Source of the DNA: Nocardioides okcheonensis
Lineage (GTDB): Bacteria > Actinomycetota > Actinomycetes > Propionibacteriales > Nocardioidaceae
Direction: 5' to 3'
Assembly (NCBI RefSeq): GCF_020991065.1
Contig: NZ_CP087710.1
Coordinates: forward strand, 2,480,001 to 2,544,000
DNA: 64,000 bases
Numbering within the stretch: position 1 is the first letter of the stretch; each line of letters begins with the position of its first letter. Shown piece by piece: positions 1 through 64,000 of this stretch. The position numbers were made by a program, and so were the translations under genes. The notes beneath the pieces were generated by a model. It was given only the letters and a program-made list of their open reading frames with translations. It was not told the origin of the DNA and did not search any database.

Positions 1-1
1 C

Positions 2-517
2 TCGGCCCTGGGTGACGAGGCGGCCTTCGCCGAGTTCTACGACGCCACCTCGGCCCGGGCCTACGGCCTGGCGCTGAGGGTCGTGCGCAACCCGGCCCAC
101 GCCGAGGAGGTCACCCAGGAGGCGTTCCTCGACGCGTGGCGCTCCAGCGCCCGCTACGACGTGGGACGCGGCAGTGCGGCCGGCTGGCTGCTCACGATCG
201 TGCACCGCAAGGCCGTCGACCGGGTCCGCTCGGTCGAGGCCGCCACCACCCGGGACGAGACCTGGAACCGGGAGACCGCACCCACCGACCACGACCAGAC
301 CTCCGAGGCCGCACACGCCTCCCTGGAGGCGGCGCGGGTCCGCAACGCGGTCGCCACCCTGACCGACGTGCAGCGTCGCGCGGTGGAGCTCACCTACTTC
401 GGCGGCTACACCCACACGGAAGTGGCCGCCCTGCTCGACGTCCCGTTGGGCACCGCCAAGACCCGCATACGTGACGGACTGATCCGCCTACGAGACCTGA
501 TGGGAGTTGCCTCATGA
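2..517 (+). CDS. sigK: ECF sigma factor, SigK type (5' end missing)
   Basis: Extracytoplasmic-function sigma factor that directs RNA polymerase to its own stress regulon. Only the last 171 codons are in the window; the frame is open to the left edge, so the GTG at 83 is internal, not the start. Region 2 is visible at seen residues about 8-48 (AEFYD, then EEVTQEAFLDAWR, the -10 reading helix) and region 4 at about 118-165 (LTDVQRRAVELTYF, then TEVAALLDVPLGTAKTRIRDG, the -35 reading helix-turn-helix). Its stop overlaps the next start as ATGA, so it is translationally coupled to the anti-sigma gene. The SigK name rests on the adjoining rskA and on the lipid genes that follow, the same set that surrounds sigK in M. 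tuberculosis; sequence alone would only say ECF sigma. Confidence 0.9.
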   Translation, partial: SALGDEAAFAEFYDATSARAYGLALRVVRNPAHAEEVTQEAFLDAWRSSARYDVGRGSAAGWLLTIVHRKAVDRVRSVEAATTRDETWNRETAPTDHDQTSEAAHASLEAARVRNAVATLTDVQRRAVELTYFGGYTHTEVAALLDVPLGTAKTRIRDGLIRLRDLMGVAS

Positions 518-1242
518 GCGACCTGCACAAGCTCACGGGCGCGTACGCCGTCGATGCCCTCGACGAGCTCGAGCGCGCACGATTCGAGCAGCACCTGTCT
601 GCTTGCGAGGACTGCCGTGCCGAGGTGGCCGAGCTGCGGGAGACCGCGGCCCTGCTGGCCGACACCACGGCCGTCGAGCCGCCGGCCTCGCTGCGCTCGT
701 CCGTCCTGGCGGGCATCTCCCAGGTCCGTCCCCTCCCTCCCGAGGTCCCCTCAGCCGCTCCTGCCGCCGACGACACCCACGGTGGGCGGCGACGGTGGGC
801 GCCCTTTCTGGTCGCGGCGGCACTCGCGCTCGTCTTCGGCGTCGGCGCGGCGGTGACGCAGCCCTGGGCCGGTCCCGAGGGCGGCAACCTGACCGCGGCC
901 GAGCAGGTCCTGCAGGCCGACGACGCCAAGAAGGTCGTCCACGACCTCGGTGCCGCCGGACGCGCCACGGTGACCTGGTCGAAGTCGCAGGACCGCGCCG
1001 TGATCACCACCGAGGACATGGTCGGAGCGCCGGACGGCAAGGACTACGAGCTCTGGTTCGTCGGTCCCGACGGCAGCTTCACCCCCGCCGGCCTGATGCC
1101 GGACGCGCCGGACCAGACCGTCGTGCTCGACGGCACGACCGTCGACGCGGCCGCGGTGGGCATCACCGTGGAGCCCGACGGGGGCTCCGAGCAGCCCACC
1201 AGCGACCCGATCGCGGTGTTCGACCTGACGCAGGCCGCATGA
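514..1242 (+). CDS. rskA: Anti-sigma-K factor RskA
   Basis: Membrane anti-sigma factor that holds SigK at the inner face of the membrane and releases it after regulated proteolysis. The 242-residue protein has the expected order: an N-terminal cytoplasmic sigma-binding domain with the HxxxCxxC zinc-type motif (H27, C31, C34), a Pro/Ala-rich linker, one membrane segment at about 95-115, and an extracytoplasmic RskA domain at about 125-240 (motifs such as YELWFVGPDG). Start ATG overlaps the sigma stop; its own stop overlaps the next ATG. Being in the same operon as its target and the lipid genes implies autoregulation. The signal that triggers release cannot be read from the sequence. Confidence 0.92.
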   Translation: MSDLHKLTGAYAVDALDELERARFEQHLSACEDCRAEVAELRETAALLADTTAVEPPASLRSSVLAGISQVRPLPPEVPSAAPAADDTHGGRRRWAPFLVAAALALVFGVGAAVTQPWAGPEGGNLTAAEQVLQADDAKKVVHDLGAAGRATVTWSKSQDRAVITTEDMVGAPDGKDYELWFVGPDGSFTPAGLMPDAPDQTVVLDGTTVDAAAVGITVEPDGGSEQPTSDPIAVFDLTQAA

Positions 1243-3248
1243 GCGGCACCGCCCCGCGACGCATCGCCGTCGTCGGCTCCGGCGTGGCCGGGCTGACGGC
1301 GGCGTGGGTCGCGTCCCGCACCGCCCACGTCACGCTGTTCGAGGCCGACGACCGGCTCGGTGGCCACGCCGACACCCACCGCGTCCCGACGCCCGCGGGC
1401 GAGCTGGCGATCGACACCGGCTTCATCGTGCACAACCGGCGCACGTACCCCACCCTGCTGCGGCTCTTCGCCGAGCTCGGCGTCGCGACCCAGCCGTCGG
1501 AGATGTCGCTCTCGGTCAACGACGCCGGCACCGGCGTGCAGTGGGCCGGCGCCCTGGGACCGCGGGGCCTCTTCGCGCGGCCCTCGTCGCTGACGTCGCG
1601 CAAGCACTGGCGGATGCTGCTGGAGATCCCGCGGTTCCACCGGCGCGCCCGCGCGGTGCTCGCCGCCGGTGACACCGCGGGCGACGACGACCAGACGCTG
1701 CGCGACTTCCTCGCCGAGGGCGGCTTCTCCGACGGCTTCCTGCGCCACTTCATGGAGCCGGTCGTGGCCGCGGTGTGGTCGTGCGACCCCGCCACCTCGC
1801 TCGACTACCCCGCCCGCTACCTCTTCGCCTTCCTCGAGCACCACGGCATGCTGAGCGTCTTCGGCTCCCCCGAGTGGCGCACCGTCACCGGCGGCTCCGG
1901 CACCTACGTCGCGAAGGTGGCGGCCGGGCTGCAGGAGATCCGCCTGGAGACCAAGGTGACGTCCGTGCGCGAGGTCGCCGACGGGGTCGAGGTGACCGAC
2001 GGCAGCGGCGCCACGACGGCGTTCGACGCGGTCGTCATCGCCACCCACCCCTCCCACGCGCTCGCGATGCTCGAGCAGCCGACCGCCCTCCAGCGCGAGC
2101 TGCTCACCGCGATGCCCTACAGCGCCAACCCCGCGCTGCTGCACACCGACACCTCGCTGCTGCCGGACGCCACCGGCGCGCGGGCGTCGTGGAACTTCTT
2201 CCGTCCCACCGGCGAGACCGGCGCGGTCACGGTCACCTACGACCTCACGCGGCTCCAGCGGCTCCCCACCGACACCCACTACCTCGTCACCCTCGGCGGC
2301 GAGGACCTCGTCGACCCGGCGACCGTGATCGACCGGATGGAGTACGAGCACCCGCTCTACACCCCCGCGTCGGTCGCCGCCCAGCGCCGGCTGCCCGAGA
2401 TCGACACCGACCGGATCGCCTTCGCCGGGGCCTACCACGGCTGGGGCTTCCACGAGGACGGCGCCCGCTCCGGGCTGGCCGCCGCCACCCGGCTCGGCCT
2501 GCCCTGGACCCGCGCCGCCCACGTGCTGCCCGAGCCCGGGCGGTTCGAGACCACCATCCGGCACACCCGGCGCACGCCCTTCAGGCGCGCGTTCGAGCAC
2601 ACGTCGACCACCTGGCTCGTCGACGTCGACGACCTCCCCGACCACGGTCGGCTGGCCCGCTTCGAGGCGCGCGACCACCTCGGCTCGCCGGACCGGTCGA
2701 TCCGCGCCAACGTGGAGGCGTTCCTCGCCGACAACGGGGTCCGGCTCGGCGACGGCGCGCGGGCGGGCACCATCCTCATGGCCGCCCAGCCGCGGTCGCT
2801 CGGCTACTGCTTCAACCCGATCAGCGTGTTCTGGTGCTTCGACGACGCCGGCGCCCAGGCCGGCGTCGTGATCGAGGTGCACAACACCTACGGCGACCGG
2901 CACGCCTACCTCGTCCACCCCGACGAGCAGGGTCGCGCCACGACCGGGAAGGCGATGTACGTCTCCCCCTTCCACGGCGTCGACGGCACCTACGAGATCG
3001 CCGTCCCGGTCCCGACCGACCGCCTCCACGTCGCGGTCACCCTGCGCGGCCACTCCCACGAGGAGACCGGCGACGCGGCGCCCTTCAGCGCCAGCCTCAC
3101 CGGCAGCCGCAGCGACGTGCCCCTCCGCAGGACCATCGGCGCCGCGCTGCGCGGCAGCGCGCTGATCCGGGCCCACGGCACCTGGCTGTGGGCGCGCCGC
3201 CTGCCCATCCGCAACCGACCCAGCCATCGCCAGGAGGGCGTGCAGTGA
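1239..3248 (+). CDS. FAD-dependent oxidoreductase fused to DUF1365
   Basis: A 669-residue two-domain protein. Residues about 1-420 are an amine-oxidase-like NAD(P)/FAD-binding flavoenzyme (dinucleotide motif VVGSGVAGL at 11-19). Residues about 430-655 are a DUF1365 domain with its signature around PRSLGYCFNPISVFW. In M. tuberculosis the two halves are separate neighbours (Rv0449c and Rv0448c), so this is a natural fusion that supports a joint reaction. Position before two CFA-synthase-like methyltransferases suggests oxidation or desaturation of a methylated or cyclopropanated acyl chain on membrane phospholipid, but the substrate is inferred. ATG at 1239 overlaps the rskA stop; the end overlaps the GTG of the next gene. 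No N-terminal signal peptide is seen. Confidence 0.85.
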   Translation: MSGTAPRRIAVVGSGVAGLTAAWVASRTAHVTLFEADDRLGGHADTHRVPTPAGELAIDTGFIVHNRRTYPTLLRLFAELGVATQPSEMSLSVNDAGTGVQWAGALGPRGLFARPSSLTSRKHWRMLLEIPRFHRRARAVLAAGDTAGDDDQTLRDFLAEGGFSDGFLRHFMEPVVAAVWSCDPATSLDYPARYLFAFLEHHGMLSVFGSPEWRTVTGGSGTYVAKVAAGLQEIRLETKVTSVREVADGVEVTDGSGATTAFDAVVIATHPSHALAMLEQPTALQRELLTAMPYSANPALLHTDTSLLPDATGARASWNFFRPTGETGAVTVTYDLTRLQRLPTDTHYLVTLGGEDLVDPATVIDRMEYEHPLYTPASVAAQRRLPEIDTDRIAFAGAYHGWGFHEDGARSGLAAATRLGLPWTRAAHVLPEPGRFETTIRHTRRTPFRRAFEHTSTTWLVDVDDLPDHGRLARFEARDHLGSPDRSIRANVEAFLADNGVRLGDGARAGTILMAAQPRSLGYCFNPISVFWCFDDAGAQAGVVIEVHNTYGDRHAYLVHPDEQGRATTGKAMYVSPFHGVDGTYEIAVPVPTDRLHVAVTLRGHSHEETGDAAPFSASLTGSRSDVPLRRTIGAALRGSALIRAHGTWLWARRLPIRNRPSHRQEGVQ

Positions 3249-4594
3249 CGCTCGAGAAGAACCGCCCCGTCGAGCCCAGCAGCCAGGGCATGCCCCCGCT
3301 GGAGCCGATCACCCCCGGCCCCCGCACCGCGATCTCCGCCGCGGTCGCCAAGCGGCTGTTCCACGCCGCCCTCTCCCAGCTCCAGGTCACCGTCGTCGAG
3401 GAGCCCACCGGCCGCCGGCTCGGTCGCGGCGGCCCGGTCATGCGGCTGCACCGCCCCGACGAGTTCTACGCCCGGCTGGGCCGCGACGGCCTGATCGGCT
3501 TCGGCGAGGCCTACCTCACCGGCGCCTGGGACGCCGAGGACCTCGCCGGGTTCCTCACCGTTCCCGCGGCCCGGATAGCCACCCTGATCCCCCGGCCCCT
3601 GCAGCGCGCCCGCGCGCTGGTGACGCCGCGCCTGCCCAGCCACCAGCGGAGCACCGAGGCCAACAGCCAGGCCAACATCTCGCACCACTACGACCTGTCG
3701 AACGACCTGTTCGGCCTCTTCCTCGACGAGACGCTGAGCTATTCCTCGGCCCTCTTCGACACCTCCGTGACCTCGGTCCCGGCGGGCCCGGGATCGGTCG
3801 CCGAGCACCAGCTCGCCACGCCGCCAGAGCCGGTCGACCACGACGACCCGCGCCGCCACGGCCCCGACCTGGCCGAGGCCCAGGGCCGCAAGATCGAGCG
3901 GATGCTCGACGAGGCCGGCGTCACCGACGGCACCCGCGTGCTCGAGATCGGCACCGGCTGGGGCGAGCTGGCGATCCGCGCCGCCCGCCGCGGCGCGCAC
4001 GTCCACACCATCACCCTCTCCGTCGAGCAGCTCGAGCTGGCCGAGCAGCGGATCGCGGCAGCGGGCTTCGCCGACCGCGTCGAGGTCGAGCTGATGGACT
4101 ACCGCGCCCTCGCGACGGCGGGTCGGACCTACGACGCCGTCCTGTCGGTCGAGATGATCGAGGCGGTCGGCCACGAGTTCTGGGGCACCTACTTCCAGAC
4201 CATCGACCGGGTCCTCGCACCCGGCGGCCGGGTCTCGATCCAGGCGATCACGATGCCCCACGACCGGATGCTCGCGACCCGCGACAGCCACACCTGGATC
4301 AACAAGTACATCTTCCCGGGCGGCTTCCTCCCCAGCGTCGAGGTGATCGACGAGATCACCCGCCGCGACACCACCCTGCGGCTGGTCGACCAGCTCGAGA
4401 TGGGCAGCCACTACGCCGAGACGCTGCGCCGCTGGGACCGCCGCTTCCTGGGCCAGCGCGACGCGGTGCTGGCCCTCGGCTTCGACGACCTGTTCATGCG
4501 GGTGTGGCACTTCTACCTCGCCTACTCCCAGGCCGGGTTCGCCGCCGGCTACATCAACGTCTCCCAGCTGACCTTCACCCGAGAGGACCGGTGA
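3245..4594 (+). CDS. ufaA1: Cyclopropane-fatty-acyl-phospholipid synthase family, UfaA1-like
   Basis: S-adenosylmethionine-dependent methyltransferase acting on the double bond of unsaturated acyl chains in phospholipids (methylation or cyclopropanation). The 449-residue protein has the family hallmarks: HHYDLSNDLF with the active-site loop LSYSSALF, and the SAM-binding motif EIGTGWGEL near residue 234. GTG at 3245 (GTGA overlap with the preceding stop) is preferred because it keeps the overlap pattern of the operon. Between SALF and AEAQGRKIERM there is an extra acidic and Pro-rich stretch of about 40 residues (about 175-215) not usual for the family. The M. tuberculosis counterpart at the sigK locus is ufaA1 (Rv0447c). 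Whether the product is cyclopropane, methyl branch or a furan precursor is unknown. Confidence 0.85.
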   Translation: MTLEKNRPVEPSSQGMPPLEPITPGPRTAISAAVAKRLFHAALSQLQVTVVEEPTGRRLGRGGPVMRLHRPDEFYARLGRDGLIGFGEAYLTGAWDAEDLAGFLTVPAARIATLIPRPLQRARALVTPRLPSHQRSTEANSQANISHHYDLSNDLFGLFLDETLSYSSALFDTSVTSVPAGPGSVAEHQLATPPEPVDHDDPRRHGPDLAEAQGRKIERMLDEAGVTDGTRVLEIGTGWGELAIRAARRGAHVHTITLSVEQLELAEQRIAAAGFADRVEVELMDYRALATAGRTYDAVLSVEMIEAVGHEFWGTYFQTIDRVLAPGGRVSIQAITMPHDRMLATRDSHTWINKYIFPGGFLPSVEVIDEITRRDTTLRLVDQLEMGSHYAETLRRWDRRFLGQRDAVLALGFDDLFMRVWHFYLAYSQAGFAAGYINVSQLTFTREDR

Positions 4595-5925
4595 GGGACC
4601 CGATGACCCAGACCGACCCCCGCCCCGCCACCTCCGCCGCGGCCGCCGGCGGCGTCGCCGAGCGCCTCGCCGAGGCCGTGCGCCCGTTCATCGGCGGTGA
4701 CCTGCCCGTGCGCCTGCGGGCGTGGGACGGCTCCGAGGCCGGCCCGACCGAGGGCCCGCTCGTGGTGCTCCGCTCCCCCGACGCCCTGCGCCGGCTGCTG
4801 TGGCACCCGGGCGAGCTCGGCGCCGCGCAGGCCTACGTCACCGGCGAGCTCGACGTGCCCGAGCAGGACGGCTGGGACCTCGGCTCCGCGCTGACCCACG
4901 CCTTCGCGGTCGGCCGCGAGCGCGGGCTGTCGGGCGTACGCCTCTCGCCGCGCGCCATGGTCGACGCGGTCCGCACCGCCGCCGGCCTCGGCGCCCTCGG
5001 GCGCCCGCCGGCCGCACCCGCGTCGCAGGCGCGGATCAAGGGGCGCCTGCACTCGCTCGCCCGCGACCGGTCGTCGATCAGCCACCACTACGACCTCTCC
5101 AACGAGTTCTACTCCCTCGTCCTCGAGCCGCAGATGGCCTACTCCTGCGGCTACCACGCCACCCCCGACACCCCGCTCGAGGAGGCGCAGCGCGCCAAGC
5201 TCGACCTGGTCTGCACCAAGCTGGGCCTCGAACCGGGCATGCGGATGCTCGACGTCGGCTGCGGCTGGGGCTCGCTCTCGCTGCACGCCGCCGAGCACTT
5301 CGGCGCGCAGGTCACCGGCGTGACGATCGCCGCGGAGCAGAAGAAGTTCATCGACGCCCGGATCGCCGAGCGCGGCCTCCAGGACCGCGTCGAGATCCGC
5401 CTCCAGGACTACCGCGAGGTCCCCGAGCGTGACCACTTCGACGCCGTCGGGTCGCTCGAGATGGGCGAGCACGTCGGCGCGCTCAACTACGACACCTACG
5501 TCGAGGTGCTGCGCCGCGCGGTGAAGCCCGGCGGCCGGGTGCTGGTGCAGCAGATGTCGCGCCAGGGAGCCGGTGGTGGCAAGCACCCCGGCGGCGGCCC
5601 GTTCATCGAGTCGTTCATCGCCCCCGACATGACGATGCGCCCGGTCGGCGAGACCGTCGACCTGATCGAGGCCGGCGGCCTCGAGGTGCGCGACGTGCAC
5701 GCGCTGCGCGAGCACTACGTCCTCACCGTCCACGGCTGGCTGGAGCGCTTCGAGGCCAACCTCGACGCGATCCGCGCGCTGGTCGGCGAGGAGGTCGTCC
5801 GCGTGTGGCGCCTCTACCTCGTCGGCGGTGCGCTGGCCTTCCGCGACGGCCGGATGGGCGTCGACCAGATCCTCGCGGTGCGCCCCGGCGCGCCGCACAC
5901 CCTCCCCGCCACCCGGACGTGGTGA
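4591..5925 (+). CDS. Second CFA-synthase-like SAM-dependent methyltransferase
   Basis: Paralogue of the preceding gene, 444 residues if started at the GTG that overlaps the upstream stop (GTGA); ATG at 4603 is an alternative four codons later. It has a lipid-binding-like N-terminal domain (about 20-110), HHYDLSNEFY, the SAM motif DVGCGWGSL at about 221, and the conserved EMGEHVG segment. It has no counterpart between ufaA1 and the DUF1295 gene in the M. tuberculosis sigK locus, so here the pathway has one extra step or a second substrate. In Rhodobacter, a CFA-synthase homologue takes part in making furan fatty acids alongside a methyltransferase; a similar division of labour is possible but only inferred. 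Confidence 0.85.
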   Translation: MRDPMTQTDPRPATSAAAAGGVAERLAEAVRPFIGGDLPVRLRAWDGSEAGPTEGPLVVLRSPDALRRLLWHPGELGAAQAYVTGELDVPEQDGWDLGSALTHAFAVGRERGLSGVRLSPRAMVDAVRTAAGLGALGRPPAAPASQARIKGRLHSLARDRSSISHHYDLSNEFYSLVLEPQMAYSCGYHATPDTPLEEAQRAKLDLVCTKLGLEPGMRMLDVGCGWGSLSLHAAEHFGAQVTGVTIAAEQKKFIDARIAERGLQDRVEIRLQDYREVPERDHFDAVGSLEMGEHVGALNYDTYVEVLRRAVKPGGRVLVQQMSRQGAGGGKHPGGGPFIESFIAPDMTMRPVGETVDLIEAGGLEVRDVHALREHYVLTVHGWLERFEANLDAIRALVGEEVVRVWRLYLVGGALAFRDGRMGVDQILAVRPGAPHTLPATRTW

Positions 5926-5926
5926 G

Positions 5927-6703
5927 GTGCTGACCCAGGCGGTCGTCGCGATCCTCGCCGCCGCCGTCGTCATGGGGTCGACGGCGGCGGTGAGCAAGAG
6001 GCGCGACCGGGTGGCCGACGTCGACGTGGCGTGGGGCCTGTCGTTCGTGGCGATCGCGGTCGCCCTCGCGCTCGTCTGGCCGGACGCCCACTCCTGGCTG
6101 CTCGCGCTGCTCGTCGCCGTCTGGGGCGGCCGGCTCGCGATCCACATCGCCCGCCGCTCCCGCGGCCACGGCGAGGACCCGCGCTACGAGAAGATGCTCG
6201 GCGGCCCGGGCTGGCACGCCGGCGCGGCGAAGGTGCTGCGCCGCGTCTTCGGCACGCAGGCGCTCGTCTCGTGGATCATCTCCTTCCCGCTCGTCGTCGG
6301 CGCCGCCTACGACGTGCGCTGGTGGCCCGTGGTCTGGTTCGGGGTCGTCGTCTGGGCGATCGGGCTCTACTTCGAGGTCGTCGGCGACGCCCAGCTCGAG
6401 GCCTACAAGGCCCGGCCGCGCGAGTCTCGTCCGAAGATCCTCGACACCGGCCTGTGGGGCTGGACCCGCCACCCCAACTACTTCGGCGACGCCTGCGTCT
6501 GGTGGGGCCTGTGGATCGCCGGCGCCCTGTCGCTCGGCTGGGTCCCGGGGCTGGCGACGATCTTCGCGCCGGTCGCGATGACCTTCTTCATCCGCAACGT
6601 CACCGGCGCCAAGCTGCTCGAGAAGACCATGTCGCAGCGCGAGGGCTGGGCCGACTACGCCGCCCGCGTGCCGCTGTTCTTCCCCCGCCCGCCCCGCCGC
6701 TGA
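5927..6703 (+). CDS. DUF1295 integral membrane protein (steroid 5-alpha-reductase-like)
   Basis: Polytopic membrane protein of 258 residues in the DUF1295 family, distantly related to steroid 5-alpha reductases and isoprenylcysteine methyltransferases. Several hydrophobic segments are seen (about 3-22, 30-48, 50-68, 108-125, 128-148, 185-215), with the family's C-terminal signature around WGWTRHPNYFGD and WADYAARVPLFFP. GTG at 5927 starts one base after the preceding stop. Counterpart of Rv0446c next to sigK in M. tuberculosis, so probably a reductase-like step on the lipid product of this operon. It is the last gene of the sigma-controlled operon; a tandem repeat element begins directly at its stop codon. 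Confidence 0.85.
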   Translation: MLTQAVVAILAAAVVMGSTAAVSKRRDRVADVDVAWGLSFVAIAVALALVWPDAHSWLLALLVAVWGGRLAIHIARRSRGHGEDPRYEKMLGGPGWHAGAAKVLRRVFGTQALVSWIISFPLVVGAAYDVRWWPVVWFGVVVWAIGLYFEVVGDAQLEAYKARPRESRPKILDTGLWGWTRHPNYFGDACVWWGLWIAGALSLGWVPGLATIFAPVAMTFFIRNVTGAKLLEKTMSQREGWADYAARVPLFFPRPPRR

Positions 6704-6753
6704 CCGGGCGGTTCCTCGCGCTGGATCGCGCCGACCGGGCGGTTCCTCGCGCT
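6702..6753. repeat. 31-bp tandem repeat, two copies (family C)
   Basis: Two identical 21-base copies at 6702-6722 and 6733-6753, core ACCGGGCGGTTCCTCGCGCT, spaced exactly 31 bases. The second copy runs into the TAGCGT promoter element of the next gene. The same unit, with R for the variable base, recurs five times at 27821-27961. Confidence 0.85.
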
Positions 6754-6758
6754 AGCGT
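6753..6758 (+). promoter_or_regulatory. -10 element TAGCGT of a leaderless gene
   Basis: TAGCGT ends 6 bases before the GTG at 6765, the spacing expected when transcription starts at the start codon. No Shine-Dalgarno sequence is present. The element is fused to the end of the second family C repeat copy. Confidence 0.55.
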
Positions 6759-6764
6759 CGTGCC

Positions 6765-7217
6765 GTGGAGCTGAGCGCACGGGAGGACACCCACCGGCGG
6801 ATGCTGCGCGCCCGCGACGAGATGGACCGGCTCTACGCCGAGCCGCTCGACATCCCGCACCTCGCAGCGGTGGCGCACCTCTCGCCCTCCCAGTTCGGGC
6901 GGGTGTTCCGCTCCGTCTACGGCGAGACCCCGCACCGCTACCTCCAGCGCCGTCGCGTCGAGCGGGCGATGACCCTGCTGCGCCAGACCGACCGGCCGGT
7001 CACCGACGTCGCGTGGGACGTCGGGTTCGCCAGCCTCGGCACCTTCAGCCGGACCTTCAGCAACGTCGTCGGCTGCTCGCCGTCGCAGTTCCGCGCGCGG
7101 CACGCACCCGTCGCGGTGCCGTCGTGCTTCATCGCCGCGTGGGCCCGACCGCGCGAGGCCGCCGGGCCGGCGAGGACAGCGGTTTCGGAGAAGCGCGCGG
7201 ACGGTGACGCTGGCTAG
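6765..7217 (+). CDS. Short AraC-family transcription regulator
   Basis: DNA-binding regulator of 150 residues consisting almost only of the AraC double helix-turn-helix (about 18-115): LDIPHLAAVAHLSPSQFGRVFRSVYGETPHRYL for helix-turn-helix 1 region and VTDVAWDVGFASLGTFSRTF for the second. There is no sensory N-terminal domain, so a ligand must be sensed otherwise or not at all. Directly followed by a VOC-fold gene and a cupin gene; short AraC proteins paired with VOC proteins are a common actinobacterial arrangement, so it probably controls this small operon. GTG start chosen by the leaderless -10 element; the Ala-rich tail (about 116-150) shows no known domain. Its stop codon TAG is itself part of the next promoter element. 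Confidence 0.85.
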   Translation: MELSAREDTHRRMLRARDEMDRLYAEPLDIPHLAAVAHLSPSQFGRVFRSVYGETPHRYLQRRRVERAMTLLRQTDRPVTDVAWDVGFASLGTFSRTFSNVVGCSPSQFRARHAPVAVPSCFIAAWARPREAAGPARTAVSEKRADGDAG

Positions 7218-7220
7218 CGT
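7215..7220 (+). promoter_or_regulatory. -10 element TAGCGT overlapping the AraC stop codon
   Basis: TAGCGT lies 7 bases before the ATG at 7228 and its first three bases are the TAG stop of the AraC gene. It gives the VOC gene a possible leaderless promoter of its own inside the operon. Confidence 0.5.
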
Positions 7221-7227
7221 CCTCCCC

Positions 7228-7686
7228 ATGACCCACATCACCAGCCTCCACATCCGCAGCGTGCCGGTCCTCGACCAGGACGAGGCACTCGACTTCTACA
7301 CCCGCCACCTCGGCTTCGAGGTGCGCGACGACATCGACCTCGGCTTCATGCGCTGGCTCACCGTCGGCGTCCCCGGCCAGGACACGTCGCTCCTCCTCGA
7401 GCTCGTCGGCGGGCCGCAGCACGACGAGGCCACCGCCGCGCAGGTCCGCGAGCTGGTCACCAAGGGCGCCCTCGGCGGCATCTTCCTGACGAGCGACGAC
7501 GTCCACGCGACCTACACCGCGCTCGTCGACGCCGGCGTCGAGGTCACCCAGGAGCCGGTCGAGCAGCCGTACGGCACCGACTTCGGGATCCGCGACCCGT
7601 TCGGCAACCACGTCCGGATCAGCCAGCCGAACGCGGCGTCACCCGCCGAGGTCCAGGACGCCTACGACGCGGCGAACGCGCGGTGA
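7228..7686 (+). CDS. VOC-superfamily (glyoxalase-fold) protein
   Basis: Vicinal-oxygen-chelate fold protein of 152 residues: two beta-alpha-beta-beta-beta modules, with a first-module start SLHIRSVPVLDQDEALDFYTRHLGF and a second-module end FGIRDPFGNHVRISQP. The family includes glyoxalases, dioxygenases and antibiotic-binding proteins; the reaction here is not evident. ATG at 7228 is chosen over the upstream in-frame GTG at 7204, which lies inside the AraC gene, because it fits the family N-terminus and the TAGCGT element. Its stop overlaps the GTG of the cupin gene, so VOC and cupin are translationally coupled. Confidence 0.82.
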   Translation: MTHITSLHIRSVPVLDQDEALDFYTRHLGFEVRDDIDLGFMRWLTVGVPGQDTSLLLELVGGPQHDEATAAQVRELVTKGALGGIFLTSDDVHATYTALVDAGVEVTQEPVEQPYGTDFGIRDPFGNHVRISQPNAASPAEVQDAYDAANAR

Positions 7687-8162
7687 GCTATCCGCCGCCG
7701 ATCTACGACGGCGAGTCGGGCGAGGCCTCCGCGCACGTGGTGCGTGGAGACGTCGAGCCCGCCGTCGTCTACCCCAACGGCAACAAGGTGTTCTACCTCG
7801 CCCGGGGCACGGAGACGACCGGAACGTTCGGGCTCTACCGCTGGCAGTTCGCCGGGCCCGAGAGCGGGCCGGGGCCGCACTTCCACCGCACCATCACCGA
7901 GTCGTTCTACGTCCTCGACGGGACCGTCTCGATCTTCGACGGGACGCAGTGGGTGAAGGTCCGCGCCGGCGACTTCGCCCACGTCCCGGCCGGCGGGATC
8001 CACGGGTTCCGCAACGAGGACGGCGCCGCCGAGATGCTGCTCCACTTCGCCCCGGGCGCCCCGCGCGAGGCGTACTTCGAGCAGCTCGCGGCGGGCATCG
8101 CCGACTTCGACGACGACCAGCGCGACCGGTTCATGCGCGAGCACGACAACCACTGGGTGTGA
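7683..8162 (+). CDS. Cupin-domain protein
   Basis: Single-domain cupin of 159 residues. The first cupin motif is seen as GPHFHRTITESFYVLDG (His-containing metal site, about residues 60-78) and the second as GDFAHVPAGGIHGFRN (about 98-113). Such quercetinase-like small cupins bind a metal and may be dioxygenases or isomerases; no specific substrate can be named. GTG start overlaps the VOC stop (GTGA). The gene closes the AraC-VOC-cupin operon and converges with the next gene on the minus strand, only 11 bases away. Confidence 0.82.
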   Translation: MSYPPPIYDGESGEASAHVVRGDVEPAVVYPNGNKVFYLARGTETTGTFGLYRWQFAGPESGPGPHFHRTITESFYVLDGTVSIFDGTQWVKVRAGDFAHVPAGGIHGFRNEDGAAEMLLHFAPGAPREAYFEQLAAGIADFDDDQRDRFMREHDNHWV

Positions 8163-8173
8163 CGGACGTCGGC

Positions 8174-9310
8174 CTAGCGCCCGGCGTCGCCGCGACCGGC
8201 AGGCTCCGGCGTGGGGGCGGCCCGCCGGGTCGCCCGCACCGGCAGCCCGGCGACCCACTCGAGCGGGCCCCGCACCCGGAGCAGCCGCAGGCCCGCGCCG
8301 AGGGTGAGGAGCACGGCGACGTGCAGGGCGTAGCTCGACGGCTCCTCGGGCGGCCACACCTGCGGCGTACGCATCACGACGTGGAGCGTGTAGAGCGTCA
8401 ACGTGGCGGCGCCGGCGCCCAGGACGACCGCGAGCACCGCGGTCACGGCCCGGGGCAGGACCCGCTCGAGGAGCAGGCAGCCCGAGATGACGAGGACCGC
8501 GCTGCCGATCGTCTGGGCGAGGTCGAACGGCGTCGCCGAGTGGGGCGCCACGACCAGCAGCCAGCTCCAGTCGCCACCGGTGGGCGTGGTGCCGTACATC
8601 CCGGTGGCGTTCTCGGACGCCACCGCCGGGTCGACGAACGTGGCCGAGACGCGGGTCGCGAGCACGGCCGTCCCGAGGCCGCCGAGCGCGAGGCCGCCGA
8701 GCAGCGTCGTGTCCCGCAGGTCGAGGCGGCCCAGGACCAGGCCGACGAGGACGTAGGCCAGCCAGGGGAACGCGGGGTAGTAGCCCGTCAGGAGCAGCTC
8801 GCTCGCCAGCTGCCCCGGGTCGCCGAGCTGCGCGAAGCTCGGGCTGTCGAAGCCGCGCTCGGGCAGGTCCGGCCGGACCAGGTGCGACACGATCGGTGCC
8901 ACCACCACCCACGCGACGGCGAGCGGCAGCAGGACCCTCACGGGCAGGAGCGTGAACGGGAGCGCGAGGACGAACAGCACGCCGTAGTAGGTGAGGATCA
9001 CCGCGATCCCGGTGTCGAGGCCGCCGAGCGCCAGCCCGAGGAGGGCGATCAGCGCGGCTCGCGCGACGATCCCGGCGGACCGCAGGGCGAGCGGCCGCCC
9101 CCGCAGCGGCTCGCGGGTCATCAGGGCGAGGCTCACCCCGGCGAGCACCGCGAAGAGCGCCGATGCGCGGCCGCCGGCCAGCCACTGGAGCGTGGCGAGC
9201 TCCCCGCCGGGCGTGCGCGGGTCGAGCACGTGGGTCGCGACCATGCCGAGCAGCGCCAGGCACCGGGCGACGTCGAGCCCGACGAGGCGGCTGCCGGACG
9301 CGCTCGTCAT
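8174..9310 (-). CDS. Membrane acyltransferase-like protein (DUF1624/DUF418 type)
   Basis: Polytopic membrane protein of 378 residues with about ten hydrophobic segments. It begins with the RxxxLDVxRxLALLGMVxTH pattern (R8 to H24) typical of heparan-alpha-glucosaminide N-acetyltransferase-like (DUF1624) proteins, and ends with a DUF418-like region (LTLYTLHVV). It may transfer acyl groups across the membrane to a cell-envelope glycan, but that is inference from distant family members. ATG at 9310 is preceded by CAGGAT with a 6-base spacer, consistent with a leaderless transcript. It lies downstream of and on the same strand as the MmcQ-like gene. Confidence 0.7.
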   Translation of the reverse strand: MTSASGSRLVGLDVARCLALLGMVATHVLDPRTPGGELATLQWLAGGRASALFAVLAGVSLALMTREPLRGRPLALRSAGIVARAALIALLGLALGGLDTGIAVILTYYGVLFVLALPFTLLPVRVLLPLAVAWVVVAPIVSHLVRPDLPERGFDSPSFAQLGDPGQLASELLLTGYYPAFPWLAYVLVGLVLGRLDLRDTTLLGGLALGGLGTAVLATRVSATFVDPAVASENATGMYGTTPTGGDWSWLLVVAPHSATPFDLAQTIGSAVLVISGCLLLERVLPRAVTAVLAVVLGAGAATLTLYTLHVVMRTPQVWPPEEPSSYALHVAVLLTLGAGLRLLRVRGPLEWVAGLPVRATRRAAPTPEPAGRGDAGR

Positions 9311-9342
9311 GACCCCATCCTGCCCGGGCGTCCCAGCGGGGC

Positions 9343-9726
9343 TCACGTGCCGGGACGCGGGACCTGCTCGGCGAGGCGCGCGGGCGCCTGGAGGCAGTAG
9401 GAGTCGGTGAGCAGCTCGGCCAGCTCGTCCCAGTCGATCCCGGCCTCCTCGTCGAGCACCAGCCCGATCACGTTGCCGCCCCAGCCGGAGCGGAAGTAGG
9501 GGTGGCCGAGGTGCTCGAAGGCCGCGACCTCGTCGGGCTCGCCGCGGAAGGTGATCCGGAAGACCTGGTCCTCGCCGCCGAAGACGTGGGCGACCGTCGC
9601 GCCGCCGACGCGCCACCGGGTGCCGGTCCAGGCCTGCTCCTGGGCGCAGCGCGGCAGGGCTCCCAGCACCGCGTCGATGCGCAGCACCCACTCCTCCGGG
9701 ACGAGCGGTCGGTCAGCCAGGGCCAC
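9343..9726 (-). CDS. MmcQ/YjbR family protein
   Basis: Small protein of 127 residues with the YjbR-like (DUF419, CyaY-like alpha/beta) fold, as shown by the pattern WRVGGATVAHVFGGEDQVFRI, the middle HLGHPYFRSGWGG and the C-terminal ELAELLTDSYCLQAP. YjbR proteins bind DNA in vitro but their cellular task is not settled. GTG start at 9726 has CAGGAT six bases upstream and no Shine-Dalgarno sequence. The leader (CAGGAT followed by a GGGTC tract) is almost identical to that of the next gene, which suggests shared promoter usage or a recent duplication of the leader. Confidence 0.78.
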   Translation of the reverse strand: MALADRPLVPEEWVLRIDAVLGALPRCAQEQAWTGTRWRVGGATVAHVFGGEDQVFRITFRGEPDEVAAFEHLGHPYFRSGWGGNVIGLVLDEEAGIDWDELAELLTDSYCLQAPARLAEQVPRPGT

Positions 9727-9762
9727 GACCCGATCCTGCCAGCGCGGACCGACAGCCGGCCG

Positions 9763-10287
9763 TCAGCGCAGCGGACGGACGACGTACCTGACCAGCGCGG
9801 TCCCGCTCCACCGCGGGGCGACGCCGACGAAGCTGAGGTCGACCTTCACGCGGAGGCCGCGGCCGCTCGCGCGGACCACGAACTCCTCGCGCACCTCGGG
9901 CTCGGTGCCGCCGGGTCCGGTCGGCACCTCGGCCGTGCGGCTGCGCGAGGTGACGCCGTGGAACCCCTTCGCACGCAGCCGGCGCACCAGGTCGGCCTGC
10001 ACGGGCTCGAGGTCGTCGGTCTCCATCGCCAGGTCGAGGAGGTGACGGCAATCGACCCGCAGGTAGCCGCGGACCGTGTAGTCGTCCCGCGGCAGCGGCA
10101 CCGCCCGCGGGAAGTCCGCGGGATCGACGCTGGTCGGGGGACACGCCGCCTGCCGGCCGGCGGCCGGGTCCACCGGCGCCGGCGCGGCGGCCGCACCGGC
10201 GGCCGCACCGGTCCCCAGGAGGGCGGGGAGGACGAGGGCGGTGGCCACGACGTGGCCCAGGCGCATCGGCACGGTCGGTCGCGTCAT
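9763..10287 (-). CDS. Secreted protein of unknown function
   Basis: A 174-residue protein with an N-terminal signal peptide (basic MTRPTVPMRLG, hydrophobic VVATALVLPALLG, Ala-rich cleavage region ending near residue 35). The mature part is about 135 residues of mixed alpha/beta character with two Cys (in QAACPP and VDCRHL) that could form a disulphide after export. I do not recognise the family. ATG at 10287 is preferred over an upstream start that would put a long basic stretch before the signal peptide. It lies downstream of a palindromic element and of the ScyD/ScyE-like gene on the same strand. Confidence 0.6.
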   Translation of the reverse strand: MTRPTVPMRLGHVVATALVLPALLGTGAAAGAAAAPAPVDPAAGRQAACPPTSVDPADFPRAVPLPRDDYTVRGYLRVDCRHLLDLAMETDDLEPVQADLVRRLRAKGFHGVTSRSRTAEVPTGPGGTEPEVREEFVVRASGRGLRVKVDLSFVGVAPRWSGTALVRYVVRPLR

Positions 10288-10355
10288 GGGTGCAGTGAAG
10301 CGCACGTCCGCCGTCGCGACCACGGGAAACCGCGAAATCGCCGCGACGGGTCGAC

Positions 10356-10411
10356 ATCTGAGGACGTCCTGCAACCCGGGGGCCGGTTCCGGCTACAGGG
10401 CGTCCTCAGAT
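10356..10411. repeat. Palindromic intergenic element (family A variant)
   Basis: Two 16-base arms, 10356-10371 (ATCTGAGGACGTCCTG) and 10396-10411, pair with one G-T wobble around a 24-base loop. The arm begins with the same ATCTGAGGACG core as the larger element at 21351-21420. It lies between two minus-strand genes and could also act as a terminator for the upstream gene. Confidence 0.75.
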
Positions 10412-10419
10412 GACGGGTG

Positions 10420-11631
10420 TCAGCGCAGCGGGAGCCGCACCACCTGTCCGCCGTCGGGGCAGACGCTGCACGTGGAGACGTACGCGCTGCGACCGGCGAA
10501 GGCCAGGCCGTAGGGCGCGACCAGGTCGTCGGCGACCACCTCGTGCGCGCCGCCGGGGTCGATGCGCAGCAGCGAGCCCGATGGCGGCTGGTCCTCCGGC
10601 ACCGCGAGCAGGCCGTCGTCGGCGAGCTGCACGGCGTAGAGCCGGCCGCCGCGCCAGCCGAGGTCGGTGACGTTGGTGAGGCCGGTGGCGTAGACCGTCG
10701 GGGCCTCACCGCGGACCAGGCGCCAGATGTTCGAGCCGCCGGCGGGGAACGGGAAGCCGGTCAGCTGGCTGACGTAGAGCGCGCCGTCCGGACCGCGGAC
10801 CGCCGAGGTCGGGACCGCGTCCATCGGGATGTCGCCCGGCGGCAGGAACGGCGGGGGCGGCACCAGCCGGGTGGGGAAGACGCCGAGCGTCGCCACCCGT
10901 CCGCCGCGGTTGACCCGGACGACGTCGTTGCCGCCGGCGTCGGCGACGATCCAGCCGCCGCGGGCCCGGAACAGCCCGACCGGGTTGGAGTCGACCTGCG
11001 CGCCGTCGGGGTTGGCCGCCGTCTCGTGGGCGGAGACGTCGGCGAGCACGCGCGGGGCGCTGTCGTGCCGCCGGTCGGCGCTGCCCCTGCCGTGGTCGCC
11101 CTCGAGGCGCCCGCCGAGCAGCGTGCCGAGCAGCGGGGCGTACGCCGGGGCGCCGGGGGCGGTGCGGGCCGACGGGTCGGCTCCGAGGCCGACCAGCACG
11201 GCGTACCAGCCGTCGTCGACCGACACGTCGCTCGGGCCGATCGCGGCGCTGCCGTCGGGGGCGGCGATCGAGGGCAGGCCCTCGAGCACCCGACGCTGGC
11301 CCCACCGGTCGACCCGGGTCACGGCGCCGGTCTGGCCGAAGCACACGTCGCCGCCCTCCGGGCCTGGCTGGCACGCCTCGGTGCCGCCGGTGCCGGCCTC
11401 CGCGACGTAGAGGTCGCCGTCGTCGAACGACAGCTGGCGCGGGTTGTCGAGGCCGGTCGCGACGACGACGGGGCCGTCCGGCGGCGATGGGTGGTGACCG
11501 CCGTGGCCGCCGTGACCGTCCGCCGAGGCCGCGCCGGGCGCGATCGTCAGGGCGCCGGTCAGGGCGAGGGTGAGCAGTGATCCGGCGGCGACGTGGCGTC
11601 GGCCGCGGCTCGGGGTGGTGGTGAGGTCCAT
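10420..11631 (-). CDS. Secreted ScyD/ScyE-family beta-propeller protein
   Basis: Exported protein of 403 residues. Residues 1-38 form a signal peptide (GRRHVAAGS then LLTLALTGALTIAPGAASA), followed by a His/Gly-rich stretch (GHGGHGGHHPSPP). The rest has repeated propeller-blade-like strands (for example PRQLSFDDGDLYVAEAG, SDVSVDDGWYAVLVG, YGLAFAGRSAYVST) that match the ScyD/ScyE family, named from the cyanobacterial scytonemin cluster. In actinobacteria these are extracellular proteins of unknown role, and no scytonemin genes are near. The His-rich N-terminus could bind metal. ATG at 11631 gives a proper signal peptide, unlike an upstream in-frame alternative. Confidence 0.78.
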   Translation of the reverse strand: MDLTTTPSRGRRHVAAGSLLTLALTGALTIAPGAASADGHGGHGGHHPSPPDGPVVVATGLDNPRQLSFDDGDLYVAEAGTGGTEACQPGPEGGDVCFGQTGAVTRVDRWGQRRVLEGLPSIAAPDGSAAIGPSDVSVDDGWYAVLVGLGADPSARTAPGAPAYAPLLGTLLGGRLEGDHGRGSADRRHDSAPRVLADVSAHETAANPDGAQVDSNPVGLFRARGGWIVADAGGNDVVRVNRGGRVATLGVFPTRLVPPPPFLPPGDIPMDAVPTSAVRGPDGALYVSQLTGFPFPAGGSNIWRLVRGEAPTVYATGLTNVTDLGWRGGRLYAVQLADDGLLAVPEDQPPSGSLLRIDPGGAHEVVADDLVAPYGLAFAGRSAYVSTCSVCPDGGQVVRLPLR

Positions 11632-11695
11632 GGCGGGTCCGAGGGGTCGGGGATGGGTCCCGTCCACACTTGGCCGCTCCTCCGCGACGGCGCAA

Positions 11696-11714
11696 CCCCC
11701 GAATCTTGGGGGGG
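11696..11714 (-). terminator. Weak terminator-like hairpin after the acyl-CoA dehydrogenase
   Basis: CCCCC (11696-11700), loop GAATCTT, GGGGG (11708-11712), directly after the stop of the last gene of the accA2/accD2 operon. Followed on the minus strand by TTGCG rather than a U tract, so weak. Confidence 0.35.
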
Positions 11715-12875
11715 TCAGTACGACTTCGGCAGCCCCAGGCTGTGCATCGCGACGAAGTTCAGGATCATCTCCCGGCTCACGGGCGCGATCCGGCCGGCCC
11801 GCGCGGCGACCAGCAGCCCCGCCATGCCGTACTCCTGCGTGATGCCGTTGCCGCCGTGGGTCTGCACGGCCGCGTCAACCGCGTGGACGGCGGCCTCGGC
11901 GGCGGCGTACTTCGCCATGTTGGCCGCCTCGCCCGCCGCCAGGTCGTCGCCGGCGTCGACGAGCGCGGACGCCTTCTGGGTCATCAGCCGGGCCAGCTCG
12001 TTCTCGATGTGGGCCGTCGCGAGGGGGTGGGCGACCGCCTGGTGGGCGCCGATGGGCTCCTTGAAGACGGTGCGCTCCCTCGCGTACGCCGAGGCCTTCT
12101 CGAGGGCGTGGCGGGCCAGCCCGGTCGAGAACGACGCGGCCATGATCCGCTCCGGGTTCAGCCCCGCGAAGAGCTGCACCAGCCCGCCGTCCTCGTCGCC
12201 GACCAGGGCGTCCGCCGGCAGCCGCACGTCGTCGATGAACACCTGGAACTGCTGCTCCGGGCTGACGATCTCCATCGGGATCGCGGTGAACTCGAAGCCC
12301 TCCGCGTCGGTGGGGACGACGAACAGGCAGGGCTTGAGCTTGCCGGTGCGGGCGTCCTCGGTGCGGGCGACGACGAGCACGTTCTCGGCCTCGTCGACGC
12401 CGGAGATGTAGACCTTGCGCCCGTTGAGCACCCACCCGTCGCCGTCACGGCGCGCGGTGGTGGTGATGTTGTGGGAGTTGGTGCCGGCGTCGGGCTCGGT
12501 GATCGCGAACGCCATCGTTCCGGTGCCGTCGCAGATGCCGGGCAGCCAGCGCTGCTTCTGCTCCTCCGAGCCGTAGCGCGCGATCACGGTGCCGCAGATG
12601 GCAGGGCTGACGACCATCATCAGCAGCGGGCTGCCCTGCGCGGCGAGCTCCTCGCAGACCGCGGCCACGTCGCCGATGCCGCCCCCGCCGCCGCCGTACT
12701 CCTCGGGGATGTTGATGCCGAGGTAGCCGGCCTTGGCGATCTCCATCCAGAGCTCGGTGGTCTTCTCGCCGCTGCGGGCGCGCTCGACGAACCACTGGCG
12801 GCCGTAGCCCTTGGCCAGCCGGGCGACCTGGCGCCGCAGCTCCTGGCGCTCCTCGGACTCGGTGAACGTGCTCAT
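11715..12875 (-). CDS. Acyl-CoA dehydrogenase (FadE12-like)
   Basis: FAD-dependent acyl-CoA dehydrogenase of 386 residues that would introduce an alpha,beta double bond into an acyl-CoA. The substrate and FAD contacts are visible as AFAITEPDAGTNSHN (about 121-135) and the ETF-side VQTHGGNGITQEYG near 345-358. The usual C-terminal YEGT catalytic segment of short and medium-chain enzymes is replaced by RIAPVSREM, so the catalytic base must lie elsewhere, as in isovaleryl-CoA-type enzymes, or the activity differs. ATG overlaps the accA2 stop (ATGA). Order matches fadE12 downstream of accA2-accD2 in M. tuberculosis (Rv0972c-Rv0974c). Last gene of the operon. Confidence 0.88.
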   Translation of the reverse strand: MSTFTESEERQELRRQVARLAKGYGRQWFVERARSGEKTTELWMEIAKAGYLGINIPEEYGGGGGGIGDVAAVCEELAAQGSPLLMMVVSPAICGTVIARYGSEEQKQRWLPGICDGTGTMAFAITEPDAGTNSHNITTTARRDGDGWVLNGRKVYISGVDEAENVLVVARTEDARTGKLKPCLFVVPTDAEGFEFTAIPMEIVSPEQQFQVFIDDVRLPADALVGDEDGGLVQLFAGLNPERIMAASFSTGLARHALEKASAYARERTVFKEPIGAHQAVAHPLATAHIENELARLMTQKASALVDAGDDLAAGEAANMAKYAAAEAAVHAVDAAVQTHGGNGITQEYGMAGLLVAARAGRIAPVSREMILNFVAMHSLGLPKSY

Positions 12876-14857
12876 GCCTGCTCCTCCACTACTGCCAGGA
12901 CCTCCCCGGACGCGACCTGCGCGCCGGGCTCGACGTCGATCTGGGTGACCGTGCCTGCGTGGGGCGCGGTCACGCTGTGCTGCATCTTCATGGCCTCGAG
13001 GACGAGGACGACGTCACCTGCCGCCACCGTCGCCCCCTGCTCGACCTTCACCGACACCACCGTCCCGGGCATCGGCGCGAGCAGCGAGCCGCTCGCCACC
13101 GCGTCGGCCGGGTCGGTGAAGCGCGGGACCTCGCGCAGGGTCTGGCGGACCATCGAGTCGTCGTCGAGGTGCACCTCGCCCGTCGCCGCATCGATGTGCA
13201 CGTCGATCGACTGTCGGAACCGGCCCCGCTCCACCACGACGCGGTCCGGGGTCGCCTCGACCACCCGGAGGTCCTCGTCGGTCGCGCTGCGGAAGCCGTC
13301 GCGACCGGCGTACCACTCGGCCACCACGGGCTCGTCCCGACCGCTGATCAGGAACGCGGTGCGGTGCGGCTGGGAGACGACGTTGCGCCACCCGATCGGC
13401 ACGCGCTGCTGGACCACGCGGCGCCCGGCGTCGCGCACGGCGAGCGCGACCGCGGCCACGAACGGCGCGAGCTCGGGGTCGCCCGCCGGACCCGGGTCCG
13501 AGAACTCGCGCGTCAACCGCTGCTCGAGCGTCGACGTCGTCATCGTCCCTGCCACGGTGTCGCGGTCGGCCAGCACGGCGATCAGCAGGTCACGGTTGGT
13601 CGTGATCCCGTGGAGCCGCGCACGCCTGATCGCGCCGCGGAGCGACCGCATGGCCGAGCTCCGGTCGGGACCCCAGCTGATGACCTTCGCGAGCATGGCG
13701 TCGTAGTGCGTGCCGACGACGTCGCCCGACCCGTAGCCGGCGTCGACGCGGATGCCGTGGCGCGCCAGCAGGTCGAAGGTGGCATCGGTGGGGATGTCGA
13801 AGCGGGACAGGCGACCCGCGGTCGGCTGCCAGCCGGACGCCGGGTCCTCGGCGTAGAGGCGGACCTCGACCGCGTGCCCGCTCGGGACCGGTACGCCGCC
13901 GGGCAGCAGGTCGTCGAGCAGCCGCCCCTCCGCGATGCCGATCTGGAGCGCGACCAGGTCGACCCCCGTGACGCACTCGGTCACCGGGTGCTCCACCTGC
14001 AGCCGGGTGTTCATCTCGAGGAACCAGAACCGCTCGCTCGACGCGTCGTAGAGGAACTCGACGGTGCCGGCGCCGACGTAGCCGACCGCGCGACCCGCCT
14101 CGACCGCGGCGTGGTGCATCGCCGCGCGGACCTCGTCGGACAACCCCGGGGCCGGCGCCTCCTCCATCACCTTCTGGTGGCGCCGCTGGAGCGAGCAGTC
14201 ACGGTCGCCGAGCGCGACACCGGTGCCGTGGGCGTCGAAGAGGACCTGCACCTCCACGTGCCGCCCGGCCTCGACGTAGGGCTCGACGAAGACGGTGCCG
14301 TCGCCGAACGCGCTGCGCGCCTCGGCCTCGGCGGCCGACACCTCGCCGGCGAGGTCCTCGAGACGGCGTACGACCCGCATCCCGCGGCCGCCACCGCCGG
14401 CGCTGGCCTTCACCAGCAGCGGCAGGTCGGCGTCGGTGGGATCGGCGGGCGCCTCGAGGGTCGGCACGCCGGCGGCGCGCATCAGCTCCTTGGCGCGCAC
14501 CTTCGAGCCCATCGCCTCGATGGCGTCCGGCGGCGGGCCGATCCAGGTGAGCCCGGCCGCCTCGACGGCGCGGGCGAAGTCGGCGCTCTCGGACAGGAAC
14601 CCGTAGCCTGGGTGCACCGCGTGGCCGCCGCTGGCGCGCACGAGGCGCACGATGTCGTCGCCTCGCAGGTAGGTCTCGGTGGGGGTGCTGCCCGGCAGCC
14701 GCGCCGCGTAGTCGGCGTCGTCGACGAACGGCAGGTCTGCGTCGGGGTCGGAGAAGACCGCCATCGTCTCGATGCCGAGTCGACGACAGGTCGCGAAGAC
14801 GCGGCTCGCGATCTCCCCGCGGTTGGCCACGGCGACCAGGTGGATGGGCGTGGTCAC
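12872..14857 (-). CDS. accA2: Acyl-CoA carboxylase alpha subunit (biotin carboxylase + BCCP)
   Basis: Biotin-containing subunit, 661 residues, that carboxylates biotin with ATP and bicarbonate and hands the CO2 to the beta subunit encoded upstream. Domains in order: biotin carboxylase N-domain (VANRGEIASRVF), ATP-grasp with Gly-rich loop ASAGGGGRGMR (about 152-162), biotin carboxylase C-domain (EMNTRLQVEHPVTE), a linker, and a C-terminal biotinyl carrier domain with EAMKMQ, biotinylated lysine K624. ATGA overlaps at both ends. Organisation is that of 3-methylcrotonyl-, geranyl- and propionyl-CoA carboxylases. The AtuA-like and FadE neighbours point to a branched or isoprenoid acyl-CoA; synteny with M. 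tuberculosis supports the accA2 name. Confidence 0.92.
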   Translation of the reverse strand: MTTPIHLVAVANRGEIASRVFATCRRLGIETMAVFSDPDADLPFVDDADYAARLPGSTPTETYLRGDDIVRLVRASGGHAVHPGYGFLSESADFARAVEAAGLTWIGPPPDAIEAMGSKVRAKELMRAAGVPTLEAPADPTDADLPLLVKASAGGGGRGMRVVRRLEDLAGEVSAAEAEARSAFGDGTVFVEPYVEAGRHVEVQVLFDAHGTGVALGDRDCSLQRRHQKVMEEAPAPGLSDEVRAAMHHAAVEAGRAVGYVGAGTVEFLYDASSERFWFLEMNTRLQVEHPVTECVTGVDLVALQIGIAEGRLLDDLLPGGVPVPSGHAVEVRLYAEDPASGWQPTAGRLSRFDIPTDATFDLLARHGIRVDAGYGSGDVVGTHYDAMLAKVISWGPDRSSAMRSLRGAIRRARLHGITTNRDLLIAVLADRDTVAGTMTTSTLEQRLTREFSDPGPAGDPELAPFVAAVALAVRDAGRRVVQQRVPIGWRNVVSQPHRTAFLISGRDEPVVAEWYAGRDGFRSATDEDLRVVEATPDRVVVERGRFRQSIDVHIDAATGEVHLDDDSMVRQTLREVPRFTDPADAVASGSLLAPMPGTVVSVKVEQGATVAAGDVVLVLEAMKMQHSVTAPHAGTVTQIDVEPGAQVASGEVLAVVEEQA

Positions 14858-16497
14858 GGTCGGAACACCCCGAATCCGTCGGCGCCCTGGACCGGCGCGT
14901 TCTCGATGACGCTGAGGCAGATCGCGAGCACCGTGCGGGTGTCGCGGGGGTCGATGACGCCGTCGTCGTAGAGCATCCCCGACAGCGCGTAGGGCAGCGA
15001 CTGCTCCTCGACCATCTGCTCGACCATCGCTCGCATGCCGGCGTCGCCCTCCTCGTCGTAGGCCTGCCCCTTCGCCTCGGCGGCCGCGCGGGCGACGATC
15101 GACAGCACGCCCGCGAGCTGGGCCGGGCCCATCACCGCGGACTTCGCGGACGGCCAGGTGAAGAGGAAGCGCGGGTCGAAGGCGCGACCGTTCATGCCGT
15201 AGTTGCCGGCCCCGTAGGACGCGCCCATGATCACGCTCAGGTGGGGCACGGTGCTGTTGGAGACCGCGTTGATCATCATCGCGCCGTGCTTGATGATCCC
15301 GCCCTGCTCGTAGTCGCGGCCGACCATGTAGCCGGTGGTGTTGTGCAGGAACAGCAGGGGTGTGTGCGACTGGTTGGCGAGCTGGATGAACTGCGTCGCC
15401 TTCTGCGCCTCCTCGCTGAACAGCACGCCCTGGGCGTTGGCGAGGATGCCGATCGGGCGGCCGTGCAGCTGCGCCCAGCCGGTCACCAGCGACGAGCCGT
15501 AGAGCGGCTTGAACTCGTCGAAGGGCCGGCCGTTGCGCTCGCTGGTGCCGTCGACGACCCGGACGATCACCTCACGCGGGTCGAACGGCTCCTTGAGGTC
15601 GGTGGGGACCAGGTCGAGCAGGCCCTCGGGGTCCTCGTCGGGCTCGGCGAAGGGCAACTGGGACACCCTCGTCGACGCTAGACGCACGCCATGGCGTGCG
15701 TCAGGCGGAGATGTCTCCGCTCGAGCACGCCCCTGGGCGGAAGGCTTCTCGCGGTTCAGCCGGGCGACGATCCGCCGCCCGATCCGGATCGCGTCGTGCT
15801 CGTCCTCGGCGAGGTAGTCGGCGAGCCCGGAGACGCGTGCGTGCATCTCGGCGCCGCCGAGCGACTCGTCGTCGGACTCCTCGCCGGTGGCCATCTTCAC
15901 CAGCGGCGGGCCGCCGAGGAACACCTTCGCGCCGCCGCGGACGAAGACGGTGTAGTCGCTCATGCCCGGGACGTACGCCCCGCCGGCGGTGCTGTTGCCG
16001 AAGACCAGCGCGATCGTCGGCTGCCGGCGCGCCGAGGCGCGGGTGAGGTCGCGGAACAGCTTGCCGCCGGGGATGAAGATCTCCTTCTGCGTGGGCAGGT
16101 CGGCGCCGCCCGACTCGACCAGCGAGATCGTCGGGAGGTGGTTCTCCTCGGCGACCTGGGAGGCACGGAAGATCTTCTTCACCGTCCACGGGTTCGACGC
16201 GCCGCCCTTGACCGTCGGGTCGTTGGCGCTGATCAGGCACTCGACGCCCTCGACGACGCCGATGCCGGTCACCACCGAGGCACCGACGGTGAAGTCGGAC
16301 CCCCAGCCGGCGAGCGGGGAGAGCTCGAGGAACGCCGACCCCGGGTCGACGAGCAGCTCGATCCGCTCGCGGGCGGTGAGCTTGCCGCGCGCGTGGTGGC
16401 GCTCGACGTACTTCTCCCCGCCGCCGGCCACGGCGACCGCGTGCTGGGCGTCGAGGTCGGCGAGCTTCTCGAGCATCGCCGTCCTGTTGTCGTTCAT
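14854..16497 (-). CDS. accD2: Acyl-CoA carboxylase beta (carboxyltransferase) subunit
   Basis: Carboxyltransferase, 547 residues, partner of the alpha subunit just downstream. The N-terminal crotonase-like half carries the acyl-CoA site (GGASNPWTVKK, NSTAGGAYVPGMSDYTV, about 98-184) and the C-terminal half the carboxybiotin site (NTTGYMVGRDYEQGG, GASYGAGNYGMNGR). This is the methylcrotonyl/geranyl-CoA carboxylase type. Between LNREKPSAQ and LPFAEPDEDP (about residues 254-280) is an extra stretch that coincides with two adjacent DNA palindromes (15681-15702 and 15705-15720), suggesting an in-frame insertion of a repeat between the two crotonase domains. ATG at 16497 overlaps the SRPBCC stop; the true start is internal to a longer open frame. 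Confidence 0.92.
   Translation of the reverse strand: MNDNRTAMLEKLADLDAQHAVAVAGGGEKYVERHHARGKLTARERIELLVDPGSAFLELSPLAGWGSDFTVGASVVTGIGVVEGVECLISANDPTVKGGASNPWTVKKIFRASQVAEENHLPTISLVESGGADLPTQKEIFIPGGKLFRDLTRASARRQPTIALVFGNSTAGGAYVPGMSDYTVFVRGGAKVFLGGPPLVKMATGEESDDESLGGAEMHARVSGLADYLAEDEHDAIRIGRRIVARLNREKPSAQGRARAETSPPDARHGVRLASTRVSQLPFAEPDEDPEGLLDLVPTDLKEPFDPREVIVRVVDGTSERNGRPFDEFKPLYGSSLVTGWAQLHGRPIGILANAQGVLFSEEAQKATQFIQLANQSHTPLLFLHNTTGYMVGRDYEQGGIIKHGAMMINAVSNSTVPHLSVIMGASYGAGNYGMNGRAFDPRFLFTWPSAKSAVMGPAQLAGVLSIVARAAAEAKGQAYDEEGDAGMRAMVEQMVEEQSLPYALSGMLYDDGVIDPRDTRTVLAICLSVIENAPVQGADGFGVFRP
15681..15720. repeat. Double palindrome inserted inside accD2
   Basis: A perfect 22-base palindrome occupies 15681-15702 (arms GACGCACGCCA and TGGCGTGCGTC). 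It is followed at 15705-15720 by a second one, GCGGAGA-TG-TCTCCGC. Both are within coding sequence and in frame, and they correspond to residues that interrupt the normal linker between the two crotonase domains. Confidence 0.75.
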
Positions 16498-16964
16498 GCC
16501 TCGACCACCGCCTTCATCCGCTCGAGGGTGGTCCGCATCCCGCGCCGGTTGGTGCGCCCGCGCAGCGCGCCGAGGAGCGTCCAGTAGACGCGGGTGAACA
16601 GCGACGGCTCCATCCGGAAGTACTCCGTGACGAGGGTGCCGCCGTCCTTCGGCTCGAGCCGGTAGCCCCAGTTGTTGACCGTGATCGCGTCGGTCCCGAC
16701 GGAGAACTCGAAGACCTTCTCGGGCTCGCAGGCGGTGACGCGGCACGGCGACCAGTACGTCGGGCCGACGCCGTTGCGCTTGACGTGACCGGCGAAGTAC
16801 GCGCCCACCTCGGGGCCGGTCGACCCGCGGGTCCACTTCGCCTCGAAGGTCTCGGGGCTGAACTCCCCGATGCGGGTCACGTCGCTGACGAGCGCCCACA
16901 CCTCGGCCGGGGTGGCGTCCATCCACACGGACACCTCGTCACCCAGGGACGGCAGCTTGATCAT
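16494..16964 (-). CDS. SRPBCC (START-like) ligand-binding protein
   Basis: Helix-grip protein of 156 residues with the SRPBCC/polyketide-cyclase pattern: VSVWMDATPAEVWALVSDVTRIGEFSPE at the N-terminus, central strands, and a long C-terminal helix (RGMRTTLERMKAVVEA). These proteins bind hydrophobic ligands and some are cyclases or hydrolases; here it may bind or sequester an acyl or terpenoid intermediate. ATG at 16964 is supported by AGGAG five bases upstream, one of the few clear Shine-Dalgarno sites in the window. It is not part of the equivalent M. tuberculosis cluster. Its stop overlaps accD2 (ATGA), while a 55-base gap containing a palindrome separates it from the gene before. Confidence 0.8.
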   Translation of the reverse strand: MIKLPSLGDEVSVWMDATPAEVWALVSDVTRIGEFSPETFEAKWTRGSTGPEVGAYFAGHVKRNGVGPTYWSPCRVTACEPEKVFEFSVGTDAITVNNWGYRLEPKDGGTLVTEYFRMEPSLFTRVYWTLLGALRGRTNRRGMRTTLERMKAVVEA

Positions 16965-16988
16965 CGGTTCTCCTGATCTCTCTCGGGG

Positions 16989-17017
16989 ATCGAGGTGCCA
17001 GCGGAGCGAGCCTCGAT
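16989..17017. repeat. Short palindrome between operon genes
   Basis: ATCGAGG (16989-16995) and CCTCGAT (17011-17017) pair around a 15-base loop rich in GCGGAGCGAG. It fills the only real gap in an otherwise overlapping operon, so it may have been inserted there. Confidence 0.5.
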
Positions 17018-17019
17018 GT

Positions 17020-18153
17020 TCATGTCGCATAGCCCATCAGGCGGGCGGTGAGGTCGCGCAGGACCTCGTCGGCGCCGCCCCCGATCGGCAGGAGCCGGGC
17101 GTCGCGGTAGTGCCGCTCCACCTCGCTCCCGTGCATGTATCCGGCGCCGCCGAAGACCTGGACGGCGCGGTCGCAGACGTACGCCGCGCAGTCGACGGCG
17201 GTCTGCTTGGCCAGGCACGCCTCGGCGACGACGAGCTCGCCGGCGACGTGGCGTCGCGCGACCTCGCGGGTGTAGGTCCGTGCCACCTCGACGTGGCGGC
17301 GCATCTCGACCAGCGTGTGCTGGACGCTCTGGTGGCCCACGAGCGGGCGGCCGAACGTCGCGCGGTCGCGGGCGTGGGCCGCGGCCAGGTCGAGCGCGCG
17401 GGCGGCGATGCCGTAGCCGTGGACCGCCAGCGCGATCCGCTCGACGACGAACTGCTCGGCGATCTGGGCGAACCCGCTGCCCTCCGCCCCGACGAGGTGG
17501 GTCGTCGGCACGCGCACGTCGACGAACGACAGCTCGGCGGTGTCGGAGCAGTGCCAGCCCATCTTGCGCAGCGACCGCGAGACGGTGAAGCCGGGCGTGC
17601 CCTTGTCGACGACGAGCAGCGAGAGGCCCGCGTGCCCGGGGCCGCCGGTCCGCACGGCGGTGGTGACGAAGTCGGCGCGGACGCCCGAGGTGATGAACGT
17701 CTTGGCGCCGTTGACGACGTAGTGGTCGCCGTCGCGCTCGGCGCGGGTCGTGATCCGTGCGACGTCGGACCCGCCACCGGGCTCGGTGATCGCCAGCGAG
17801 CCGATCGTCTCGCCGGCCAGCGTCGGGCGGACGAACCGGTCGACCAGGTGCGGGTCGCGGGTCGCCGAGACGTGGGGCAGCGCGATGCCCGCCGTGAACA
17901 GCGCCGCCATCAGCCCGCTCGACGCGCCCGCGGCGAACATCGCCTCCTGCATCGCCACCGAGTCGAGCAGGTCGCCGCCGCTGCCGCCGACCTCCTCGGG
18001 GAAGGCCACACCGAGCAGGCCGAGGTCGCCGGCCGTGCGGTGCAGCGCCCGCGGCACCTCGCCGGCGTCCTCCCACTCCTGCAGGTGCGGGACGACCTCG
18101 CGCTCGGTGAAGCGGGTCGCAGTGTCGCGCAGCGCCTCGCGCTCCGTGCTCAC
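17020..18153 (-). CDS. Acyl-CoA dehydrogenase (FadE13-like)
   Basis: Second FAD-dependent acyl-CoA dehydrogenase of the operon, 377 residues. Visible landmarks: EEVGGSGGDLLDSVAMQEAM (N-terminal helical domain), SLAITEPGGGSDVARITTRA (FAD/acyl-CoA contact, about 120-140), RATFGRPLVGHQSVQH and the C-terminal VFGGAGYMHGSEVERHYRDARLLPIGGGADEV, which is the family's normal end with GGGADEV in the catalytic loop position. GTG at 18153 overlaps the AtuA stop (GTGA). Together with the carboxylase it probably performs the desaturation that precedes carboxylation of a beta-methyl acyl-CoA; FadE13 sits in the same place in M. tuberculosis. Confidence 0.9.
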   Translation of the reverse strand: MSTEREALRDTATRFTEREVVPHLQEWEDAGEVPRALHRTAGDLGLLGVAFPEEVGGSGGDLLDSVAMQEAMFAAGASSGLMAALFTAGIALPHVSATRDPHLVDRFVRPTLAGETIGSLAITEPGGGSDVARITTRAERDGDHYVVNGAKTFITSGVRADFVTTAVRTGGPGHAGLSLLVVDKGTPGFTVSRSLRKMGWHCSDTAELSFVDVRVPTTHLVGAEGSGFAQIAEQFVVERIALAVHGYGIAARALDLAAAHARDRATFGRPLVGHQSVQHTLVEMRRHVEVARTYTREVARRHVAGELVVAEACLAKQTAVDCAAYVCDRAVQVFGGAGYMHGSEVERHYRDARLLPIGGGADEVLRDLTARLMGYAT

Positions 18154-19913
18154 AGCAGGCTCTCCTCGATCGAGACCATCCGCGACCGCAGCCACTCGCC
18201 GAGTCCCTTGGCCTGCGGGTCGAAGCGGGTCGAGGCGGCGACGCCCTGGCCGAGCAGGCCGTGGACGACGAGGTTGACCGCGCCGAGGTGCGGCAGCAGC
18301 CAGACCTCGACGTCGAGGTCGGCCGCCTCCGGCAGCAGCGCGCCGATCCCGCGCGGCGACATCACCTTGGACAGCCACTGCACGCGGGCGTCGTAGGTCT
18401 CCCGGTCGACGCCGTCGTGGGCGACCCAGAGCCCGACGTTGGCATCGCCGCCCTTGTCGCCGGATCGGGCGTGGACGAAGGTGCCGAGCGGCAGCCGGCG
18501 GGTGAGCACGTCCGGGCGGGCCGGGTAGGGCGAGGGGCGGGCGCCGGGCGCCTCGGTGGCGGGCGTGAAGACGGTCGGGTCGGCGACCACCTCGCGCCGG
18601 CCGTCGGCGTGGACGACGGTGTGGGTGACCTCGGCGCGGTCGACGTACGCCGCGCGGTAGACGCCGTAGGGCGTGGCCGGGCCGGGCGGGGCGGTCATCG
18701 TGAAGCCGGGGTAGGACGCCAGCGCCAGCTCGACGGCGGCCGCGGTGAAGGCACGACCGACCGGGTCGGGCGAGGGGTCCTTGACCGTGCAGCGCAGCAG
18801 GGTGGAGGCGGCCTCCTCGGTGGCGGCGTCGACGGGCGGCGGCGTCACGTCCGACCAGGTGACCTCGGCCGCGGTCAGCCGCGGGGTCAGCTGGTCGCGG
18901 ACCCACGCCGCCTTCGCCTCGACGTCGAGCCCGGTGAGGACCAGCTCGACGCTGTTGCGCCAGCCGCCGAGCTCGTTGACGCACACCTTGAGCCGCTCGG
19001 GCGGCGCCTCGCCGACGACGCCGGTGATCGCGACGCGGTCCTCGCCCTGCTGCTCCAGGCGCAGCGAGTCGAGGTGGACGGTCACGTCGGGCCCGAGGTA
19101 GCGCGTGGACTGGATCTCGTAGACGAGCTGGGCGGTGACGGTGTCGACGGTGACCGCGCCGCCGGTGCCGGCGTGCTTGGTGATCACGCTCGAGCCGTCG
19201 GCGGCCACCTCGGCCACCGGGAAGCCGAGCGGCAGGTCGCGGCGGGGCAGGTCGAGGAAGCCGCTGAAGTTGCCGCCGGTCGCCTGCGCCCCGCACTCGA
19301 CGACGTGGCCGGCGACGACCGCCCCGGCCAGCGCGTCGTACGCCGTGTCGCTCCAGCCGTGGTGGGCGACCGCCGGCCCGACGACGAGCGAGGCGTCGGT
19401 GACGCGGCCGGTGACCACGACGTCGGCGCCGGCGCGCAGGGCCGCGGCGATGCCGAAGCCGCCGAGGTAGGCGTTGGCGGTGAGGGCGCCGTCGAACGAC
19501 AGCGCGCGGACGTCGTCGCCCTCGACGTGGGCGACCTGCGGGTCGAGCCCGAGCCCGGCGGCGACCTCGCGGACCTTGTCGGCGAGCCCGGCGGGGTTGA
19601 GCCCGCCGGCGTTGGCGACGAGCCTCACGCCCCGCTCCAGCGCGAGCCCGAGGCAGTCCTCGAGCTGGCGGACGAAGGTGCGGGCGTAGCCGAGGGCGGG
19701 GTCCTTCATCTGGTCGCGCCCGAGGATGAGCATGGTGAGCTCGGCGAGGTAGTCGCCGGTGAGCACGTCGAGGCCGTGCCCGTCGGAGGAGGCGCCCTCG
19801 AGCATCTCGCGCATCGCGGAGAGGCGGTCGCCGTAGAAGCCGGAGCAGTTGCCGATCCGCACCACTCCGCTGGTCGAGGAGGTCCCCCCGCGACCGTCAC
19901 GACACGCGGTCAT
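18150..19913 (-). CDS. AtuA-family protein (DUF1446, acyclic terpene utilisation)
   Basis: A 587-residue protein of the AtuA/DUF1446 family. N-terminal part (about 15-440) shows VRIGNCSGFYGDRLSAM, LTGDYLAELTMLILG and DVVVTGRVTDASLVVGPAVAHHGW; the C-terminal AtuA domain (about 480-585) shows LGTFVHARSGDKGGDANVGLWV. AtuA is needed for citronellol/geraniol degradation in Pseudomonas, but its biochemical role is not defined. The gene here corresponds to Rv0976c upstream of fadE13-accD2-accA2. ATG at 19913 overlaps the stop of the preceding gene; a short Ser/Gly-rich N-terminus of about 16 residues precedes the conserved part. Confidence 0.88.
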   Translation of the reverse strand: MTACRDGRGGTSSTSGVVRIGNCSGFYGDRLSAMREMLEGASSDGHGLDVLTGDYLAELTMLILGRDQMKDPALGYARTFVRQLEDCLGLALERGVRLVANAGGLNPAGLADKVREVAAGLGLDPQVAHVEGDDVRALSFDGALTANAYLGGFGIAAALRAGADVVVTGRVTDASLVVGPAVAHHGWSDTAYDALAGAVVAGHVVECGAQATGGNFSGFLDLPRRDLPLGFPVAEVAADGSSVITKHAGTGGAVTVDTVTAQLVYEIQSTRYLGPDVTVHLDSLRLEQQGEDRVAITGVVGEAPPERLKVCVNELGGWRNSVELVLTGLDVEAKAAWVRDQLTPRLTAAEVTWSDVTPPPVDAATEEAASTLLRCTVKDPSPDPVGRAFTAAAVELALASYPGFTMTAPPGPATPYGVYRAAYVDRAEVTHTVVHADGRREVVADPTVFTPATEAPGARPSPYPARPDVLTRRLPLGTFVHARSGDKGGDANVGLWVAHDGVDRETYDARVQWLSKVMSPRGIGALLPEAADLDVEVWLLPHLGAVNLVVHGLLGQGVAASTRFDPQAKGLGEWLRSRMVSIEESLL

Positions 19914-20698
19914 CGCGGCGCTCGCCCCTCGCCGGGCTGGCCGGCGAACGCCTGGGCGATGCCGAGCCACCGGTCGACGTCGGCGCCGGTCGCGACGAGG
20001 TCGGTGTCGGCGCGGTGGACGCGCTGGGTGACGAGGCGGCAGAAGTCGCTGGCGCTGCCGGTGAGGGTCTGCGCGGCGTCCTCGGGTCCCCAGCCCCAGA
20101 CGTCGCCGCTCGGGGCGACGAGGTCGATGCGGAACTCCTCGGCCGGGGCCTGGAGGCCGTGGACGGCGTAGGCGAAGTCGCGCGTGCGGACGCCGAGGTG
20201 CGCGACGTGGCGGATCCGGTCGGTGTCCTCGACCGCGACGCCGAGGCCCTCGTGCACGTCGAGGCTGTGCGCCCACGTCTCCATCAGCCGCGCGGTGGCC
20301 ATGGACGTCGCGGACATCGGCGGGCCGAACCACGGCATCTTCTGCCCGCGCGGGTGGGCGGTGAGCGCCGCGTGCAGCGCGGCCCGGCTGCGGCGCCAGC
20401 GGCCGAGGAGGTCGCCGTCGCGGGCCACCTCGGACGCCTGCTGGTCGACGTAGCCCTCGGGGTCGGCGATCGCGCCGAGCACGACCGCGTCCCACGCCTG
20501 CTTGTCGGTGGCCGCCTTCAGCGCGACCTCGTCGGTCCAGGCGAGGTGGGCGACCTGCGTGGCGACGTCCCAGCCGGGGGCCGGGGTCGGGGTCCGCCAG
20601 CCGGCCTCGTCGAGCCCGGCGACGACCGCATCGAGGCGCTCGCCCTCCGCGGCGAGGTCGGCGAGCACCTGGGTGAGCACGTCGTGGGGTGAGGTCAT
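19910..20698 (-). CDS. TIGR03084-family metal-binding protein (DinB/MDMPI-like)
   Basis: A 262-residue protein of the TIGR03084 family, related to mycothiol-dependent maleylpyruvate isomerase and DinB four-helix bundles. The metal-site pattern is seen as WDVATQVAHLAWTDEVAL (His near residue 51) and LMETWAHSLDVHEGLG (about 137-152), with a C-terminal SCP2-like domain (TLTGSASDFCRLVTQR). Members are typically encoded next to AtuA-like and acyl-CoA genes in actinobacteria; the reaction is unknown, perhaps thiol- or CoA-linked. ATG overlaps the TetR stop and the stop overlaps AtuA, placing it as second gene of the operon. Confidence 0.85.
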   Translation of the reverse strand: MTSPHDVLTQVLADLAAEGERLDAVVAGLDEAGWRTPTPAPGWDVATQVAHLAWTDEVALKAATDKQAWDAVVLGAIADPEGYVDQQASEVARDGDLLGRWRRSRAALHAALTAHPRGQKMPWFGPPMSATSMATARLMETWAHSLDVHEGLGVAVEDTDRIRHVAHLGVRTRDFAYAVHGLQAPAEEFRIDLVAPSGDVWGWGPEDAAQTLTGSASDFCRLVTQRVHRADTDLVATGADVDRWLGIAQAFAGQPGEGRAPR

Positions 20699-21294
20699 CG
20701 GTCCATCTCCCTGTCCAGCACGTCGGCCCAGGCGTCGAGGATCCGGCGCCGGCGGGCGGTGTCGTCGGTGATCGTCTGCGCCAGGCCGAGCCCGCGCACG
20801 AGGTCGAGGGTCGACTGCACGAGCTCGCGCGTGCCCGGGCGGGACTCGTCGGCGCCCAGCGCGGCCACCGTGAGCCGGTGGGTCTCGCGGCCGACGCGCT
20901 GCTCGAGCGGAGCGACGGCGGCGAGGAGGGCCTCGTCGGTGCGGGCGGCGACCCAGAGCTCGAGCGCGGCGGCGAAGACCGGCGAGGAGAAGTGGTCGCC
21001 CAGCATCCGCAGCACCGCGCGGGTACGGCGCGGGCCGCGCGGCAGCGCCTGGACCGCCTCGGCGAGCTCGGCGCCGCGGAGCTCGGTGAGGTGCTCGACC
21101 GCGGCCACGACCAGGTCGTTCTTGGTCGGGAAGTGGTGCAGCTGCGCACCCCTGCTGACCCCGGCCCGCTCGGACACCAGCGTCGTCGACGTCCCGGCGA
21201 ACCCGCGCTCCACCAGCAGCTCGACCGTCGCCTCCAGCAGCCGCGCCCGCATCGCGCGGGTGCGGTCGGCCTGCGGCGTCCGGGTGGTCGTCAC
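20695..21294 (-). CDS. TetR-family regulator of the acyl-CoA operon
   Basis: Repressor-type regulator of 199 residues. The N-terminal helix-turn-helix is RARLLEATVELLVERGFAGTSTTLVSERAGVSRGAQLHHFPTKNDLV (about 16-62, given here as two linked parts: helix 1 and the recognition segment GVSRGAQLHHF); the rest is the ligand-binding helical domain. GTG at 21294 is preferred; a TTG at 21321 would add nine residues lacking family similarity. It is first in the operon (ATGA overlap with TIGR03084) and an inverted repeat lies 30 bases upstream, so autoregulation by an acyl-CoA-type ligand is likely but inferred. Confidence 0.88.
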   Translation of the reverse strand: MTTTRTPQADRTRAMRARLLEATVELLVERGFAGTSTTLVSERAGVSRGAQLHHFPTKNDLVVAAVEHLTELRGAELAEAVQALPRGPRRTRAVLRMLGDHFSSPVFAAALELWVAARTDEALLAAVAPLEQRVGRETHRLTVAALGADESRPGTRELVQSTLDLVRGLGLAQTITDDTARRRRILDAWADVLDREMDR

Positions 21295-21323
21295 GCGCCC
21301 AGCCTGCCGTCGTACAAACAAAC

Positions 21324-21337
21324 AGTCAAGCCTGACT
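21324..21337. promoter_or_regulatory. Candidate TetR operator
   Basis: AGTCA-AGCC-TGACT inverted repeat, extending imperfectly to 9-base arms (AAACAGTCA and TGACTTTTA, 7 of 9 matching). It is 30 bases upstream of the TetR start codon and in a locally AT-rich patch, as expected for a TetR operator/promoter. Confidence 0.6.
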
Positions 21338-21350
21338 TTTAGTTCGCTGG

Positions 21351-21420
21351 CTGGGTATCTGAGGACGTTCTGGTGGGCGAAACCCCCGCTTCAACCACCA
21401 GAACGTCCGCAGATACCCAG
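21351..21420. repeat. Large palindromic element (family A)
   Basis: Arms of 26 bases at 21351-21376 and 21395-21420 pair with a single mismatch; loop of 18 bases. Arm core GGTATCTGAGGACGTTCTGG. Related elements are at 48186-48249 and 10356-10411. Just beyond it, 21424-21437 is a separate perfect 14-base palindrome (AACGGCC-GGCCGTT). It lies 3' of the FtsX-type permease gene and upstream of the TetR promoter. Confidence 0.85.
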
Positions 21421-21442
21421 CCGAACGGCCGGCCGTTGCGCT

Positions 21443-24076
21443 TCAGTCCAGGCGGGCCACCAGCGGCAGCCGCGAACGCGCGGTGAGGCCGACGACCGCC
21501 GCGGTCAGCAGCGGCAATGCGAGCACGATGACCGCGATAAGCAGCCACGGCACGTCGAGGAACGGCCCCTGCTCCGGCGCTCCGATGATGCTCACCGACG
21601 TCAGCGGCCGCGAGATCGCGATGCCCGGGATGAAGCCGATCGCCGCGCCGAGGAGCGCGCCGACCGTGCCCACCACGAGGGCGTACGCCGCCGCGACCCG
21701 TCGCCGGGTGCGGGGGGCCGCGCCGACGGCGGAGAGGGTCGCGAGGTCGGGGCGCGCGTCGGCCAGGGCGAGGAAGGTCGCGGTGAGCGTCCCCCCGAGC
21801 ATCAGCACGCCCCCGAGCACGCCGAGCACCAGGAGGGTCACGACCGCCTCGGCCGGGCGCTGGTAGCCGCGCTCGACGTAGACGTACGACCCGGCGATGG
21901 AGCCCTCGACCGACTCCCGCAGGCGCGTCTCCGCCGCCTCGTCGAGGTCGCCGGTGAGGCGCAGCGACGTGGCGACGACCGGGATCGCGAGGTCGTCGGC
22001 CAGCCGCGTCGGCAGCACCACCTGGGCGGGCGCGCTGACGCCGTCGGTGTCCCACGGGACGACCTGCGCCGTCAGCCGGTCCTCGTCCGTGCGCTCCGGC
22101 TCGGTGCCGGTCTGGCGCCACGTCTCGCGGTGCAGCGTGACCTCGGTGAGGCTGGCCTCGGCGTCGGCGAAGACGACCGCGCGGCCCTCGCCGAGCGCGG
22201 AGTCCATGAGCGCCGCCGCGTCGCCGCTGACGCCCGCCTCCTGCGCGGAGTCGGCCACCGCGACGGTGGTGCAGCACCAGGACACCCCCGGGCCCTCGTT
22301 GTCGGCCCCTGTGTCGACGTAGGCCGAGGTGTAGGTCTCCCCCGTGACGGACTCGTCCATGCCGCGCATGGGCTGCGTCTCGACGCCGGGCGCGACGGTG
22401 CGCACGACGTCCTCGATCCGGTCCCAGGTGGCGCCGGCGTCCGGCGGCGCCTCCCCCGACACCACCTCCGGCGACCAGCTCAGCCGCCCGGTGCCGATCT
22501 CCGCCTGCGGCTGGTAGGTGCGCTCGTTCCCCAGCTGGTCGCTGGCGTTGGCGATCCCGAGCGCGACCACCCCGGCCACGGTGGCCGCCACGGCGGCGAC
22601 GGCCGGGACCGTACGGGTGCGGTGCCGCGCCGCGTCGCGGGCGGCGTACCTCGCGGTCAGCGGCAGCCGCCCCGCGAGCCTGGCCACGAACGACACCACG
22701 ACGGGCACCACGAGGATCATGCCGAGCACCGACACCACGGCGGAGGCGGCGATCCACACCCCTCCCCGCCCGTTGTCGGAGGTCGCGGCGCCGTAGGCGG
22801 ACGCGGCGGTGCCGATCGCGACGAGCACCAGCCCGGCGATCGGGGTCGAGGCGCGCGGTCGGCGGTCGCCCCGGCGCCCGGCGAGCACGGCCACGACGTC
22901 CTGCCGGCTGGCCAGCCAGGCCGGGACCGCCGCGGCCAGGAGCGCGGAGACGATGCCGAAGGCCACGATCGCCGCGAGGTAGGGCCACGGCAGCTCGAAG
23001 GGGCCGAACCACTCGCCGTTGAACCGCTGCGCCAGCGGCAGCAGCAGCCACCCGACGACCACGCCGAGCACCAGTCCGAGCCCGGACGCGACCAGCCCGA
23101 GCACGACGCCGCCGGCGAGGATCACCCGCCGCGCCTGGCCGGGCGTACCCCCGCACGCGGCGATCAGCGCCAGCGTGCGGGCGTGTCGCCGGGCGCCGAC
23201 CGCGAAGGCCGGGCCGGCCAGCAGCACCACCTCGATCAGCGCCATCACGACGATCAGCGCGATGACGGCGTAGACCTCGTCGGCGCCCGTGTCGTAGCCC
23301 ATCTGCTCGGCCGTCGAGGCGAGGTCGGGCGGGTCGGCGAGCACTGCCCGCGAGGTGACCAGCACCCCGACCTGGTTGAGCTCGCGCACCTGCGACCAGG
23401 TCACGGGGCCGCTGTCGACGAGCCACTCGCGGACGTTGTCGCCGTCGACGGGCAGGTCGTCGACCGCGCCGAGGAGCACCGGGCGGTCGTACGCGGTCGC
23501 GTCGCGCCCGACGCCGACGACGGTCAGCGTGGTGTCGCCGATGACGAGGTCGTCGCCGAGCGCGAGGCCCTTCTCGAGCATCGGCGGGTTCGCCACGACC
23601 TCGCCGGGCGCCCGCGGGAGGCGACCCTCCTCGAGGTCGAAGAGGCCGGCGGCCACCGGGTCAGCCAGGTCGACCCCGGCGGTGGTGACGTCGACGACCC
23701 GCTCGCCGAGGCGGACCCGGGTCCAGCTCGTGGAGAACGGCACCAGCCGGGCGTCTGCCCCGAGCACGGCGCGGACGTCGGCCTCGGTCGGGGGGTTCTC
23801 CCAGTCCATCTCGCCGACCTGGCCCCACTCGCCCCCGCTGGGGTCGAGCCCCTGGACCACCGGGCCACGACCCTCCGTGCGCACCCGCGCGTCCGCGGCG
23901 CCCATCACCCGCTCGGTGGACTCCGCGCCGGTCACGTCGGCGGTCTTCAGCACCACCGCCGCGGCGGTGACCGCGAGCACCGGGAGGCTGATCATGACCA
24001 GCACGAGCGCGCTGCGCCCGCGGTGGCGCAGGGCGTCGCGCCAGGCGATCAGGAGGGCGGGACGCCAGCCGGTCAT
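21443..24076 (-). CDS. ABC transporter permease, FtsX-like (MacB-type)
   Basis: Membrane subunit of an efflux-type or mechanotransmission ABC system, 877 residues. Topology is the duplicated FtsX form: a first membrane helix at about 17-37, a large extracytoplasmic domain (about 45-330), three helices around 340-460, further helices around 485-590, a second extracytoplasmic domain (about 600-720) and a final three-helix FtsX block (about 735-870). ATG at 24076 overlaps the end of the ATPase gene. Cargo is unknown; the PadR regulator in the same operon and the MacB-like domain plan suggest export of antimicrobial or envelope-active compounds. Confidence 0.88.
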   Translation of the reverse strand: MTGWRPALLIAWRDALRHRGRSALVLVMISLPVLAVTAAAVVLKTADVTGAESTERVMGAADARVRTEGRGPVVQGLDPSGGEWGQVGEMDWENPPTEADVRAVLGADARLVPFSTSWTRVRLGERVVDVTTAGVDLADPVAAGLFDLEEGRLPRAPGEVVANPPMLEKGLALGDDLVIGDTTLTVVGVGRDATAYDRPVLLGAVDDLPVDGDNVREWLVDSGPVTWSQVRELNQVGVLVTSRAVLADPPDLASTAEQMGYDTGADEVYAVIALIVVMALIEVVLLAGPAFAVGARRHARTLALIAACGGTPGQARRVILAGGVVLGLVASGLGLVLGVVVGWLLLPLAQRFNGEWFGPFELPWPYLAAIVAFGIVSALLAAAVPAWLASRQDVVAVLAGRRGDRRPRASTPIAGLVLVAIGTAASAYGAATSDNGRGGVWIAASAVVSVLGMILVVPVVVSFVARLAGRLPLTARYAARDAARHRTRTVPAVAAVAATVAGVVALGIANASDQLGNERTYQPQAEIGTGRLSWSPEVVSGEAPPDAGATWDRIEDVVRTVAPGVETQPMRGMDESVTGETYTSAYVDTGADNEGPGVSWCCTTVAVADSAQEAGVSGDAAALMDSALGEGRAVVFADAEASLTEVTLHRETWRQTGTEPERTDEDRLTAQVVPWDTDGVSAPAQVVLPTRLADDLAIPVVATSLRLTGDLDEAAETRLRESVEGSIAGSYVYVERGYQRPAEAVVTLLVLGVLGGVLMLGGTLTATFLALADARPDLATLSAVGAAPRTRRRVAAAYALVVGTVGALLGAAIGFIPGIAISRPLTSVSIIGAPEQGPFLDVPWLLIAVIVLALPLLTAAVVGLTARSRLPLVARLD

Positions 24077-24792
24077 GCGCGTTCCCCGGCCAGCAGGTGC
24101 TCGGGCTCGTCGGCGCCGGTCTCGTCGACCACGACGCCGTCGCGCAGGAAGACCACCCGGTCGGCCCACGCGGCGTGCCGGGCCTCGTGGGTGACCATCA
24201 CGCCGGCGGCGCCCGCGTCGCAGCGGGCGCGCAGCAGGCGCAGGATCTCCTCGCCGGTGTCGGTGTCGAGCGCGCCGGTCGGCTCGTCGGCGAGGATGAG
24301 GCGCCGCTCGCCGACGATGGCGCGGGCGATCGCGACGCGCTGCTGCTGCCCGCCCGACATCTCGTCGGGGAAGCGGTCGGCCAGGTCGGGGATGCCGACC
24401 TCCTCGAGCGCGGTGAGCGCCAGGCGCCGCGCGACCTTGCCCTTCTCGCCGTCGAGCTCGCGCGGCAGGGCGACGTTCTCCGCGGCGGTCAGGGCGGGGA
24501 TCAGGTTGAAGTCCTGGAAGACGTAGCCCACGGACGTACGCCGCATGCGGGCGCGGCCGGCGTTGTCCAGCGAGGCGAGGTCGGTGCCCTCGATCCAGAC
24601 CGAGCCGGACGTCGGGGCGTCGAGGCCGCCGGCGAGGGTGAGCAGGGTCGACTTGCCGGACCCCGACGGTCCCATCACGGCGACGAGCTCACCGGGGTGG
24701 GCGCGGAAGGTGACCCCGCGCAGGGCGTGCACCTCGGTGGCGCCCTCGCCGTGGACGCGGGTGACGGCGGCGAGGTGGAGGACGGCGTTCAC
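24073..24792 (-). CDS. ABC transporter ATP-binding protein (MacB/LolD type)
   Basis: Nucleotide-binding subunit, 239 residues, driving the FtsX-like permease downstream. Walker A GPSGSGKST at 41-49, Q-loop in YVFQDFNLIP, signature MSGGQQQR, Walker B LILADEP and the D-loop GALD, and the H-loop histidine in VTHEARHA. The H-loop and the conserved FNL segment are of the MacB/LolD subfamily. GTG at 24792 overlaps the PadR stop (GTGA) and its own stop overlaps the permease start (ATGA), so the three genes PadR-ATPase-permease form one coupled operon. Confidence 0.93.
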   Translation of the reverse strand: MNAVLHLAAVTRVHGEGATEVHALRGVTFRAHPGELVAVMGPSGSGKSTLLTLAGGLDAPTSGSVWIEGTDLASLDNAGRARMRRTSVGYVFQDFNLIPALTAAENVALPRELDGEKGKVARRLALTALEEVGIPDLADRFPDEMSGGQQQRVAIARAIVGERRLILADEPTGALDTDTGEEILRLLRARCDAGAAGVMVTHEARHAAWADRVVFLRDGVVVDETGADEPEHLLAGERA

Positions 24793-25409
24793 CGGCGGGC
24801 CTCCTCGGCGCTCGCGGCGGGCGCCCCCTGGGACGGGGCGTGGGCGTCGCGGGCCGCGCGGCGCAGGCGCGCCTCGCAGTGGTCGAGCCAGCGGACCTCG
24901 GCCTCGGCGTCGAAGACCAGCGAGTCGAGGACCAGGCTCCACGCGAGGTCCTCCGGGGCGGCCGGGCTGGCCGCGCGCCCGGTCCGCTTCAGCCGCGTGT
25001 AGTCCTGGAGCGCGGCCATCGTGGCGCTGCGCTGGCGCTGGATGATCGCGCCGACGTCGACGCCCGGCAGCGTCACGGCGATGGCGAGCTTGATGGCGAG
25101 CTCGTCGCGCGGGGGCTGGGAGCGAGCCACCGGGGTGGCGAACCACTCCGACACCTCGCTCCGCCCCGCGTCGGTGGCGCGATAGCTGACCTGGCGGTCC
25201 GAGCCGTCCGCGGCGGTCGGTTCGTCGGCACCCCCGTGCCCGACGACCTCGACCAGTCCGTCGCGCTCGAGCCGGGTCAGGGTCGTGTAGACCTGCCCGA
25301 TGTTGAGCGGCCAGGTCTCCCCCGTCCGCTGCTCGAACTCGGCCCGGAGCTGGTAGCCGTACATCGGCCCCTGCTCGAGGATCGCCAGCATCGCCTGCCG
25401 GATCGACAT
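24789..25409 (-). CDS. PadR-family transcription regulator
   Basis: PadR regulator, 206 residues. N-terminal winged helix: AMLAILEQGPMYGYQL (about 5-20) and VYTTLTRLERDGLVE (about 41-55); C-terminal dimerisation part has long helices (about 115-180, including IIQRQRSATMAALQDYTRLK). The middle contains a Gly/Asp-rich insert at the wing (about 58-70, GHGGADEPTAADGSD). First gene of the ABC efflux operon, so likely autorepressor responding to a transported compound. ATG at 25409 is chosen; an in-frame GTG four codons earlier is possible. Candidate operator palindromes lie about 45 bases upstream. Confidence 0.85.
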   Translation of the reverse strand: MSIRQAMLAILEQGPMYGYQLRAEFEQRTGETWPLNIGQVYTTLTRLERDGLVEVVGHGGADEPTAADGSDRQVSYRATDAGRSEVSEWFATPVARSQPPRDELAIKLAIAVTLPGVDVGAIIQRQRSATMAALQDYTRLKRTGRAASPAAPEDLAWSLVLDSLVFDAEAEVRWLDHCEARLRRAARDAHAPSQGAPAASAEEARR

Positions 25410-25450
25410 CCGCGCCTCCACGCTCCGTCCGCCGCCCCCTCGGCGACTGG

Positions 25451-25468
25451 ATACCGGGTATGTATACC
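25451..25468. promoter_or_regulatory. Candidate PadR operator (ATACC/GGTAT repeats)
   Basis: Three alternating arms ATACC (25451-25455), GGTAT (25457-25461), ATACC (25464-25468) form two overlapping inverted repeats; another GTAT follows at 25471. The patch is strikingly AT-rich for this genome and sits upstream of the PadR gene. Confidence 0.6.
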
Positions 25469-25529
25469 ACGTATGCATGGCTTTCGGGATCCCCGGCCGA
25501 CCGGGGATCGCTGAAGGTGCCGGGAGACG

Positions 25530-27098
25530 TCAGACGGCGGCGACGGTGAGCACGACCTGCGCCCGGACGTCGTCGGCGAGCCAGCGCCGACGCGCGCGCA
25601 CCAGGCGGCGGGTCGACCACGCGAGGAACGGGACGGCCAGCGCGGGCGGCAGCCAGGCCCACGGCAGCGCGCCGGCCGCGGTGAAGAGCATCGCGGTGAT
25701 CGTGGTGACCAGCGAGAGCCGACCGGCGTACCCGGCCATCGCCGCGTGCGGCGCGGGGGTGGCGCGCGGGGACGAGAGGTCGGCGGCGTAGGGCGAGCGC
25801 ACCGACCAGCTCATCGAGATCGCCAGGACCTGCACCAGCACCACCGCCCAGCAGGCGGCGACGGAGAGCCCGGTGACCAGGGGAGGTACGCCGTTGCGCA
25901 GCAGCGCGAGCAGGAGGGTCACGCCCGACACGCCGGCGAGGCACTCGGCGACCACGCGGGCCCGCGTGCCGAAGACGAGCGCGGCCGGCACCGGCAGGGT
26001 CTCGCGCCAGACCATGCCCTTGCCGTCCAGGCACCACGCGTTGACGCCGAAGAGCAGCGCCGCGCCGCTGGCGGTCAGTCCCGGCAGCAGCATGACCGAG
26101 CTCCACTGCAGCCCGGCGACCAGCGCCACCAGCCCGGGGCCGATGCCGAGCACGAGCAGGCCGCGGCGCATCCCGACCGAGCGCCACACCGACCCGCGGT
26201 CGAGCCGACGCAGCAGCGCCGCCTCGGGGGTGCCCCAGCGCGGGCGCGGCGCCGGGCGCGCCTCGTGGACGCCCGACTGGACGCGCAGCTCCTCGCGCGG
26301 CGGGAGGCCGAGGGCCCAGGCGGCGGGGACGGCCCCCACCACGACGGCGACCGCGGCGACGAGCAGCAGGACGACGACCGCGAGCGGCCAGGCGGACGTC
26401 TGCATCACCTCGGTGAGCCGGGTCGTGGGGAGCGCACTCACGGCCGGCAGCAGCCATCCCGCGAGCTGGAGGCCGCCCACGAGGAGCGCGAGCAGCAGGC
26501 CGCCGACCCGGACCGTGAGGACCCCGCGGGGCGTGCGGCGTACGCCCTCGACGGCCCAGCCGACCGCCTGCCCCACCGCGGTCGCGGCGAGCACCCACGC
26601 CACCACCACGACCTGCGCGCCGAGCAGGTGCTCCTCGGGGGTGACCAGCGCCGTCACGGCGAGCAGGCCCCACATCTGGACCAGCCACGCGAGGTTGACG
26701 GGGGCGAGCACCAGCGCGCCGAGGTGCTCGGTGGTCGGACCGACCGGGTGGATCGCGGCCTCGCTGCGCGAGAGCAGCTCGCGCCCGCCGCCGCTGCCGA
26801 CGGCGGCGGTCACCGCCAGGGCCATGAAGCCGACGAACGCCGGACCGAGGTTGCCGGTCAGCACCGACAGCAGGTCGTCGAAGGCGGTCGCGAGGTCGCC
26901 GTCCGCGCCCCGGACCTCGGCGGCGCGGGAGGCGTCCGCGATCGCGGCGGGGACCGTCGCGAAGACCACCGTGAGGGCGAGCACGACGAGCGCGCCGGAC
27001 GTCGCGGCCACCCGGCGCCGCACGGTCCGGGCACGGAACGCGACGAGGTGCCGCGCGTCGGTCGCGGCGCCGAGCCAGCCGTCAGTCGAGGAGCGCAC
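25530..27098 (-). CDS. ABC transporter permease-like membrane protein
   Basis: Large polytopic membrane protein, 522 residues, with about ten to twelve hydrophobic segments (for example around 30-50, 75-95, 118-140, 150-170, 190-215, 235-262, 320-350, 395-440, 480-505). I recognise no named permease domain, but it directly follows an ABC ATPase whose gene it overlaps by 17 bases, so it is almost certainly the membrane partner. GTG at 27098 is inferred as start, since the cytoplasmic N-terminus then has a usual length of about 28 residues before the first helix. The exported or handled substrate cannot be predicted. Confidence 0.75.
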   Translation of the reverse strand: MRSSTDGWLGAATDARHLVAFRARTVRRRVAATSGALVVLALTVVFATVPAAIADASRAAEVRGADGDLATAFDDLLSVLTGNLGPAFVGFMALAVTAAVGSGGGRELLSRSEAAIHPVGPTTEHLGALVLAPVNLAWLVQMWGLLAVTALVTPEEHLLGAQVVVVAWVLAATAVGQAVGWAVEGVRRTPRGVLTVRVGGLLLALLVGGLQLAGWLLPAVSALPTTRLTEVMQTSAWPLAVVVLLLVAAVAVVVGAVPAAWALGLPPREELRVQSGVHEARPAPRPRWGTPEAALLRRLDRGSVWRSVGMRRGLLVLGIGPGLVALVAGLQWSSVMLLPGLTASGAALLFGVNAWCLDGKGMVWRETLPVPAALVFGTRARVVAECLAGVSGVTLLLALLRNGVPPLVTGLSVAACWAVVLVQVLAISMSWSVRSPYAADLSSPRATPAPHAAMAGYAGRLSLVTTITAMLFTAAGALPWAWLPPALAVPFLAWSTRRLVRARRRWLADDVRAQVVLTVAAV

Positions 27099-27777
27099 GG
27101 TAGGCCTCGCCGGTGAGGTCGCCGGCCTGCATCGCGGCGACCCGGTTGCCGCCGCGCAGGACGACGGCCTCGCCGCACGCCTCGAGCGCGAGCTCGCGCA
27201 GGTGGGTCGACAGCAGGACGCAGGCGCCGCGCGCGCAGGCGTCGGCGACGACCTCGAGGGTCGCGTCGACACCGATCGGGTCGACGCCGTCGAAGGGCTC
27301 GTCGAGCAGCAGCACGGAGGGCTCGTGGAGCGCGGCCAGCACGACGCTGAGCCGCCGGCTCATGCCGTGGCTGAACCCGCCGACCACGCGGTGGGCGACG
27401 TCGCCGAGCTCGAAGCGCTCCAGCAGGTCGCGCCCGCGTCCCTCCCAGTCGTCCATCCGCCGCAGCCGGGCGGAGAGCTGGAGGTGCTCCCACGGGGTCG
27501 CCCGCGGCACCAGGCCGCCCACGTCGGGGCAGTAGCCGACGGCCCGCTTCACGCCGAGCGGGTCGGTGGCGGCGTCGTGGCCCGCGACGGTGACCGAGCC
27601 GGCGGTCGGCGGCACGACGCCGGCGAGCACCTTCATCGTCGTCGACTTGCCCGCGCCGTTGCGCCCGAGCAGCGCGGTCGCCCGTCCGGCGGCGGCGCTC
27701 AGGTCGACCCCCGAGACGGCCTCGACGTCACCGAAGCGGACATGCAGGTCGCGCACGACGACGGCGGGAGTGCTCAC
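27082..27777 (-). CDS. ABC transporter ATP-binding protein
   Basis: Nucleotide-binding subunit, 231 residues, of the ABC-2/CcmA type. Walker A LGRNGAGKST (38-47), signature position FSHGMSRRLS instead of the canonical LSGGQ, Walker B VLLLDEPFDGVDP and H-loop STHLRE are visible. The non-canonical signature is common in drug-type and lantibiotic-immunity ABC ATPases. GTG at 27777 is preferred on family alignment; an ATG nine codons upstream (27804) is an alternative. Partner is the membrane protein that overlaps its 3' end. The region upstream is filled by the family C repeat array. Confidence 0.88.
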   Translation of the reverse strand: MSTPAVVVRDLHVRFGDVEAVSGVDLSAAAGRATALLGRNGAGKSTTMKVLAGVVPPTAGSVTVAGHDAATDPLGVKRAVGYCPDVGGLVPRATPWEHLQLSARLRRMDDWEGRGRDLLERFELGDVAHRVVGGFSHGMSRRLSVVLAALHEPSVLLLDEPFDGVDPIGVDATLEVVADACARGACVLLSTHLRELALEACGEAVVLRGGNRVAAMQAGDLTGEAYRALLD

Positions 27778-27820
27778 CGGAGAAGTCTCCCCGAGCGAGC
27801 GCATCCTGACAGCCGAATCG

Positions 27821-27961
27821 AGCGGGCAGTTCCTCGCGCTGGAACCCGTCCACCGGGCAGTTCCTCGCGCTGGCGCGCACCGACCGGGCACTTCCTCGCC
27901 GTTGCAGCGCGAGGAAGTGCCCGGTCAGCGCCCCGCAGCGCGAGGAAGTGCCCGCTCGGTC
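27821..27961. repeat. Array of five 31-bp-spaced repeats with 18-bp hairpin (family C)
   Basis: Three direct copies start at 27821, 27852 and 27883 (exactly 31 bases apart) and two inverted copies at 27905 and 27936 (again 31 apart). Core GGGCAGTTCCTCGCGCTGG, with C for G in copies 3-5. Copy 3 and the first inverted copy form a perfect 18-base stem (27882-27899 with 27909-27926) and 9-base loop. The unit also occurs twice at 6702-6753. The array lies between a divergent-free gene pair: start of the ABC ATPase on one side, stop of the fadB-like gene on the other. Confidence 0.88.
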
Positions 27962-30185
27962 AGGCGGGGAAGGAGCCCCCGGAGGCGGCCAGGTCGCGGA
28001 GGTACGCCGTCGGGCGGAACCGCTCGCCGTAGACGTCCGCCAGCTCGTCGGCCCGGGCCAGGAACGCCGCCAGCCCGACCGGGCCGGTGCCGCGACCGTG
28101 CTCGTCCAGTGCCTGCCAGCCGGTCATGAACTGCGCCGCACCGCCGGTGAGGGCCGGGAAGCCGATGCCCATGATCGAGCCGATGTTGGCCGCGGCCGCG
28201 GAGGTGATGACGCCCTCCTCGAAGCACTTCGCGGTCTCGAGCGCCTCGATGAACAGCATCCGGTCGCGCATGTCGCGGATCGGGACCTGCTGCTCGGCGA
28301 CCGGGAAGTGCTCGGCGAGCCCCGGCCACAGCGTCGTACGCCGCCCGGACTCGTCGTAGTCGTAGAACCCGGCGCCCTTCAGCCGCGACGGGCGACCCAG
28401 GTCGATCATCGTCGCGATGACGTCGCCCGCGGGGTAGTCGCCGAGGTCGACGCCGTCGCGGGCCGCGGCCTCCTCGGTGGCCTTGCGGATCTTGGCCATC
28501 AGCTCCATGTTGAGCTCGTCGCTGATCTGCAGCGGCCCGACCGGGAAGCCGGCCGAGGTGGCGGCGCGCTCCAGCGAGACCGGGTGGACGCCCTCGGCGA
28601 GCATCGCGAGGCCCTCGTTGATCTGGGTGCCGATGACGCGCGAGGTGTAGAAACCGCGCGAGTCGTTGACGACGATCGGGGTCTTGCGGATCTGCTGGAC
28701 GACGTCGTACGCCTTGGCCAGCGCGGCGTCCGAGGTCTCCGCGCCGCGGATGATCTCGACCAGCGGCATCTTGTCGACGGGGCTGAAGAAGTGGAGCCCG
28801 ATGAAGTCCGCCGGCCGGTCCACGCCGGTGGCGAGCTCGGTGATCGGCAGCGTCGAGGTGTTGGAGCACAGCAGTGCGTCGGCGTCGACGTGCGCGGCGA
28901 CCTCGGCGAACACCTTCGCCTTGAGCGACGGGTCCTCGAAGACCGCCTCGATCACCAGGTCGCAGCCGGCCAGGTCGGCGGCGTCGGCCGTCGGCGTGAT
29001 CCGGGCCAGCAGCGCGTCGGCCTTGTCCTGGGTGATCTTCCCGCGCTCCACGCCCTTGGCGTTGAGCTTCTCGGTGTACGCCCTGCCGCGCTCCGCCGCC
29101 TCCAGGGAGACGTCCTTGAGCACGACCTGCATCCCCGCGCGGGCGCAGGAGTACGCGATGCCGGCGCCCATCATCCCGGCGCCGAGGACCGCGACCTTCG
29201 TGGCCTGCCAGCGCTCGACGCCCTGGGGGCGCAGCGAGCCGGAGTTGATCGCCTGGAGGTCGAAGAAGAAGGCCTGGATCATGTTCTTGGCCTGCTGGTT
29301 GACCACCAGGTCGGTGAAGTAGCGGGTCTCGATCCGCGACGCGGTGTCGAAGTCGACCTGCGCGCCCTCGACCGCCGCGCTCATGATCGCGCGGGGCGCG
29401 GGATAGACGGCGCCCTTGGTCTGCTTGCGCAGCAGCGCCGGGAAGGCCGGCAGGAACTGCGCGAGGGCAGGCGTCCTCGGGGTGCCGCCGGGCATCTTGT
29501 AGCCGGCGCGGTCCCACGGGTTGCGGGCGGCGTCCTCGTCGTCGCGGTGCTCGAGGATCCACGCCTTCGCGGCCGGCACCAGCTCCTCGCGGGTCGCCAC
29601 GAGCTCGTCGACCAGGCCCTTCGCCAGCGCGCCCCTCGGGTCGAACTGGGTGCCGGGCATCAGCACGTCCATCAGCGCCGACTGGAGTCCGAGCATGCGT
29701 ACGACGCGGGTGACCCCGCCGCCGCCGGGCAGCAGGCCGAGGGTCGACTCGGGCAGCCCGATCTTGACCGAGCGGTCGTCGACGGCGATGCGGCGGTTGG
29801 CGGCCAGCGCGATCTCGAGGCCGCCGCCGAGCGCGGCGCCGTTGATGGCCGCGACGACGGGGCGGGGGTACGTCTCCAGCGCGCGGAGGCTGGCCTTGAC
29901 CGCCTCGCTCATCGCGAAGATCTCCGGCGCGTCGTCCGGGGTCGCGGTGACCATGCTCTTGAGGTTGCCGCCGGCGAAGAAGGTCTTCTTCGCGCTGGCC
30001 AGCACGACGCCGGTGACGTCGTCGACCTCGTCCTGCAGCCGCTGGACGGCCGCCTGCATCGACGCCTGGTAGAGCTCGTTCATGGTGTTGGCGCTGGCGG
30101 TGGGGTCGTCGAGCGTGAGGGTGACGATTCCGTCGGCGTCGCGGTCGTAGCGGACGGCGGTCTCAGTGGTGGTGGTGGTGCTCAT
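27960..30185 (-). CDS. Trifunctional-type fatty acid oxidation protein (enoyl-CoA hydratase / 3-hydroxyacyl-CoA dehydrogenase)
   Basis: Multifunctional beta-oxidation alpha subunit, 741 residues. N-terminal crotonase domain (about 10-200): GAALGGGLEIALAANRR oxyanion loop and GLPESTLGLLPGGGG with the catalytic Glu. Then NAD-binding 3-hydroxyacyl-CoA dehydrogenase domain with VAVLGAGMMGAGIAYS near 332-347, the SNTST and GLHFFSPV segments with the catalytic His, and two C-terminal dehydrogenase domains (PVGPLQISDE). It hydrates enoyl-CoA and oxidises the hydroxyacyl-CoA; the thiolase encoded upstream completes the cycle. ATG at 30185 has AGGA six bases before. Family B palindrome separates it from the thiolase gene. 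Confidence 0.93.
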   Translation of the reverse strand: MSTTTTTETAVRYDRDADGIVTLTLDDPTASANTMNELYQASMQAAVQRLQDEVDDVTGVVLASAKKTFFAGGNLKSMVTATPDDAPEIFAMSEAVKASLRALETYPRPVVAAINGAALGGGLEIALAANRRIAVDDRSVKIGLPESTLGLLPGGGGVTRVVRMLGLQSALMDVLMPGTQFDPRGALAKGLVDELVATREELVPAAKAWILEHRDDEDAARNPWDRAGYKMPGGTPRTPALAQFLPAFPALLRKQTKGAVYPAPRAIMSAAVEGAQVDFDTASRIETRYFTDLVVNQQAKNMIQAFFFDLQAINSGSLRPQGVERWQATKVAVLGAGMMGAGIAYSCARAGMQVVLKDVSLEAAERGRAYTEKLNAKGVERGKITQDKADALLARITPTADAADLAGCDLVIEAVFEDPSLKAKVFAEVAAHVDADALLCSNTSTLPITELATGVDRPADFIGLHFFSPVDKMPLVEIIRGAETSDAALAKAYDVVQQIRKTPIVVNDSRGFYTSRVIGTQINEGLAMLAEGVHPVSLERAATSAGFPVGPLQISDELNMELMAKIRKATEEAAARDGVDLGDYPAGDVIATMIDLGRPSRLKGAGFYDYDESGRRTTLWPGLAEHFPVAEQQVPIRDMRDRMLFIEALETAKCFEEGVITSAAAANIGSIMGIGFPALTGGAAQFMTGWQALDEHGRGTGPVGLAAFLARADELADVYGERFRPTAYLRDLAASGGSFPA

Positions 30186-30201
30186 GGGAGTCCTGTCTGG
30201 C

Positions 30202-30268
30202 GGGGTAGTCCAGTGAGAATCGGTCGTGATCCGGGCCCGGGGGCAGCCAGATCTCACTGGACTACCCC
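30202..30268. repeat. Palindromic intergenic element (family B)
   Basis: Perfect 17-base arms at 30202-30218 (GGGGTAGTCCAGTGAGA) and 30252-30268 around a 33-base loop that is itself GC-palindromic (CCGGGCCCGG). The same arm occurs three times at 60821-60915. Lies between thiolase and fadB-like genes. Confidence 0.85.
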
Positions 30269-30306
30269 CCGGCGGCGGGGACGACGACCCGGAACGGGCG
30301 GAAGGG

Positions 30307-31518
<1,212 letters not shown>

Positions 31519-31527
31519 GCCAGCGAT

Positions 31528-31548
31528 TGTGACAGCATTGCTGTCACA
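31528..31548. promoter_or_regulatory. Perfect palindromic operator between thiolase and MerR gene
   Basis: TGTGACAGCA, one central T, TGCTGTCACA: 10-base perfect arms. It begins 10 bases upstream of the thiolase ATG, in the intergenic space shared with the divergent MerR-type regulator, and is the obvious site for that regulator. Confidence 0.75.
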
Positions 31549-31618
31549 GTCCAACAGGTGTGTCCTGCGTCACCCGCCCCGAATGCGGATCGTGGGCGCG
31601 GGGCGAGAGGATGGGTAC

Positions 31619-32233
31619 GTGGCGATCGAAGGTGGGCTCGACGAACGGCCCGACGAGGCCGTCGACCTGCTGAGCCTCGACGAGCTGACCGAGCGCACGG
31701 GCGTGAGCGCCCGCAACGTCCGGTTCTACGCCTCGCGCGGCCTCGTGCCCCCGCCCGTGCGCCGCGGCCGCTCGGGCTACTACGGCCCCGACCACGTCGC
31801 CCGGCTCGAGCTGGTCCGCGAGCTGCAGGGCCACGGGTTCACGCTGTCGGCGATCGAGCGCTACGTCGAGCAGATCCCCGCCACCGCGACGCCGTCCGAC
31901 ATCGCCCGCCACCTCTCGCTCCTCGCGCCGGTCACCGGCGACCGCGAGGTTGACGTCTCGGGAGACCTGTCCGGGATGGGCATCTCCCCCGAGGCCGCCG
32001 AGGCGGTGGCCGAGGTCTACGCCGAGCACGGGCGGCAGGTCGCCGAGGAGCTCTCGGAGATCGTCCGCACCAAGGTCTGGCCGCAGTTCCGCGAGGCGGG
32101 CTACACCGCCGAGCAGCTGCGCGAGTTCATCCACCGGCTCAAGCCGCTGACCATCGCCGGCCTGGTGACGGCCTACGAGCAGGCCATCGACGAGAGCCAG
32201 GCGGCCTACGACAGGCGCGCCCCCACGCGATGA
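31619..32233 (+). CDS. MerR-family transcription regulator
   Basis: Regulator of 204 residues. N-terminal MerR winged helix at about 20-90: LTERTGVSARNVRFYASRGLV, then the second helix-turn-helix LELVRELQGHGFTLSAIERYVE. The C-terminal part (about 100-200) is long and helical, without the Cys pattern of metal sensors, so an organic ligand such as an acyl-CoA is more likely. GTG at 31619 is preceded by GAGGAT and a 6-base spacer (leaderless); an ATG 12 codons earlier is less likely. It faces the thiolase-fadB genes across a perfect palindrome and probably controls them. Confidence 0.85.
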   Translation: MAIEGGLDERPDEAVDLLSLDELTERTGVSARNVRFYASRGLVPPPVRRGRSGYYGPDHVARLELVRELQGHGFTLSAIERYVEQIPATATPSDIARHLSLLAPVTGDREVDVSGDLSGMGISPEAAEAVAEVYAEHGRQVAEELSEIVRTKVWPQFREAGYTAEQLREFIHRLKPLTIAGLVTAYEQAIDESQAAYDRRAPTR

Positions 32234-32240
32234 GCCGCCG

Positions 32241-33563
32241 ATGACGACCGGCGTCGTCTACCTCCTCCTCGGCCTGGCCCTGCTGCTCGCGATCGTCCTC
32301 CCGCAGGTCACCCGCCGCATCGCGATCTCCCCGCCGATGGTCCTCGTGGCCGTCGGCATGCTGATCGGGCTGCTGCCGGTCGCCGACACCGTGAGCCTGG
32401 ACCCGCAGGACCACCGCACCGTCGTCACCCACGTCACCGAGTTCACCGTGCTGGTGTCGCTGATGGGCGTCGGGCTGGCCATCGACCGGCACTTCCACGT
32501 CGGGTCCTGGTGGTCGTGGCGCAAGTGGTCCCCGGTGTGGCGGCTGCTCGCCGTCACCATGCCGCTCACGATCGGCGCGATGGCGCTCCTCGGGTGGTGG
32601 GCCGCCGGCCTCGCGCCCGCGGTCGCCCTGCTGCTCGGCGCGGTGCTCGCCCCCACCGACCCGGTCCTCGCCTCCGACGTGCAGGTCGGCGAGCCGCTCA
32701 CCGACGACCTCGAGCCGTCCGAGGGCGGGGACGCGCCGGAGGAGGACGACGACATCCGGTTCTCCCTCACCGCCGAGGCGGGCATGAACGACGGGCTCGC
32801 CTTCCCGTTCGTGCACCTCGCGCTGCTGCTGCTGGCCGGCGGCTTCACGCTGGCCGACGCCGGCGCCTGGTTCGGCTGGTACGTCGTCGGCAAGATCGCG
32901 CTCGGCGTGCTCGTCGGCGTGGTCGCCGGCCGGCTGCTGGGCCGCCAGGCGTTCCGTGCGCGCAGCGACAACCTCCGCCTCGCCGACCGCGGCGAGCCCC
33001 TGCTGGCGCTGGCGGCGCTGATGGCGGCCTACGGGGGCGCCGAGGTCGTGGGCGGCTACGGCTTCCTCGCGGTCTTCGTCTGCGCGACCACCCTGCGTGC
33101 CTCCGAGCGCGGCCACGCCTACCAGCGCGCCATGCACGCCGTGGTCGACCGCCTCGAGCGGCTGATGACGCTGCTGGTGCTGCTCGTGCTGGGGATGGCG
33201 ATGACCCAGGGCCTGCTGGAGCACCTCGACTGGCGCGGGGTGGTGCTCACCCTCGCGCTGCTCCTCGTCGTGCGCCCGCTCGTCGGCTGGCTCTCGGTGA
33301 GCGTGGCCGCCCGCGACGAGCACCTCGACGGCGGCCTCGACCGGGGCGAGCGGCTCGCGGTCGCCTTCTTCGGCGTCCGCGGCGTCGGCTCGCTGTACTA
33401 CCTCGCGTACGCCACCTCCCACGAGGACGTGCCGGGCGAGGACTGGCTGTGGTCCACCGTCGCGTTCGCCGTCATCGCCTCCGTGCTGCTGCACGGGGTG
33501 ACGGCGACCCCGGCCATGTCGCGCCTCGACGCCCGACGGCGGGTGGCGCACTCGTCGGGATGA
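32241..33563 (+). CDS. CPA1-type sodium/proton antiporter
   Basis: Integral membrane antiporter, 440 residues, with about eleven to twelve membrane helices, exchanging Na+ (or K+) for H+. Family landmarks: LLLGAVLAPTDPVLASDVQVG (about 132-152, the TDPV transport motif), FSLTAEAGMNDGLAFPFVHLAL (about 173-194, the ND ion site) and FFGVRGVGSLYYLAYA (about 374-389). A short acidic stretch (GGDAPEEDDD) precedes the ND motif in a cytoplasmic loop. Starts eight bases after the MerR stop on the same strand, so it may be read through from it, but the functions are not obviously related. Confidence 0.9.
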   Translation: MTTGVVYLLLGLALLLAIVLPQVTRRIAISPPMVLVAVGMLIGLLPVADTVSLDPQDHRTVVTHVTEFTVLVSLMGVGLAIDRHFHVGSWWSWRKWSPVWRLLAVTMPLTIGAMALLGWWAAGLAPAVALLLGAVLAPTDPVLASDVQVGEPLTDDLEPSEGGDAPEEDDDIRFSLTAEAGMNDGLAFPFVHLALLLLAGGFTLADAGAWFGWYVVGKIALGVLVGVVAGRLLGRQAFRARSDNLRLADRGEPLLALAALMAAYGGAEVVGGYGFLAVFVCATTLRASERGHAYQRAMHAVVDRLERLMTLLVLLVLGMAMTQGLLEHLDWRGVVLTLALLLVVRPLVGWLSVSVAARDEHLDGGLDRGERLAVAFFGVRGVGSLYYLAYATSHEDVPGEDWLWSTVAFAVIASVLLHGVTATPAMSRLDARRRVAHSSG

Positions 33564-33598
33564 GGCGGTCCTGCGGACCCGGCTGAGAGAGTGGTGGC

Positions 33599-34507
33599 AT
33601 GCCCACTGTTCTCGTCACCGGCGCCACCGGCTTCATCGGGCGCCGCCTGGTCCCTGCCCTGGTCGAGGACGGCCACGACGTGCGTGCCATGACGCGCCGC
33701 CCGGAGTCCTACGACGGTCCGGGCGAGGCCGTCGGCGCCGACGTGATGGACCCGGCGTCGCTGACCGCGGCACTGGAGGGCGTGGACGTCGCGATCTACC
33801 TCGTGCACTCCCTCGACGACCCCGACTTCGAGCGCAAGGACGCCGAGGCGGCGCGCAACTTCAGCAGGGCGGCGTCGGACGCCGGTCTCCAGCAGATCGT
33901 CTACATGGGCGGACTGGGCGACGATTCCGAGGAGCTGTCGGCCCACCTGCGCTCGCGCCGCGAGGTCGAGGGCCTGCTGGGCGGCGACGGGGTCCCGGTC
34001 ACGGTGCTGCGCGCGGCGATCGTCGTCGGCCACGGCGGCATCTCGTGGGAGCTCACCCGCCAGCTGGTGAAGAACCTCCCCGCCATGGTCGTCCCGAAGT
34101 GGGTCGGCACCCGCACCCAGCCGATCGCCATCGACGACGTGGTCCGCTACCTCGCAGGCGTGGTCGGCCAGCAGGAGGCCCACGGCCGGGTCTTCGAGAT
34201 CGGCGGGCCGGAGACGCTGACCTACCGCGAGATGCTCCAGGGCGTGGCGCTGGCGATGAACGGCCGCAAGCTCCCGATCGTCGTCCTGCCCCTCCTCACC
34301 CCCGGCTTGTCGTCGCGCTGGCTGGCGCTGGTCACCGACGTCGACGTCACCACCGGCCGCAACCTGATCGACTCGATGTCGACCGAGGTCGTCGTGAAGG
34401 ACACCTCGATCCGCGACGTGGTGCCGGGCGACCCGCTGACCTACCGCGAGGCCGTGCGCCGGGCGCTGGCCGAGCGGGCCGAGGCGCAGGCGGCCGGGAC
34501 CCTCTAG
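33599..34507 (+). CDS. NAD(P)-binding epimerase/NmrA-like protein
   Basis: Atypical short-chain dehydrogenase of 302 residues. Rossmann motif VTGATGFIGRRLVPAL at 6-21, then VDVAIYLVHSL and the QIVYMGGLGDD segment in place of the usual YxxxK catalytic pair, as in NmrA/complex-I NDUFA9-like members that bind NAD(P)H without a classical reaction. C-terminal part contains a substrate-like region (GGPETLTYREMLQGVALAM). Possible roles: NADPH sensing or quinone/lipid reductase accessory; not resolved. ATG at 33599 has GAGAGT six bases upstream (leaderless). Confidence 0.8.
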   Translation: MPTVLVTGATGFIGRRLVPALVEDGHDVRAMTRRPESYDGPGEAVGADVMDPASLTAALEGVDVAIYLVHSLDDPDFERKDAEAARNFSRAASDAGLQQIVYMGGLGDDSEELSAHLRSRREVEGLLGGDGVPVTVLRAAIVVGHGGISWELTRQLVKNLPAMVVPKWVGTRTQPIAIDDVVRYLAGVVGQQEAHGRVFEIGGPETLTYREMLQGVALAMNGRKLPIVVLPLLTPGLSSRWLALVTDVDVTTGRNLIDSMSTEVVVKDTSIRDVVPGDPLTYREAVRRALAERAEAQAAGTL

Positions 34508-34517
34508 GCCGGAGCCG

Positions 34518-35201
34518 TCAGAACAGCAGCGGCAGCAGGAAGAGCATCGACAGCGACCAGGTGATGTGGGTCAGGATCGGCGCGAGGATGCCGCCGCTGG
34601 CCCGACGCTCGAGCCCGCAGACCGCCCCGAGGACGATGGCGGCGAAGCCGAGCATCACGTTGCCGGTCGCCAGCGTCGCGACGACGTAGGCCAGGGTCGT
34701 CCACAGCACCGGGTGCCGCGGGATCGCGGCGTACATCGCGCCGCGGAAGAACAGCTCCTCGGCGATGCCGTTGACGAAGGTGATGACGGCCAGGACGGTG
34801 AGCGAGCCCTCGTCGGCGTAGGCCAGCACCGAGCTGACGTAGTCGGCGAGCGGGTCGATCTCGCGCACCACGAGCGAGCCGAGGACGAACACCCCCACGA
34901 GCAGCAGGCCGAGCAGGACCGGCGCGACCACCGGGCGCACGAACGCCTCCCCCTCGGCGATCCGGCCCAGGTGGAGCCGGCCGGAGAGGAACGCCCCCGC
35001 CGCCCAGACGCCGGCCAGCACGACCGCGGCGACGTAGAAGGTGCCGCCGCCGGGCTCGAGCCGCAGCGACCAGCCGAGGATCGCGGCACCGACCAGGACG
35101 ACGACCGCCGCGACCATCTGCCGCCTGCGGAACGCCGTGTCGCTGTCGCGCTGGTCGCGCGGGACCACGTCCCACAGCGAGCGCCGGATCCAGGTGCGCA
35201 T
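34518..35201 (-). CDS. CPBP-family intramembrane metalloprotease
   Basis: Membrane-embedded CAAX-protease/bacteriocin-processing-type (Abi) protein, 227 residues, with about six hydrophobic segments. The conserved motif EExxxR is seen as EELFFR (E148, E149, R153) and a second-motif His as H212 in ILTHITWS. Such enzymes process prenylated or membrane peptides and may give self-immunity to bacteriocins; no peptide gene is evident nearby. ATG at 35201 is seven bases after TAGAGT on the minus strand, so a leaderless start is likely. It converges with the NAD(P)-binding gene. Confidence 0.82.
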   Translation of the reverse strand: MRTWIRRSLWDVVPRDQRDSDTAFRRRQMVAAVVVLVGAAILGWSLRLEPGGGTFYVAAVVLAGVWAAGAFLSGRLHLGRIAEGEAFVRPVVAPVLLGLLLVGVFVLGSLVVREIDPLADYVSSVLAYADEGSLTVLAVITFVNGIAEELFFRGAMYAAIPRHPVLWTTLAYVVATLATGNVMLGFAAIVLGAVCGLERRASGGILAPILTHITWSLSMLFLLPLLF

Positions 35202-35208
35202 GAGCACC

Positions 35209-35214
35209 ACTCTA
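35209..35214 (-). promoter_or_regulatory. -10 element TAGAGT of a leaderless gene
   Basis: TAGAGT on the minus strand with a 7-base spacer to the CPBP start at 35201. It is in the 20-base gap after the ligase gene. Confidence 0.45.
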
Positions 35215-35221
35215 GGAAGCC

Positions 35222-36352
35222 TCACTCGCCCACCGTGATCCGGCTCAGCCGGACCACCGCCCGCGACAGGGCGTCCTCGTCGTCGGGGCCGGCGGCGTCG
35301 AGCAGCTCGCGCTGGCGCCGCGCGCCGGTGCCGTCGTCGAGCAGCCGGGAGAGGCCGCGCGACACGTGGTCGTGGTCGCCGGTGTCGTGCAGCGCGTCGC
35401 CGACGTGGTCGAGCAGCGTCGCGAGCACGTCGGCCGCGGGGCGGCTCGTGCCGCTCGGCGGGTCGACCAGCTCGCCGGCCAGGCCGTGCCGCCCGGCCTT
35501 CCAGCCGGCCAGCCGCAGGATCGGCGCCGGCACGTCGAGGGGCTCGACTCCCTCGGCCCACTCGCGCGCGGCGGTCTCGACCAGGGCGCGCGACAGGGCC
35601 GCGACCAGCACCGCGTCGCGCACGTCGAGGCACACGTCGGCGGTGCGGATCTCGACCGTCGGGTGCAGCGCCGACAGCCGTGCGTCGGAGTAGACCATCG
35701 CCTCGTCGAGCGGCACGCCCGTGGCGAGCATCGCGTCGACGTAGCGTCGGTAGGCGTCGGGCGACCCGAGCACGGGCAGCGGGCCCGCGCTGGGCCAGCG
35801 CATCTGCATCTGCCAGCGATAGCTCTCGTGGGCGGTGTCGACCGACTGCGACCACGGCGAGTTCGCGCTGATCGCGAGGAGGAGCGGCACCCACGCCCGG
35901 ATCCGGTCGAGCACGCCGACGCCCTCGTCGGGCCCGGACACGTCGACGTGGACGTGGCAGCCGCACACCAGCTGCTCGGCCATCATCAGCCCGTAGCGGT
36001 GGGCCATCGCGTCGTAGCGGTCGCTGCGCTCGACCGAGCTGTCCCCGGCGAGCGGGGACGTGCCCGACGCGAGCACCCGGGCGCCGACCTCGAGGGCCGC
36101 GGTGCGCGTCCGCTCGCGCCAGGCGCGCAGGGCGTGGTCGAGCGCGGGCAGGCTCTCCAGCGGCGGGGTGTCGGTCTCGACCTGCGTCTTGTGCAGCTCG
36201 TGGCCGAGGGAGCCGCCGCGGCCGTCGCTCGGCGCGGGGGCCGCGGCCTCACGCGCCTGCGCGGCGCGGACCACCTCGCGGGCGAGGTTGCGGGGCCGGC
36301 CGGTCCTGGCGTCGACGAGGAGCAGCTCCTCCTCGACCCCCATGCTGCGCAT
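35222..36352 (-). CDS. YbdK-type carboxylate-amine ligase (glutamate-cysteine ligase-like)
   Basis: GCS2-family ATP-dependent ligase, 376 residues, related to plant/bacterial glutamate-cysteine ligase. Typical elements: SMGVEEELLLVDARTG at the N-terminus (substrate and Mg sites), HKTQVETDTP (about 74-83), CGCHVHVDVSGP (about 150-161) and HPTVEIRTADVCLD (about 250-263). YbdK has weak glutamate-cysteine ligase activity in vitro; in mycothiol-using actinobacteria its true substrate is not known. ATG at 36352 lies after TTGGAT with a 6-base spacer (leaderless). A hairpin separates it from the helicase gene upstream. Confidence 0.85.
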   Translation of the reverse strand: MRSMGVEEELLLVDARTGRPRNLAREVVRAAQAREAAAPAPSDGRGGSLGHELHKTQVETDTPPLESLPALDHALRAWRERTRTAALEVGARVLASGTSPLAGDSSVERSDRYDAMAHRYGLMMAEQLVCGCHVHVDVSGPDEGVGVLDRIRAWVPLLLAISANSPWSQSVDTAHESYRWQMQMRWPSAGPLPVLGSPDAYRRYVDAMLATGVPLDEAMVYSDARLSALHPTVEIRTADVCLDVRDAVLVAALSRALVETAAREWAEGVEPLDVPAPILRLAGWKAGRHGLAGELVDPPSGTSRPAADVLATLLDHVGDALHDTGDHDHVSRGLSRLLDDGTGARRQRELLDAAGPDDEDALSRAVVRLSRITVGE

Positions 36353-36364
36353 GCGTCGATCCAA

Positions 36365-36419
36365 GCACCCGGGCCCGCACCCGCACCCCATCCCTGGGGG
36401 CACGGGTCGGGCCCGGTGC
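36365..36419 (-). terminator. Terminator-like hairpin after the helicase gene
   Basis: GCACCCGGGCCCG (36365-36377) pairs with CGGGCCCGGTGC (36408-36419) with one bulge. Placed just 3' of the helicase stop and upstream of the YbdK gene. No U tract follows. Confidence 0.5.
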
Positions 36420-36421
36420 GA

Positions 36422-37969
36422 TCAGTCGGTTCGCTCAGCGGCGACCGCTGAACGACGCGGCGCTGTGGCCACCGCCGCTGCGCGAGCCCTGGCCGGACTG
36501 GCTGGACTGGCCGCCCTGGCCGCCACGCTGCGGCGACGACGGTTGCCGCCGCCGCTGGGGGCGCCACCGCCGGACGGGCCGCCCGAGCGGCGGCGCTGGC
36601 CGCCGCCGTTGGAGCCGCCGTTGGAGCCGCCCTTCGAGCCGCCCGAGCCGGGCGTCTCGCTCGTGTAGGTGGTCGGGTTGCCGCGGCGCGACTGGCCGTT
36701 GGTCGCACCGGACCGGCGGGCGCGCTTGCGCTGGGCGTTGGCGCCGTTGGAGCGGCCGCCACCACCGGTGGACGCGGGCGCCTCGACGACGAGACCGCCG
36801 GGCACGAGGGTCCGCTCGCCGGGGGCGAGCTGGGCGAGGACCGGGTGGTCGGTGCCGTGGACCTTGGTCGTGGTCGGCTTGATGCCGGCCTGGCGGGTCA
36901 GGTCGCGCACGTCGCGCACCTGCTCGTCGGTCATCAGGGTGATGACGGTGCCCTCGTTGCCGGCGCGCGCCGTACGGCCCGAGCGGTGCAGGTAGGCCTT
37001 GTGCTCGACCGGCGGGTCGGCGTGGACGACGAGCGAGACGTCGTCGACGTGGATGCCGCGCGCCGCGATGTCGGTGGCGACCAGCGTCGTCGCGGTGCCC
37101 GCGTGGAACGCCTCCATGTTGCGGGTGCGGGCGTTCTGCGACAGGTTGCCGTGCAGCTCGACGCTGGGCACGCCCGACTTGTTGAGCTGGCGGGCGAGAG
37201 CCTTGGCGCCGTACTTGGTGCGGGTGAAGACCACCGTGCGCCCGGGGGCGCTGGTGAGGTCGACCAGCACCGGCACCCGCTGCTCGCGGGAGAGGTGCAG
37301 CACGTGGTGGTGCATGGTGGCCACCGGCGACTGCGCCGAGTCGGCCTCGTGGGTGACCGCGTCGGTGAGGAAGCGCTTCACCAGCACGTCGATCGCCTTG
37401 TCGAGCGTGGCCGAGAAGAGCATCCGCTGGCCCGACTGCGGGGTCTTGTCCATGATCCGGCGCACGCCGGGCAGGAAGCCGAGGTCGGCCATGTGGTCGG
37501 CCTCGTCGAGGACGGTGATCTCGACCGCGGACAGGTCGGCGTAGCCCTGCTGCATGAGGTCCTCGAGCCGGCCGGGGCAGGCGATGACGATGTCGACGCC
37601 CTTCTTGAGCGCGGTGACCTGCGGGTTCTGGCCGACGCCGCCGAAGACGGTGCGGGTGGTGAGGCCGGTGGCCTTGGCCAGCGGCGCGAGGGAGGCCTCG
37701 ATCTGGCCGACCAGCTCGCGGGTCGGGGCGAGGATCAGCGCGCGCGGCTTGCGCGGCATGGCCGGCAGCTTGGACGCGTCGAGGCGGGCGACCAGCGGCA
37801 GGAGGAAGCCGTAGGTCTTCCCGGAGCCGGTGCGGCCGCGGCCGAGGACGTCGCGGCCGGCGAGGCTGTCGGGCAGCGTCGCGGCCTGGATCGGGGTGGG
37901 GGTGGTGATGCCCTGCTGGTCCAGCACGCGGACGAGCGAGGAGGGAACGCCGAGGTCGGCGAAGGTCAT
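36422..37969 (-). CDS. DEAD-box ATP-dependent RNA helicase (RhlE/CshA-like)
   Basis: RNA helicase, 515 residues as read. Q motif TTPTPIQ (22-28), Walker A GRTGSGKT (45-52), PTRELVGQ, DEAD box (154-157), SAT (185-187), and in the second RecA domain VVFTRTK, ATDIAARG and HRSGRTARAG. The tail (about 420-515) is basic and low-complexity (Gly/Arg/Ser/Asn), typical for RNA-binding tails. The last 35 residues become Ala/Arg-rich with no Gly, whereas a one-base shift near 36528-36540 restores a GGQGGQSSQSGQ-type tail ending AASFSGRR with stop at 36435; a frameshift is suspected. Start ATG 37969 is preceded by a leader of about 140 bases. Role: RNA unwinding in ribosome assembly or cold adaptation. 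Confidence 0.9.
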   Translation of the reverse strand: MTFADLGVPSSLVRVLDQQGITTPTPIQAATLPDSLAGRDVLGRGRTGSGKTYGFLLPLVARLDASKLPAMPRKPRALILAPTRELVGQIEASLAPLAKATGLTTRTVFGGVGQNPQVTALKKGVDIVIACPGRLEDLMQQGYADLSAVEITVLDEADHMADLGFLPGVRRIMDKTPQSGQRMLFSATLDKAIDVLVKRFLTDAVTHEADSAQSPVATMHHHVLHLSREQRVPVLVDLTSAPGRTVVFTRTKYGAKALARQLNKSGVPSVELHGNLSQNARTRNMEAFHAGTATTLVATDIAARGIHVDDVSLVVHADPPVEHKAYLHRSGRTARAGNEGTVITLMTDEQVRDVRDLTRQAGIKPTTTKVHGTDHPVLAQLAPGERTLVPGGLVVEAPASTGGGGRSNGANAQRKRARRSGATNGQSRRGNPTTYTSETPGSGGSKGGSNGGSNGGGQRRRSGGPSGGGAPSGGGNRRRRSVAARAASPASPARARAAAVATAPRRSAVAAERTD

Positions 37970-38165
37970 GTGACTGCTTTCGGTTGGCGTCTCGCCACCG
38001 TGTGCCGCGGCCCGTGGGCCAGGCGGCGTACGTGCCCCTGTCTGGGGAAGGGGGCGCCGGGGCGTCCACCTGCGCCCGGGGCAAGACCGGCCGGGCGTCT
38101 GTGGACCCAACGCTATCGGCCCGCGCACCCTTCCCGTGAATCGCGCCGGGTGTGATCCGCGCGCC
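37970..38165 (-). promoter_or_regulatory. Promoter and long 5' leader of the helicase gene
   Basis: No gene is seen here. TAGCGT on the minus strand (38110-38115) is a good -10 element and would give a 5' untranslated leader of about 135 bases, unusual in this leaderless-rich window. The leader is GC-rich with several short inverted repeats, in keeping with structure-controlled cold-shock-type helicase expression. The latter is inference. Confidence 0.45.
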
Positions 38166-38570
38166 TCAGACGCAGCAGGTGGTCTCCACGACCGCCTCGG
38201 CCGGGGCGTCGTCGGTGATCGTGTAGACCTCCCAGCGCTCGCCGTCCGGGGTGCCCTGCACCCAGAACTTGTCCTGCTTGGCGTAGCAGCAGGTGGTGTC
38301 GCGCTCCTCCGTGGTGGCGAAGCCGGCCGCCGCGAGCCGGGTGAGCTCGGCGTCGACGGTGTCGACGGTGTCGACCTCGACGCCGAGGTGGTTGATGCTC
38401 CCGCCCTGCCCGCGGTTCTCGACCAGGACCAGCTTGAGCGGCGGCTCGGCGACCGCAAAGTTGGCGTAGCCCGGACGCACCTTGTGCGGCCCGGTGCCGA
38501 AGAGCGTGGAGTAGAAGGCGATCGACGTCTCGAGGTCGTCGACGTTGAGGGCCAGCTGGAGGCGGGACAT
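38166..38570 (-). CDS. arsI: ArsI/CadI-family VOC metalloenzyme (C-As lyase)
   Basis: Type I extradiol-dioxygenase-fold protein, 134 residues, of the ArsI/CadI family that cleaves the carbon-arsenic bond of trivalent methyl- and aromatic arsenicals. Diagnostic features: iron-ligand residues H61 (in INHLGVEVD) and E114 (in GERWEVY), the vicinal Cys pair C94-C95 in TTCCYAKQDKFWV for As(III) binding, and a further C-terminal Cys pair (C132-C133). Divergent to arsR across an operator region. CadI (cadmium-induced) is the other named member, so the substrate range could include Cd, but the arsenic genes alongside favour ArsI. Confidence 0.88.
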   Translation of the reverse strand: MSRLQLALNVDDLETSIAFYSTLFGTGPHKVRPGYANFAVAEPPLKLVLVENRGQGGSINHLGVEVDTVDTVDAELTRLAAAGFATTEERDTTCCYAKQDKFWVQGTPDGERWEVYTITDDAPAEAVVETTCCV

Positions 38571-38594
38571 GGTGGTGCTCCGTTCACATAGATG

Positions 38595-38644
38595 GATGTC
38601 GATGTCCCGAGATTGCCGAAGGCATCGACATCTGTCAATATTGA
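38595..38644. promoter_or_regulatory. ArsR operator region between arsI and arsR
   Basis: Contains a 10-base inverted repeat GATGTCGATG (38595-38604) / CATCGACATC (38623-38632) and a perfect palindrome TCAATATTGA (38635-38644), which resembles ArsR/SmtB sites (ATCAA...TTGAT). AT-rich patch just before the arsR GTG, placed to control both directions. Confidence 0.65.
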
Positions 38645-38647
38645 TCT

Positions 38648-39004
38648 GTGTCGAAGTCCGAGCTGACCCTCACCCCCGTCGAGACGGCCGCCTGCTGCTC
38701 ACCGCTGCTGCGCGAGCCCCTGTCCGCCGAGCGCGCCGAGGGCGTGGCGCCGCTGCTCAAGGCGCTCGCCGACCCCGTACGCCTCCGGCTGGTGTCGATC
38801 GTGGCCGCGAGCGAGGGCGGCGAGGCGTGCGTGTGCGACCTCAACGACGCCTTCGACCTCTCCCAGCCGACGATCAGCCACCACCTCAAGGTGCTGCACG
38901 ACGCCGGGCTGCTCGACCGCTCCAAGCGCGGCGTGTGGGTCTACTACGCCGTGCGCCGCGAGGTCCTCGCCGACCTCGCCGCGCTGATCGGCGGCGAGCG
39001 GTGA
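38648..39004 (+). CDS. arsR: ArsR/SmtB-family arsenic-responsive repressor
   Basis: Winged-helix metalloregulator, 118 residues, which leaves its operator when As(III) binds. The recognition helix region is LSQPTISHHLKVLHDAGLL (71-89). Candidate As(III) ligands are the CVCDL motif at the start of the DNA-binding helices (C61, C63) and the N-terminal pair C16-C17, a combination of sensor sites seen in actinobacterial and Corynebacterium-type ArsR proteins. GTG start at 38648 lies four bases after the operator palindrome, so the transcript is very short-leadered. Its stop overlaps the acr3 GTG (GTGA). Confidence 0.92.
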   Translation: MSKSELTLTPVETAACCSPLLREPLSAERAEGVAPLLKALADPVRLRLVSIVAASEGGEACVCDLNDAFDLSQPTISHHLKVLHDAGLLDRSKRGVWVYYAVRREVLADLAALIGGER

Positions 39005-40083
39005 GCGCGCCGGGCGCCCCGGTGGTGGAGCGGCTCTCCACCCTCGACCGGATGCTGCCGCTCTGGATCGGCCTGGCCATGGTCGGCGGCCTGCTCCTCG
39101 GGCGTGTCGTCCCCGGGCTCGGCGACGCGCTCTCGGCCGTCGAGGTCGACGGGGTCTCGCTCCCGATCGCCCTCGGCCTGCTGGTGATGATGTACCCGGT
39201 CCTGGCCAAGGTCCGCTACGACCGGCTCGACTCCGTCACCTCCGACCGCCGCATGCTGGTCGCCTCCCTCGTCCTCAACTGGGTGCTCGGGCCCGCGCTG
39301 ATGTTCGCGCTGGCCTGGCTGCTGCTGCCCGACCTCCCCGACTACCGCACCGGGCTGATCATCGTCGGCCTGGCCCGCTGCATCGCGATGGTGATCATCT
39401 GGAACGACCTCGCGTGCGGCGACCGTGAGGCCGCGGCCGTGCTGGTCGCCCTCAACTCGGTCTTCCAGGTCATCGCCTTCGCGGGCCTCGGCTGGTTCTA
39501 CCTCGAGGTGCTGCCCGGCTGGCTCGGCCTCGACACGGCCGCGCTCGACGTCTCCGCGTGGCAGATCGCGAAGTCGGTGCTGGTCTTCCTCGGCGTGCCG
39601 CTGCTGCTCGGCTGGGCCTCCCGCACCTGGGGCGAGCGGCTGCGCGGGCGCGAGTGGTACGAGTCGGCGTTCCTGCCGAAGGTCGGCCCGTGGGCACTGA
39701 TCGGCCTGCTCTTCACGATCGTCGTGCTGTTCGCGCTCCAGGGCGAGCAGGTCACCAGCCGCCCGCTCGACGTCGCGCGCATCGCGCTCCCGCTGCTCGC
39801 CTACTTCGCCCTGATGTGGGGCGGCGGCTACGCCCTCGGCCGGGGGCTCGGCATGACCTACGAGCGCACCACCACGCTGGCCTTCACCGCGGCCGGCAAC
39901 AACTTCGAGCTCGCCATCGCGGTCGCCATCGCGACCTTCGGCGTCACCTCCGGCCAGGCGCTGGCCGGGGTGGTCGGCCCCCTCATCGAGGTGCCGGTGC
40001 TCGTCGGGCTGGTCTACGTCAGCCTCGCCCTGCGCGACCGCTTCCCGCACCCCGCCCCCACCCACGAGGAGGTCTCCCGATGA
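39001..40083 (+). CDS. acr3: ACR3-family arsenite efflux permease
   Basis: Membrane carrier expelling arsenite using the proton gradient, 360 residues, with ten predicted helices. Family landmarks: LGLLVMMYPVLAKVRYD (about 59-75), the conserved Cys region LARCIAMVIIWNDLACGD (about 122-139) containing the functional Cys of Acr3, and AFTAAGNNFELAIAVAIATFG (about 295-315). GTG at 39001 overlaps arsR, and the end overlaps arsC (ATGA), so ArsR, pump and reductase are one coupled operon. Confidence 0.93.
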   Translation: MSAPGAPVVERLSTLDRMLPLWIGLAMVGGLLLGRVVPGLGDALSAVEVDGVSLPIALGLLVMMYPVLAKVRYDRLDSVTSDRRMLVASLVLNWVLGPALMFALAWLLLPDLPDYRTGLIIVGLARCIAMVIIWNDLACGDREAAAVLVALNSVFQVIAFAGLGWFYLEVLPGWLGLDTAALDVSAWQIAKSVLVFLGVPLLLGWASRTWGERLRGREWYESAFLPKVGPWALIGLLFTIVVLFALQGEQVTSRPLDVARIALPLLAYFALMWGGGYALGRGLGMTYERTTTLAFTAAGNNFELAIAVAIATFGVTSGQALAGVVGPLIEVPVLVGLVYVSLALRDRFPHPAPTHEEVSR

Positions 40084-40475
40084 GCCACCCCACCGTCCTG
40101 TTCGTCTGCGTCCACAACGCCGGCCGCTCCCAGATGGCAGCCGGCTGGCTGCAGCACCTCGCCGGCGACCGCGTGGAGGTGCTCTCGGCCGGGTCCGCGC
40201 CCGCCGAGACGATCAACCCCGTCGCCGTCGAGGCGATGGCGGAGGTCGGCGTCGACATCACCTCGGCGAGCCCGAAGGTGCTCACCGACGCCGCCGTGCA
40301 GACCTCCGACGTCGTCATCACGATGGGCTGCGGCGACGCCTGCCCGTTCTACCCCGGCAAGCGCTACGAGGACTGGAAGCTCGACGACCCCGCCGGGCAG
40401 GGCATCGACGCCGTCCGTCCGATCCGCGACGAGATCAAGCGCCGCGTCGAGGAGCTCATCACCTCGCTCGCCTGA
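40080..40475 (+). CDS. arsC: Arsenate reductase (low-molecular-weight phosphatase type)
   Basis: Reduces arsenate to arsenite for export by the preceding pump; 131 residues. The phosphatase P-loop CVHNAGRS (C10 to S17) holds the nucleophilic Cys, and MGCGDACPF supplies C84 and C88, the thioredoxin-type or mycothiol-type redox pair. All three Cys of the thioredoxin-coupled class are present, so it likely uses thioredoxin, though actinobacterial homologues can use mycothiol/mycoredoxin. ATG overlaps the acr3 stop. Converges with the LacI-type gene with only three bases between the stops. Confidence 0.9.
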   Translation: MSHPTVLFVCVHNAGRSQMAAGWLQHLAGDRVEVLSAGSAPAETINPVAVEAMAEVGVDITSASPKVLTDAAVQTSDVVITMGCGDACPFYPGKRYEDWKLDDPAGQGIDAVRPIRDEIKRRVEELITSLA

Positions 40476-40478
40476 GCC

Positions 40479-41504
40479 TCAGGCGCTGCCGCGGCGCACG
40501 AGCACCGGCGGGACGACGACGCGCACCGGCTCGGCGTCACCGGCGTCGACCCGATCGAGCAGCAGCCGGGCGGCGCGCTCGGCCATCTCCTCGACCGGCT
40601 GGCGGACCGTGGTGAGCGGCGGCGTGGTGCGCTCGGCGACGCCGAGGTCGTCGAAGCCGATCACGGCGACGTCGTCGGGCACCTTGCGGCCCAGCGCCGC
40701 CAGCACCCGCATCGCGCCGGCCGCCATCAGGTCGGAGGCGACGACCAGTCCGTCGAGGTCGGGGTGGCGCTCGAGGAGCGCCCGGCACGCGGTCTCGCCG
40801 CTGGCCTCGGTGAAGTCGCCGTGCTCGACGGCGTCGACCGGCAGCCCGGCCGCGGTCATCGCCTGCGTCCAGCCGGCGAGCCGGTCGACGGCGGCGGTCA
40901 TGTCGGCGGGACCGGCGACGGTGCCGATCCGGGTGCAGCCGCGGGCCAGCAGGACCTCGGTCGCCTCCCGCTCCCCCGCGACGTTGTCGACGTCGACGTA
41001 GGAGATCCGGTCGCCGCCGGTCCAGGGCCGCCCGCCGAAGACGCACGGCAGGCCGATGTCGGCGAGGTGCTCGGCGAGGCGGTCGTCGCGGTGGTGGGAG
41101 GTGACGATCGCGCCGTCGACGTGGCGGTTGGTGAGGTAGCGCAGCGTCCGCTCGGTGTCGGCGCCCGGGCGGGCCAGGAGCAGCACGAGCTGGATGTCGC
41201 GCTCGCTCAGCACCCGGTTGACCCCGCGCAGGGTCCCGGCGAAGAACGGGTCGGAGAAGACCCGGTCGTCGGGCTCGGGCACCAGCACCGCGATCGAGTC
41301 CGTGCGCCGGGTGGCCAGGCTGCGGGCCGCGGGGTGGGGGACGTAGCCGAGCTCGCGCACCGCGAGGTCGACCGCCGACTGCGCCCGGGCGCTCACCTTC
41401 TGCCCGCCGTTGATCGCGCGCGACGCCGTCGCGCGGGAGACGCCGGCGACGCGGGCCACCTCGTCGAGGGTCGGCGAGCCGGTGCTCGAGGTGCGCGGGG
41501 TCAC
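40479..41504 (-). CDS. LacI-family repressor, CebR-like
   Basis: Sugar-responsive repressor, 341 residues. N-terminal LacI helix-turn-helix and hinge: PTLDEVARVAGVSRATASRAI (about 10-30), then RSLATRRTDSIAVLVPEPD, and a periplasmic-binding-protein-like effector domain ending TTVRQPVEEMAERAARLLLDR. GTG at 41504 is preferred to the GTG at 41513 because TAGCGT ends exactly 7 bases before it (leaderless). It lies just 3' of the beta-glucosidase gene, and a CebR-type operator stands upstream of that gene, so cellobiose-type control of the glucosidase is likely. Confidence 0.87.
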   Translation of the reverse strand: MTPRTSSTGSPTLDEVARVAGVSRATASRAINGGQKVSARAQSAVDLAVRELGYVPHPAARSLATRRTDSIAVLVPEPDDRVFSDPFFAGTLRGVNRVLSERDIQLVLLLARPGADTERTLRYLTNRHVDGAIVTSHHRDDRLAEHLADIGLPCVFGGRPWTGGDRISYVDVDNVAGEREATEVLLARGCTRIGTVAGPADMTAAVDRLAGWTQAMTAAGLPVDAVEHGDFTEASGETACRALLERHPDLDGLVVASDLMAAGAMRVLAALGRKVPDDVAVIGFDDLGVAERTTPPLTTVRQPVEEMAERAARLLLDRVDAGDAEPVRVVVPPVLVRRGSA

Positions 41505-41511
41505 CCGCGCC

Positions 41512-41517
41512 ACGCTA
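41512..41517 (-). promoter_or_regulatory. -10 element TAGCGT overlapping the beta-glucosidase stop codon
   Basis: On the minus strand, TAG of TAGCGT is the stop codon of the GH1 gene; the element is 7 bases before the LacI GTG at 41504. It would let the repressor be made independently of the operon. Confidence 0.5.
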
Positions 41518-42966
41518 GTGGGCGGTCGGGCCGGAGGTGGGCAGGACGCCGGTGCGCGCCACCTCGGCGTACCAGCGGGCGCTCGACTTGGGGGTCCGCT
41601 GCTGGGTGGCGTAGTCGACGTGGACCAGGCCGAACCGCTTCGCGTAGCCGAAGGCCCACTCGAAGTTGTCCATGAGGGACCACTGGAAGAACCCGCGCAC
41701 GTCGGCGCCGGCCTCGATCGCGTCGTGCACCGCCCGGAGGTAGGAGTCGAGGAAGGCGATCCGGTCCGGGTCGTGCACCGCGCCCTCGGCGTCGGGGCGG
41801 TCGTCGAAGGCCGCTCCGGTCTCGGTGAGGTAGACCGGGGTGCCGGGGTGGTCGCGGTGCAGGCGCAGCAGCAGCCGCCGCAGCCCGTCGGGCTGGATCT
41901 CCCACCCCATGGCGGTCACCGGCAGGCCGCGGCTGGGGAAGGTGACGTGCTCGGAGCCGACGAACGGCGAGAGCGCGACCCGCTCGGGGTGGTCCGCGCC
42001 GACGCCGACGACGTCGGTGCGCGGGTGCCCGGAGACCTCGTTGCCGTGGTAGTAGTTCACGCCCAGCACGTCGATCGGAGCCGAGATGGTGGCGAGGTCG
42101 CCGTCACGCACCACGTCGGTCCACGGGCTCCCCGCGAAGGTCAGCTCGGCGGTGTCCTCCAGCACGTCCGCGGGGTACGTGCCGAGCAGCACCGGGTCGA
42201 GGAACAGCCGGTTGTGCAGGCCGTCGATGCGGCGGGCGGCGTCGACGTCGACCGGGTCCGTGGGGTCGCTGGGGTCGGGGACGGTGAGGTTGAGGCTGAG
42301 CCCGAGCCGGTCGGCGCCGCGGCCGCGCAGCTCGGTGACGGCCAGGCCGTGGGCGAGCATCAGGTGGTGGGCGGCGACCAGGCCGGCCGCGCCCTCCTGC
42401 CGTCCGGGCGCGTGGTGGCCCGCGGTGTAGCCGAGGAACGCCGAGCACCACGGCTCGTTGAGGGTGGTCCACGTCGGGACCCGGTCGCCGAGCGCGTCGT
42501 GCACCGCGGTGGCGTACTCGACGAACCGGAAGGCGGTGTCGCGGTTGGTCCAGCCGCCGGCGTCCTCGAGGACCTGCGGCAGGTCCCAGTGGTAGAGCGT
42601 CAGCCACGGCGCGATGCCGCGCGCGAGCAGTGCGTCGACGAGCCGGTCGTAGAACGCGAGGCCGGCCGGGTTGACCGGCCCCGCGTCCGGACGCACCCGC
42701 GGCCACGACACCGAGAAGCGGTACGACGTGGCGCCGAGGTCGGCGAGGAGGTCCACGTCGGCCGGCATCCGGTGGTAGTGGTCGCAGGCGACCTCGCCGG
42801 TGTCGCCGCCCATGACGGCACCGGGGATCGCGGCGAAGGTGTCCCAGATCGAGGGCGTGCGCCCGTCCTCGGCGACGGCTCCCTCGATCTGGTAGGCCGC
42901 GGTGGCCGCGCCCCACACGAAACCGTCGGGGAACCGCACCTCGTCGGTCCTGCTCTGCGCGCCCAT
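41515..42966 (-). CDS. GH1 family beta-glucosidase
   Basis: Cytoplasmic retaining beta-glucosidase, 483 residues, hydrolysing cellobiose or other beta-glucosides. TIM-barrel family 1 motifs: [15 protein letters not shown] near the N-terminus, acid/base Glu in TTLNEPWC (E171) and nucleophile Glu in [12 protein letters not shown] (E382), plus [20 protein letters not shown]. No signal peptide. ATG at 42966 has GGAG about nine bases upstream and a LacI-type operator about 22 bases upstream. Likely paired with the CebR-like repressor just 3'. Confidence 0.93.
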
Positions 42967-42987
42967 CGCCTACGCTCCATCCGTTGG

Positions 42988-43001
42988 TGAGAGCGCTTCC
43001 A
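42988..43001. promoter_or_regulatory. CebR-type operator upstream of the beta-glucosidase
   Basis: TGAGAGCGCTTCCA, an imperfect palindrome around AGCGCT, close to the Streptomyces CebR consensus TGGGAGCGCTCCCA. Possible promoter upstream on the minus strand: TTGACG (43032-43037), 18-base spacer, GAGACT. Confidence 0.75.
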
Positions 43002-43078
43002 CTCCCGCGTGGCAGCAGTCTCGCCCCGCCACGCCTCCCGCGTCAACGACTCCGCGGTAGTGCGTCCACCAGCGCGGG

Positions 43079-44134
43079 TCAGCCGGCCGCCAGCAGGCGG
43101 CGCACCCGCGGCACGACCTCCTCGCCGTAGAGCCGCACCGACTCCATCCGCTGCTCGTGCGGGAGCGCCCCGACGGAGTACTTCAGCTGGAAGCGGGACA
43201 GCCCCAGGGTCCGCACCGCCCACGCCACCTTGGCCGCGACGGTGTCCGGCGAGCCGACGAAGAGCGCCCCCTGCGGCGAGGCCGCCTGCTCGAACTGGAT
43301 CCGGGAGTACGGCGGCCAGCCGCGCTCGCGGCCGAGGCGGGTGTAGAGCTCGGCCTGGTGCGGGTAGAGCTGCTCGCGCGCCTCCTCGTCGGTGGCGGCG
43401 ACGTGGCCGGGCGAGTGCATCCCGATCGGGAGCTCGGGGTGGCCCATCTCGGCCAGCGCGCGCCGGTGGAGGTCGGCGAGCTGGACGAACGCCGCCGGCG
43501 ACCCGCCGATCACGGCCAGGACCAGCGGCATCGCGTAGCGGGCGGCGCGCACGACCGACTCCGGCGTGCCGCCCACGGCGATCCAGGCGGGCAGCCGGCC
43601 GGCGGCGGTCGTCGGGTAGACCTGCTTGCCCTCGACCGGCGGCCGGATCGAGCCCTCCCACGTCACCGGCTGCTCGGACTGGAGCGCGGCGAAGAGGTCG
43701 AGCTTCTCGGCGAAGAGCCGGTCGTAGTCCCCGAGGTCGAGGCCGAACAGGGAGAACGACTCGATGAACGAGCCACGCCCCAGCTGCACCTCGGCGCGAC
43801 CGCCGGACACGGCGTCGAGGGTCGCGAACCGCTCGTAGACCCGGATCGGGTCGTCGCTGGACAGGACGGTGACGCCGGTGCCGAGCCGGATCCGCTCGGT
43901 CTGCCCGGCGATGGCGGCGAGCACCACGTCGGGCGCCGAGACGGCGTAGTCGGCGCGGTGGTGCTCACCCAGCCCGATGTAGTCGACGCCGACCCGGTCG
44001 GCCAGCACCGCCTCCGCGACCACCTCCCGGATCGTCTCCGCGTGGTTGGCGGGGGCGCCGTCGAGCGGTGCGTCGCCGAAGGTGTCGAGGCCCAGCGAGG
44101 GGTGCTCGCGGGTGCCGAGGACGTCGTAGGACAT
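43079..44134 (-). CDS. LLM-class flavin-dependent oxidoreductase
   Basis: Luciferase-like monooxygenase, 351 residues, TIM-barrel fold using reduced FMN (or F420). The N-terminus MSYDVLGTREHPSLGLDTFG and GLGEHHRADYAVSAP (about 55-69), RIRLGTGVTVLSSDDPIRVYERFATLD (about 83-109) and GRGSFIESFSLFG are typical for the family. Substrate unknown; neighbours are a flavin monooxygenase and a PNPOx-like protein, so it may belong to a redox pathway. ATG at 44134 follows GAGGAT with a 6-base spacer, suggesting a leaderless transcript. Confidence 0.85.
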   Translation of the reverse strand: MSYDVLGTREHPSLGLDTFGDAPLDGAPANHAETIREVVAEAVLADRVGVDYIGLGEHHRADYAVSAPDVVLAAIAGQTERIRLGTGVTVLSSDDPIRVYERFATLDAVSGGRAEVQLGRGSFIESFSLFGLDLGDYDRLFAEKLDLFAALQSEQPVTWEGSIRPPVEGKQVYPTTAAGRLPAWIAVGGTPESVVRAARYAMPLVLAVIGGSPAAFVQLADLHRRALAEMGHPELPIGMHSPGHVAATDEEAREQLYPHQAELYTRLGRERGWPPYSRIQFEQAASPQGALFVGSPDTVAAKVAWAVRTLGLSRFQLKYSVGALPHEQRMESVRLYGEEVVPRVRRLLAAG

Positions 44135-44193
44135 GCCTAGATCCTCCCACCCGGGGCCTCCCCGGGCGCTCCCTCGACCAGCGGTCGGCCGCG

Positions 44194-45636
44194 TCAGCGG
44201 AAGGTGAGCACCCCGTCGTCGAGGCGCGAGCGCCGCAGCTGCACCGCGTCGTAGGGGTAGTTCTGCTTCAGCCGCCACGGCGCGGAGGTGCCCTGGTGGG
44301 GCAGCAGGTGGGCGGCGCGGCGGACGTAGCCGGCGTCGAAGTCCATCAGCGGGGCGCGTCCCACCGAGTCGTCGGGGGTCGGGACGACGGTGCGCCGGCC
44401 CTCGGCGCGCATCCGCCGCAGGACCCGGACGACGTACTCCGAGACGAGGTCGGCCTTCAGCGTCCACGACGCGTTGGTGTAGCCGATGGTGAAGGCGAAG
44501 TTGGGCACCCCGGAGAGCATCATCGCGCGGTAGGCCATCGTCTCGGACGGCTCGACGACCCGGCCGTCTACGCTGAGCTCCGCACCCCCGAAGAGCAGCA
44601 GCTCGAGGCCGGTGGCGGTCACCACGACGTCGGCGTCGAGGTGCTCGCCGGACGCGAGCTCGATCCCGGTCTCGGTGAAGGTGCGGATCGTGTCGGTGAC
44701 GACCGACGCGGAGCCGTCGGAGATCGCGCGGAACAGGTCGCCGTCCGGCACCAGGCACAGCCGCTGGTCCCACGGGTCGTAGGTCGGGCGGAAGTGGGTG
44801 TCGACGTCGTAGCCCGCAGGCAGCAGCGCGACGTTGGCCTTGCGGACCAGCCGGCGCACCAGGCCGGGACGGTGGCGGCTGAGCTGGTAGAGCGCGGTCG
44901 AGACCGCGACGTTCTTGGCGCGGACGAGCGGGTAGGACCGCCGCTCGCCGAGCACCCTGCGGGCCGCGCGGGCGAACCCGTCGCGCGCCGCGAGCGGGAG
45001 GACGTACGTCGGCGAGCGCTGGAGCATCGTGACGTGCGCGGCGCCGGCGTCCGCGAGCGCGGGCACCAGCGTCACCGCGGTCGCGCCCGACCCGATCACC
45101 ACGACCCGCCTGCCCGTGGTGTCGAGGTCCTCGGGCCAGTGCTGCGGGTGGACCAGCGTGCCGGCGAAGCGCTCCTCGCCCTCGAGGTGCGGGCGGTGGC
45201 CGCGGTCGTAGTCGTAGTAGCCGCTGCACGACCACAGGAAGTCGGCGGTGACCTGCCGCTCCTCGCCGTCGACGACGGAGGTCACCGTCCAGCGCGCGGT
45301 GGCGCTGTCCCAGGCGGCACCGACGACGTGGTGCCCGTAGCGGATCCGCTCGTCGACGCCGTACTCGGCGGCGGTGTCGCGGACGTACTGCAGGATCGAC
45401 GCGCCGTCGGCCAGCGCCTGCTCGCCGCGCCAGGGCCGGAAGCGGTAGCCGAGGGTGAACATGTCGGAGTCGGAGCGCACGCCGGGATAGCGGAACAGGT
45501 CCCACGTCCCCCCGCTGGCCGCACGCCGCTCCAGCACGGCGTACGACACTCCCGGCAGGTCCTTGGCGAGGTGGGCCGCGGCGCCGACGCCGGACAGCCC
45601 GGCCCCGACGATCAGCACGTCGACGTGGTCGCTCAC
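44194..45636 (-). CDS. Baeyer-Villiger-type flavin monooxygenase (EthA-like)
   Basis: FAD/NADPH monooxygenase, 480 residues. FAD site LIVGAGLSGVGAAAHL (8-23), the Baeyer-Villiger fingerprint FxGxxxHxxxWP as FAGTLVHPQHWP (157-168), NADPH site VVVIGSGATAVTL directly after, and ATG-type segment VVTATGLELL. The family includes EthA and related ketone monooxygenases of mycobacteria. Ketone or sulfide substrate not known. GTG at 45636 has TACGCT six bases upstream. Confidence 0.88.
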   Translation of the reverse strand: MSDHVDVLIVGAGLSGVGAAAHLAKDLPGVSYAVLERRAASGGTWDLFRYPGVRSDSDMFTLGYRFRPWRGEQALADGASILQYVRDTAAEYGVDERIRYGHHVVGAAWDSATARWTVTSVVDGEERQVTADFLWSCSGYYDYDRGHRPHLEGEERFAGTLVHPQHWPEDLDTTGRRVVVIGSGATAVTLVPALADAGAAHVTMLQRSPTYVLPLAARDGFARAARRVLGERRSYPLVRAKNVAVSTALYQLSRHRPGLVRRLVRKANVALLPAGYDVDTHFRPTYDPWDQRLCLVPDGDLFRAISDGSASVVTDTIRTFTETGIELASGEHLDADVVVTATGLELLLFGGAELSVDGRVVEPSETMAYRAMMLSGVPNFAFTIGYTNASWTLKADLVSEYVVRVLRRMRAEGRRTVVPTPDDSVGRAPLMDFDAGYVRRAAHLLPHQGTSAPWRLKQNYPYDAVQLRRSRLDDGVLTFR

Positions 45637-45642
45637 CGGACC

Positions 45643-45648
45643 AGCGTA
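45643..45648 (-). promoter_or_regulatory. -10 element TACGCT of a leaderless gene
   Basis: Minus strand TACGCT, 6-base spacer to the GTG at 45636 of the Baeyer-Villiger-type gene. No Shine-Dalgarno sequence. Confidence 0.45.
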
Positions 45649-45703
45649 GGCGCGGAGACCTGAGGTGTAACCATGAGTTGCACCACGGGGGACCGGGCCC
45701 GGC

Positions 45704-46141
45704 TCACTCCGGGATCATGTGCAGCCACGGGCGCGCGAGCTCGAAGCGACGGCCGCTGATGTCGGTCACGTCGATCTCGACCACGTTGTACTTCAGGGTC
45801 GGCACCCACGGCCGCAGCGGGAGGTTGTCGGCACGGTGCTCCTCGTGCTCGTCGAGCAGGCGGGCGCGCCCGCGCACGATGACGCTGGCGGCCACCTCGT
45901 CGACGAGCTCGTCGGCCTCGAAGGCGACGTCGGCGTTCATCACCACGCCGAGCAGCTTGGAGCCCTCGGCGGTCCGGAAGAGGATCGAGCGGCGGTCGGT
46001 CACGGGGTCGTGGTCGACGGCGTAGTTGACCGGGACGAGGTGCACCTCGTCGAGCAGGTGGTAGGCCATCCGGCCGAGCTCCTGGCGGCGCAGGAAGTCC
46101 CAGCACTCCTCGGTGTCCATGCGGGTGGTCGGGTCGTCCAT
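45704..46141 (-). CDS. Pyridoxamine 5'-phosphate oxidase-like flavoprotein
   Basis: Split-barrel flavin-binding protein, 145 residues. The N-terminal helix ECWDFLRRQELGRMAYHLLDEVHLVPVNY and middle RSILFRTAEGSKLLGVVMNADVAFEAD fit the general PNPOx family, whose actinobacterial members bind FMN, F420 or heme. It is not the pyridoxine pathway enzyme (too short, catalytic residues absent). ATG at 46141 lies six bases after TAGCGT on the minus strand, so it is probably leaderless. It follows the glutamine amidotransferase gene on the same strand with a 55-base gap. Confidence 0.8.
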   Translation of the reverse strand: MDDPTTRMDTEECWDFLRRQELGRMAYHLLDEVHLVPVNYAVDHDPVTDRRSILFRTAEGSKLLGVVMNADVAFEADELVDEVAASVIVRGRARLLDEHEEHRADNLPLRPWVPTLKYNVVEIDVTDISGRRFELARPWLHMIPE

Positions 46142-46147
46142 GCTCCG

Positions 46148-46153
46148 ACGCTA
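46148..46153 (-). promoter_or_regulatory. -10 element TAGCGT of a leaderless gene
   Basis: TAGCGT on the minus strand with a 6-base spacer to the ATG at 46141 of the PNPOx-like gene. Confidence 0.5.
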
Positions 46154-46196
46154 GGTCGGTGCCGGCGCCCGCGGCAGGGCCGAACGTCCCCCTGCT

Positions 46197-46931
46197 TCAG
46201 GACCGGGCGTGGAGCTCCACGAACCGCGCCAGCAGTCGCACGGGCTCGGTGACCATCGCCTCGCGCGCGGCCGCCTTGAGCTCCTCCTGCTCGTGCGGCG
46301 CGTAGTAGCCGTGCGCGCTGTAGGCGTCGATCCGGTCGCAGATCGCGACGGCGTCGAGCTCGGGGTGGAACTGGGTGGCGTAGACGTTGCGGCCGATCCG
46401 GAAGGCGTGGACCGGGCAGGTCTCGGTGGAGGCGAGCAGCACCGCACCGTCGGGCAGCCGGGCGACCGCCTCCTTGTGGCCGAGGTAGGCGTCGAAGACC
46501 GGCGGCACGACGCCGAAGAGCGGGTCCGCGACGCCCTCGGGCGTCAGCCGCACCGGGAGCGCGCCGATCGGCTCGCCCCAGGTCCGGTCGACCACGCCGC
46601 CGGCCAGGCTGCCCAGCACGCCGATGCCGTAGCAGGCGCCGAGGAACGGGAAGTCGGCGGCGACGACGCGCTGCGCCAGGTCGTGCAGCTCGGCCTCCGC
46701 GCGCCGCTGGGTCGGCGACTTCGTGTCGTCGGGGTCGGACCGGTTGAAGGGGCCGCCGCCGAGCACGATCCCCGACCAGTCGGCCAGGTCGACGTCGCCG
46801 AGGGGGTCGGCCTCGAGGCGGACCCGGACCAGCTCGTCGGGGTGCAGGCCGGTGCCGGCGAGCACGGCGTCGTACTCCTGCTGCGCGACGTCGTCCTCGG
46901 CGCGCGTGCCGAGGAAGAGGAACGGCCTCAC
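46197..46931 (-). CDS. Class I glutamine amidotransferase-like protein
   Basis: GATase1-fold protein, 244 residues, with the catalytic triad visible: nucleophile C100 in FLGACYGIG, H189 and E191 in QFHPEL. The oxyanion glycine patch LGGGPFN (57-63) is also present. It resembles stand-alone GMP-synthase-type amidotransferases used as glutaminases or gamma-glutamyl hydrolases; target not known. GTG at 46931 overlaps the stop of the CoA-transferase-family gene, so the two are translationally coupled, an unusual partnership. A long open frame extends upstream in this phase but lies inside the racemase gene. Confidence 0.82.
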   Translation of the reverse strand: MRPFLFLGTRAEDDVAQQEYDAVLAGTGLHPDELVRVRLEADPLGDVDLADWSGIVLGGGPFNRSDPDDTKSPTQRRAEAELHDLAQRVVAADFPFLGACYGIGVLGSLAGGVVDRTWGEPIGALPVRLTPEGVADPLFGVVPPVFDAYLGHKEAVARLPDGAVLLASTETCPVHAFRIGRNVYATQFHPELDAVAICDRIDAYSAHGYYAPHEQEELKAAAREAMVTEPVRLLARFVELHARS

Positions 46932-48076
46932 GCCTGCACCGCGGCACCGCTCGCGAGGAGCGCGTCGACGTCGGCGATCCCCCAGGCCGCGAGGGCCTCG
47001 CGGGTGTGCTCGCCCGGCAGCGCCGGCGGGGTCGTGAGGGTCGCGCCGGTGCGGGAGAAGCGCGGCGCGGGTGCGGGCTGGGTGACGCCGTCGCGCTCGA
47101 CGAAGGTGCCGCGCGCGGCGAGGTGCGGGTGGCGCGGCGCGTCGGCGAGGCGTACGACCGGGGCGACGCAGGCGTCGGTGCCGTCGAAGACCTCGGCCCA
47201 CTCGGCTTGCGTGCGCTCCTTGAAGCGGCGGGTCAGCGCGTCGCGGATGGCCGCGTGGTTGGCCGGGTCGTCGCGGTCGGGGAGGTCGACACCGATCCGG
47301 GCGACGAGCTCGGCCCAGAACTGCGGCTCGAGGGCGCCGACGCTGACGTGCTCGCCGTCGGCGGTCTCGTAGAGGTCGTACCAGGGGGTGCCGCCGTCGA
47401 GCAGGCCGGAGCGGCGGCGGCCGGTGTCGAGCCCCATCGCCGCGAACGCCGACGCGATCGCGTTGAGGTGGGCGGTGCCGTCGACGATCGCCGCGTCGAC
47501 GACCTGCCCCTGCCCGCTCGCGCGCGCCTCGAGGAGCGCGGCGAGGACGCCGACGACGAGGTAGGTCGAGCCGCCGCCGAAGTCGCCGAGCAGGTTGGAC
47601 GGGAAGTGCGGGCGGGCGGGGTCCTGCCCGAGCCCGTGCAGCGCGCCGCTGGTCGCGACGTAGTTCATGTCGTGGCCGGCCGCCCGGCTCCACGGGCCGT
47701 CCTGGCCCCAGCCGGTCATCCGGGCGTAGACCAGCCGCGGGTTGCGGGCGTGGCACTCCGCGGGGCCGAGGCCGAGGCGCTCGGTCGCACCGGGGCGCAG
47801 TCCCTCGACCAGCACGTCGGCGCGCTCGACCAGGTCGAGCACGGTCGCGACCGCCGCCGGCTGCTTGAGGTCGAGCGCGACGCTCGGGCGACCGCGGTTG
47901 AGCAGGTCGGCGCGGCCGGTGGCGAACATCCCGCCCCCCGGACGGTCGATGCGGACGACGTCGGCCCCGAGGTCGGCGAGCAGCATGCAGGCGTGCGGGC
48001 CCGGCCCGATCCCGGCGAGCTCGACCACCTTCACGCCCCGCAGCGGACCGGTCCCCTGCCCCAGCTCGTACGTCAT
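46928..48076 (-). CDS. Alpha-methylacyl-CoA racemase-type CaiB/BaiF protein
   Basis: Family III CoA-transferase fold, 382 residues. The racemase catalytic pair His and Asp are at H135 (AAGHDMNYV) and D165 (NLLGDFGGGS), with the 30-residue spacing of mycobacterial Mcr (H126/D156). N-terminal CoA-binding part: GIGPGPHACMLLADLGADVVRIDRPGG. It would epimerise the 2-methyl branch of acyl-CoAs so that beta-oxidation of isoprenoid or branched chains can go on, which fits the accA2/accD2 cluster and beta-oxidation genes elsewhere in the window. ATG at 48076; a palindromic element separates it from the divergent PadR gene. Confidence 0.88.
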   Translation of the reverse strand: MTYELGQGTGPLRGVKVVELAGIGPGPHACMLLADLGADVVRIDRPGGGMFATGRADLLNRGRPSVALDLKQPAAVATVLDLVERADVLVEGLRPGATERLGLGPAECHARNPRLVYARMTGWGQDGPWSRAAGHDMNYVATSGALHGLGQDPARPHFPSNLLGDFGGGSTYLVVGVLAALLEARASGQGQVVDAAIVDGTAHLNAIASAFAAMGLDTGRRRSGLLDGGTPWYDLYETADGEHVSVGALEPQFWAELVARIGVDLPDRDDPANHAAIRDALTRRFKERTQAEWAEVFDGTDACVAPVVRLADAPRHPHLAARGTFVERDGVTQPAPAPRFSRTGATLTTPPALPGEHTREALAAWGIADVDALLASGAAVQA

Positions 48077-48185
48077 GCGCCGATCATGACACCGGAACTG
48101 TCACGGTCGCGAGCGCGCCCGCCCGACCCGCCCGACCCGCCCGACCGACCGACCCGCCCAACCGCCCAACCGCCCGACCCCTCCC

Positions 48186-48249
48186 GGTATCTACGGACAA
48201 ACTGGTGGGCGAAACGGCTCTGGCACCCACCAGAACGTCCGTAGATACC
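48186..48249. repeat. Palindromic intergenic element (family A)
   Basis: Arms of 24 bases, 48186-48209 (start GGTATCTACGGAC) and 48226-48249, pair except for a 3-base internal mismatch; 16-base loop. The CTGGTGGGCGAAAC block is shared with the element at 21351-21420. Lies in the divergent intergenic region between the racemase-type gene and PadR. Confidence 0.83.
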
Positions 48250-48276
48250 CAGCCGCCGGGTGATGCACCCCACTGT

Positions 48277-48290
48277 TGCAACTCGTTGCA
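48277..48290. promoter_or_regulatory. Candidate PadR operator
   Basis: Perfect palindrome TGCAAC-TC-GTTGCA, 22 bases upstream of the PadR ATG at 48313, with an extra GTTGCA giving a direct repeat. Likely autoregulatory site. Confidence 0.65.
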
Positions 48291-48312
48291 TAGGTACGTC
48301 ACACTCCTCGGC

Positions 48313-48849
48313 ATGGCCCTCGAGCACGCCCTCCTCGTCGCGCTCAGCGAGCGCCCGTCGAGCGGGCTCGAGCTGACCCGGCGCTTCGAGCGGTCGCTCG
48401 GCTTCTTCTGGCACGCCACCCACCAGCAGATCTACCGCGTGCTGGCACGGATGGAGGCCGACGGCTGGGTCACGGTCGAGACCGTCGGCCAGGAGGGTCG
48501 ACCCGACAAGCGGGTGCACACCCCTTCCGAGACGGGCCGCCGCGTCCTCGCCGACTGGCTGGCCGAGCCGATGCCCGTCGAGAGCTTCCGCAGCGCGCTC
48601 GCGGTCAAGCTGCGCGGGGCGTCGTACGGCGACCGGGCGCGGCTGCTCGACCACCTGGGCGACACCCGGGCCGACCACGCGCTCCGGCTGGCGGCCTACG
48701 AGCAGATGGAGCGCGAGCAGTTCCCCGACCCGGGCTCCCTCGACGAGGCCGGCCGCGACCAGTGGCTGGTGCTGCGCGGCGGCATCCGGCTGGAGCGGTT
48801 CTGGATCGACTGGATCACCGAGTACCTGCAGGCACACGAGAGGCACTGA
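48313..48849 (+). CDS. PadR-family transcription regulator
   Basis: PadR/Vir regulator, 178 residues. Winged helix at about 1-75: MALEHALLVALSERPSSGLELTRRF and HQQIYRVLARMEADGWV; C-terminal Vir-type helical dimerisation domain at about 90-175 (RADHALRLAAYEQMEREQF, RLERFWIDWITEYLQ). ATG at 48313 is the family-typical start (MALEHALL). It is three bases upstream of the FadH-type gene, so it probably represses its own operon with that gene and the hydrolase. Typical effectors in this group are phenolic or fatty compounds, here unknown. Confidence 0.88.
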   Translation: MALEHALLVALSERPSSGLELTRRFERSLGFFWHATHQQIYRVLARMEADGWVTVETVGQEGRPDKRVHTPSETGRRVLADWLAEPMPVESFRSALAVKLRGASYGDRARLLDHLGDTRADHALRLAAYEQMEREQFPDPGSLDEAGRDQWLVLRGGIRLERFWIDWITEYLQAHERH

Positions 48850-48852
48850 GAC

Positions 48853-50889
48853 ATGACGCACCCGCTCTACCCCCACCTCCTCGAGCCGCTGACGCTCGGC
48901 AGCGGACCCGACGCGCTCACCCTGCGCAACCGCGTGGTCATGGGCTCGATGCACACCGGGCTCGAGGACCACCCGTGGGACCTCGACAAGCTCGCCGCGT
49001 TCTTCGCCGAGCGCGCCCGCGGCGGCACGGGCCTGATCATCACCGGCGGGTTCGCGCCGACCAAGCGCGGCTGGCTCAAGCCGTTCGCCTCCGAGATGAC
49101 CAACCGGCTCCACGCGATCCGCCACCAGCGGGTCACCGGCGAGGTGCACGAGGCCGGCGGCGCGATCGCGCTGCAGGTGCTGCACGCCGGTCGCTACGGC
49201 TACCACCCGCTCTCGCAGAGCGCGTCGGACAAGAAGTCGCCGATCACGCCGTTCAAGCCGCACGCGATGTCGGCCAAGGAGGTCGACCACACCGCGACGG
49301 CCTTCGCGAAGAGCGTCGCACTGGCGCGCAAGGCCGGCTACGACGCGGTCGAGATCATGGGCTCCGAGGGCTACCTCATCAACCAGTTCCTCGCCGCGCG
49401 CACCAACGACCGCGACGACGCGTGGGGCGGCTCGGCCGCGCGGCGCATGCACTTCCCCGTCGAGGTCGTACGCCGCTCGCGCGAGCTGGTCGGCGACGAC
49501 TTCCCGATCGTCTACCGGATCTCGCTGCTCGACCTCGTCGAGGGCGGCCAGACCTGGGAGGAGACCGCCGAGCTCGCGCTGCACCTGCAGGCCGCCGGCG
49601 TCACCGTCTTCAACACAGGCATCGGCTGGCACGAGGCGCGGGTCCCGACGATCATCACGCAGGTCCCGCGCGGCGCGTGGCGCTCGTACACCGCGCGGCT
49701 CAAGCAGGTCGTCGACGTCCCGGTCTGCGCGTCCAACCGGATCAACACCCCCGAGCTCGCCGAGGACATCCTCGCCAGCGGCGACGCGGACCTGGTCTCG
49801 ATGGCCCGGCCGCTCCTCGCCGACCCCGCCTTCGTGGCCAAGGCGATGGACGAGCGCGCCGACGAGATCAACACCTGCATCGCCTGCAACCAGGCCTGCC
49901 TCGACCACGTCTTCAGCAACGAGCGCGCCTCCTGCCTGGTCAACCCGCGCGCCTGCCACGAGACCGAGCTGGTGCTGATGCCGACGCTGCGCAAGCAGAC
50001 GGTCGCCGTCGTCGGCGCCGGGCCCGCCGGCCTCGCCGCCGCCACCAGCGCCGCCGAGCGCGGCTTCGCCGTCACCCTCTTCGAGAAGTCGCCCCGGCTC
50101 GGCGGCCAGTTCCGCCTGGCGATGGCGGTCCCCGGCAAGGAGGACTTCGCCGACACGCTGCGCTACTTCACCCGCCGCCTCGAGGTGCTCGGCGTCGACG
50201 TGCGCCTCTCGACCGAGGCCACGCCCGCCGACCTCGCCGGCTTCGACGAGGTCGTCGTCGCGACGGGCGTCGAGCCGCGGATGCCGGACATCCCCGGGAT
50301 CGACCACCCGTCCGTGGCGTCGTACGCCGACGTGCTGAGCGGCGCGGTCGTGCCGGGAAGGCGGGTCGCGGTGATCGGCGCGGGCGGCATCGGCGTCGAC
50401 GTGAGCGTCTTCCTCACCCACGAGCACGAGGACCTCGAGGACTGGATGGCCCACTGGGGCGTCGGCGACCCGGCGCTCACCGCCGGCGGGCTCACCGAGG
50501 CCAAGCCCCGCACCCCCGCCCGCGAGGTGACGCTGGTGCAGCGCAAGACCACCCCGATCGGCATCGGCCTGGGCAAGACGTCGGGCTGGGCGCACCGTGC
50601 GGTGCTCAAGCAGTCGAGGGTCACCCAGGTCAGCGGCGCGACCTATGACCGGATCGACGACGAGGGCCTGCACCTCACCGTCGACGGCCAGCCGCGCGTC
50701 GTCGAGGTCGACACGGTCGTCGTCTGCGCCGGTCAGGACTCGGTGCGGGGGCTCTACGACGAGCTGGACCGCAGCGCCCACCTGACCGGTGGCGCCACGG
50801 TGCACCTGATCGGCGGAGCCGACGTGGCCGCCGAGCTCGACGCCAAGCGCGCGATCAAGCAGGGCACCGAAGTGGTGGCCGCGCTGTGA
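48853..50889 (+). CDS. fadH: 2,4-dienoyl-CoA reductase-type NADH:flavin oxidoreductase
   Basis: Three-domain enzyme, 678 residues: old-yellow-enzyme FMN barrel (about 1-335), iron-sulfur linker with four Cys (C342, C345, C349, C361, in CIACNQACLDHVF and SCLVNP), then FAD/NAD(P) domain with VAVVGAGPAGLAAATSAAERG and a second dinucleotide motif VAVIGAGGIGVD. This is the FadH plan: electrons pass NADPH-FAD-4Fe4S-FMN to reduce dienoyl-CoA in oxidation of unsaturated fatty acids. Barrel residues EIMGSEGYLINQFLAARTNDRDDAWGG are at the usual place. Second gene of the PadR operon; its stop overlaps the hydrolase start (GTGA). Confidence 0.92.
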   Translation: MTHPLYPHLLEPLTLGSGPDALTLRNRVVMGSMHTGLEDHPWDLDKLAAFFAERARGGTGLIITGGFAPTKRGWLKPFASEMTNRLHAIRHQRVTGEVHEAGGAIALQVLHAGRYGYHPLSQSASDKKSPITPFKPHAMSAKEVDHTATAFAKSVALARKAGYDAVEIMGSEGYLINQFLAARTNDRDDAWGGSAARRMHFPVEVVRRSRELVGDDFPIVYRISLLDLVEGGQTWEETAELALHLQAAGVTVFNTGIGWHEARVPTIITQVPRGAWRSYTARLKQVVDVPVCASNRINTPELAEDILASGDADLVSMARPLLADPAFVAKAMDERADEINTCIACNQACLDHVFSNERASCLVNPRACHETELVLMPTLRKQTVAVVGAGPAGLAAATSAAERGFAVTLFEKSPRLGGQFRLAMAVPGKEDFADTLRYFTRRLEVLGVDVRLSTEATPADLAGFDEVVVATGVEPRMPDIPGIDHPSVASYADVLSGAVVPGRRVAVIGAGGIGVDVSVFLTHEHEDLEDWMAHWGVGDPALTAGGLTEAKPRTPAREVTLVQRKTTPIGIGLGKTSGWAHRAVLKQSRVTQVSGATYDRIDDEGLHLTVDGQPRVVEVDTVVVCAGQDSVRGLYDELDRSAHLTGGATVHLIGGADVAAELDAKRAIKQGTEVVAAL

Positions 50890-51647
50890 GGCCCGGCCTG
50901 CTTGCCGCGACCGGGCTGCGGACCCGGGCGGTGGCGCGGGACGTGCGCGACCTGGACCGACCGTCCGGTCCGCCCAGCGGTCGGCTCCGGGTCGGTGAGC
51001 TGGCCTCGCCGCTGGCCGCGACCCGCCTCGCGGCTGCCGCGCCCCGGCTGCTGGCCGTCCCGCGCGGCGACGGTCACCTCGTCGTCGACATCCCGGGCTG
51101 GCGTGCCCCCGAGCTCACCGGCGCCCCGCTGCGGGCGTACCTCCGCCGGCTCGGGTACGACGCCCGCGGCTGGGGCTTCGGCACCAACGTGGGCGACACC
51201 GGCGCCGACGTCGACCGGCTGTCGGCGCGGCTCCTCGAGCTCGTGGAGCAGACCGGCGGACCCGCCTCGCTGGTGGGCTGGAGCCTCGGCGGCGTGGTCG
51301 CCCGCGAGGTCGCGCGGCGCCACCCGGAGGCCGTGCGCCGGGTCGTCACCTACGGCACGCCCGTGGTCGGCGGGCCCACCTTCACCTCGGCGGCGCGCTC
51401 CTTCGAGACCGCGCCCGACCGCGAGGGCTGGAAGCTGGCCGAACGCCTCGACGCCGAGTCCCCGATCAGCGTGCCGCTGACGGCGATGTACTCCCGCCGC
51501 GACGGCGTGGTGGCGTGGCAGGCCTGCCTCGACCGCAGGACGCCCGGGGCCGAGCACGTCGAGGTGGCCTCGACCCACATCGGGATGGGCGTCGACCCGG
51601 ACGTGTGGGCGGTCGTCGCCGACCGCCTCGCCCGCAGCGCCGGGTGA
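50886..51647 (+). CDS. Alpha/beta-hydrolase (lipase/esterase-like)
   Basis: Serine hydrolase, 253 residues. Nucleophile elbow GWSLGG (Ser near residue 138) in SLVGWSLGGVVAREVARRHPEAV, followed by the lid region, a catalytic-Asp-type segment YSRRDGVVAW and a His segment STHIGMG. The fold start HLVVDIPGWRAPEL is compatible with a lysophospholipase or esterase. GTG at 50886 overlaps the FadH stop; a short N-terminal region before residue 50 has no clear homology. Co-transcription with a dienoyl-CoA reductase suggests release of fatty acids from a lipid or ester for oxidation. Confidence 0.83.
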   Translation: MRPGLLAATGLRTRAVARDVRDLDRPSGPPSGRLRVGELASPLAATRLAAAAPRLLAVPRGDGHLVVDIPGWRAPELTGAPLRAYLRRLGYDARGWGFGTNVGDTGADVDRLSARLLELVEQTGGPASLVGWSLGGVVAREVARRHPEAVRRVVTYGTPVVGGPTFTSAARSFETAPDREGWKLAERLDAESPISVPLTAMYSRRDGVVAWQACLDRRTPGAEHVEVASTHIGMGVDPDVWAVVADRLARSAG

Positions 51648-51678
51648 CCGGGACGCCGTGGGCTGCGAGGATCGCGGC

Positions 51679-52443
51679 GTGAACCGTCGCGCCCTCGTCC
51701 GCCGTCCCGGCCCCCGCCTCGCGGAGGGCCTGCTCACCCACATCGACCGCGTCCCGGTCGACCTCGACCTGGCCGAGCGCCAGTGGGAGGCCTACGTCGC
51801 CGCGCTGGAGGCCGAGGGCTGGGAGACGGTCGAGGTGCCGCCGGCGCCCGACTGCCCGGACGCGGTGTTCGTCGAGGACACGGTCGTCATGTACGGCGAC
51901 CTCGCCGTCCTCACCCGCCCCGGCGCCGACGAGCGCAAGCCCGAGGTCTCCGGCACCGAGCAGGTGCTGCGCGACCTCGGCTTCCGGACCGCGCACATCG
52001 AGGCGCCGGGCACGCTCGACGGCGGCGACGTGCTCAAGCACGACGGCACGGTCTGGGTCGGGCTCGGCGGGCGTACCAACCAGGCGGGCATCGACCAGCT
52101 CGCCGCCCACCTCGCTCCGCTCGGCGCCCGCGTCGTCGCGGTCCCGCTGACGAAGGCGCTGCACCTCAAGTCGGCGGTCACCGCGCTCCCCGACGGCACC
52201 GTCGTCGGCTGGGACGAGGTCGTCGACGACCCCGGCGTCTGGTCGTCGTACCTCGCCGTCCCCGAGGAGCCGGGCTCCCACGTCGTGCTGCTGGACGGAT
52301 CGACGGTCCTCATGTCGTCCGCCGCCCCGCGCACCCGCGCGCTCTACGAGGAGCGCGGCCTGCGCGTGGTCGCCGTCGACGTCAGCGAGTTCGAGAAGCT
52401 CGAGGGCTGCGTGACCTGCCTGTCGGTGCGGCTGCGCGGCTGA
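51679..52443 (+). CDS. ddaH: Dimethylargininase (N,N-dimethylarginine hydrolase)
   Basis: Amidinotransferase-superfamily hydrolase, 254 residues, cleaving methylated arginines to citrulline and methylamines. Catalytic and substrate motifs are all visible: FVEDTVVMY (substrate acid), GTLDGGDVLK, GLGGRTNQAG, the His in LHLKSAVTAL and the nucleophilic Cys in GCVTCLSVRL (C247). GTG at 51679 is chosen because GAGGAT lies exactly 6 bases upstream, giving a leaderless start; an ATG-like start 21 bases earlier lacks support. Converges with the KAS III gene across a 274-base gap containing a hairpin. Confidence 0.92.
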   Translation: MNRRALVRRPGPRLAEGLLTHIDRVPVDLDLAERQWEAYVAALEAEGWETVEVPPAPDCPDAVFVEDTVVMYGDLAVLTRPGADERKPEVSGTEQVLRDLGFRTAHIEAPGTLDGGDVLKHDGTVWVGLGGRTNQAGIDQLAAHLAPLGARVVAVPLTKALHLKSAVTALPDGTVVGWDEVVDDPGVWSSYLAVPEEPGSHVVLLDGSTVLMSSAAPRTRALYEERGLRVVAVDVSEFEKLEGCVTCLSVRLRG

Positions 52444-52457
52444 GGCTCGCCTGCCGG

Positions 52458-52506
52458 CGACGGTGGAGCCCCGGGCCGGACCTACGGGCCGTCGGCTCCA
52501 CCGTCG
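52458..52506. repeat. Strong hairpin in the convergent ddaH/KAS III gap
   Basis: Perfect 13-base arms CGACGGTGGAGCC (52458-52470) and GGCTCCACCGTCG (52494-52506), loop 23 bases. It may be a bidirectional terminator. The remaining 52507-52717 holds no gene that I can support; it is GC-rich with several GGCC tracts. Confidence 0.65.
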
Positions 52507-52717
52507 TACGCGCGTCCGGCACCGGCGGGCCGGGTCTCGCGACCCGGCCGCCGGGCAGCCCCTGCCGATGTGGTCGGACCACTGTTCACGGATCCCGGTC
52601 GCCGCCCGGGTCGAGGCCCGGACAGCCCGGCCGCCCCAGGGGCGGGGCGAGGACCCGACCGTACGCCGCGCCGCGGCCCGCGCGACCTGGTTGCGTCGGC
52701 CGACGGCGCGCCGACGC

Positions 52718-53722
52718 TCAGCCCAGCGGCGGCAGCGTGACGACCTGGCCGGCGTACGACAGGCCGGCGCCGAACGCGATCAGCAGCGCGGTGTCGCCGG
52801 GGGCGGCCTCCTCCTTGCGGAGCATCGCCTCCATCGCGAGCGGCACGGACGCGGCGGACGTGTTGCCCGAGTCGACGACGTCGGTCGCGATGGCGACGGC
52901 CTCGGGGAGCTGGATGTTCTTGGCCAGGGTCTGGGTGATCCGCAGGTTGGCCTGGTGGGGGATGAAGGCGTCCAGCTCGTCGACGGACACGCCGGCGAGG
53001 TCGAGCGCCTCGTGGGCGACCTTCGCCATCGCGAACGGCGCCCAGCGGAAGACCGCGGTGCCCTCCATCTGGACGACCGGGTGGTCGGCGTCGGTGTGCT
53101 CGCGCGTGCCCATGCAGCTCGGGGTCTGGGTGATCACGTGGGCCTGCGAGCCGTCGGAGCCCCAGGCGGTGGGGCCGATGCCGGCGGCGTCGGACGGTCC
53201 GACCACGACCGCACCCGCGCCGTCGGCGAAGATGAACGCGGTGCCGCGGTCGGTCGGGTCCATGAACCGGCTGAGCTGCTCGACCCCGATGACGAGGACG
53301 TGCTGCTCGGCGCCGGCCCGCACCATCGACGCGGCGAGGTTGAGCGCGTGGCAGAAGCCCGCGCACCCGGCGGAGACGTCGAACGCCGCGGCCGTGATGC
53401 CGAGCGCGGTCGCGACCTGCGGGGCCGAGGCGGGCGTGTGCTCGGGGTGGGTCGACGTCGCGACGATGACGCAGCCGACCTGGTCGGCGCGGACGCCGGC
53501 GGCCGCGAGGGCACGCTCCGCGGCGGTCGTGGACATCCCGATCAGGGTCTCACCCTCACCGGCGAAGCGCCGCGTCCGGATGCCCGACCGGGTCTGGATC
53601 CACTCGTCGGTGGAGTCCAGCACCTCGCAGATCTCGTCGTTGGTGACGACCCGCTCGGGACGGTAGGTGCCGAGCCCCAGCATGGCGGCGTGGGTGAGGT
53701 CGGTGGGCATCTGGATCGTCAT
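52718..53722 (-). CDS. fabH: Beta-ketoacyl-ACP synthase III-like (KAS III/FabH)
   Basis: Thiolase-fold condensing enzyme, 334 residues. Catalytic triad Cys-His-Asn is complete: C120 in SAGCAGF, H256 in IPHQANLR, N287 in SGNTSAAS. N-terminal MLGLGTYRPERVVTNDEICEVLDSTDEWIQTRSGI is the FabH pattern. It would start fatty acid chains from acyl-CoA primer and malonyl-ACP, with branched primers possible; but free-standing KAS III enzymes near non-FAS genes may also work on other substrates. No fatty acid synthase genes adjoin it. ATG at 53722; no good Shine-Dalgarno sequence. Confidence 0.88.
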   Translation of the reverse strand: MTIQMPTDLTHAAMLGLGTYRPERVVTNDEICEVLDSTDEWIQTRSGIRTRRFAGEGETLIGMSTTAAERALAAAGVRADQVGCVIVATSTHPEHTPASAPQVATALGITAAAFDVSAGCAGFCHALNLAASMVRAGAEQHVLVIGVEQLSRFMDPTDRGTAFIFADGAGAVVVGPSDAAGIGPTAWGSDGSQAHVITQTPSCMGTREHTDADHPVVQMEGTAVFRWAPFAMAKVAHEALDLAGVSVDELDAFIPHQANLRITQTLAKNIQLPEAVAIATDVVDSGNTSAASVPLAMEAMLRKEEAAPGDTALLIAFGAGLSYAGQVVTLPPLG

Positions 53723-53750
53723 GGCGCGAGCATGCCACGCGACCGCAGGA

Positions 53751-53879
53751 CTACGGCACGGGCTGGGGCTCCGTCGTCGGCGGCTGCGGCTCGTCCGGCA
53801 CGGTCGTCCCGGGGCCGACGGGGTCGCCCGACGGGACGATGTCGGGGTCGGGCAGGGGCTCGGTCGGCGCGGTGGTCAT
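53751..53879 (-). CDS. Small Pro/Thr-rich protein (42 aa)
   Basis: Short open frame of 42 codons starting at ATG 53879 (MTTAPTEPLPDPD...) and ending TEPQPVP-stop. It is made mainly of Pro, Thr, Glu and Asp, with no signal peptide or membrane segment, so it is probably disordered. It has TAGGAC six bases before the ATG, so a leaderless start is likely. I do not recognise a family; the promoter-like spacing and the fact that the frame is the only one here make it plausible as a real gene. Read-through with the KAS III gene downstream (28-base gap) is possible. Confidence 0.5.
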   Translation of the reverse strand: MTTAPTEPLPDPDIVPSGDPVGPGTTVPDEPQPPTTEPQPVP

Positions 53880-53944
53880 CCCCCCGTCCTACGCCTCGAC
53901 CCCGCCGGTGGCAATGCCGGACCCACCCCTGTGGGGGCGACGGC

Positions 53945-53950
53945 TACGGT
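53945..53950 (+). promoter_or_regulatory. -10 element TACGGT of a leaderless gene
   Basis: TACGGT with a 6-base spacer (GACGCC) to the GTG at 53957 of the DUF998 gene. Confidence 0.45.
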
Positions 53951-53956
53951 GACGCC

Positions 53957-54559
53957 GTGCCCGCCCTCCCCACCCGCGCCGCGCGGCTCGGAGCCCTCGC
54001 GTTCCTGCTGCGACCGACGTACGTCCTCACCGAGGTCGTCACCGCGGCCGCCACCCGCGGGGGCTACAGCTTCGTCTCCGACTCGGTCAGCAGGCTCGGC
54101 GAGGTCGGCTGCACGCCGGACTACTGCTCGCCGAAGCACGCGGTGATGAACGGCTCGTTCATCGGCTACGGCGTGCTGCTCGCCGGTGGTGCGGCGCTGC
54201 TCGCCCGACCGCTCGGACCGTGGGTCACCGGCCTGCTCGTGGTGTCGGGCGCGAGCTCCGTGGCGACCGGCCTCGCGCCGCTCGACCAGGACGCCACGCT
54301 CCACGCGATCGCGGCCACCCCGCTGTTCGTCGGGCAGCCGGTCGCGCTGCTCGCGCTGGGCCACCGGCTGCGCGAGGAGCGGCCGGTGCTGGCGAAGGGC
54401 CTGCTGGTGACGGGTCTGGTCACCGGCGCCGCCGCCGTCGGCTTCATCCTGTCCGGCGACGAGCAGGTGGGCGGCGCGCTCGAGCGGCTCGCGCTGTGGC
54501 CGGTGCTCGGAGCGCTGGCCGCGTACGCCTGGCCGCACGCGCGGCGCCGGACCGGCTGA
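53957..54559 (+). CDS. DUF998 membrane protein
   Basis: Integral membrane protein, 200 residues, DUF998 family. Six hydrophobic segments are visible (about 15-30, 62-80, 84-104, 110-128, 140-160, 172-190), with the family-like FVSDSVSRLGEVGC near residue 40 and GLAPLDQDATLHAIAATPLF near 110. The function of DUF998 proteins is unknown. GTG at 53957 is preferred on the leaderless -10 element TACGGT and since upstream sequence contains the divergent small gene. Converges with the small basic gene, two bases from its stop. Confidence 0.78.
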   Translation: MPALPTRAARLGALAFLLRPTYVLTEVVTAAATRGGYSFVSDSVSRLGEVGCTPDYCSPKHAVMNGSFIGYGVLLAGGAALLARPLGPWVTGLLVVSGASSVATGLAPLDQDATLHAIAATPLFVGQPVALLALGHRLREERPVLAKGLLVTGLVTGAAAVGFILSGDEQVGGALERLALWPVLGALAAYAWPHARRRTG

Positions 54560-54561
54560 GC

Positions 54562-54693
54562 TCAGCGCGGGCGGCGACGCTCCTGCATCTTCTGCACCGC
54601 GGCGCGGATCTTCGCCTGGTTGTGAGGCTTGCGCGCCTCGTCGTAGACCTTCTTCGCGATCCCGAGCGCTGCGACCTTCTTGCCCATACCCAT
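54562..54693 (-). CDS. Small basic protein (43 aa)
   Basis: Open frame of 43 codons: starts MGMGKKVAALGIAKKVYDEA and ends KMQERRRPR. It is strongly basic and predicted helical, with alternating Lys/Ala, so it could bind nucleic acid or an acidic partner; no domain is recognised. CACGCT lies six bases before ATG 54693, the spacing of a leaderless gene. It is convergent with DUF998 and divergent from the secreted repeat protein. Coding support: codon composition with GC-rich third positions and a compact reading frame ending just before the DUF998 stop. Confidence 0.6.
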   Translation of the reverse strand: MGMGKKVAALGIAKKVYDEARKPHNQAKIRAAVQKMQERRRPR

Positions 54694-54811
54694 GCTCCCA
54701 GCGTGTCAGCGGCACCCAAATCGACACAGGACCCATCCGTGACGCGGATCACTCCGAACCACGTCAAAGCCGCCGGTCCACGGCGGCCCGACGACCGAAG
54801 GGTCCAGAACC

Positions 54812-55546
54812 ATGCGCCTCCCCTCGATCCGCCGCCCCTCCCCCTCGATGGCCGTCTCCGTGATGGCCCTCGTCGTGGCCTCGACCGGCACGTCGTACGC
54901 CGCCGGCCTGATCGGCTCCGACGACATCAAGAACAACTCCATCCAGTCCCAGGACATCAAGAACAAGACGATCCAGGGCAAGGACGTCAAGAACGGCACG
55001 ATCGGTGCCAAGCAGGTGAAGGACGGCTCGCTGCGGGCCCGTGACTTCAGGGCCGGCCAGCTGCCCGCGGGACAGCAGGGCCCGGCCGGACCTGCGGGTG
55101 TCGGTCGCTGGGCGCTCGTCGACGCGACCGGCGCGATCGTCGCCCAGTCCGGCGGCTTCACCGTCACCGCCGCCTACCCGACGCTGGCCCCCGCCGGCAC
55201 CGACACCACCGGCCTGCGCGCCAACGGCAACGTCTACATCAACGCCGGCGAGAACCTGGCCAACAACGGCGTCCTCGCGGTCGTGGCGCTGCAGAACACC
55301 GTCGACCAGAACGGCGACGGCATCACCAACGGCCGCGCCGACGCGGCGGACGCCAACCCGGAGTTCTCCGGTGAGATCAGCGCCGCGATGTGCCAGCCCG
55401 GCATCGTGAACTGCGCGCCCCCCGGCACCGGCAACACCAACCACCTCGTCGTGAGCCCCCGCAACAGCGACGGCAGCGTCACCACCGACGGCACCCGCAA
55501 GCGGTTCTACGTCGTCGTCACCGGCGACTCCACCGACCGCGGCTGA
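54812..55546 (+). CDS. Secreted repeat protein with collagen-like segment
   Basis: Exported protein of 244 residues. Residues 1-31 are a signal peptide (RLPSIRRPSPSMAVSVMAL... AA). Residues about 37-76 hold four copies of a ten-residue repeat of the type (I/V)KNxTI-QxxD, alternately Asn/Lys/Gln rich (IKNNSIQSQD, IKNKTIQGKD, VKNGTIGAKQ, VKDGSLRARD). A short collagen-like PAGQQGPAGPAG follows, then a globular domain of about 150 residues with two Cys. Surface or matrix proteins of this plan are common in actinobacteria and of unknown role. A 14-base terminator hairpin follows the stop. Confidence 0.65.
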   Translation: MRLPSIRRPSPSMAVSVMALVVASTGTSYAAGLIGSDDIKNNSIQSQDIKNKTIQGKDVKNGTIGAKQVKDGSLRARDFRAGQLPAGQQGPAGPAGVGRWALVDATGAIVAQSGGFTVTAAYPTLAPAGTDTTGLRANGNVYINAGENLANNGVLAVVALQNTVDQNGDGITNGRADAADANPEFSGEISAAMCQPGIVNCAPPGTGNTNHLVVSPRNSDGSVTTDGTRKRFYVVVTGDSTDRG

Positions 55547-55560
55547 CCACCACCGACCAG

Positions 55561-55601
55561 CGTCACGCGGGGCGGTCGCCGTCCGGTCGCCCCGCGTGAC
55601 G
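55561..55601 (+). terminator. Strong intrinsic terminator-like hairpin
   Basis: Perfect 14-base arms CGTCACGCGGGGCG (55561-55574) and CGCCCCGCGTGACG (55588-55601), loop 13 bases, followed by TTGC. Placed 14 bases after the stop of the secreted repeat protein. Confidence 0.7.
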
Positions 55602-55701
55602 TTGCACGTCGTACGCACGCCCCGTCCACAGGTCCGGTCCGCCCTTGTTTGCGGCCCCGGGGTGGGGGAACCCTGATCCAGGACAGGGGAGGTGCGACGC
55701 C

Positions 55702-55986
55702 ATGACCGTGGTGATGAGACCGGACGCCGTGCGGGCCGGGTGGGCCCACGCCGACAACGCCGCCGCCGAGCTCCGCTCGGCCCAGGGACAGGTGCCCGAC
55801 GCGGCCGGCCACGACCTGGCCGACCTCGCCGCCACCCTGGCCGACGCGGCGAGCGACCTCGACGGCGTGCTGCGGGTGGCGCTGGGGGTCATCGACGAGC
55901 ACCACGGCGGCGTCGAGGACTGCATCCGCGACTTCCTCGCCACCGACGGCACCTCGGCAGGGGAGTTCCATGGGCTTGCTCGATGA
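55702..55986 (+). CDS. Small helical WXG100-like partner protein
   Basis: Protein of 94 residues, almost entirely alpha-helical in character (two Ala/Asp-rich helices about 8-45 and 50-80), without signal peptide. Size, composition and the position directly before a WXG100-type fusion suggest an ESX/type VII secretion substrate or helical chaperone, but the WxG turn itself is not seen here. Its last codons overlap the next gene by 17 bases, so they are co-translated. GGGGAGG lies nine to ten bases upstream of the ATG. Confidence 0.5.
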   Translation: MTVVMRPDAVRAGWAHADNAAAELRSAQGQVPDAAGHDLADLAATLADAASDLDGVLRVALGVIDEHHGGVEDCIRDFLATDGTSAGEFHGLAR

Positions 55987-57460
55987 GACCGTCGCGCGGC
56001 TGAGGGACGTCCTCGCCACCGTCGAGGACCTCGACCTCTGGCCGCCGTGGGACGCCGCGCAGACGCTCGTCGACGCGGTCGGCCGAGCCGTGGCGATCCT
56101 GACCGAGCCACCGGCCCCGGAGCCCGGCGCCCTGACCGACGCCGCCGCTGCCTGGCGCCGTGCCGCGGCCTCGGTGGAGTCCGGCGTCGACGACCTCGCC
56201 ACGACCCGCGCGGCCGTCGACACCAGCGTCTGGGACGGCACCTCGGGCGACGCGTTCCGCTCCTCGGTCGGCCGGCTCCGCACCCGCACCGCGACGGTCC
56301 CCCCGGCAGCCCGCGAGGTCGCGGCCGTCCTCGACCGGCTCGCCGCCGACATGACCGCCGCCCGCACCCGCCACCGGGAGGCCGACGACCTGCTCCGCGA
56401 CCACCTCGAGCTCTCGTGGGGCGACCTGTGGCCGTGGGAGCTCGTCGACTTCCTGCGCGGCGTCGTCGCGGGGGTCGTCCACGCCCTCACCGAGGCGATC
56501 GGCGCCTACCAGGACGCCGCCGACGCGGTCGCCGTCGCGAAGGCCGCCGTCGTGGCGGCGATGGACGAGGTCGCCCTGCCCGACCACCTGCCGGCCGGCG
56601 TGAGCCCGGTGTCGGTGGTCAACGCCTGGGAGGACGAGGACGGACCCCTGTCCGGCCGCCAGCTCGAGGACTACGACGCCGCGCTGGCCGCCCTGTCCCC
56701 GGCCGAGCAGCAGGCCGTGCGCGACGCGCTCGCGGGTGCGCGCAGCGACGCCGAGCGGGCGTGGATCGTGGCCGGGGTCGCGTCCGGCCTCAGCGGCGCG
56801 GCGCTGGCCAACTACGTGGCCCGGCTGCACACCCTCACCCCCGCCCAGCTCGACGACCTCGACCCGCCCACCGACGGCAGCTACTCCCAGCCCGACCAGA
56901 CCACGTGCGGGTCCTCCAGCCTGGTGATGTCGCGGATGCTCAACGACCCGGCCTACGCGCTGTGGATGGAGACCGGCTACGACGCGGCCAGCGGCACCAC
57001 CGACCCGCGCACCCCCGAGCAGCGCTTCGCCGACGAGTCGCTGGCGATGCACCAGCGCACCAACGCGCTGCACGACCGCGACGGCGACCTCCAGTTCCCG
57101 TGGCCCGAGGCCGCCGGCACCCAGCCGTGGGCGGTGGCCGCCGAGATGTCGGGCGAGGGCGGCAGCGGGGTCCCGGGCCAGGACTACGAGGTGCAGACCG
57201 TCTCGCCCTCCGACCGCGGCGACACCTACGACCGGATCGCCGCGTCCGTGGAGAACGGCAGCACCGTCCCGCTCTACGTCGGGGACACGACCCGGCCCGG
57301 CCACGTCGTGCTGGTCACCGGCAGCGACGGTGACTCGCTCACGATCTTCGACCCCGCCTCCGGGCGCGAGCAGACCATCCCGCGCGACGACTTCACGAGC
57401 GGCGACCTGGGGGTCTCCGGATGGGACGAGCCGTGGTTCGCGGTCACGCCGTCGTCCTGA
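55970..57460 (+). CDS. WXG100-like fusion with papain-like (C39-type) cysteine peptidase domain
   Basis: Protein of 496 residues. The N-terminal helical part has a WXG100 signature at W88-D-G90 in SVWDGTSGDAF, with coiled helices to about 220. The C-terminal domain (about 295-496) has a papain/C39-like catalytic set: Cys C313 in QTTCGSSS (with the oxyanion Gln), His H445 in RPGHVVLVTG and Asp D461 in IFDPASG. Together this resembles type VII secretion-linked toxins or peptidase effectors. No ESX core genes are in the window. It overlaps the small helical gene before and the lipoprotein gene after. Substrate and toxicity are unknown. Confidence 0.65.
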   Translation: MGLLDETVARLRDVLATVEDLDLWPPWDAAQTLVDAVGRAVAILTEPPAPEPGALTDAAAAWRRAAASVESGVDDLATTRAAVDTSVWDGTSGDAFRSSVGRLRTRTATVPPAAREVAAVLDRLAADMTAARTRHREADDLLRDHLELSWGDLWPWELVDFLRGVVAGVVHALTEAIGAYQDAADAVAVAKAAVVAAMDEVALPDHLPAGVSPVSVVNAWEDEDGPLSGRQLEDYDAALAALSPAEQQAVRDALAGARSDAERAWIVAGVASGLSGAALANYVARLHTLTPAQLDDLDPPTDGSYSQPDQTTCGSSSLVMSRMLNDPAYALWMETGYDAASGTTDPRTPEQRFADESLAMHQRTNALHDRDGDLQFPWPEAAGTQPWAVAAEMSGEGGSGVPGQDYEVQTVSPSDRGDTYDRIAASVENGSTVPLYVGDTTRPGHVVLVTGSDGDSLTIFDPASGREQTIPRDDFTSGDLGVSGWDEPWFAVTPSS

Positions 57461-58461
57461 CCCTGGCGCTGGCGGCGCCGGCGCTGGCGGGCTGCAGCGC
57501 CGGTCCGCGGATCGTGTCCGACGGCAGCGACCTCGACGCGGCGGCCGCCGTGTGGTCCGACCCCTGGGTCGCGCCCACGTCCGCGACCGTCGCCGGCCCC
57601 GCGCTGGGCAGCGACGGCCAGGTGACGCGGGTCGTCGGCCGCCGCTCCACGACGTACGCCACCGGGGTGGAGGTCGCCGCGCGCGCCGAGGTCGACCTGG
57701 CCGCCGACGCCGGCTGGCGACCGACGTCCAGCACGTGCGGGACCACCGTCCAGGTCGCGCTGGTCGGGCCCGACGACGCCCTCGCCCAGCTGGTCGTCAC
57801 CCCCGACGGCGGCAGCGCGACCGCGGCGCTGCAGGTCGTGGTGCCCCACCACCTCGACACCGGCTGGGAGGCCCCCGACCCGGTCGCCGACACCTGCCTC
57901 GACGGGCGCGCCACCGGCTTCGTGCCGCCACCCCTGCAGTCGCGGCCGCTCGGCGAGGAGGACGCCGACGACGTCGGGACCGACGCCGCGGCCTGGCCCG
58001 ACGACGGGCCCGACGACGGTGCCGTCGCGGCCGCATCCTCCGATCCCGGACTCGTCGCGCTCGGGCTGCGGGTGGTCGCGCCGCGGCTCGAGGCGGGCGT
58101 CAACCGCCGGCGTGCACCGGCCGCGGAGGCGACGGTGACGGCCCGCTCGCTCGCCCGGCTCGCGCGGCGGCTCGCCGGGTGGGACCTGACCTACGCGGCG
58201 TGCGGGGCGGGAGGGCCGGTGCGCGCCACGTTCGCCCGTGACCTCGACGGGTCACCGGCCGTGCTCTCCGTGTCACTGGCCGGCGGGGACGCGCAGGTCC
58301 GGGTCGTGCTGCCGGCCACCGACGGTCCGGCGCCGGGCTGGCTCGACGGCCTCGAGCCGCTCGACCCTGCCACCGCGTGCGCCGAGCCGGACGACTCGCT
58401 CCTCGAGGTCCTGGGCGTGCCGGCGGTCCTGCCGGACGCCCTGACGCGCGTCGTGGACTAG
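57421..58461 (+). CDS. Putative lipoprotein, third gene of the WXG100-like operon
   Basis: Protein of 346 residues with an N-terminal lipobox ALAGC (C25) after a hydrophobic stretch, so it is probably anchored to the outer face of the membrane. The remainder is Asp/Ala-rich, with two similar halves (about 40-150 and 215-340; both end in regions such as [12 protein letters not shown] and [15 protein letters not shown]), suggesting duplication. It overlaps the peptidase-fusion gene by 40 bases. In a toxin-immunity reading it would be the immunity partner, but that is inference only. ATG at 57421 is used, though a GTG at 57433 could also serve. Its stop overlaps the convergent gene's stop. Confidence 0.6.
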
Positions 58462-59375
58462 TACTGCGCCCCGCGCGAGCGCACGTGGGCGGTCCAGGAC
58501 GCGCCGTTCCACCAGCGCTCGCGACCGCCGTCGGCGGTGACGTACCAGCCCTCGGCGAGGGTGCCCGGCGGCTCGTTCTCTGCCCCGGTCAGCTCGTCGG
58601 GTGCGGTGGTGCCCGACCGGACGTCCTGGTCGGGCCGGTCCGCGGCCGCGGGGGCCGGCGCGGCGGCCGGCGCGGAGCGGGTGACTGGCGCGGACGGAGT
58701 GATCGGGGCCAGGGTGATCGGGGCCAGCGTGATCGGCGCCGGGGTGATCGGCGCCGGCGCGGTCGCCGCAGCCGCAGCCGCGGCGGGCGTGGGTGCGGGC
58801 GGGGCGGTCGGTGCGGGTTCTGCTTCGGCCTCTGCCGCGGGCTCAGCCGTCCGTCCGGCCGTCGGTGCGGCGGCGGGTGCGTGCGGGGTGACCGGCGCCG
58901 ACGGCGGAGCCCCGCGGGTGGGCGCGGGCTCGAACCCCATCACGCGGGCCAGGACGTCACCGAGGGGCCCGCTGACCTCGACGTGCACCCCCGGGCCGTG
59001 GTCCGGGGCGGCGCGGTCGAGCTGCTCGCGCACGTGCGGCGGCAGCTGCGCGTAGACCTCGGCGGCCTCGCGCATCACCTCGTCCATGCTGCGGCCGCCC
59101 GGGACCACCATCTCGCCGGCCAGCCGGCGCAACCGCTCGACCGCCTCGGGCGGCAGGTCCGCGGGGTCCTGCGGGGCGACGAACCGGTCGTCGAGGGACT
59201 GCGAGCCGGGGCGCCGGCCCGCGGCGCGGTAGACGTTGCCGATCCAGATGAACACCGCCACGATCCCGATCACGACCAGCACGGTGAGGGCCGCTCCGTT
59301 GGCCTGCCAGCCGATGAACACGATCAGGAGCAGCACGAACCACGGGAAGGTCGTCGTGTTCTTCCGCCGGGCCAT
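58458..59375 (-). CDS. Membrane protein with Pro/Ala-rich linker and C-terminal DUF2510
   Basis: Protein of 305 residues: N-terminal two-helix membrane part (about 8-46), a cytoplasmic helical segment (about 60-150), a long Pro/Ala/Glu linker (about 155-270), which contains four copies of a five-residue APIT(L/P) repeat, and a C-terminal DUF2510 module ([20 protein letters not shown], about 278-297). DUF2510 is a WW-like tail of actinobacterial membrane proteins; function unknown. ATG at 59375 has AGGAGG five bases before, a textbook Shine-Dalgarno site. Its TAG overlaps the TAG of the lipoprotein gene in CTAG. Confidence 0.75.
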
Positions 59376-59465
59376 CCGTCCTCCTGGTGCCGTCGTCGCG
59401 ACCGGTGCCGGTCAAGGGTGCGGCACGACCACCCGCGTTGTCCCGCGTACGGCACAATCCTCGCC

Positions 59466-60635
59466 GTGACTCGGATCTCGATCGCCGGCCTCGGCTACGT
59501 CGGTCTCTCCATGGCCGTCCTGCTCGCCCGGCACCACACCGTCGTCGGCCTCGACCTCGACGCCGGCCGCGTCGAGCGGCTGCGGCGCGGCGAGAGCCCG
59601 ATCCACGACGACGACATCTCCCGCTTCCTCACCGAGGAGGACCTCGACCTCGTCTTCACCACCGACGCGGAGGAGGCGCACGCGGGAGCCGACTTCGTGG
59701 TGATCGCGACGCCGACCAACTACGACCCGGTCACCAACTACTTCGACACCGCCTCGATCGAGGCGGTGATGCGCGACGTGCTGCGGATCAACCCCGCCGC
59801 GACGATGGTGGTGAAGTCGACCGTGCCGGTGGGCTACGTCGAGGACGTCCGCACGCGGCTCGGCACCGACGCGGTGATCTTCTCCCCGGAGTTCCTGCGC
59901 GAGGGCCGGGCGCTGCACGACAACCTCTTCCCCGCGCGCATCGTCGTCGGCGAGGACTCCGAGCGTGCGCGGGCGTTCGCCGCGCTGCTCGTCGAGGGCG
60001 CCGAGGCCGAGGACGTGCCGGTGCTGTTCACCGAGCCCACCGAGGCCGAGGCGATCAAGCTCTTCGCCAACACCTACCTCGCGATGCGGGTGGCGTTCTT
60101 CAACGAGCTCGACTCCTTCGCGCTCTCCCGCGGCCTCGACTCGCGCCAGATCATCGACGGCGTCGGGCTCGACCCGCGCATCGGCACCCACTACAACAAC
60201 CCGTCCTTCGGCTACGGCGGCTACTGCCTGCCCAAGGACACCAAGCAGCTGCTGGCCAACTACACCGACGTCCCGCAGACGCTGATCTCGGCGATCGTCG
60301 AGGCCAACACCACCCGCAAGGACTTCATCGCCTTCGACATCCTCGACCGCGGGCCGCGGGTCGTCGGGATCCACCGGCTGATCATGAAGTCGGGGTCGGA
60401 CAACTTCCGCGAGTCCTCCGTGCAGGGGATCATGAAGCGGATCAAGGCCAAGGGCATCGAGGTCGTGGTCTACGAGCCCGAGCTCGGCGAGGCGCACTGG
60501 TTCGGCTCCGAGGTGCTCGACGACCTGGCTGCCTTCAAGGAGCGCGCCGACCTGATCGTCGCCAACCGGATGGTCGACGAGCTGCACGACGTGGCCGACA
60601 AGGTCTACACCCGCGACCTCTTCGGCGCCGACTGA
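59466..60635 (+). CDS. ugd: UDP-glucose 6-dehydrogenase, E. coli Ugd type
   Basis: NAD-dependent enzyme converting UDP-glucose to UDP-glucuronic acid, 389 residues. Rossmann motif [50 protein letters not shown] and the catalytic Cys at C254 in [11 protein letters not shown] are seen. Length and the C-terminus [14 protein letters not shown] follow the short E. coli/proteobacterial Ugd rather than the longer (about 440 residue) actinobacterial type. UDP-glucuronate feeds capsule or polymer glycosylation, consistent with glycosyltransferases downstream. GTG at 59466 has CACAAT seven bases before. Codon use is as GC-rich as its neighbours, so any transfer is not recent. Confidence 0.93.
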
Positions 60636-60962
60636 GTCATGTGGCTCGGAGTCATTGGCTCGCTCCGCTCGCGGTGTCGCTGCGCTCGTAACCCGGTGGT
60701 CAGCCGGCGCGCCGCGACGAACCCCCGACCTCCAGTCGGTCGATCAGCGCCGGGCCGACCATCCGCTGGTCGAGGAAGGCGCTCTGGCGCCTGTCACGAG
60801 ACCCGGTCGGCCCCCCGATGTAGTCCAGTGAGCGTTGGCTGCCACGCCGCGATAGTCCAGTGAGGGATGGCTGCCCCGAGCCCCCGGACACAGCCATCCC
60901 TCACTGGACTACCCCGACCAGCCGACCCGGTCGCCTAAACCCCAGCGCGACGAGCTTCCCGC
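60636..60962. other. Intergenic region between ugd and glycosyltransferases
   Basis: No gene supported in these 327 bases. 60645-60690 carries a GGCTCGCTCCGCTCGC-type interspersed-repeat-like tract. 60821-60915 holds family B palindromes. The genes flanking it converge (ugd on plus, glycosyltransferase on minus), so it is where transcripts from both sides should end. Confidence 0.7.
60821..60915. repeat. Family B palindrome with extra half copy
   Basis: TAGTCCAGTGAG begins a half copy at 60821 and a full left arm at 60853-60873 whose inverted partner is 60891-60911, a perfect 21-base stem with a 17-base loop. Same arm as the element at 30202-30268. Confidence 0.85.
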
Positions 60963-62564
60963 TCAGCGGCGGCGGCCGAAGAGCCCGCGCTTCTCGTTCT
61001 CCGGCGCCGTCCCGGCGGGCGTCTCGACGGGGGTCCCGGACGGCGCGTCCGGCAGGGGGCGTACGGCCGAGGCCTCCTCGGCCCGGCGCAGCGCCTTGTG
61101 GAGCCGGTTCTCGGACTTGCCGGGGTCCATCGGCGGGCGGGCGCCGAGGGTGAACCGCTCGACGACGCGGTCGTCGACCGGCACGAACCCGACGGCCGTC
61201 GCGGGGTAGGTCTTGGTCCCGAACGACTCGTCGAGCAGCGCGTCGCGGTCGTCGCCGGGCTCGGCGAGCCGCTCGACCCGCGCGAGCGCGGCGGTGCGCT
61301 CGAGCCGGGCCACCCCGCCGGAGGGGTACGCCAGCAGGCGGGCGCCGTGGTGGGTGCGCTCGAGGTCGTCGAGGAGCGCGGCGAGGGTCGCCGGCAGCGG
61401 GGCGAGGGTGACGTCGGGAAGGGTGAGCAGGAACTCGGCGTCGGACCGGCCGTCGTGGGCCTCGACCAGCCGCACCCGCGGCTCGTGGAGGTAGGAGCGG
61501 TGCACCAGCCGGGTCTCGAGCACCGGGTCCTCGACCGGCTGCACGCGGTCCTCGTGCACCGACGACCACGGGCCGACGACGGTGACGCGCAGGTCGGGGA
61601 CGTCGCCGTCGAGGAGCGAGTCGACGACGTGGATCGTCTCGTCGGCGGGACCGGCCTCGAGCACCACCTCGAGGTAGGGCACCTGGTAGGCGCGACCGCG
61701 CTTGTTGCGCTTGGGCCGCATCGTCGGCACCAGGTCGGCGAGGTAGGGGTCGTTGTAGCGGTTGACCTGCTCGGCCCGGCGCAGCACCTGCGAGCGGCCG
61801 AGGTGCCAGCTGCGGGCCTCCCGGTCGACGACGAAGACGCCGCCGGCCTGGGCGAGCGAGTGGCCCAGGTGCATGTCCTCACCGAGCCGCAGCGTCCGGT
61901 CGAACCCGGCGGAGTCGAGGTAGAGCGCCTTCGTCACCGAGCCGGTCATGCCGATGTGGAAGCGCTGCGCGCGCGGTCCGGCCGTGCGCAGGTCGTCGGT
62001 CTTGGCCCAGTAGTCCTCGACCCAGCGGTGCGGCTCGTGCTCCTGGTCGGGGAAGAGGTCCGCGGCGCCGCCGGCCGCCACGCGGTCGCGCACGACGGCG
62101 GGGTCGACCTCGAGCAGCGCGGTCGGGTCGACGAAGAGCTTGAAGCCGCCCGGCACGGCGTAGTCGACGAGGTGGTGCCAGCGGGCGTGCGCCTCGACCT
62201 CCTCGCGGTGGGCCAGCATGTCGGCGTCGTACCAGTGCAGCACGTCGCCGTCGGCGGCGAGCGCGCCGAGGTGGCACGCGTTGGCGCGCCCCCAGCCCTC
62301 CTCGACGCGGAGCAGCCGGGTGTTGTCCGGGCGCACCTCCGGCAGCTCCTGCGCCGGGGTGCTCTGGTCGTCGACGACCAGCACCTCGAGCAGGTGGGAG
62401 GGGTACGACTGCGCGGCGAGGCCGGCGAGGACGTAGGGCAGCGTGTGCTGGTAGTTGAAGGTCGGGACCACGACGGTGACGGCGAGCGTGGGCTCCCACG
62501 CGCCGAGCGTCGCGGGAGCCAGCGTGCCCCAGTCGTTGTGGCGCACCACCGGTTGCCGGGCCAT
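60963..62564 (-). CDS. Family 2 glycosyltransferase
   Basis: GT-A-type glycosyltransferase, 533 residues. N-terminal nucleotide-sugar site VTVVVPTFNYQHTLPYVLAGL (about 30-50), VLVVDDQST, a metal-binding DxD in HWYDADML (about 111-118), and acceptor-side GEDMHLGHSL (about 229-238). Its C-terminal 250 residues have no clear domain and end in a basic tail (GLFGRRR). Acts in making an extracellular polysaccharide or glycolipid, likely with the UDP-glucuronate made by Ugd. ATG at 62564 has a GGGGGAG tract about ten bases upstream. It overlaps nothing; a four-base gap separates it from the preceding glycosyltransferase gene on the same strand. Confidence 0.87.
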   Translation of the reverse strand: MARQPVVRHNDWGTLAPATLGAWEPTLAVTVVVPTFNYQHTLPYVLAGLAAQSYPSHLLEVLVVDDQSTPAQELPEVRPDNTRLLRVEEGWGRANACHLGALAADGDVLHWYDADMLAHREEVEAHARWHHLVDYAVPGGFKLFVDPTALLEVDPAVVRDRVAAGGAADLFPDQEHEPHRWVEDYWAKTDDLRTAGPRAQRFHIGMTGSVTKALYLDSAGFDRTLRLGEDMHLGHSLAQAGGVFVVDREARSWHLGRSQVLRRAEQVNRYNDPYLADLVPTMRPKRNKRGRAYQVPYLEVVLEAGPADETIHVVDSLLDGDVPDLRVTVVGPWSSVHEDRVQPVEDPVLETRLVHRSYLHEPRVRLVEAHDGRSDAEFLLTLPDVTLAPLPATLAALLDDLERTHHGARLLAYPSGGVARLERTAALARVERLAEPGDDRDALLDESFGTKTYPATAVGFVPVDDRVVERFTLGARPPMDPGKSENRLHKALRRAEEASAVRPLPDAPSGTPVETPAGTAPENEKRGLFGRRR

Positions 62565-62568
62565 CTGC

Positions 62569-64000
62569 CTACTCCCCCTCGTTCGTGCCGACCCCGTCCG
62601 GGCGGTCGACCGGGTCGACCTCCAGCGCGCGGCTCGGTCGGAAACCCTTCCACTCGGAGGCCACGATGTCAGGTCGGCGGAACTCCTCGTCGTCGCGCTG
62701 CCAGGTGTGTCCCGTGCCGGTGCGGCGCAGCACGTAGCCGAGGCCGTGGGTGCGGTAGATCCGGCCGCCGGCGGCCTCGACCCCCGCGAGCAGCTGGGCG
62801 TCGACGAACTTCCGCACCCGGCGGAAGTCGCCGAGCGAGCCCAGCAGGCCGCGGTCGAGGAGCAGCGTGCCGCCGGCGACGAACCGGGCGAACAGCTCGG
62901 AGGGGTGGTTGCGGCGGACCGTGAGGTCCTCGCGGTCGGCGTTGGCGTGGAGGTAGACGAACTCCGACGGCATCCCGACCACGTCGGCGCCGGAGAAGCG
63001 GCGCGCCATCGCCAGGTCGTGGACCGCGTCGGGCGAGTACCAGTCGTCGTCGTCGACCTTCAGCACGACCTCGCTCGACGCCGCGTGCGCGGCGGCGGTG
63101 AGCACGTCGCCGAAGAACGTCGCGTCGTCGAAGGTCAGCACCTGGTGCGGTCGGTCGCCGAGCGCCCGGCGCACGGCGTCGCGGTCGGGCTCGAAGCCGT
63201 GGGCGGCGATCACCAGCTCGACCTCGGCGCCGCGCTGCCGGGCGACCTGGCGCAGAGCGAAGTCGAGCATCTGCGGCCGCTTGGTGGCCAGCAGCGCGCT
63301 GACCGGCGGCAGCCCGGTGTGGCGGACGCCGGCGCGCGTCGCCAGCGCCGAGCGCCACGCGAGCGTGGAGTGGTGGTCGAACGCGGCGCGACGCACGGCC
63401 AGGCTGTGCTCCTCGCGGGCCAGCGCGTCGTCGAGGTCGACCTCGGCGCCCAGCGCCTGGACGAGCGGCGCGGCCAGGCCGAGCTCGGTGGCGCGCGAGG
63501 GGTCCACGCCGACGAGCGGCACCCCCGACGCGGCGAGCGCGAGCAGGTCGGACGCGTGGGTGTCGGCGGAGGGGCGTACGCCCTGGTGGGCCCGCGCCGC
63601 CTCGACGACCGCCTCCGTCACGGGGCCGCGGCCGAGCGCGGCGAGGTCGGCCACGGGCGCGTCCCAGTCCTTGCGGAAGCCCACCGGGTTGAAGATCCGC
63701 TCGTCGACCGGGTCGACGCCGGGGTCGGTGACGACCGTCGGCGCGCGGTCGATCACGTGGTGGGCGGCGACCCGGCCGCCACGACTGGCGACGACGACGT
63801 CCGGCGGCACGTCGCGCTCCGCGTCGCCGGCGCCGGCCACGTCGGGCAGCAGCACGCTGCGCGCGTCGAGCCCGGGTGCGGCGGGACGACCGGCGTAGGC
63901 CACGACGACCCCGCCGTGGGTGGTGTCGCCGGGGCCGGCGGCCTGGCGGGCCATCTCCATGACGACGAGCTGGGCGCGGGCGCCGCCGGCGAAGCGCAGG
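62569..64000 (-). CDS. Glycosyltransferase-like protein (5' end beyond window)
   Basis: Reads to the right edge of the window without a stop, so the true start is outside; the ATG at 63960 is not necessarily the start and the 13 codons before it (LRFAGGARAQLVV) are coding-like. The GT-A-like domain is in the C-terminal half (about 210-370 from the ATG), with PPVSALLATKRPQMLDFALRQVA, a DxD-like KVDDDDWYSPDAV and RRNHPSELF. The N-terminal half is a different, unrecognised domain with a Rossmann-like segment. Probably the partner of the following family 2 glycosyltransferase. Confidence 0.72.
   Translation of the reverse strand, partial: LRFAGGARAQLVVMEMARQAAGPGDTTHGGVVVAYAGRPAAPGLDARSVLLPDVAGAGDAERDVPPDVVVASRGGRVAAHHVIDRAPTVVTDPGVDPVDERIFNPVGFRKDWDAPVADLAALGRGPVTEAVVEAARAHQGVRPSADTHASDLLALAASGVPLVGVDPSRATELGLAAPLVQALGAEVDLDDALAREEHSLAVRRAAFDHHSTLAWRSALATRAGVRHTGLPPVSALLATKRPQMLDFALRQVARQRGAEVELVIAAHGFEPDRDAVRRALGDRPHQVLTFDDATFFGDVLTAAAHAASSEVVLKVDDDDWYSPDAVHDLAMARRFSGADVVGMPSEFVYLHANADREDLTVRRNHPSELFARFVAGGTLLLDRGLLGSLGDFRRVRKFVDAQLLAGVEAAGGRIYRTHGLGYVLRRTGTGHTWQRDDEEFRRPDIVASEWKGFRPSRALEVDPVDRPDGVGTNEGE

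What the first reader, a model, noticed from the sequence alone, without database searches (positions are those of the whole stretch)
27821..27961. Phased 31-bp array with a direct-to-inverted switch (family C)
Five copies all keep the 31-base period in both orientations, three direct then two inverted, with an 18-base perfect stem at the turn. Strict phasing across an inversion is unusual: it suggests protein or RNA with fixed-size contacts (three helical turns) rather than random tandem duplication. The same unit with the same period stands at 6702-6753.
Basis: seen in the sequence. Interest (0 to 1): 0.8.

Follow-up and report, generated by a model that had tools for sequence, protein, structure and literature searches.

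The report
Phased repeat arrays bounding nuclease genes
In Nocardioides soil bacteria, short repeats spaced in whole turns of the DNA helix sit just after gene stop codons, and the same repeats, facing inwards, bound the gene of an unstudied protein with a DNA-cutting-enzyme fold, which suggests an undescribed family of selfish or regulatory elements.

Summary
The array is real: three direct and two inverted copies of a ~23-bp unit (YGACCGGGCASTTCCTCGCGCTG), 31 bp apart, with an 18-bp stem at the turn. It belongs to a Nocardioides family of arrays. In 107 arrays, 269 of 275 direct spacings are exactly 31 bp; head-to-head turns are mostly 29, 38-40 or 49-51 bp, steps of one helical turn rather than 31-bp register. 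The window's own locus shows 39, 39, 29, 29, 60 (29+31) and 38 in six species. Arrays follow stop codons: 57 convergent, 37 codirectional, 0 divergent gaps. Inward-facing copies also bound a gene, P0001, between rbpA and a 6-phosphogluconolactonase gene; it encodes an AbiEi-like part joined to a Vsr/EDxHD endonuclease fold. Of 45 such genes 42 have arrays beside them, against 8 of 133 other genes; 64 of 69 best periods are 21-22, 31-33 or 42-44 bp. Array sequence follows the protein allele more than the species. Best reading: gene-less copies of arrays read by this protein, a REPIN/RAYT-like system built on an unrelated nuclease. Binding, cutting and mobility are inferred, not shown.

The parts
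27819..27841 (+). unit 1, direct
   Evidence: core 27823-27837 exact; unit limits -4..+18 from the logo of 322 units
27850..27872 (+). unit 2, direct, 31 bp from unit 1
27881..27903 (+). unit 3, direct, innermost; pairs with unit 4 in the 18-bp stem
27905..27927 (-). unit 4, inverted, innermost; turn length 39 (units 1 bp apart)
27936..27958 (-). unit 5, inverted, 31 bp from unit 4
27960..30185 (-). gene upstream of the array on the - strand: 3-hydroxyacyl-CoA dehydrogenase / enoyl-CoA hydratase; its stop codon (27960-27962) abuts unit 5
   Evidence: gene; Pfam 3HCDH_N, ECH_1
27082..27777 (-). gene downstream of the array on the - strand: ABC transporter ATPase; starts 41 bp from unit 1
   Evidence: gene; Pfam ABC_tran
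6701..6723 (+). unit of the second array; its TGA (6701-6703) is the stop codon of the DUF1295 gene 5927-6703
6732..6754 (+). second unit of that array, 31 bp on; next gene (AraC-type HTH) starts at 6765

Best explanation
The array is a gene-less, dispersed copy of the boundary arrays of a nuclease-gene element. The unit is a ~23-bp site read by a protein with an AbiEi-type DNA-binding part joined to a Vsr/EDxHD-type endonuclease fold. Its gene in this genome (P0001, G000:C1:882558-883556, outside the window) lies between rbpA and a 6-phosphogluconolactonase gene and is bounded by inward-facing arrays of the same unit. Several copies of the protein bind side by side on one face of the DNA, so only spacings near whole helical turns are kept: 31 bp in tandem; 29, 38-40 or 49-51 bp head to head. 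Arrays without the gene are tolerated at gene 3' ends, from the stop codon on, and are spread or maintained by the protein in trans, as REPINs are thought to be by RAYTs. Shown: phasing, stop-codon position, gene-array link with control, dialect match, predicted fold. Inferred: binding, cutting, spread in trans.
Against: No binding, cutting or movement is shown. No clean empty site or target duplication was found. Arrays persist in genomes whose rbpA locus has another allele (G056, G051, G079), so the protein is not needed to keep them. 3 of 45 family genes lack a scored array and 25 of 40 relatives in other genera lack any tandem. Arrays also bound an ordinary transcription unit once (L105), so bounding a gene can follow from the 3'-end rule alone. 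The direct link partly reflects shared ancestry: many loci are orthologs.
Confidence: 0.55

Rival explanations
1. The arrays are binding sites of this AbiEi-like protein or another one, kept by the host as regulatory, roadblock or insulator sites at gene 3' ends; nothing is mobile.
For: Orthologous arrays are kept at the same gene ends in up to 8 loci per group; strict orientation to the stop codon; the protein's family is known for autoregulation (passages of PMC7319586).
Against: Whole alleles with their arrays differ between species with nearly identical RbpA (61 pairs); the second family stands nested inside an array in L067; most gene ends carry no array (14 array loci in the 4.47-Mb genome).
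Confidence: 0.25
2. RNA hairpins: the head-to-head arrays are bidirectional terminators or mRNA 3'-end stabilisers.
For: Position directly after stops and none in divergent gaps; the - strand RNA of 27818-27965 folds at -111.9 kcal/mol, z -9.6; innermost units covary in the 38-40 class, 0.83 against 0.51.
Against: No covariation in the 49-51 class, 0.64 against 0.70; 28 of 94 arrays have one orientation only, conserved over 8 loci in one group, and cannot form this hairpin; loop length should not follow 10.5 bp; no terminator-like site with a T-tract in 27500-28300.
Confidence: 0.15
3. Plain tandem slippage plus inversion, without function.
For: Some arrays are recently duplicated: in the 49-51 class neighbouring spacers are 0.63-0.68 alike, and one array has 11 near-identical direct units.
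Against: Period exact although spacers elsewhere have diverged, helical turn lengths, fixed head-to-head order, stop-codon position, and the gene link.
Confidence: 0.03

Closest known systems
REP/REPIN sequences with RAYT transposases
   Same: Dispersed extragenic repeats, often as inverted pairs; the same repeats flank an endonuclease-type gene; several families per genome (abstract and passages of PMC3116915).
   Different: Enzyme unrelated (AbiEi plus Vsr/EDxHD fold, not a tyrosine transposase); the unit of this dialect is not a palindrome; tandem arrays phased on helical turns; alleles replaced at a fixed locus.
AbiE type IV toxin-antitoxin operons (AbiEi, Rv2827c)
   Same: AbiEi fold; 23-bp repeats near the gene, 3 or 13 bp apart in inverted pairs (passages of PMC7319586).
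   Different: No toxin gene beside P0001 (neighbours rbpA and a 6-phosphogluconolactonase gene); a nuclease fold is fused instead; arrays also stand far from the gene.
EDxHD homing endonucleases (I-Bth0305I) and Vsr
   Same: Predicted fold of residues 211-319; a multi-domain protein with a DNA-binding part (passages of PMC3943268).
   Different: Free-standing gene bounded by arrays of a repeat, not an intron or intein ORF; homing not shown.
Mycobacterial MIRU repeats (recalled, no call supports it)
   Same: Intergenic tandem repeats overlapping a TGA stop.
   Different: Recalled as longer, without inverted halves, helical phasing or a partner gene; my search returned nothing relevant in the ten papers listed.

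Membership tests
REP/REPIN-RAYT | partner is a Y1 (HUH) tyrosine transposase | tested here: not met
   Pfam on 36 members: AbiEi_4 22, MTES_1575 18, no Y1 transposase among the 7 families listed; fold matches Vsr/EDxHD and AbiEi
REP/REPIN-RAYT | unit is a palindrome | tested here: not met
   logo YGACCGGGCASTTCCTCGCGCTG; the unit of G121 is near-palindromic by eye, so this varies by dialect
REP/REPIN-RAYT | repeats flank the partner gene and are dispersed | tested here: met
REP/REPIN-RAYT | moved in trans by the partner | not testable with these tools
   no insertion or excision data
AbiE type IV toxin-antitoxin | AbiEi-type DNA-binding fold | tested here: met
AbiE type IV toxin-antitoxin | adjacent AbiEii nucleotidyltransferase toxin gene | tested here: not met
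   for P0001 the neighbours are rbpA and a 6-phosphogluconolactonase gene; not checked gene by gene for the other loci
EDxHD/Vsr endonucleases | catalytic-domain fold | tested here: met
EDxHD/Vsr endonucleases | conserved E, D, H, D residues of the active site | tested here: inconclusive
   E216, D250, H268, D276 invariant in 36; not mapped residue by residue onto I-Bth0305I
EDxHD/Vsr endonucleases | DNA cleavage | not testable with these tools
   needs an assay
Intrinsic terminators | GC hairpin followed by a T-tract | tested here: not met
   0 found in 27500-28300; termination without a T-tract is not excluded

The most novel reading that the evidence does not exclude
A class of bacterial selfish elements in which an AbiEi-EDxHD nuclease-type gene is bounded by inward-facing arrays of its own ~23-bp sites, phased on whole helical turns (2, 3 or 4 turns per repeat, by family). 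Gene-less array copies colonise stop codons across the chromosome, and alleles with their dialects replace one another at fixed loci such as rbpA-pgl.
Probability: 0.42. Interest if true: 0.9.

Novelty: new variant of a known kind. Interest (0 to 1): 0.8.

Why it matters
If right, REPIN-like dispersed repeats arose again around an unrelated nuclease, and genes now labelled hypothetical or 'AbiEi family antitoxin domain-containing' (names seen) gain a context and a ready binding site to test. The arrays are natural spacing experiments (turns of 29, 38-40, 49-51 bp; periods of 22, 31, 32, 43 bp) that show how DNA-bound proteins read helical phase, and they mark the 3' ends of specific genes across a clade.

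Tried and rejected
Rfam on the window: no match at gathering scores. Plasmid or phage carriage: one family protein (L152) had no match in either collection; others were not tried. P0001 as a strictly required partner: rejected, arrays persist where the rbpA locus has another allele. One-replichore placement as a general rule: rejected, arrays of G121 lie on both arms. L105 as a second bounded nuclease: it holds an SRPBCC-like and an ArsR-like ORF (my reading of the translations). Empty sites: one search gave only distant pairs or gaps that hold other arrays; the turns of four ortholog loci printed do not align well enough to give borders for the nested element in L067. Literature: the listings show no paper on such repeats with AbiEi, DUF559 or Nocardioides; the library is open-access only and holds no bioRxiv. 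Papers seen: passages of PMC7319586 and PMC3943268, abstract and passages of PMC3116915; all others only as listings.

Limits of the data. The gene caller is home-made (GC by codon position). Arrays were gathered with patterns of the exact core, so degenerate ones are missed. One search left out arrays of one unit and 6 at locus edges. Of 46 family genes found, one search used 45 (without L143, contig edge) and one search used 44 (also without L130). Loci L164-L193 partly repeat genes. In one search only some dispersed arrays were read for each genome (one locus each for G146, G166, G215; two for G122).

Full report
What is there. The window holds five copies of one unit at 27819-27958, three direct and two inverted, at 31-bp steps within each orientation, with an 18-bp perfect stem at the turn, and two more at 6701-6754. 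The window is G000:C1:2480001-2544000 of a 4.47-Mb single-contig genome; that the genus is Nocardioides follows from the named loci. The genome has 27 forward and 19 reverse tandem pairs with up to 2 mismatches and none for the reversed control; all 46 lie in the loci that I read.

Phasing. A scan of genome contigs (one genome for each of 84,980 species, by the tool's description) for two exact cores with any gap of 1-31 bp gave 82 stretches. All are Nocardioides except one Streptomyces (period 36, taken as chance) and one Actinomycetota MAG. In 107 distinct arrays from those loci and this genome, direct spacings are 31 bp in 269 of 275, 32 in 3, and 41, 62 and 120 once each. Units face each other: 47 head-to-head places and 0 tail-to-tail in 19 genomes, exact cores, gaps 0-30. 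The 68 turns measure 29 (5), 38 (27), 39 (10), 40 (2), 43 (1), 49 (10), 50 (7), 51 (1), and 59, 60, 62, 69, 88 (one each). With one value per ortholog group and length (42 values), R at 10.5 bp is 0.82 and the best period 10.3; without the 38-40 class (22 values) R is 0.75 at nearly the same phase; the lengths 43 and 88 do not fit. At the window's own locus six species show 39, 39, 29, 29, 60 and 38; the 60 holds a degenerate unit and is 29 plus 31.

Age. The unit logo is YGACCGGGCASTTCCTCGCGCTG plus a variable spacer (322 units; cores exact by selection). In the 38-40 class spacers of neighbouring units are no more alike (0.39-0.40) than those of different arrays (0.44), yet spacing stays 31; in the 49-51 class they are 0.63-0.68 alike, so those arrays are younger or homogenised. 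The innermost units covary at the two variable core positions in the 38-40 class (0.83; neighbours in tandem 0.73-0.74; different arrays 0.51) but not in the 49-51 class (0.64 against 0.70). Pairing or hairpin-templated repair could do this.

Place. Of 94 arrays with both neighbours called, 57 lie in convergent gaps, 37 in codirectional and none in divergent ones; all gaps of 60 bp or more in the same loci, these included, are 79/169/74. Of 131 array ends whose outermost unit follows the stop of a gene pointing at it, 64 have the unit's own YGA as that TGA stop, 48 begin within 25 bp and 19 elsewhere; all 8 single-orientation arrays in codirectional gaps lie on the gene's strand.

Dialects. 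With a looser 31-bp pattern 29 of 341 genomes of the taxonomic family match, all of one genus. G121, G122 and G146 have other unit sequences, G146 partly at 32 bp. At the rbpA locus, genomes without this dialect have arrays of different sequence, mostly of period 32.

The partner gene. In this genome inward-facing arrays of six units each lie on either side of a 333-aa gene, P0001, between rbpA and a 6-phosphogluconolactonase gene. All 19 genomes with a P0001 relative of 63% identity or more carry arrays; of the other 196 in the genus 10 do. I examined 45 relatives: 25 from genomes around the rbpA locus and 20 picked from the list by protein similarity before their flanks were seen. Of these, 42 have a tandem array within 300 bp, 29 on both sides; where both could be compared the sides match better inverted than direct, apart from two near-palindromic units, L152 and L147. 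The three without a scored array are L124, L153 and L159; L124 and L153 show degenerate copies by eye. The same measure on 133 other genes gives 8, six of them with periods 22, 32, 33 or 44. Eight of the 20 lie beside RbpA after all, as divergent alleles; of the other 12, 11 have arrays. Over 69 distinct proteins with arrays the best periods are 32 (24), 31 (19), 22 (10), 21, 43, 44 and 19 (3 each), 33, 42, 52 and 28 (1 each): 64 of 69 in 21-22, 31-33 or 42-44. In the second set, 26 of 29 Nocardioides loci have arrays (some repeat the first set); of 40 in other genera 15 have some tandem and 7, by my count, the full signature; genus g3 has a tandem in 2 of 12.

Gene and array go together. At 40 rbpA-locus alleles array similarity correlates with protein identity after RbpA identity is removed (partial Mantel r 0.51, 0 of 2000 permutations reach it; array with RbpA given protein is 0.30, 1 of 2000). 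Pairs with RbpA at least 93% alike but proteins under 50% have arrays 0.70 alike (61 pairs), near the 0.68 of distant pairs (446); pairs with proteins at least 60% alike have 0.88 (113). So alleles, protein plus arrays, seem to be exchanged at a fixed locus. Dispersed arrays resemble the arrays beside the gene of their own genome: 0.93, 0.82, 0.83, 0.85, 0.68, 0.91, against 0.38-0.65 between dialects; within this dialect it is a tie for G166 (0.68 against 0.69) and G215 (0.91 twice). The gap between the DUF349 gene and relA holds a gene-less array in L013 and L073 and the family gene with arrays in L200, L201 and L203.

How it most likely works (inferred). The protein binds each unit, neighbours touch on one face of the helix, and an inward-facing pair of arrays forms a symmetric complex. 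On its own gene this would give autoregulation and, with an active nuclease domain, could drive copying of arrays or of the whole allele into sites that lack them. Gene-less copies survive where they do least harm, directly after stop codons. The closest analogue is REPIN/RAYT (PMC3116915). It is not a member: the enzyme is unrelated and this unit is not a palindrome. Nor is P0001 part of an AbiE toxin-antitoxin operon: no toxin gene stands beside it.

Limits. All evidence is comparative; many loci are orthologs, so raw counts are not independent. The literature search covers open-access papers only.

Noticed in passing
window 60821-60911 and 30206-30264: A second family, TAGTCCAGTGAGNNNTGGC: head-to-head pairs of total length 59 at both places, with a tandem copy 32 bp away at 60821; also in L028 (59) and nested inside the family-C turn of L067 (59).
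   Followed up: partly
window 21354-21417, 48186-48249, perhaps 10352-10415: A third set of head-to-head inverted pairs (GGTATCTNNGGACNNNCTGGTGGG) with a constant total length of 64 bp.
   Followed up: no
own genome G000:C1 0.733-2.508 Mb: All 14 array loci lie on one side of the parS cluster (2.7055 Mb), 0.20-1.97 Mb away, that is on one replichore of the 4.47-Mb chromosome; the 27 pairs of G166 likewise; G121 has them on both arms.
   Followed up: partly
upstream of family genes, about -48 or -59 from the start: A DnaA-box-like TRTCCACA (label recalled) with at most 1 mismatch lies within 150 bp upstream of 41 of 44 family genes, against 5.9% of 2000 random 150-mers from the same loci.
   Followed up: partly
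L185 flanks: One family gene has arrays of period 26 (52 on the other side), which is not a whole number of helical turns at 26.
   Followed up: no
L138, L133, L134, L123: Close relatives of this dialect use a period of 32 bp (mixed with 31 in L123) instead of 31.
   Followed up: partly
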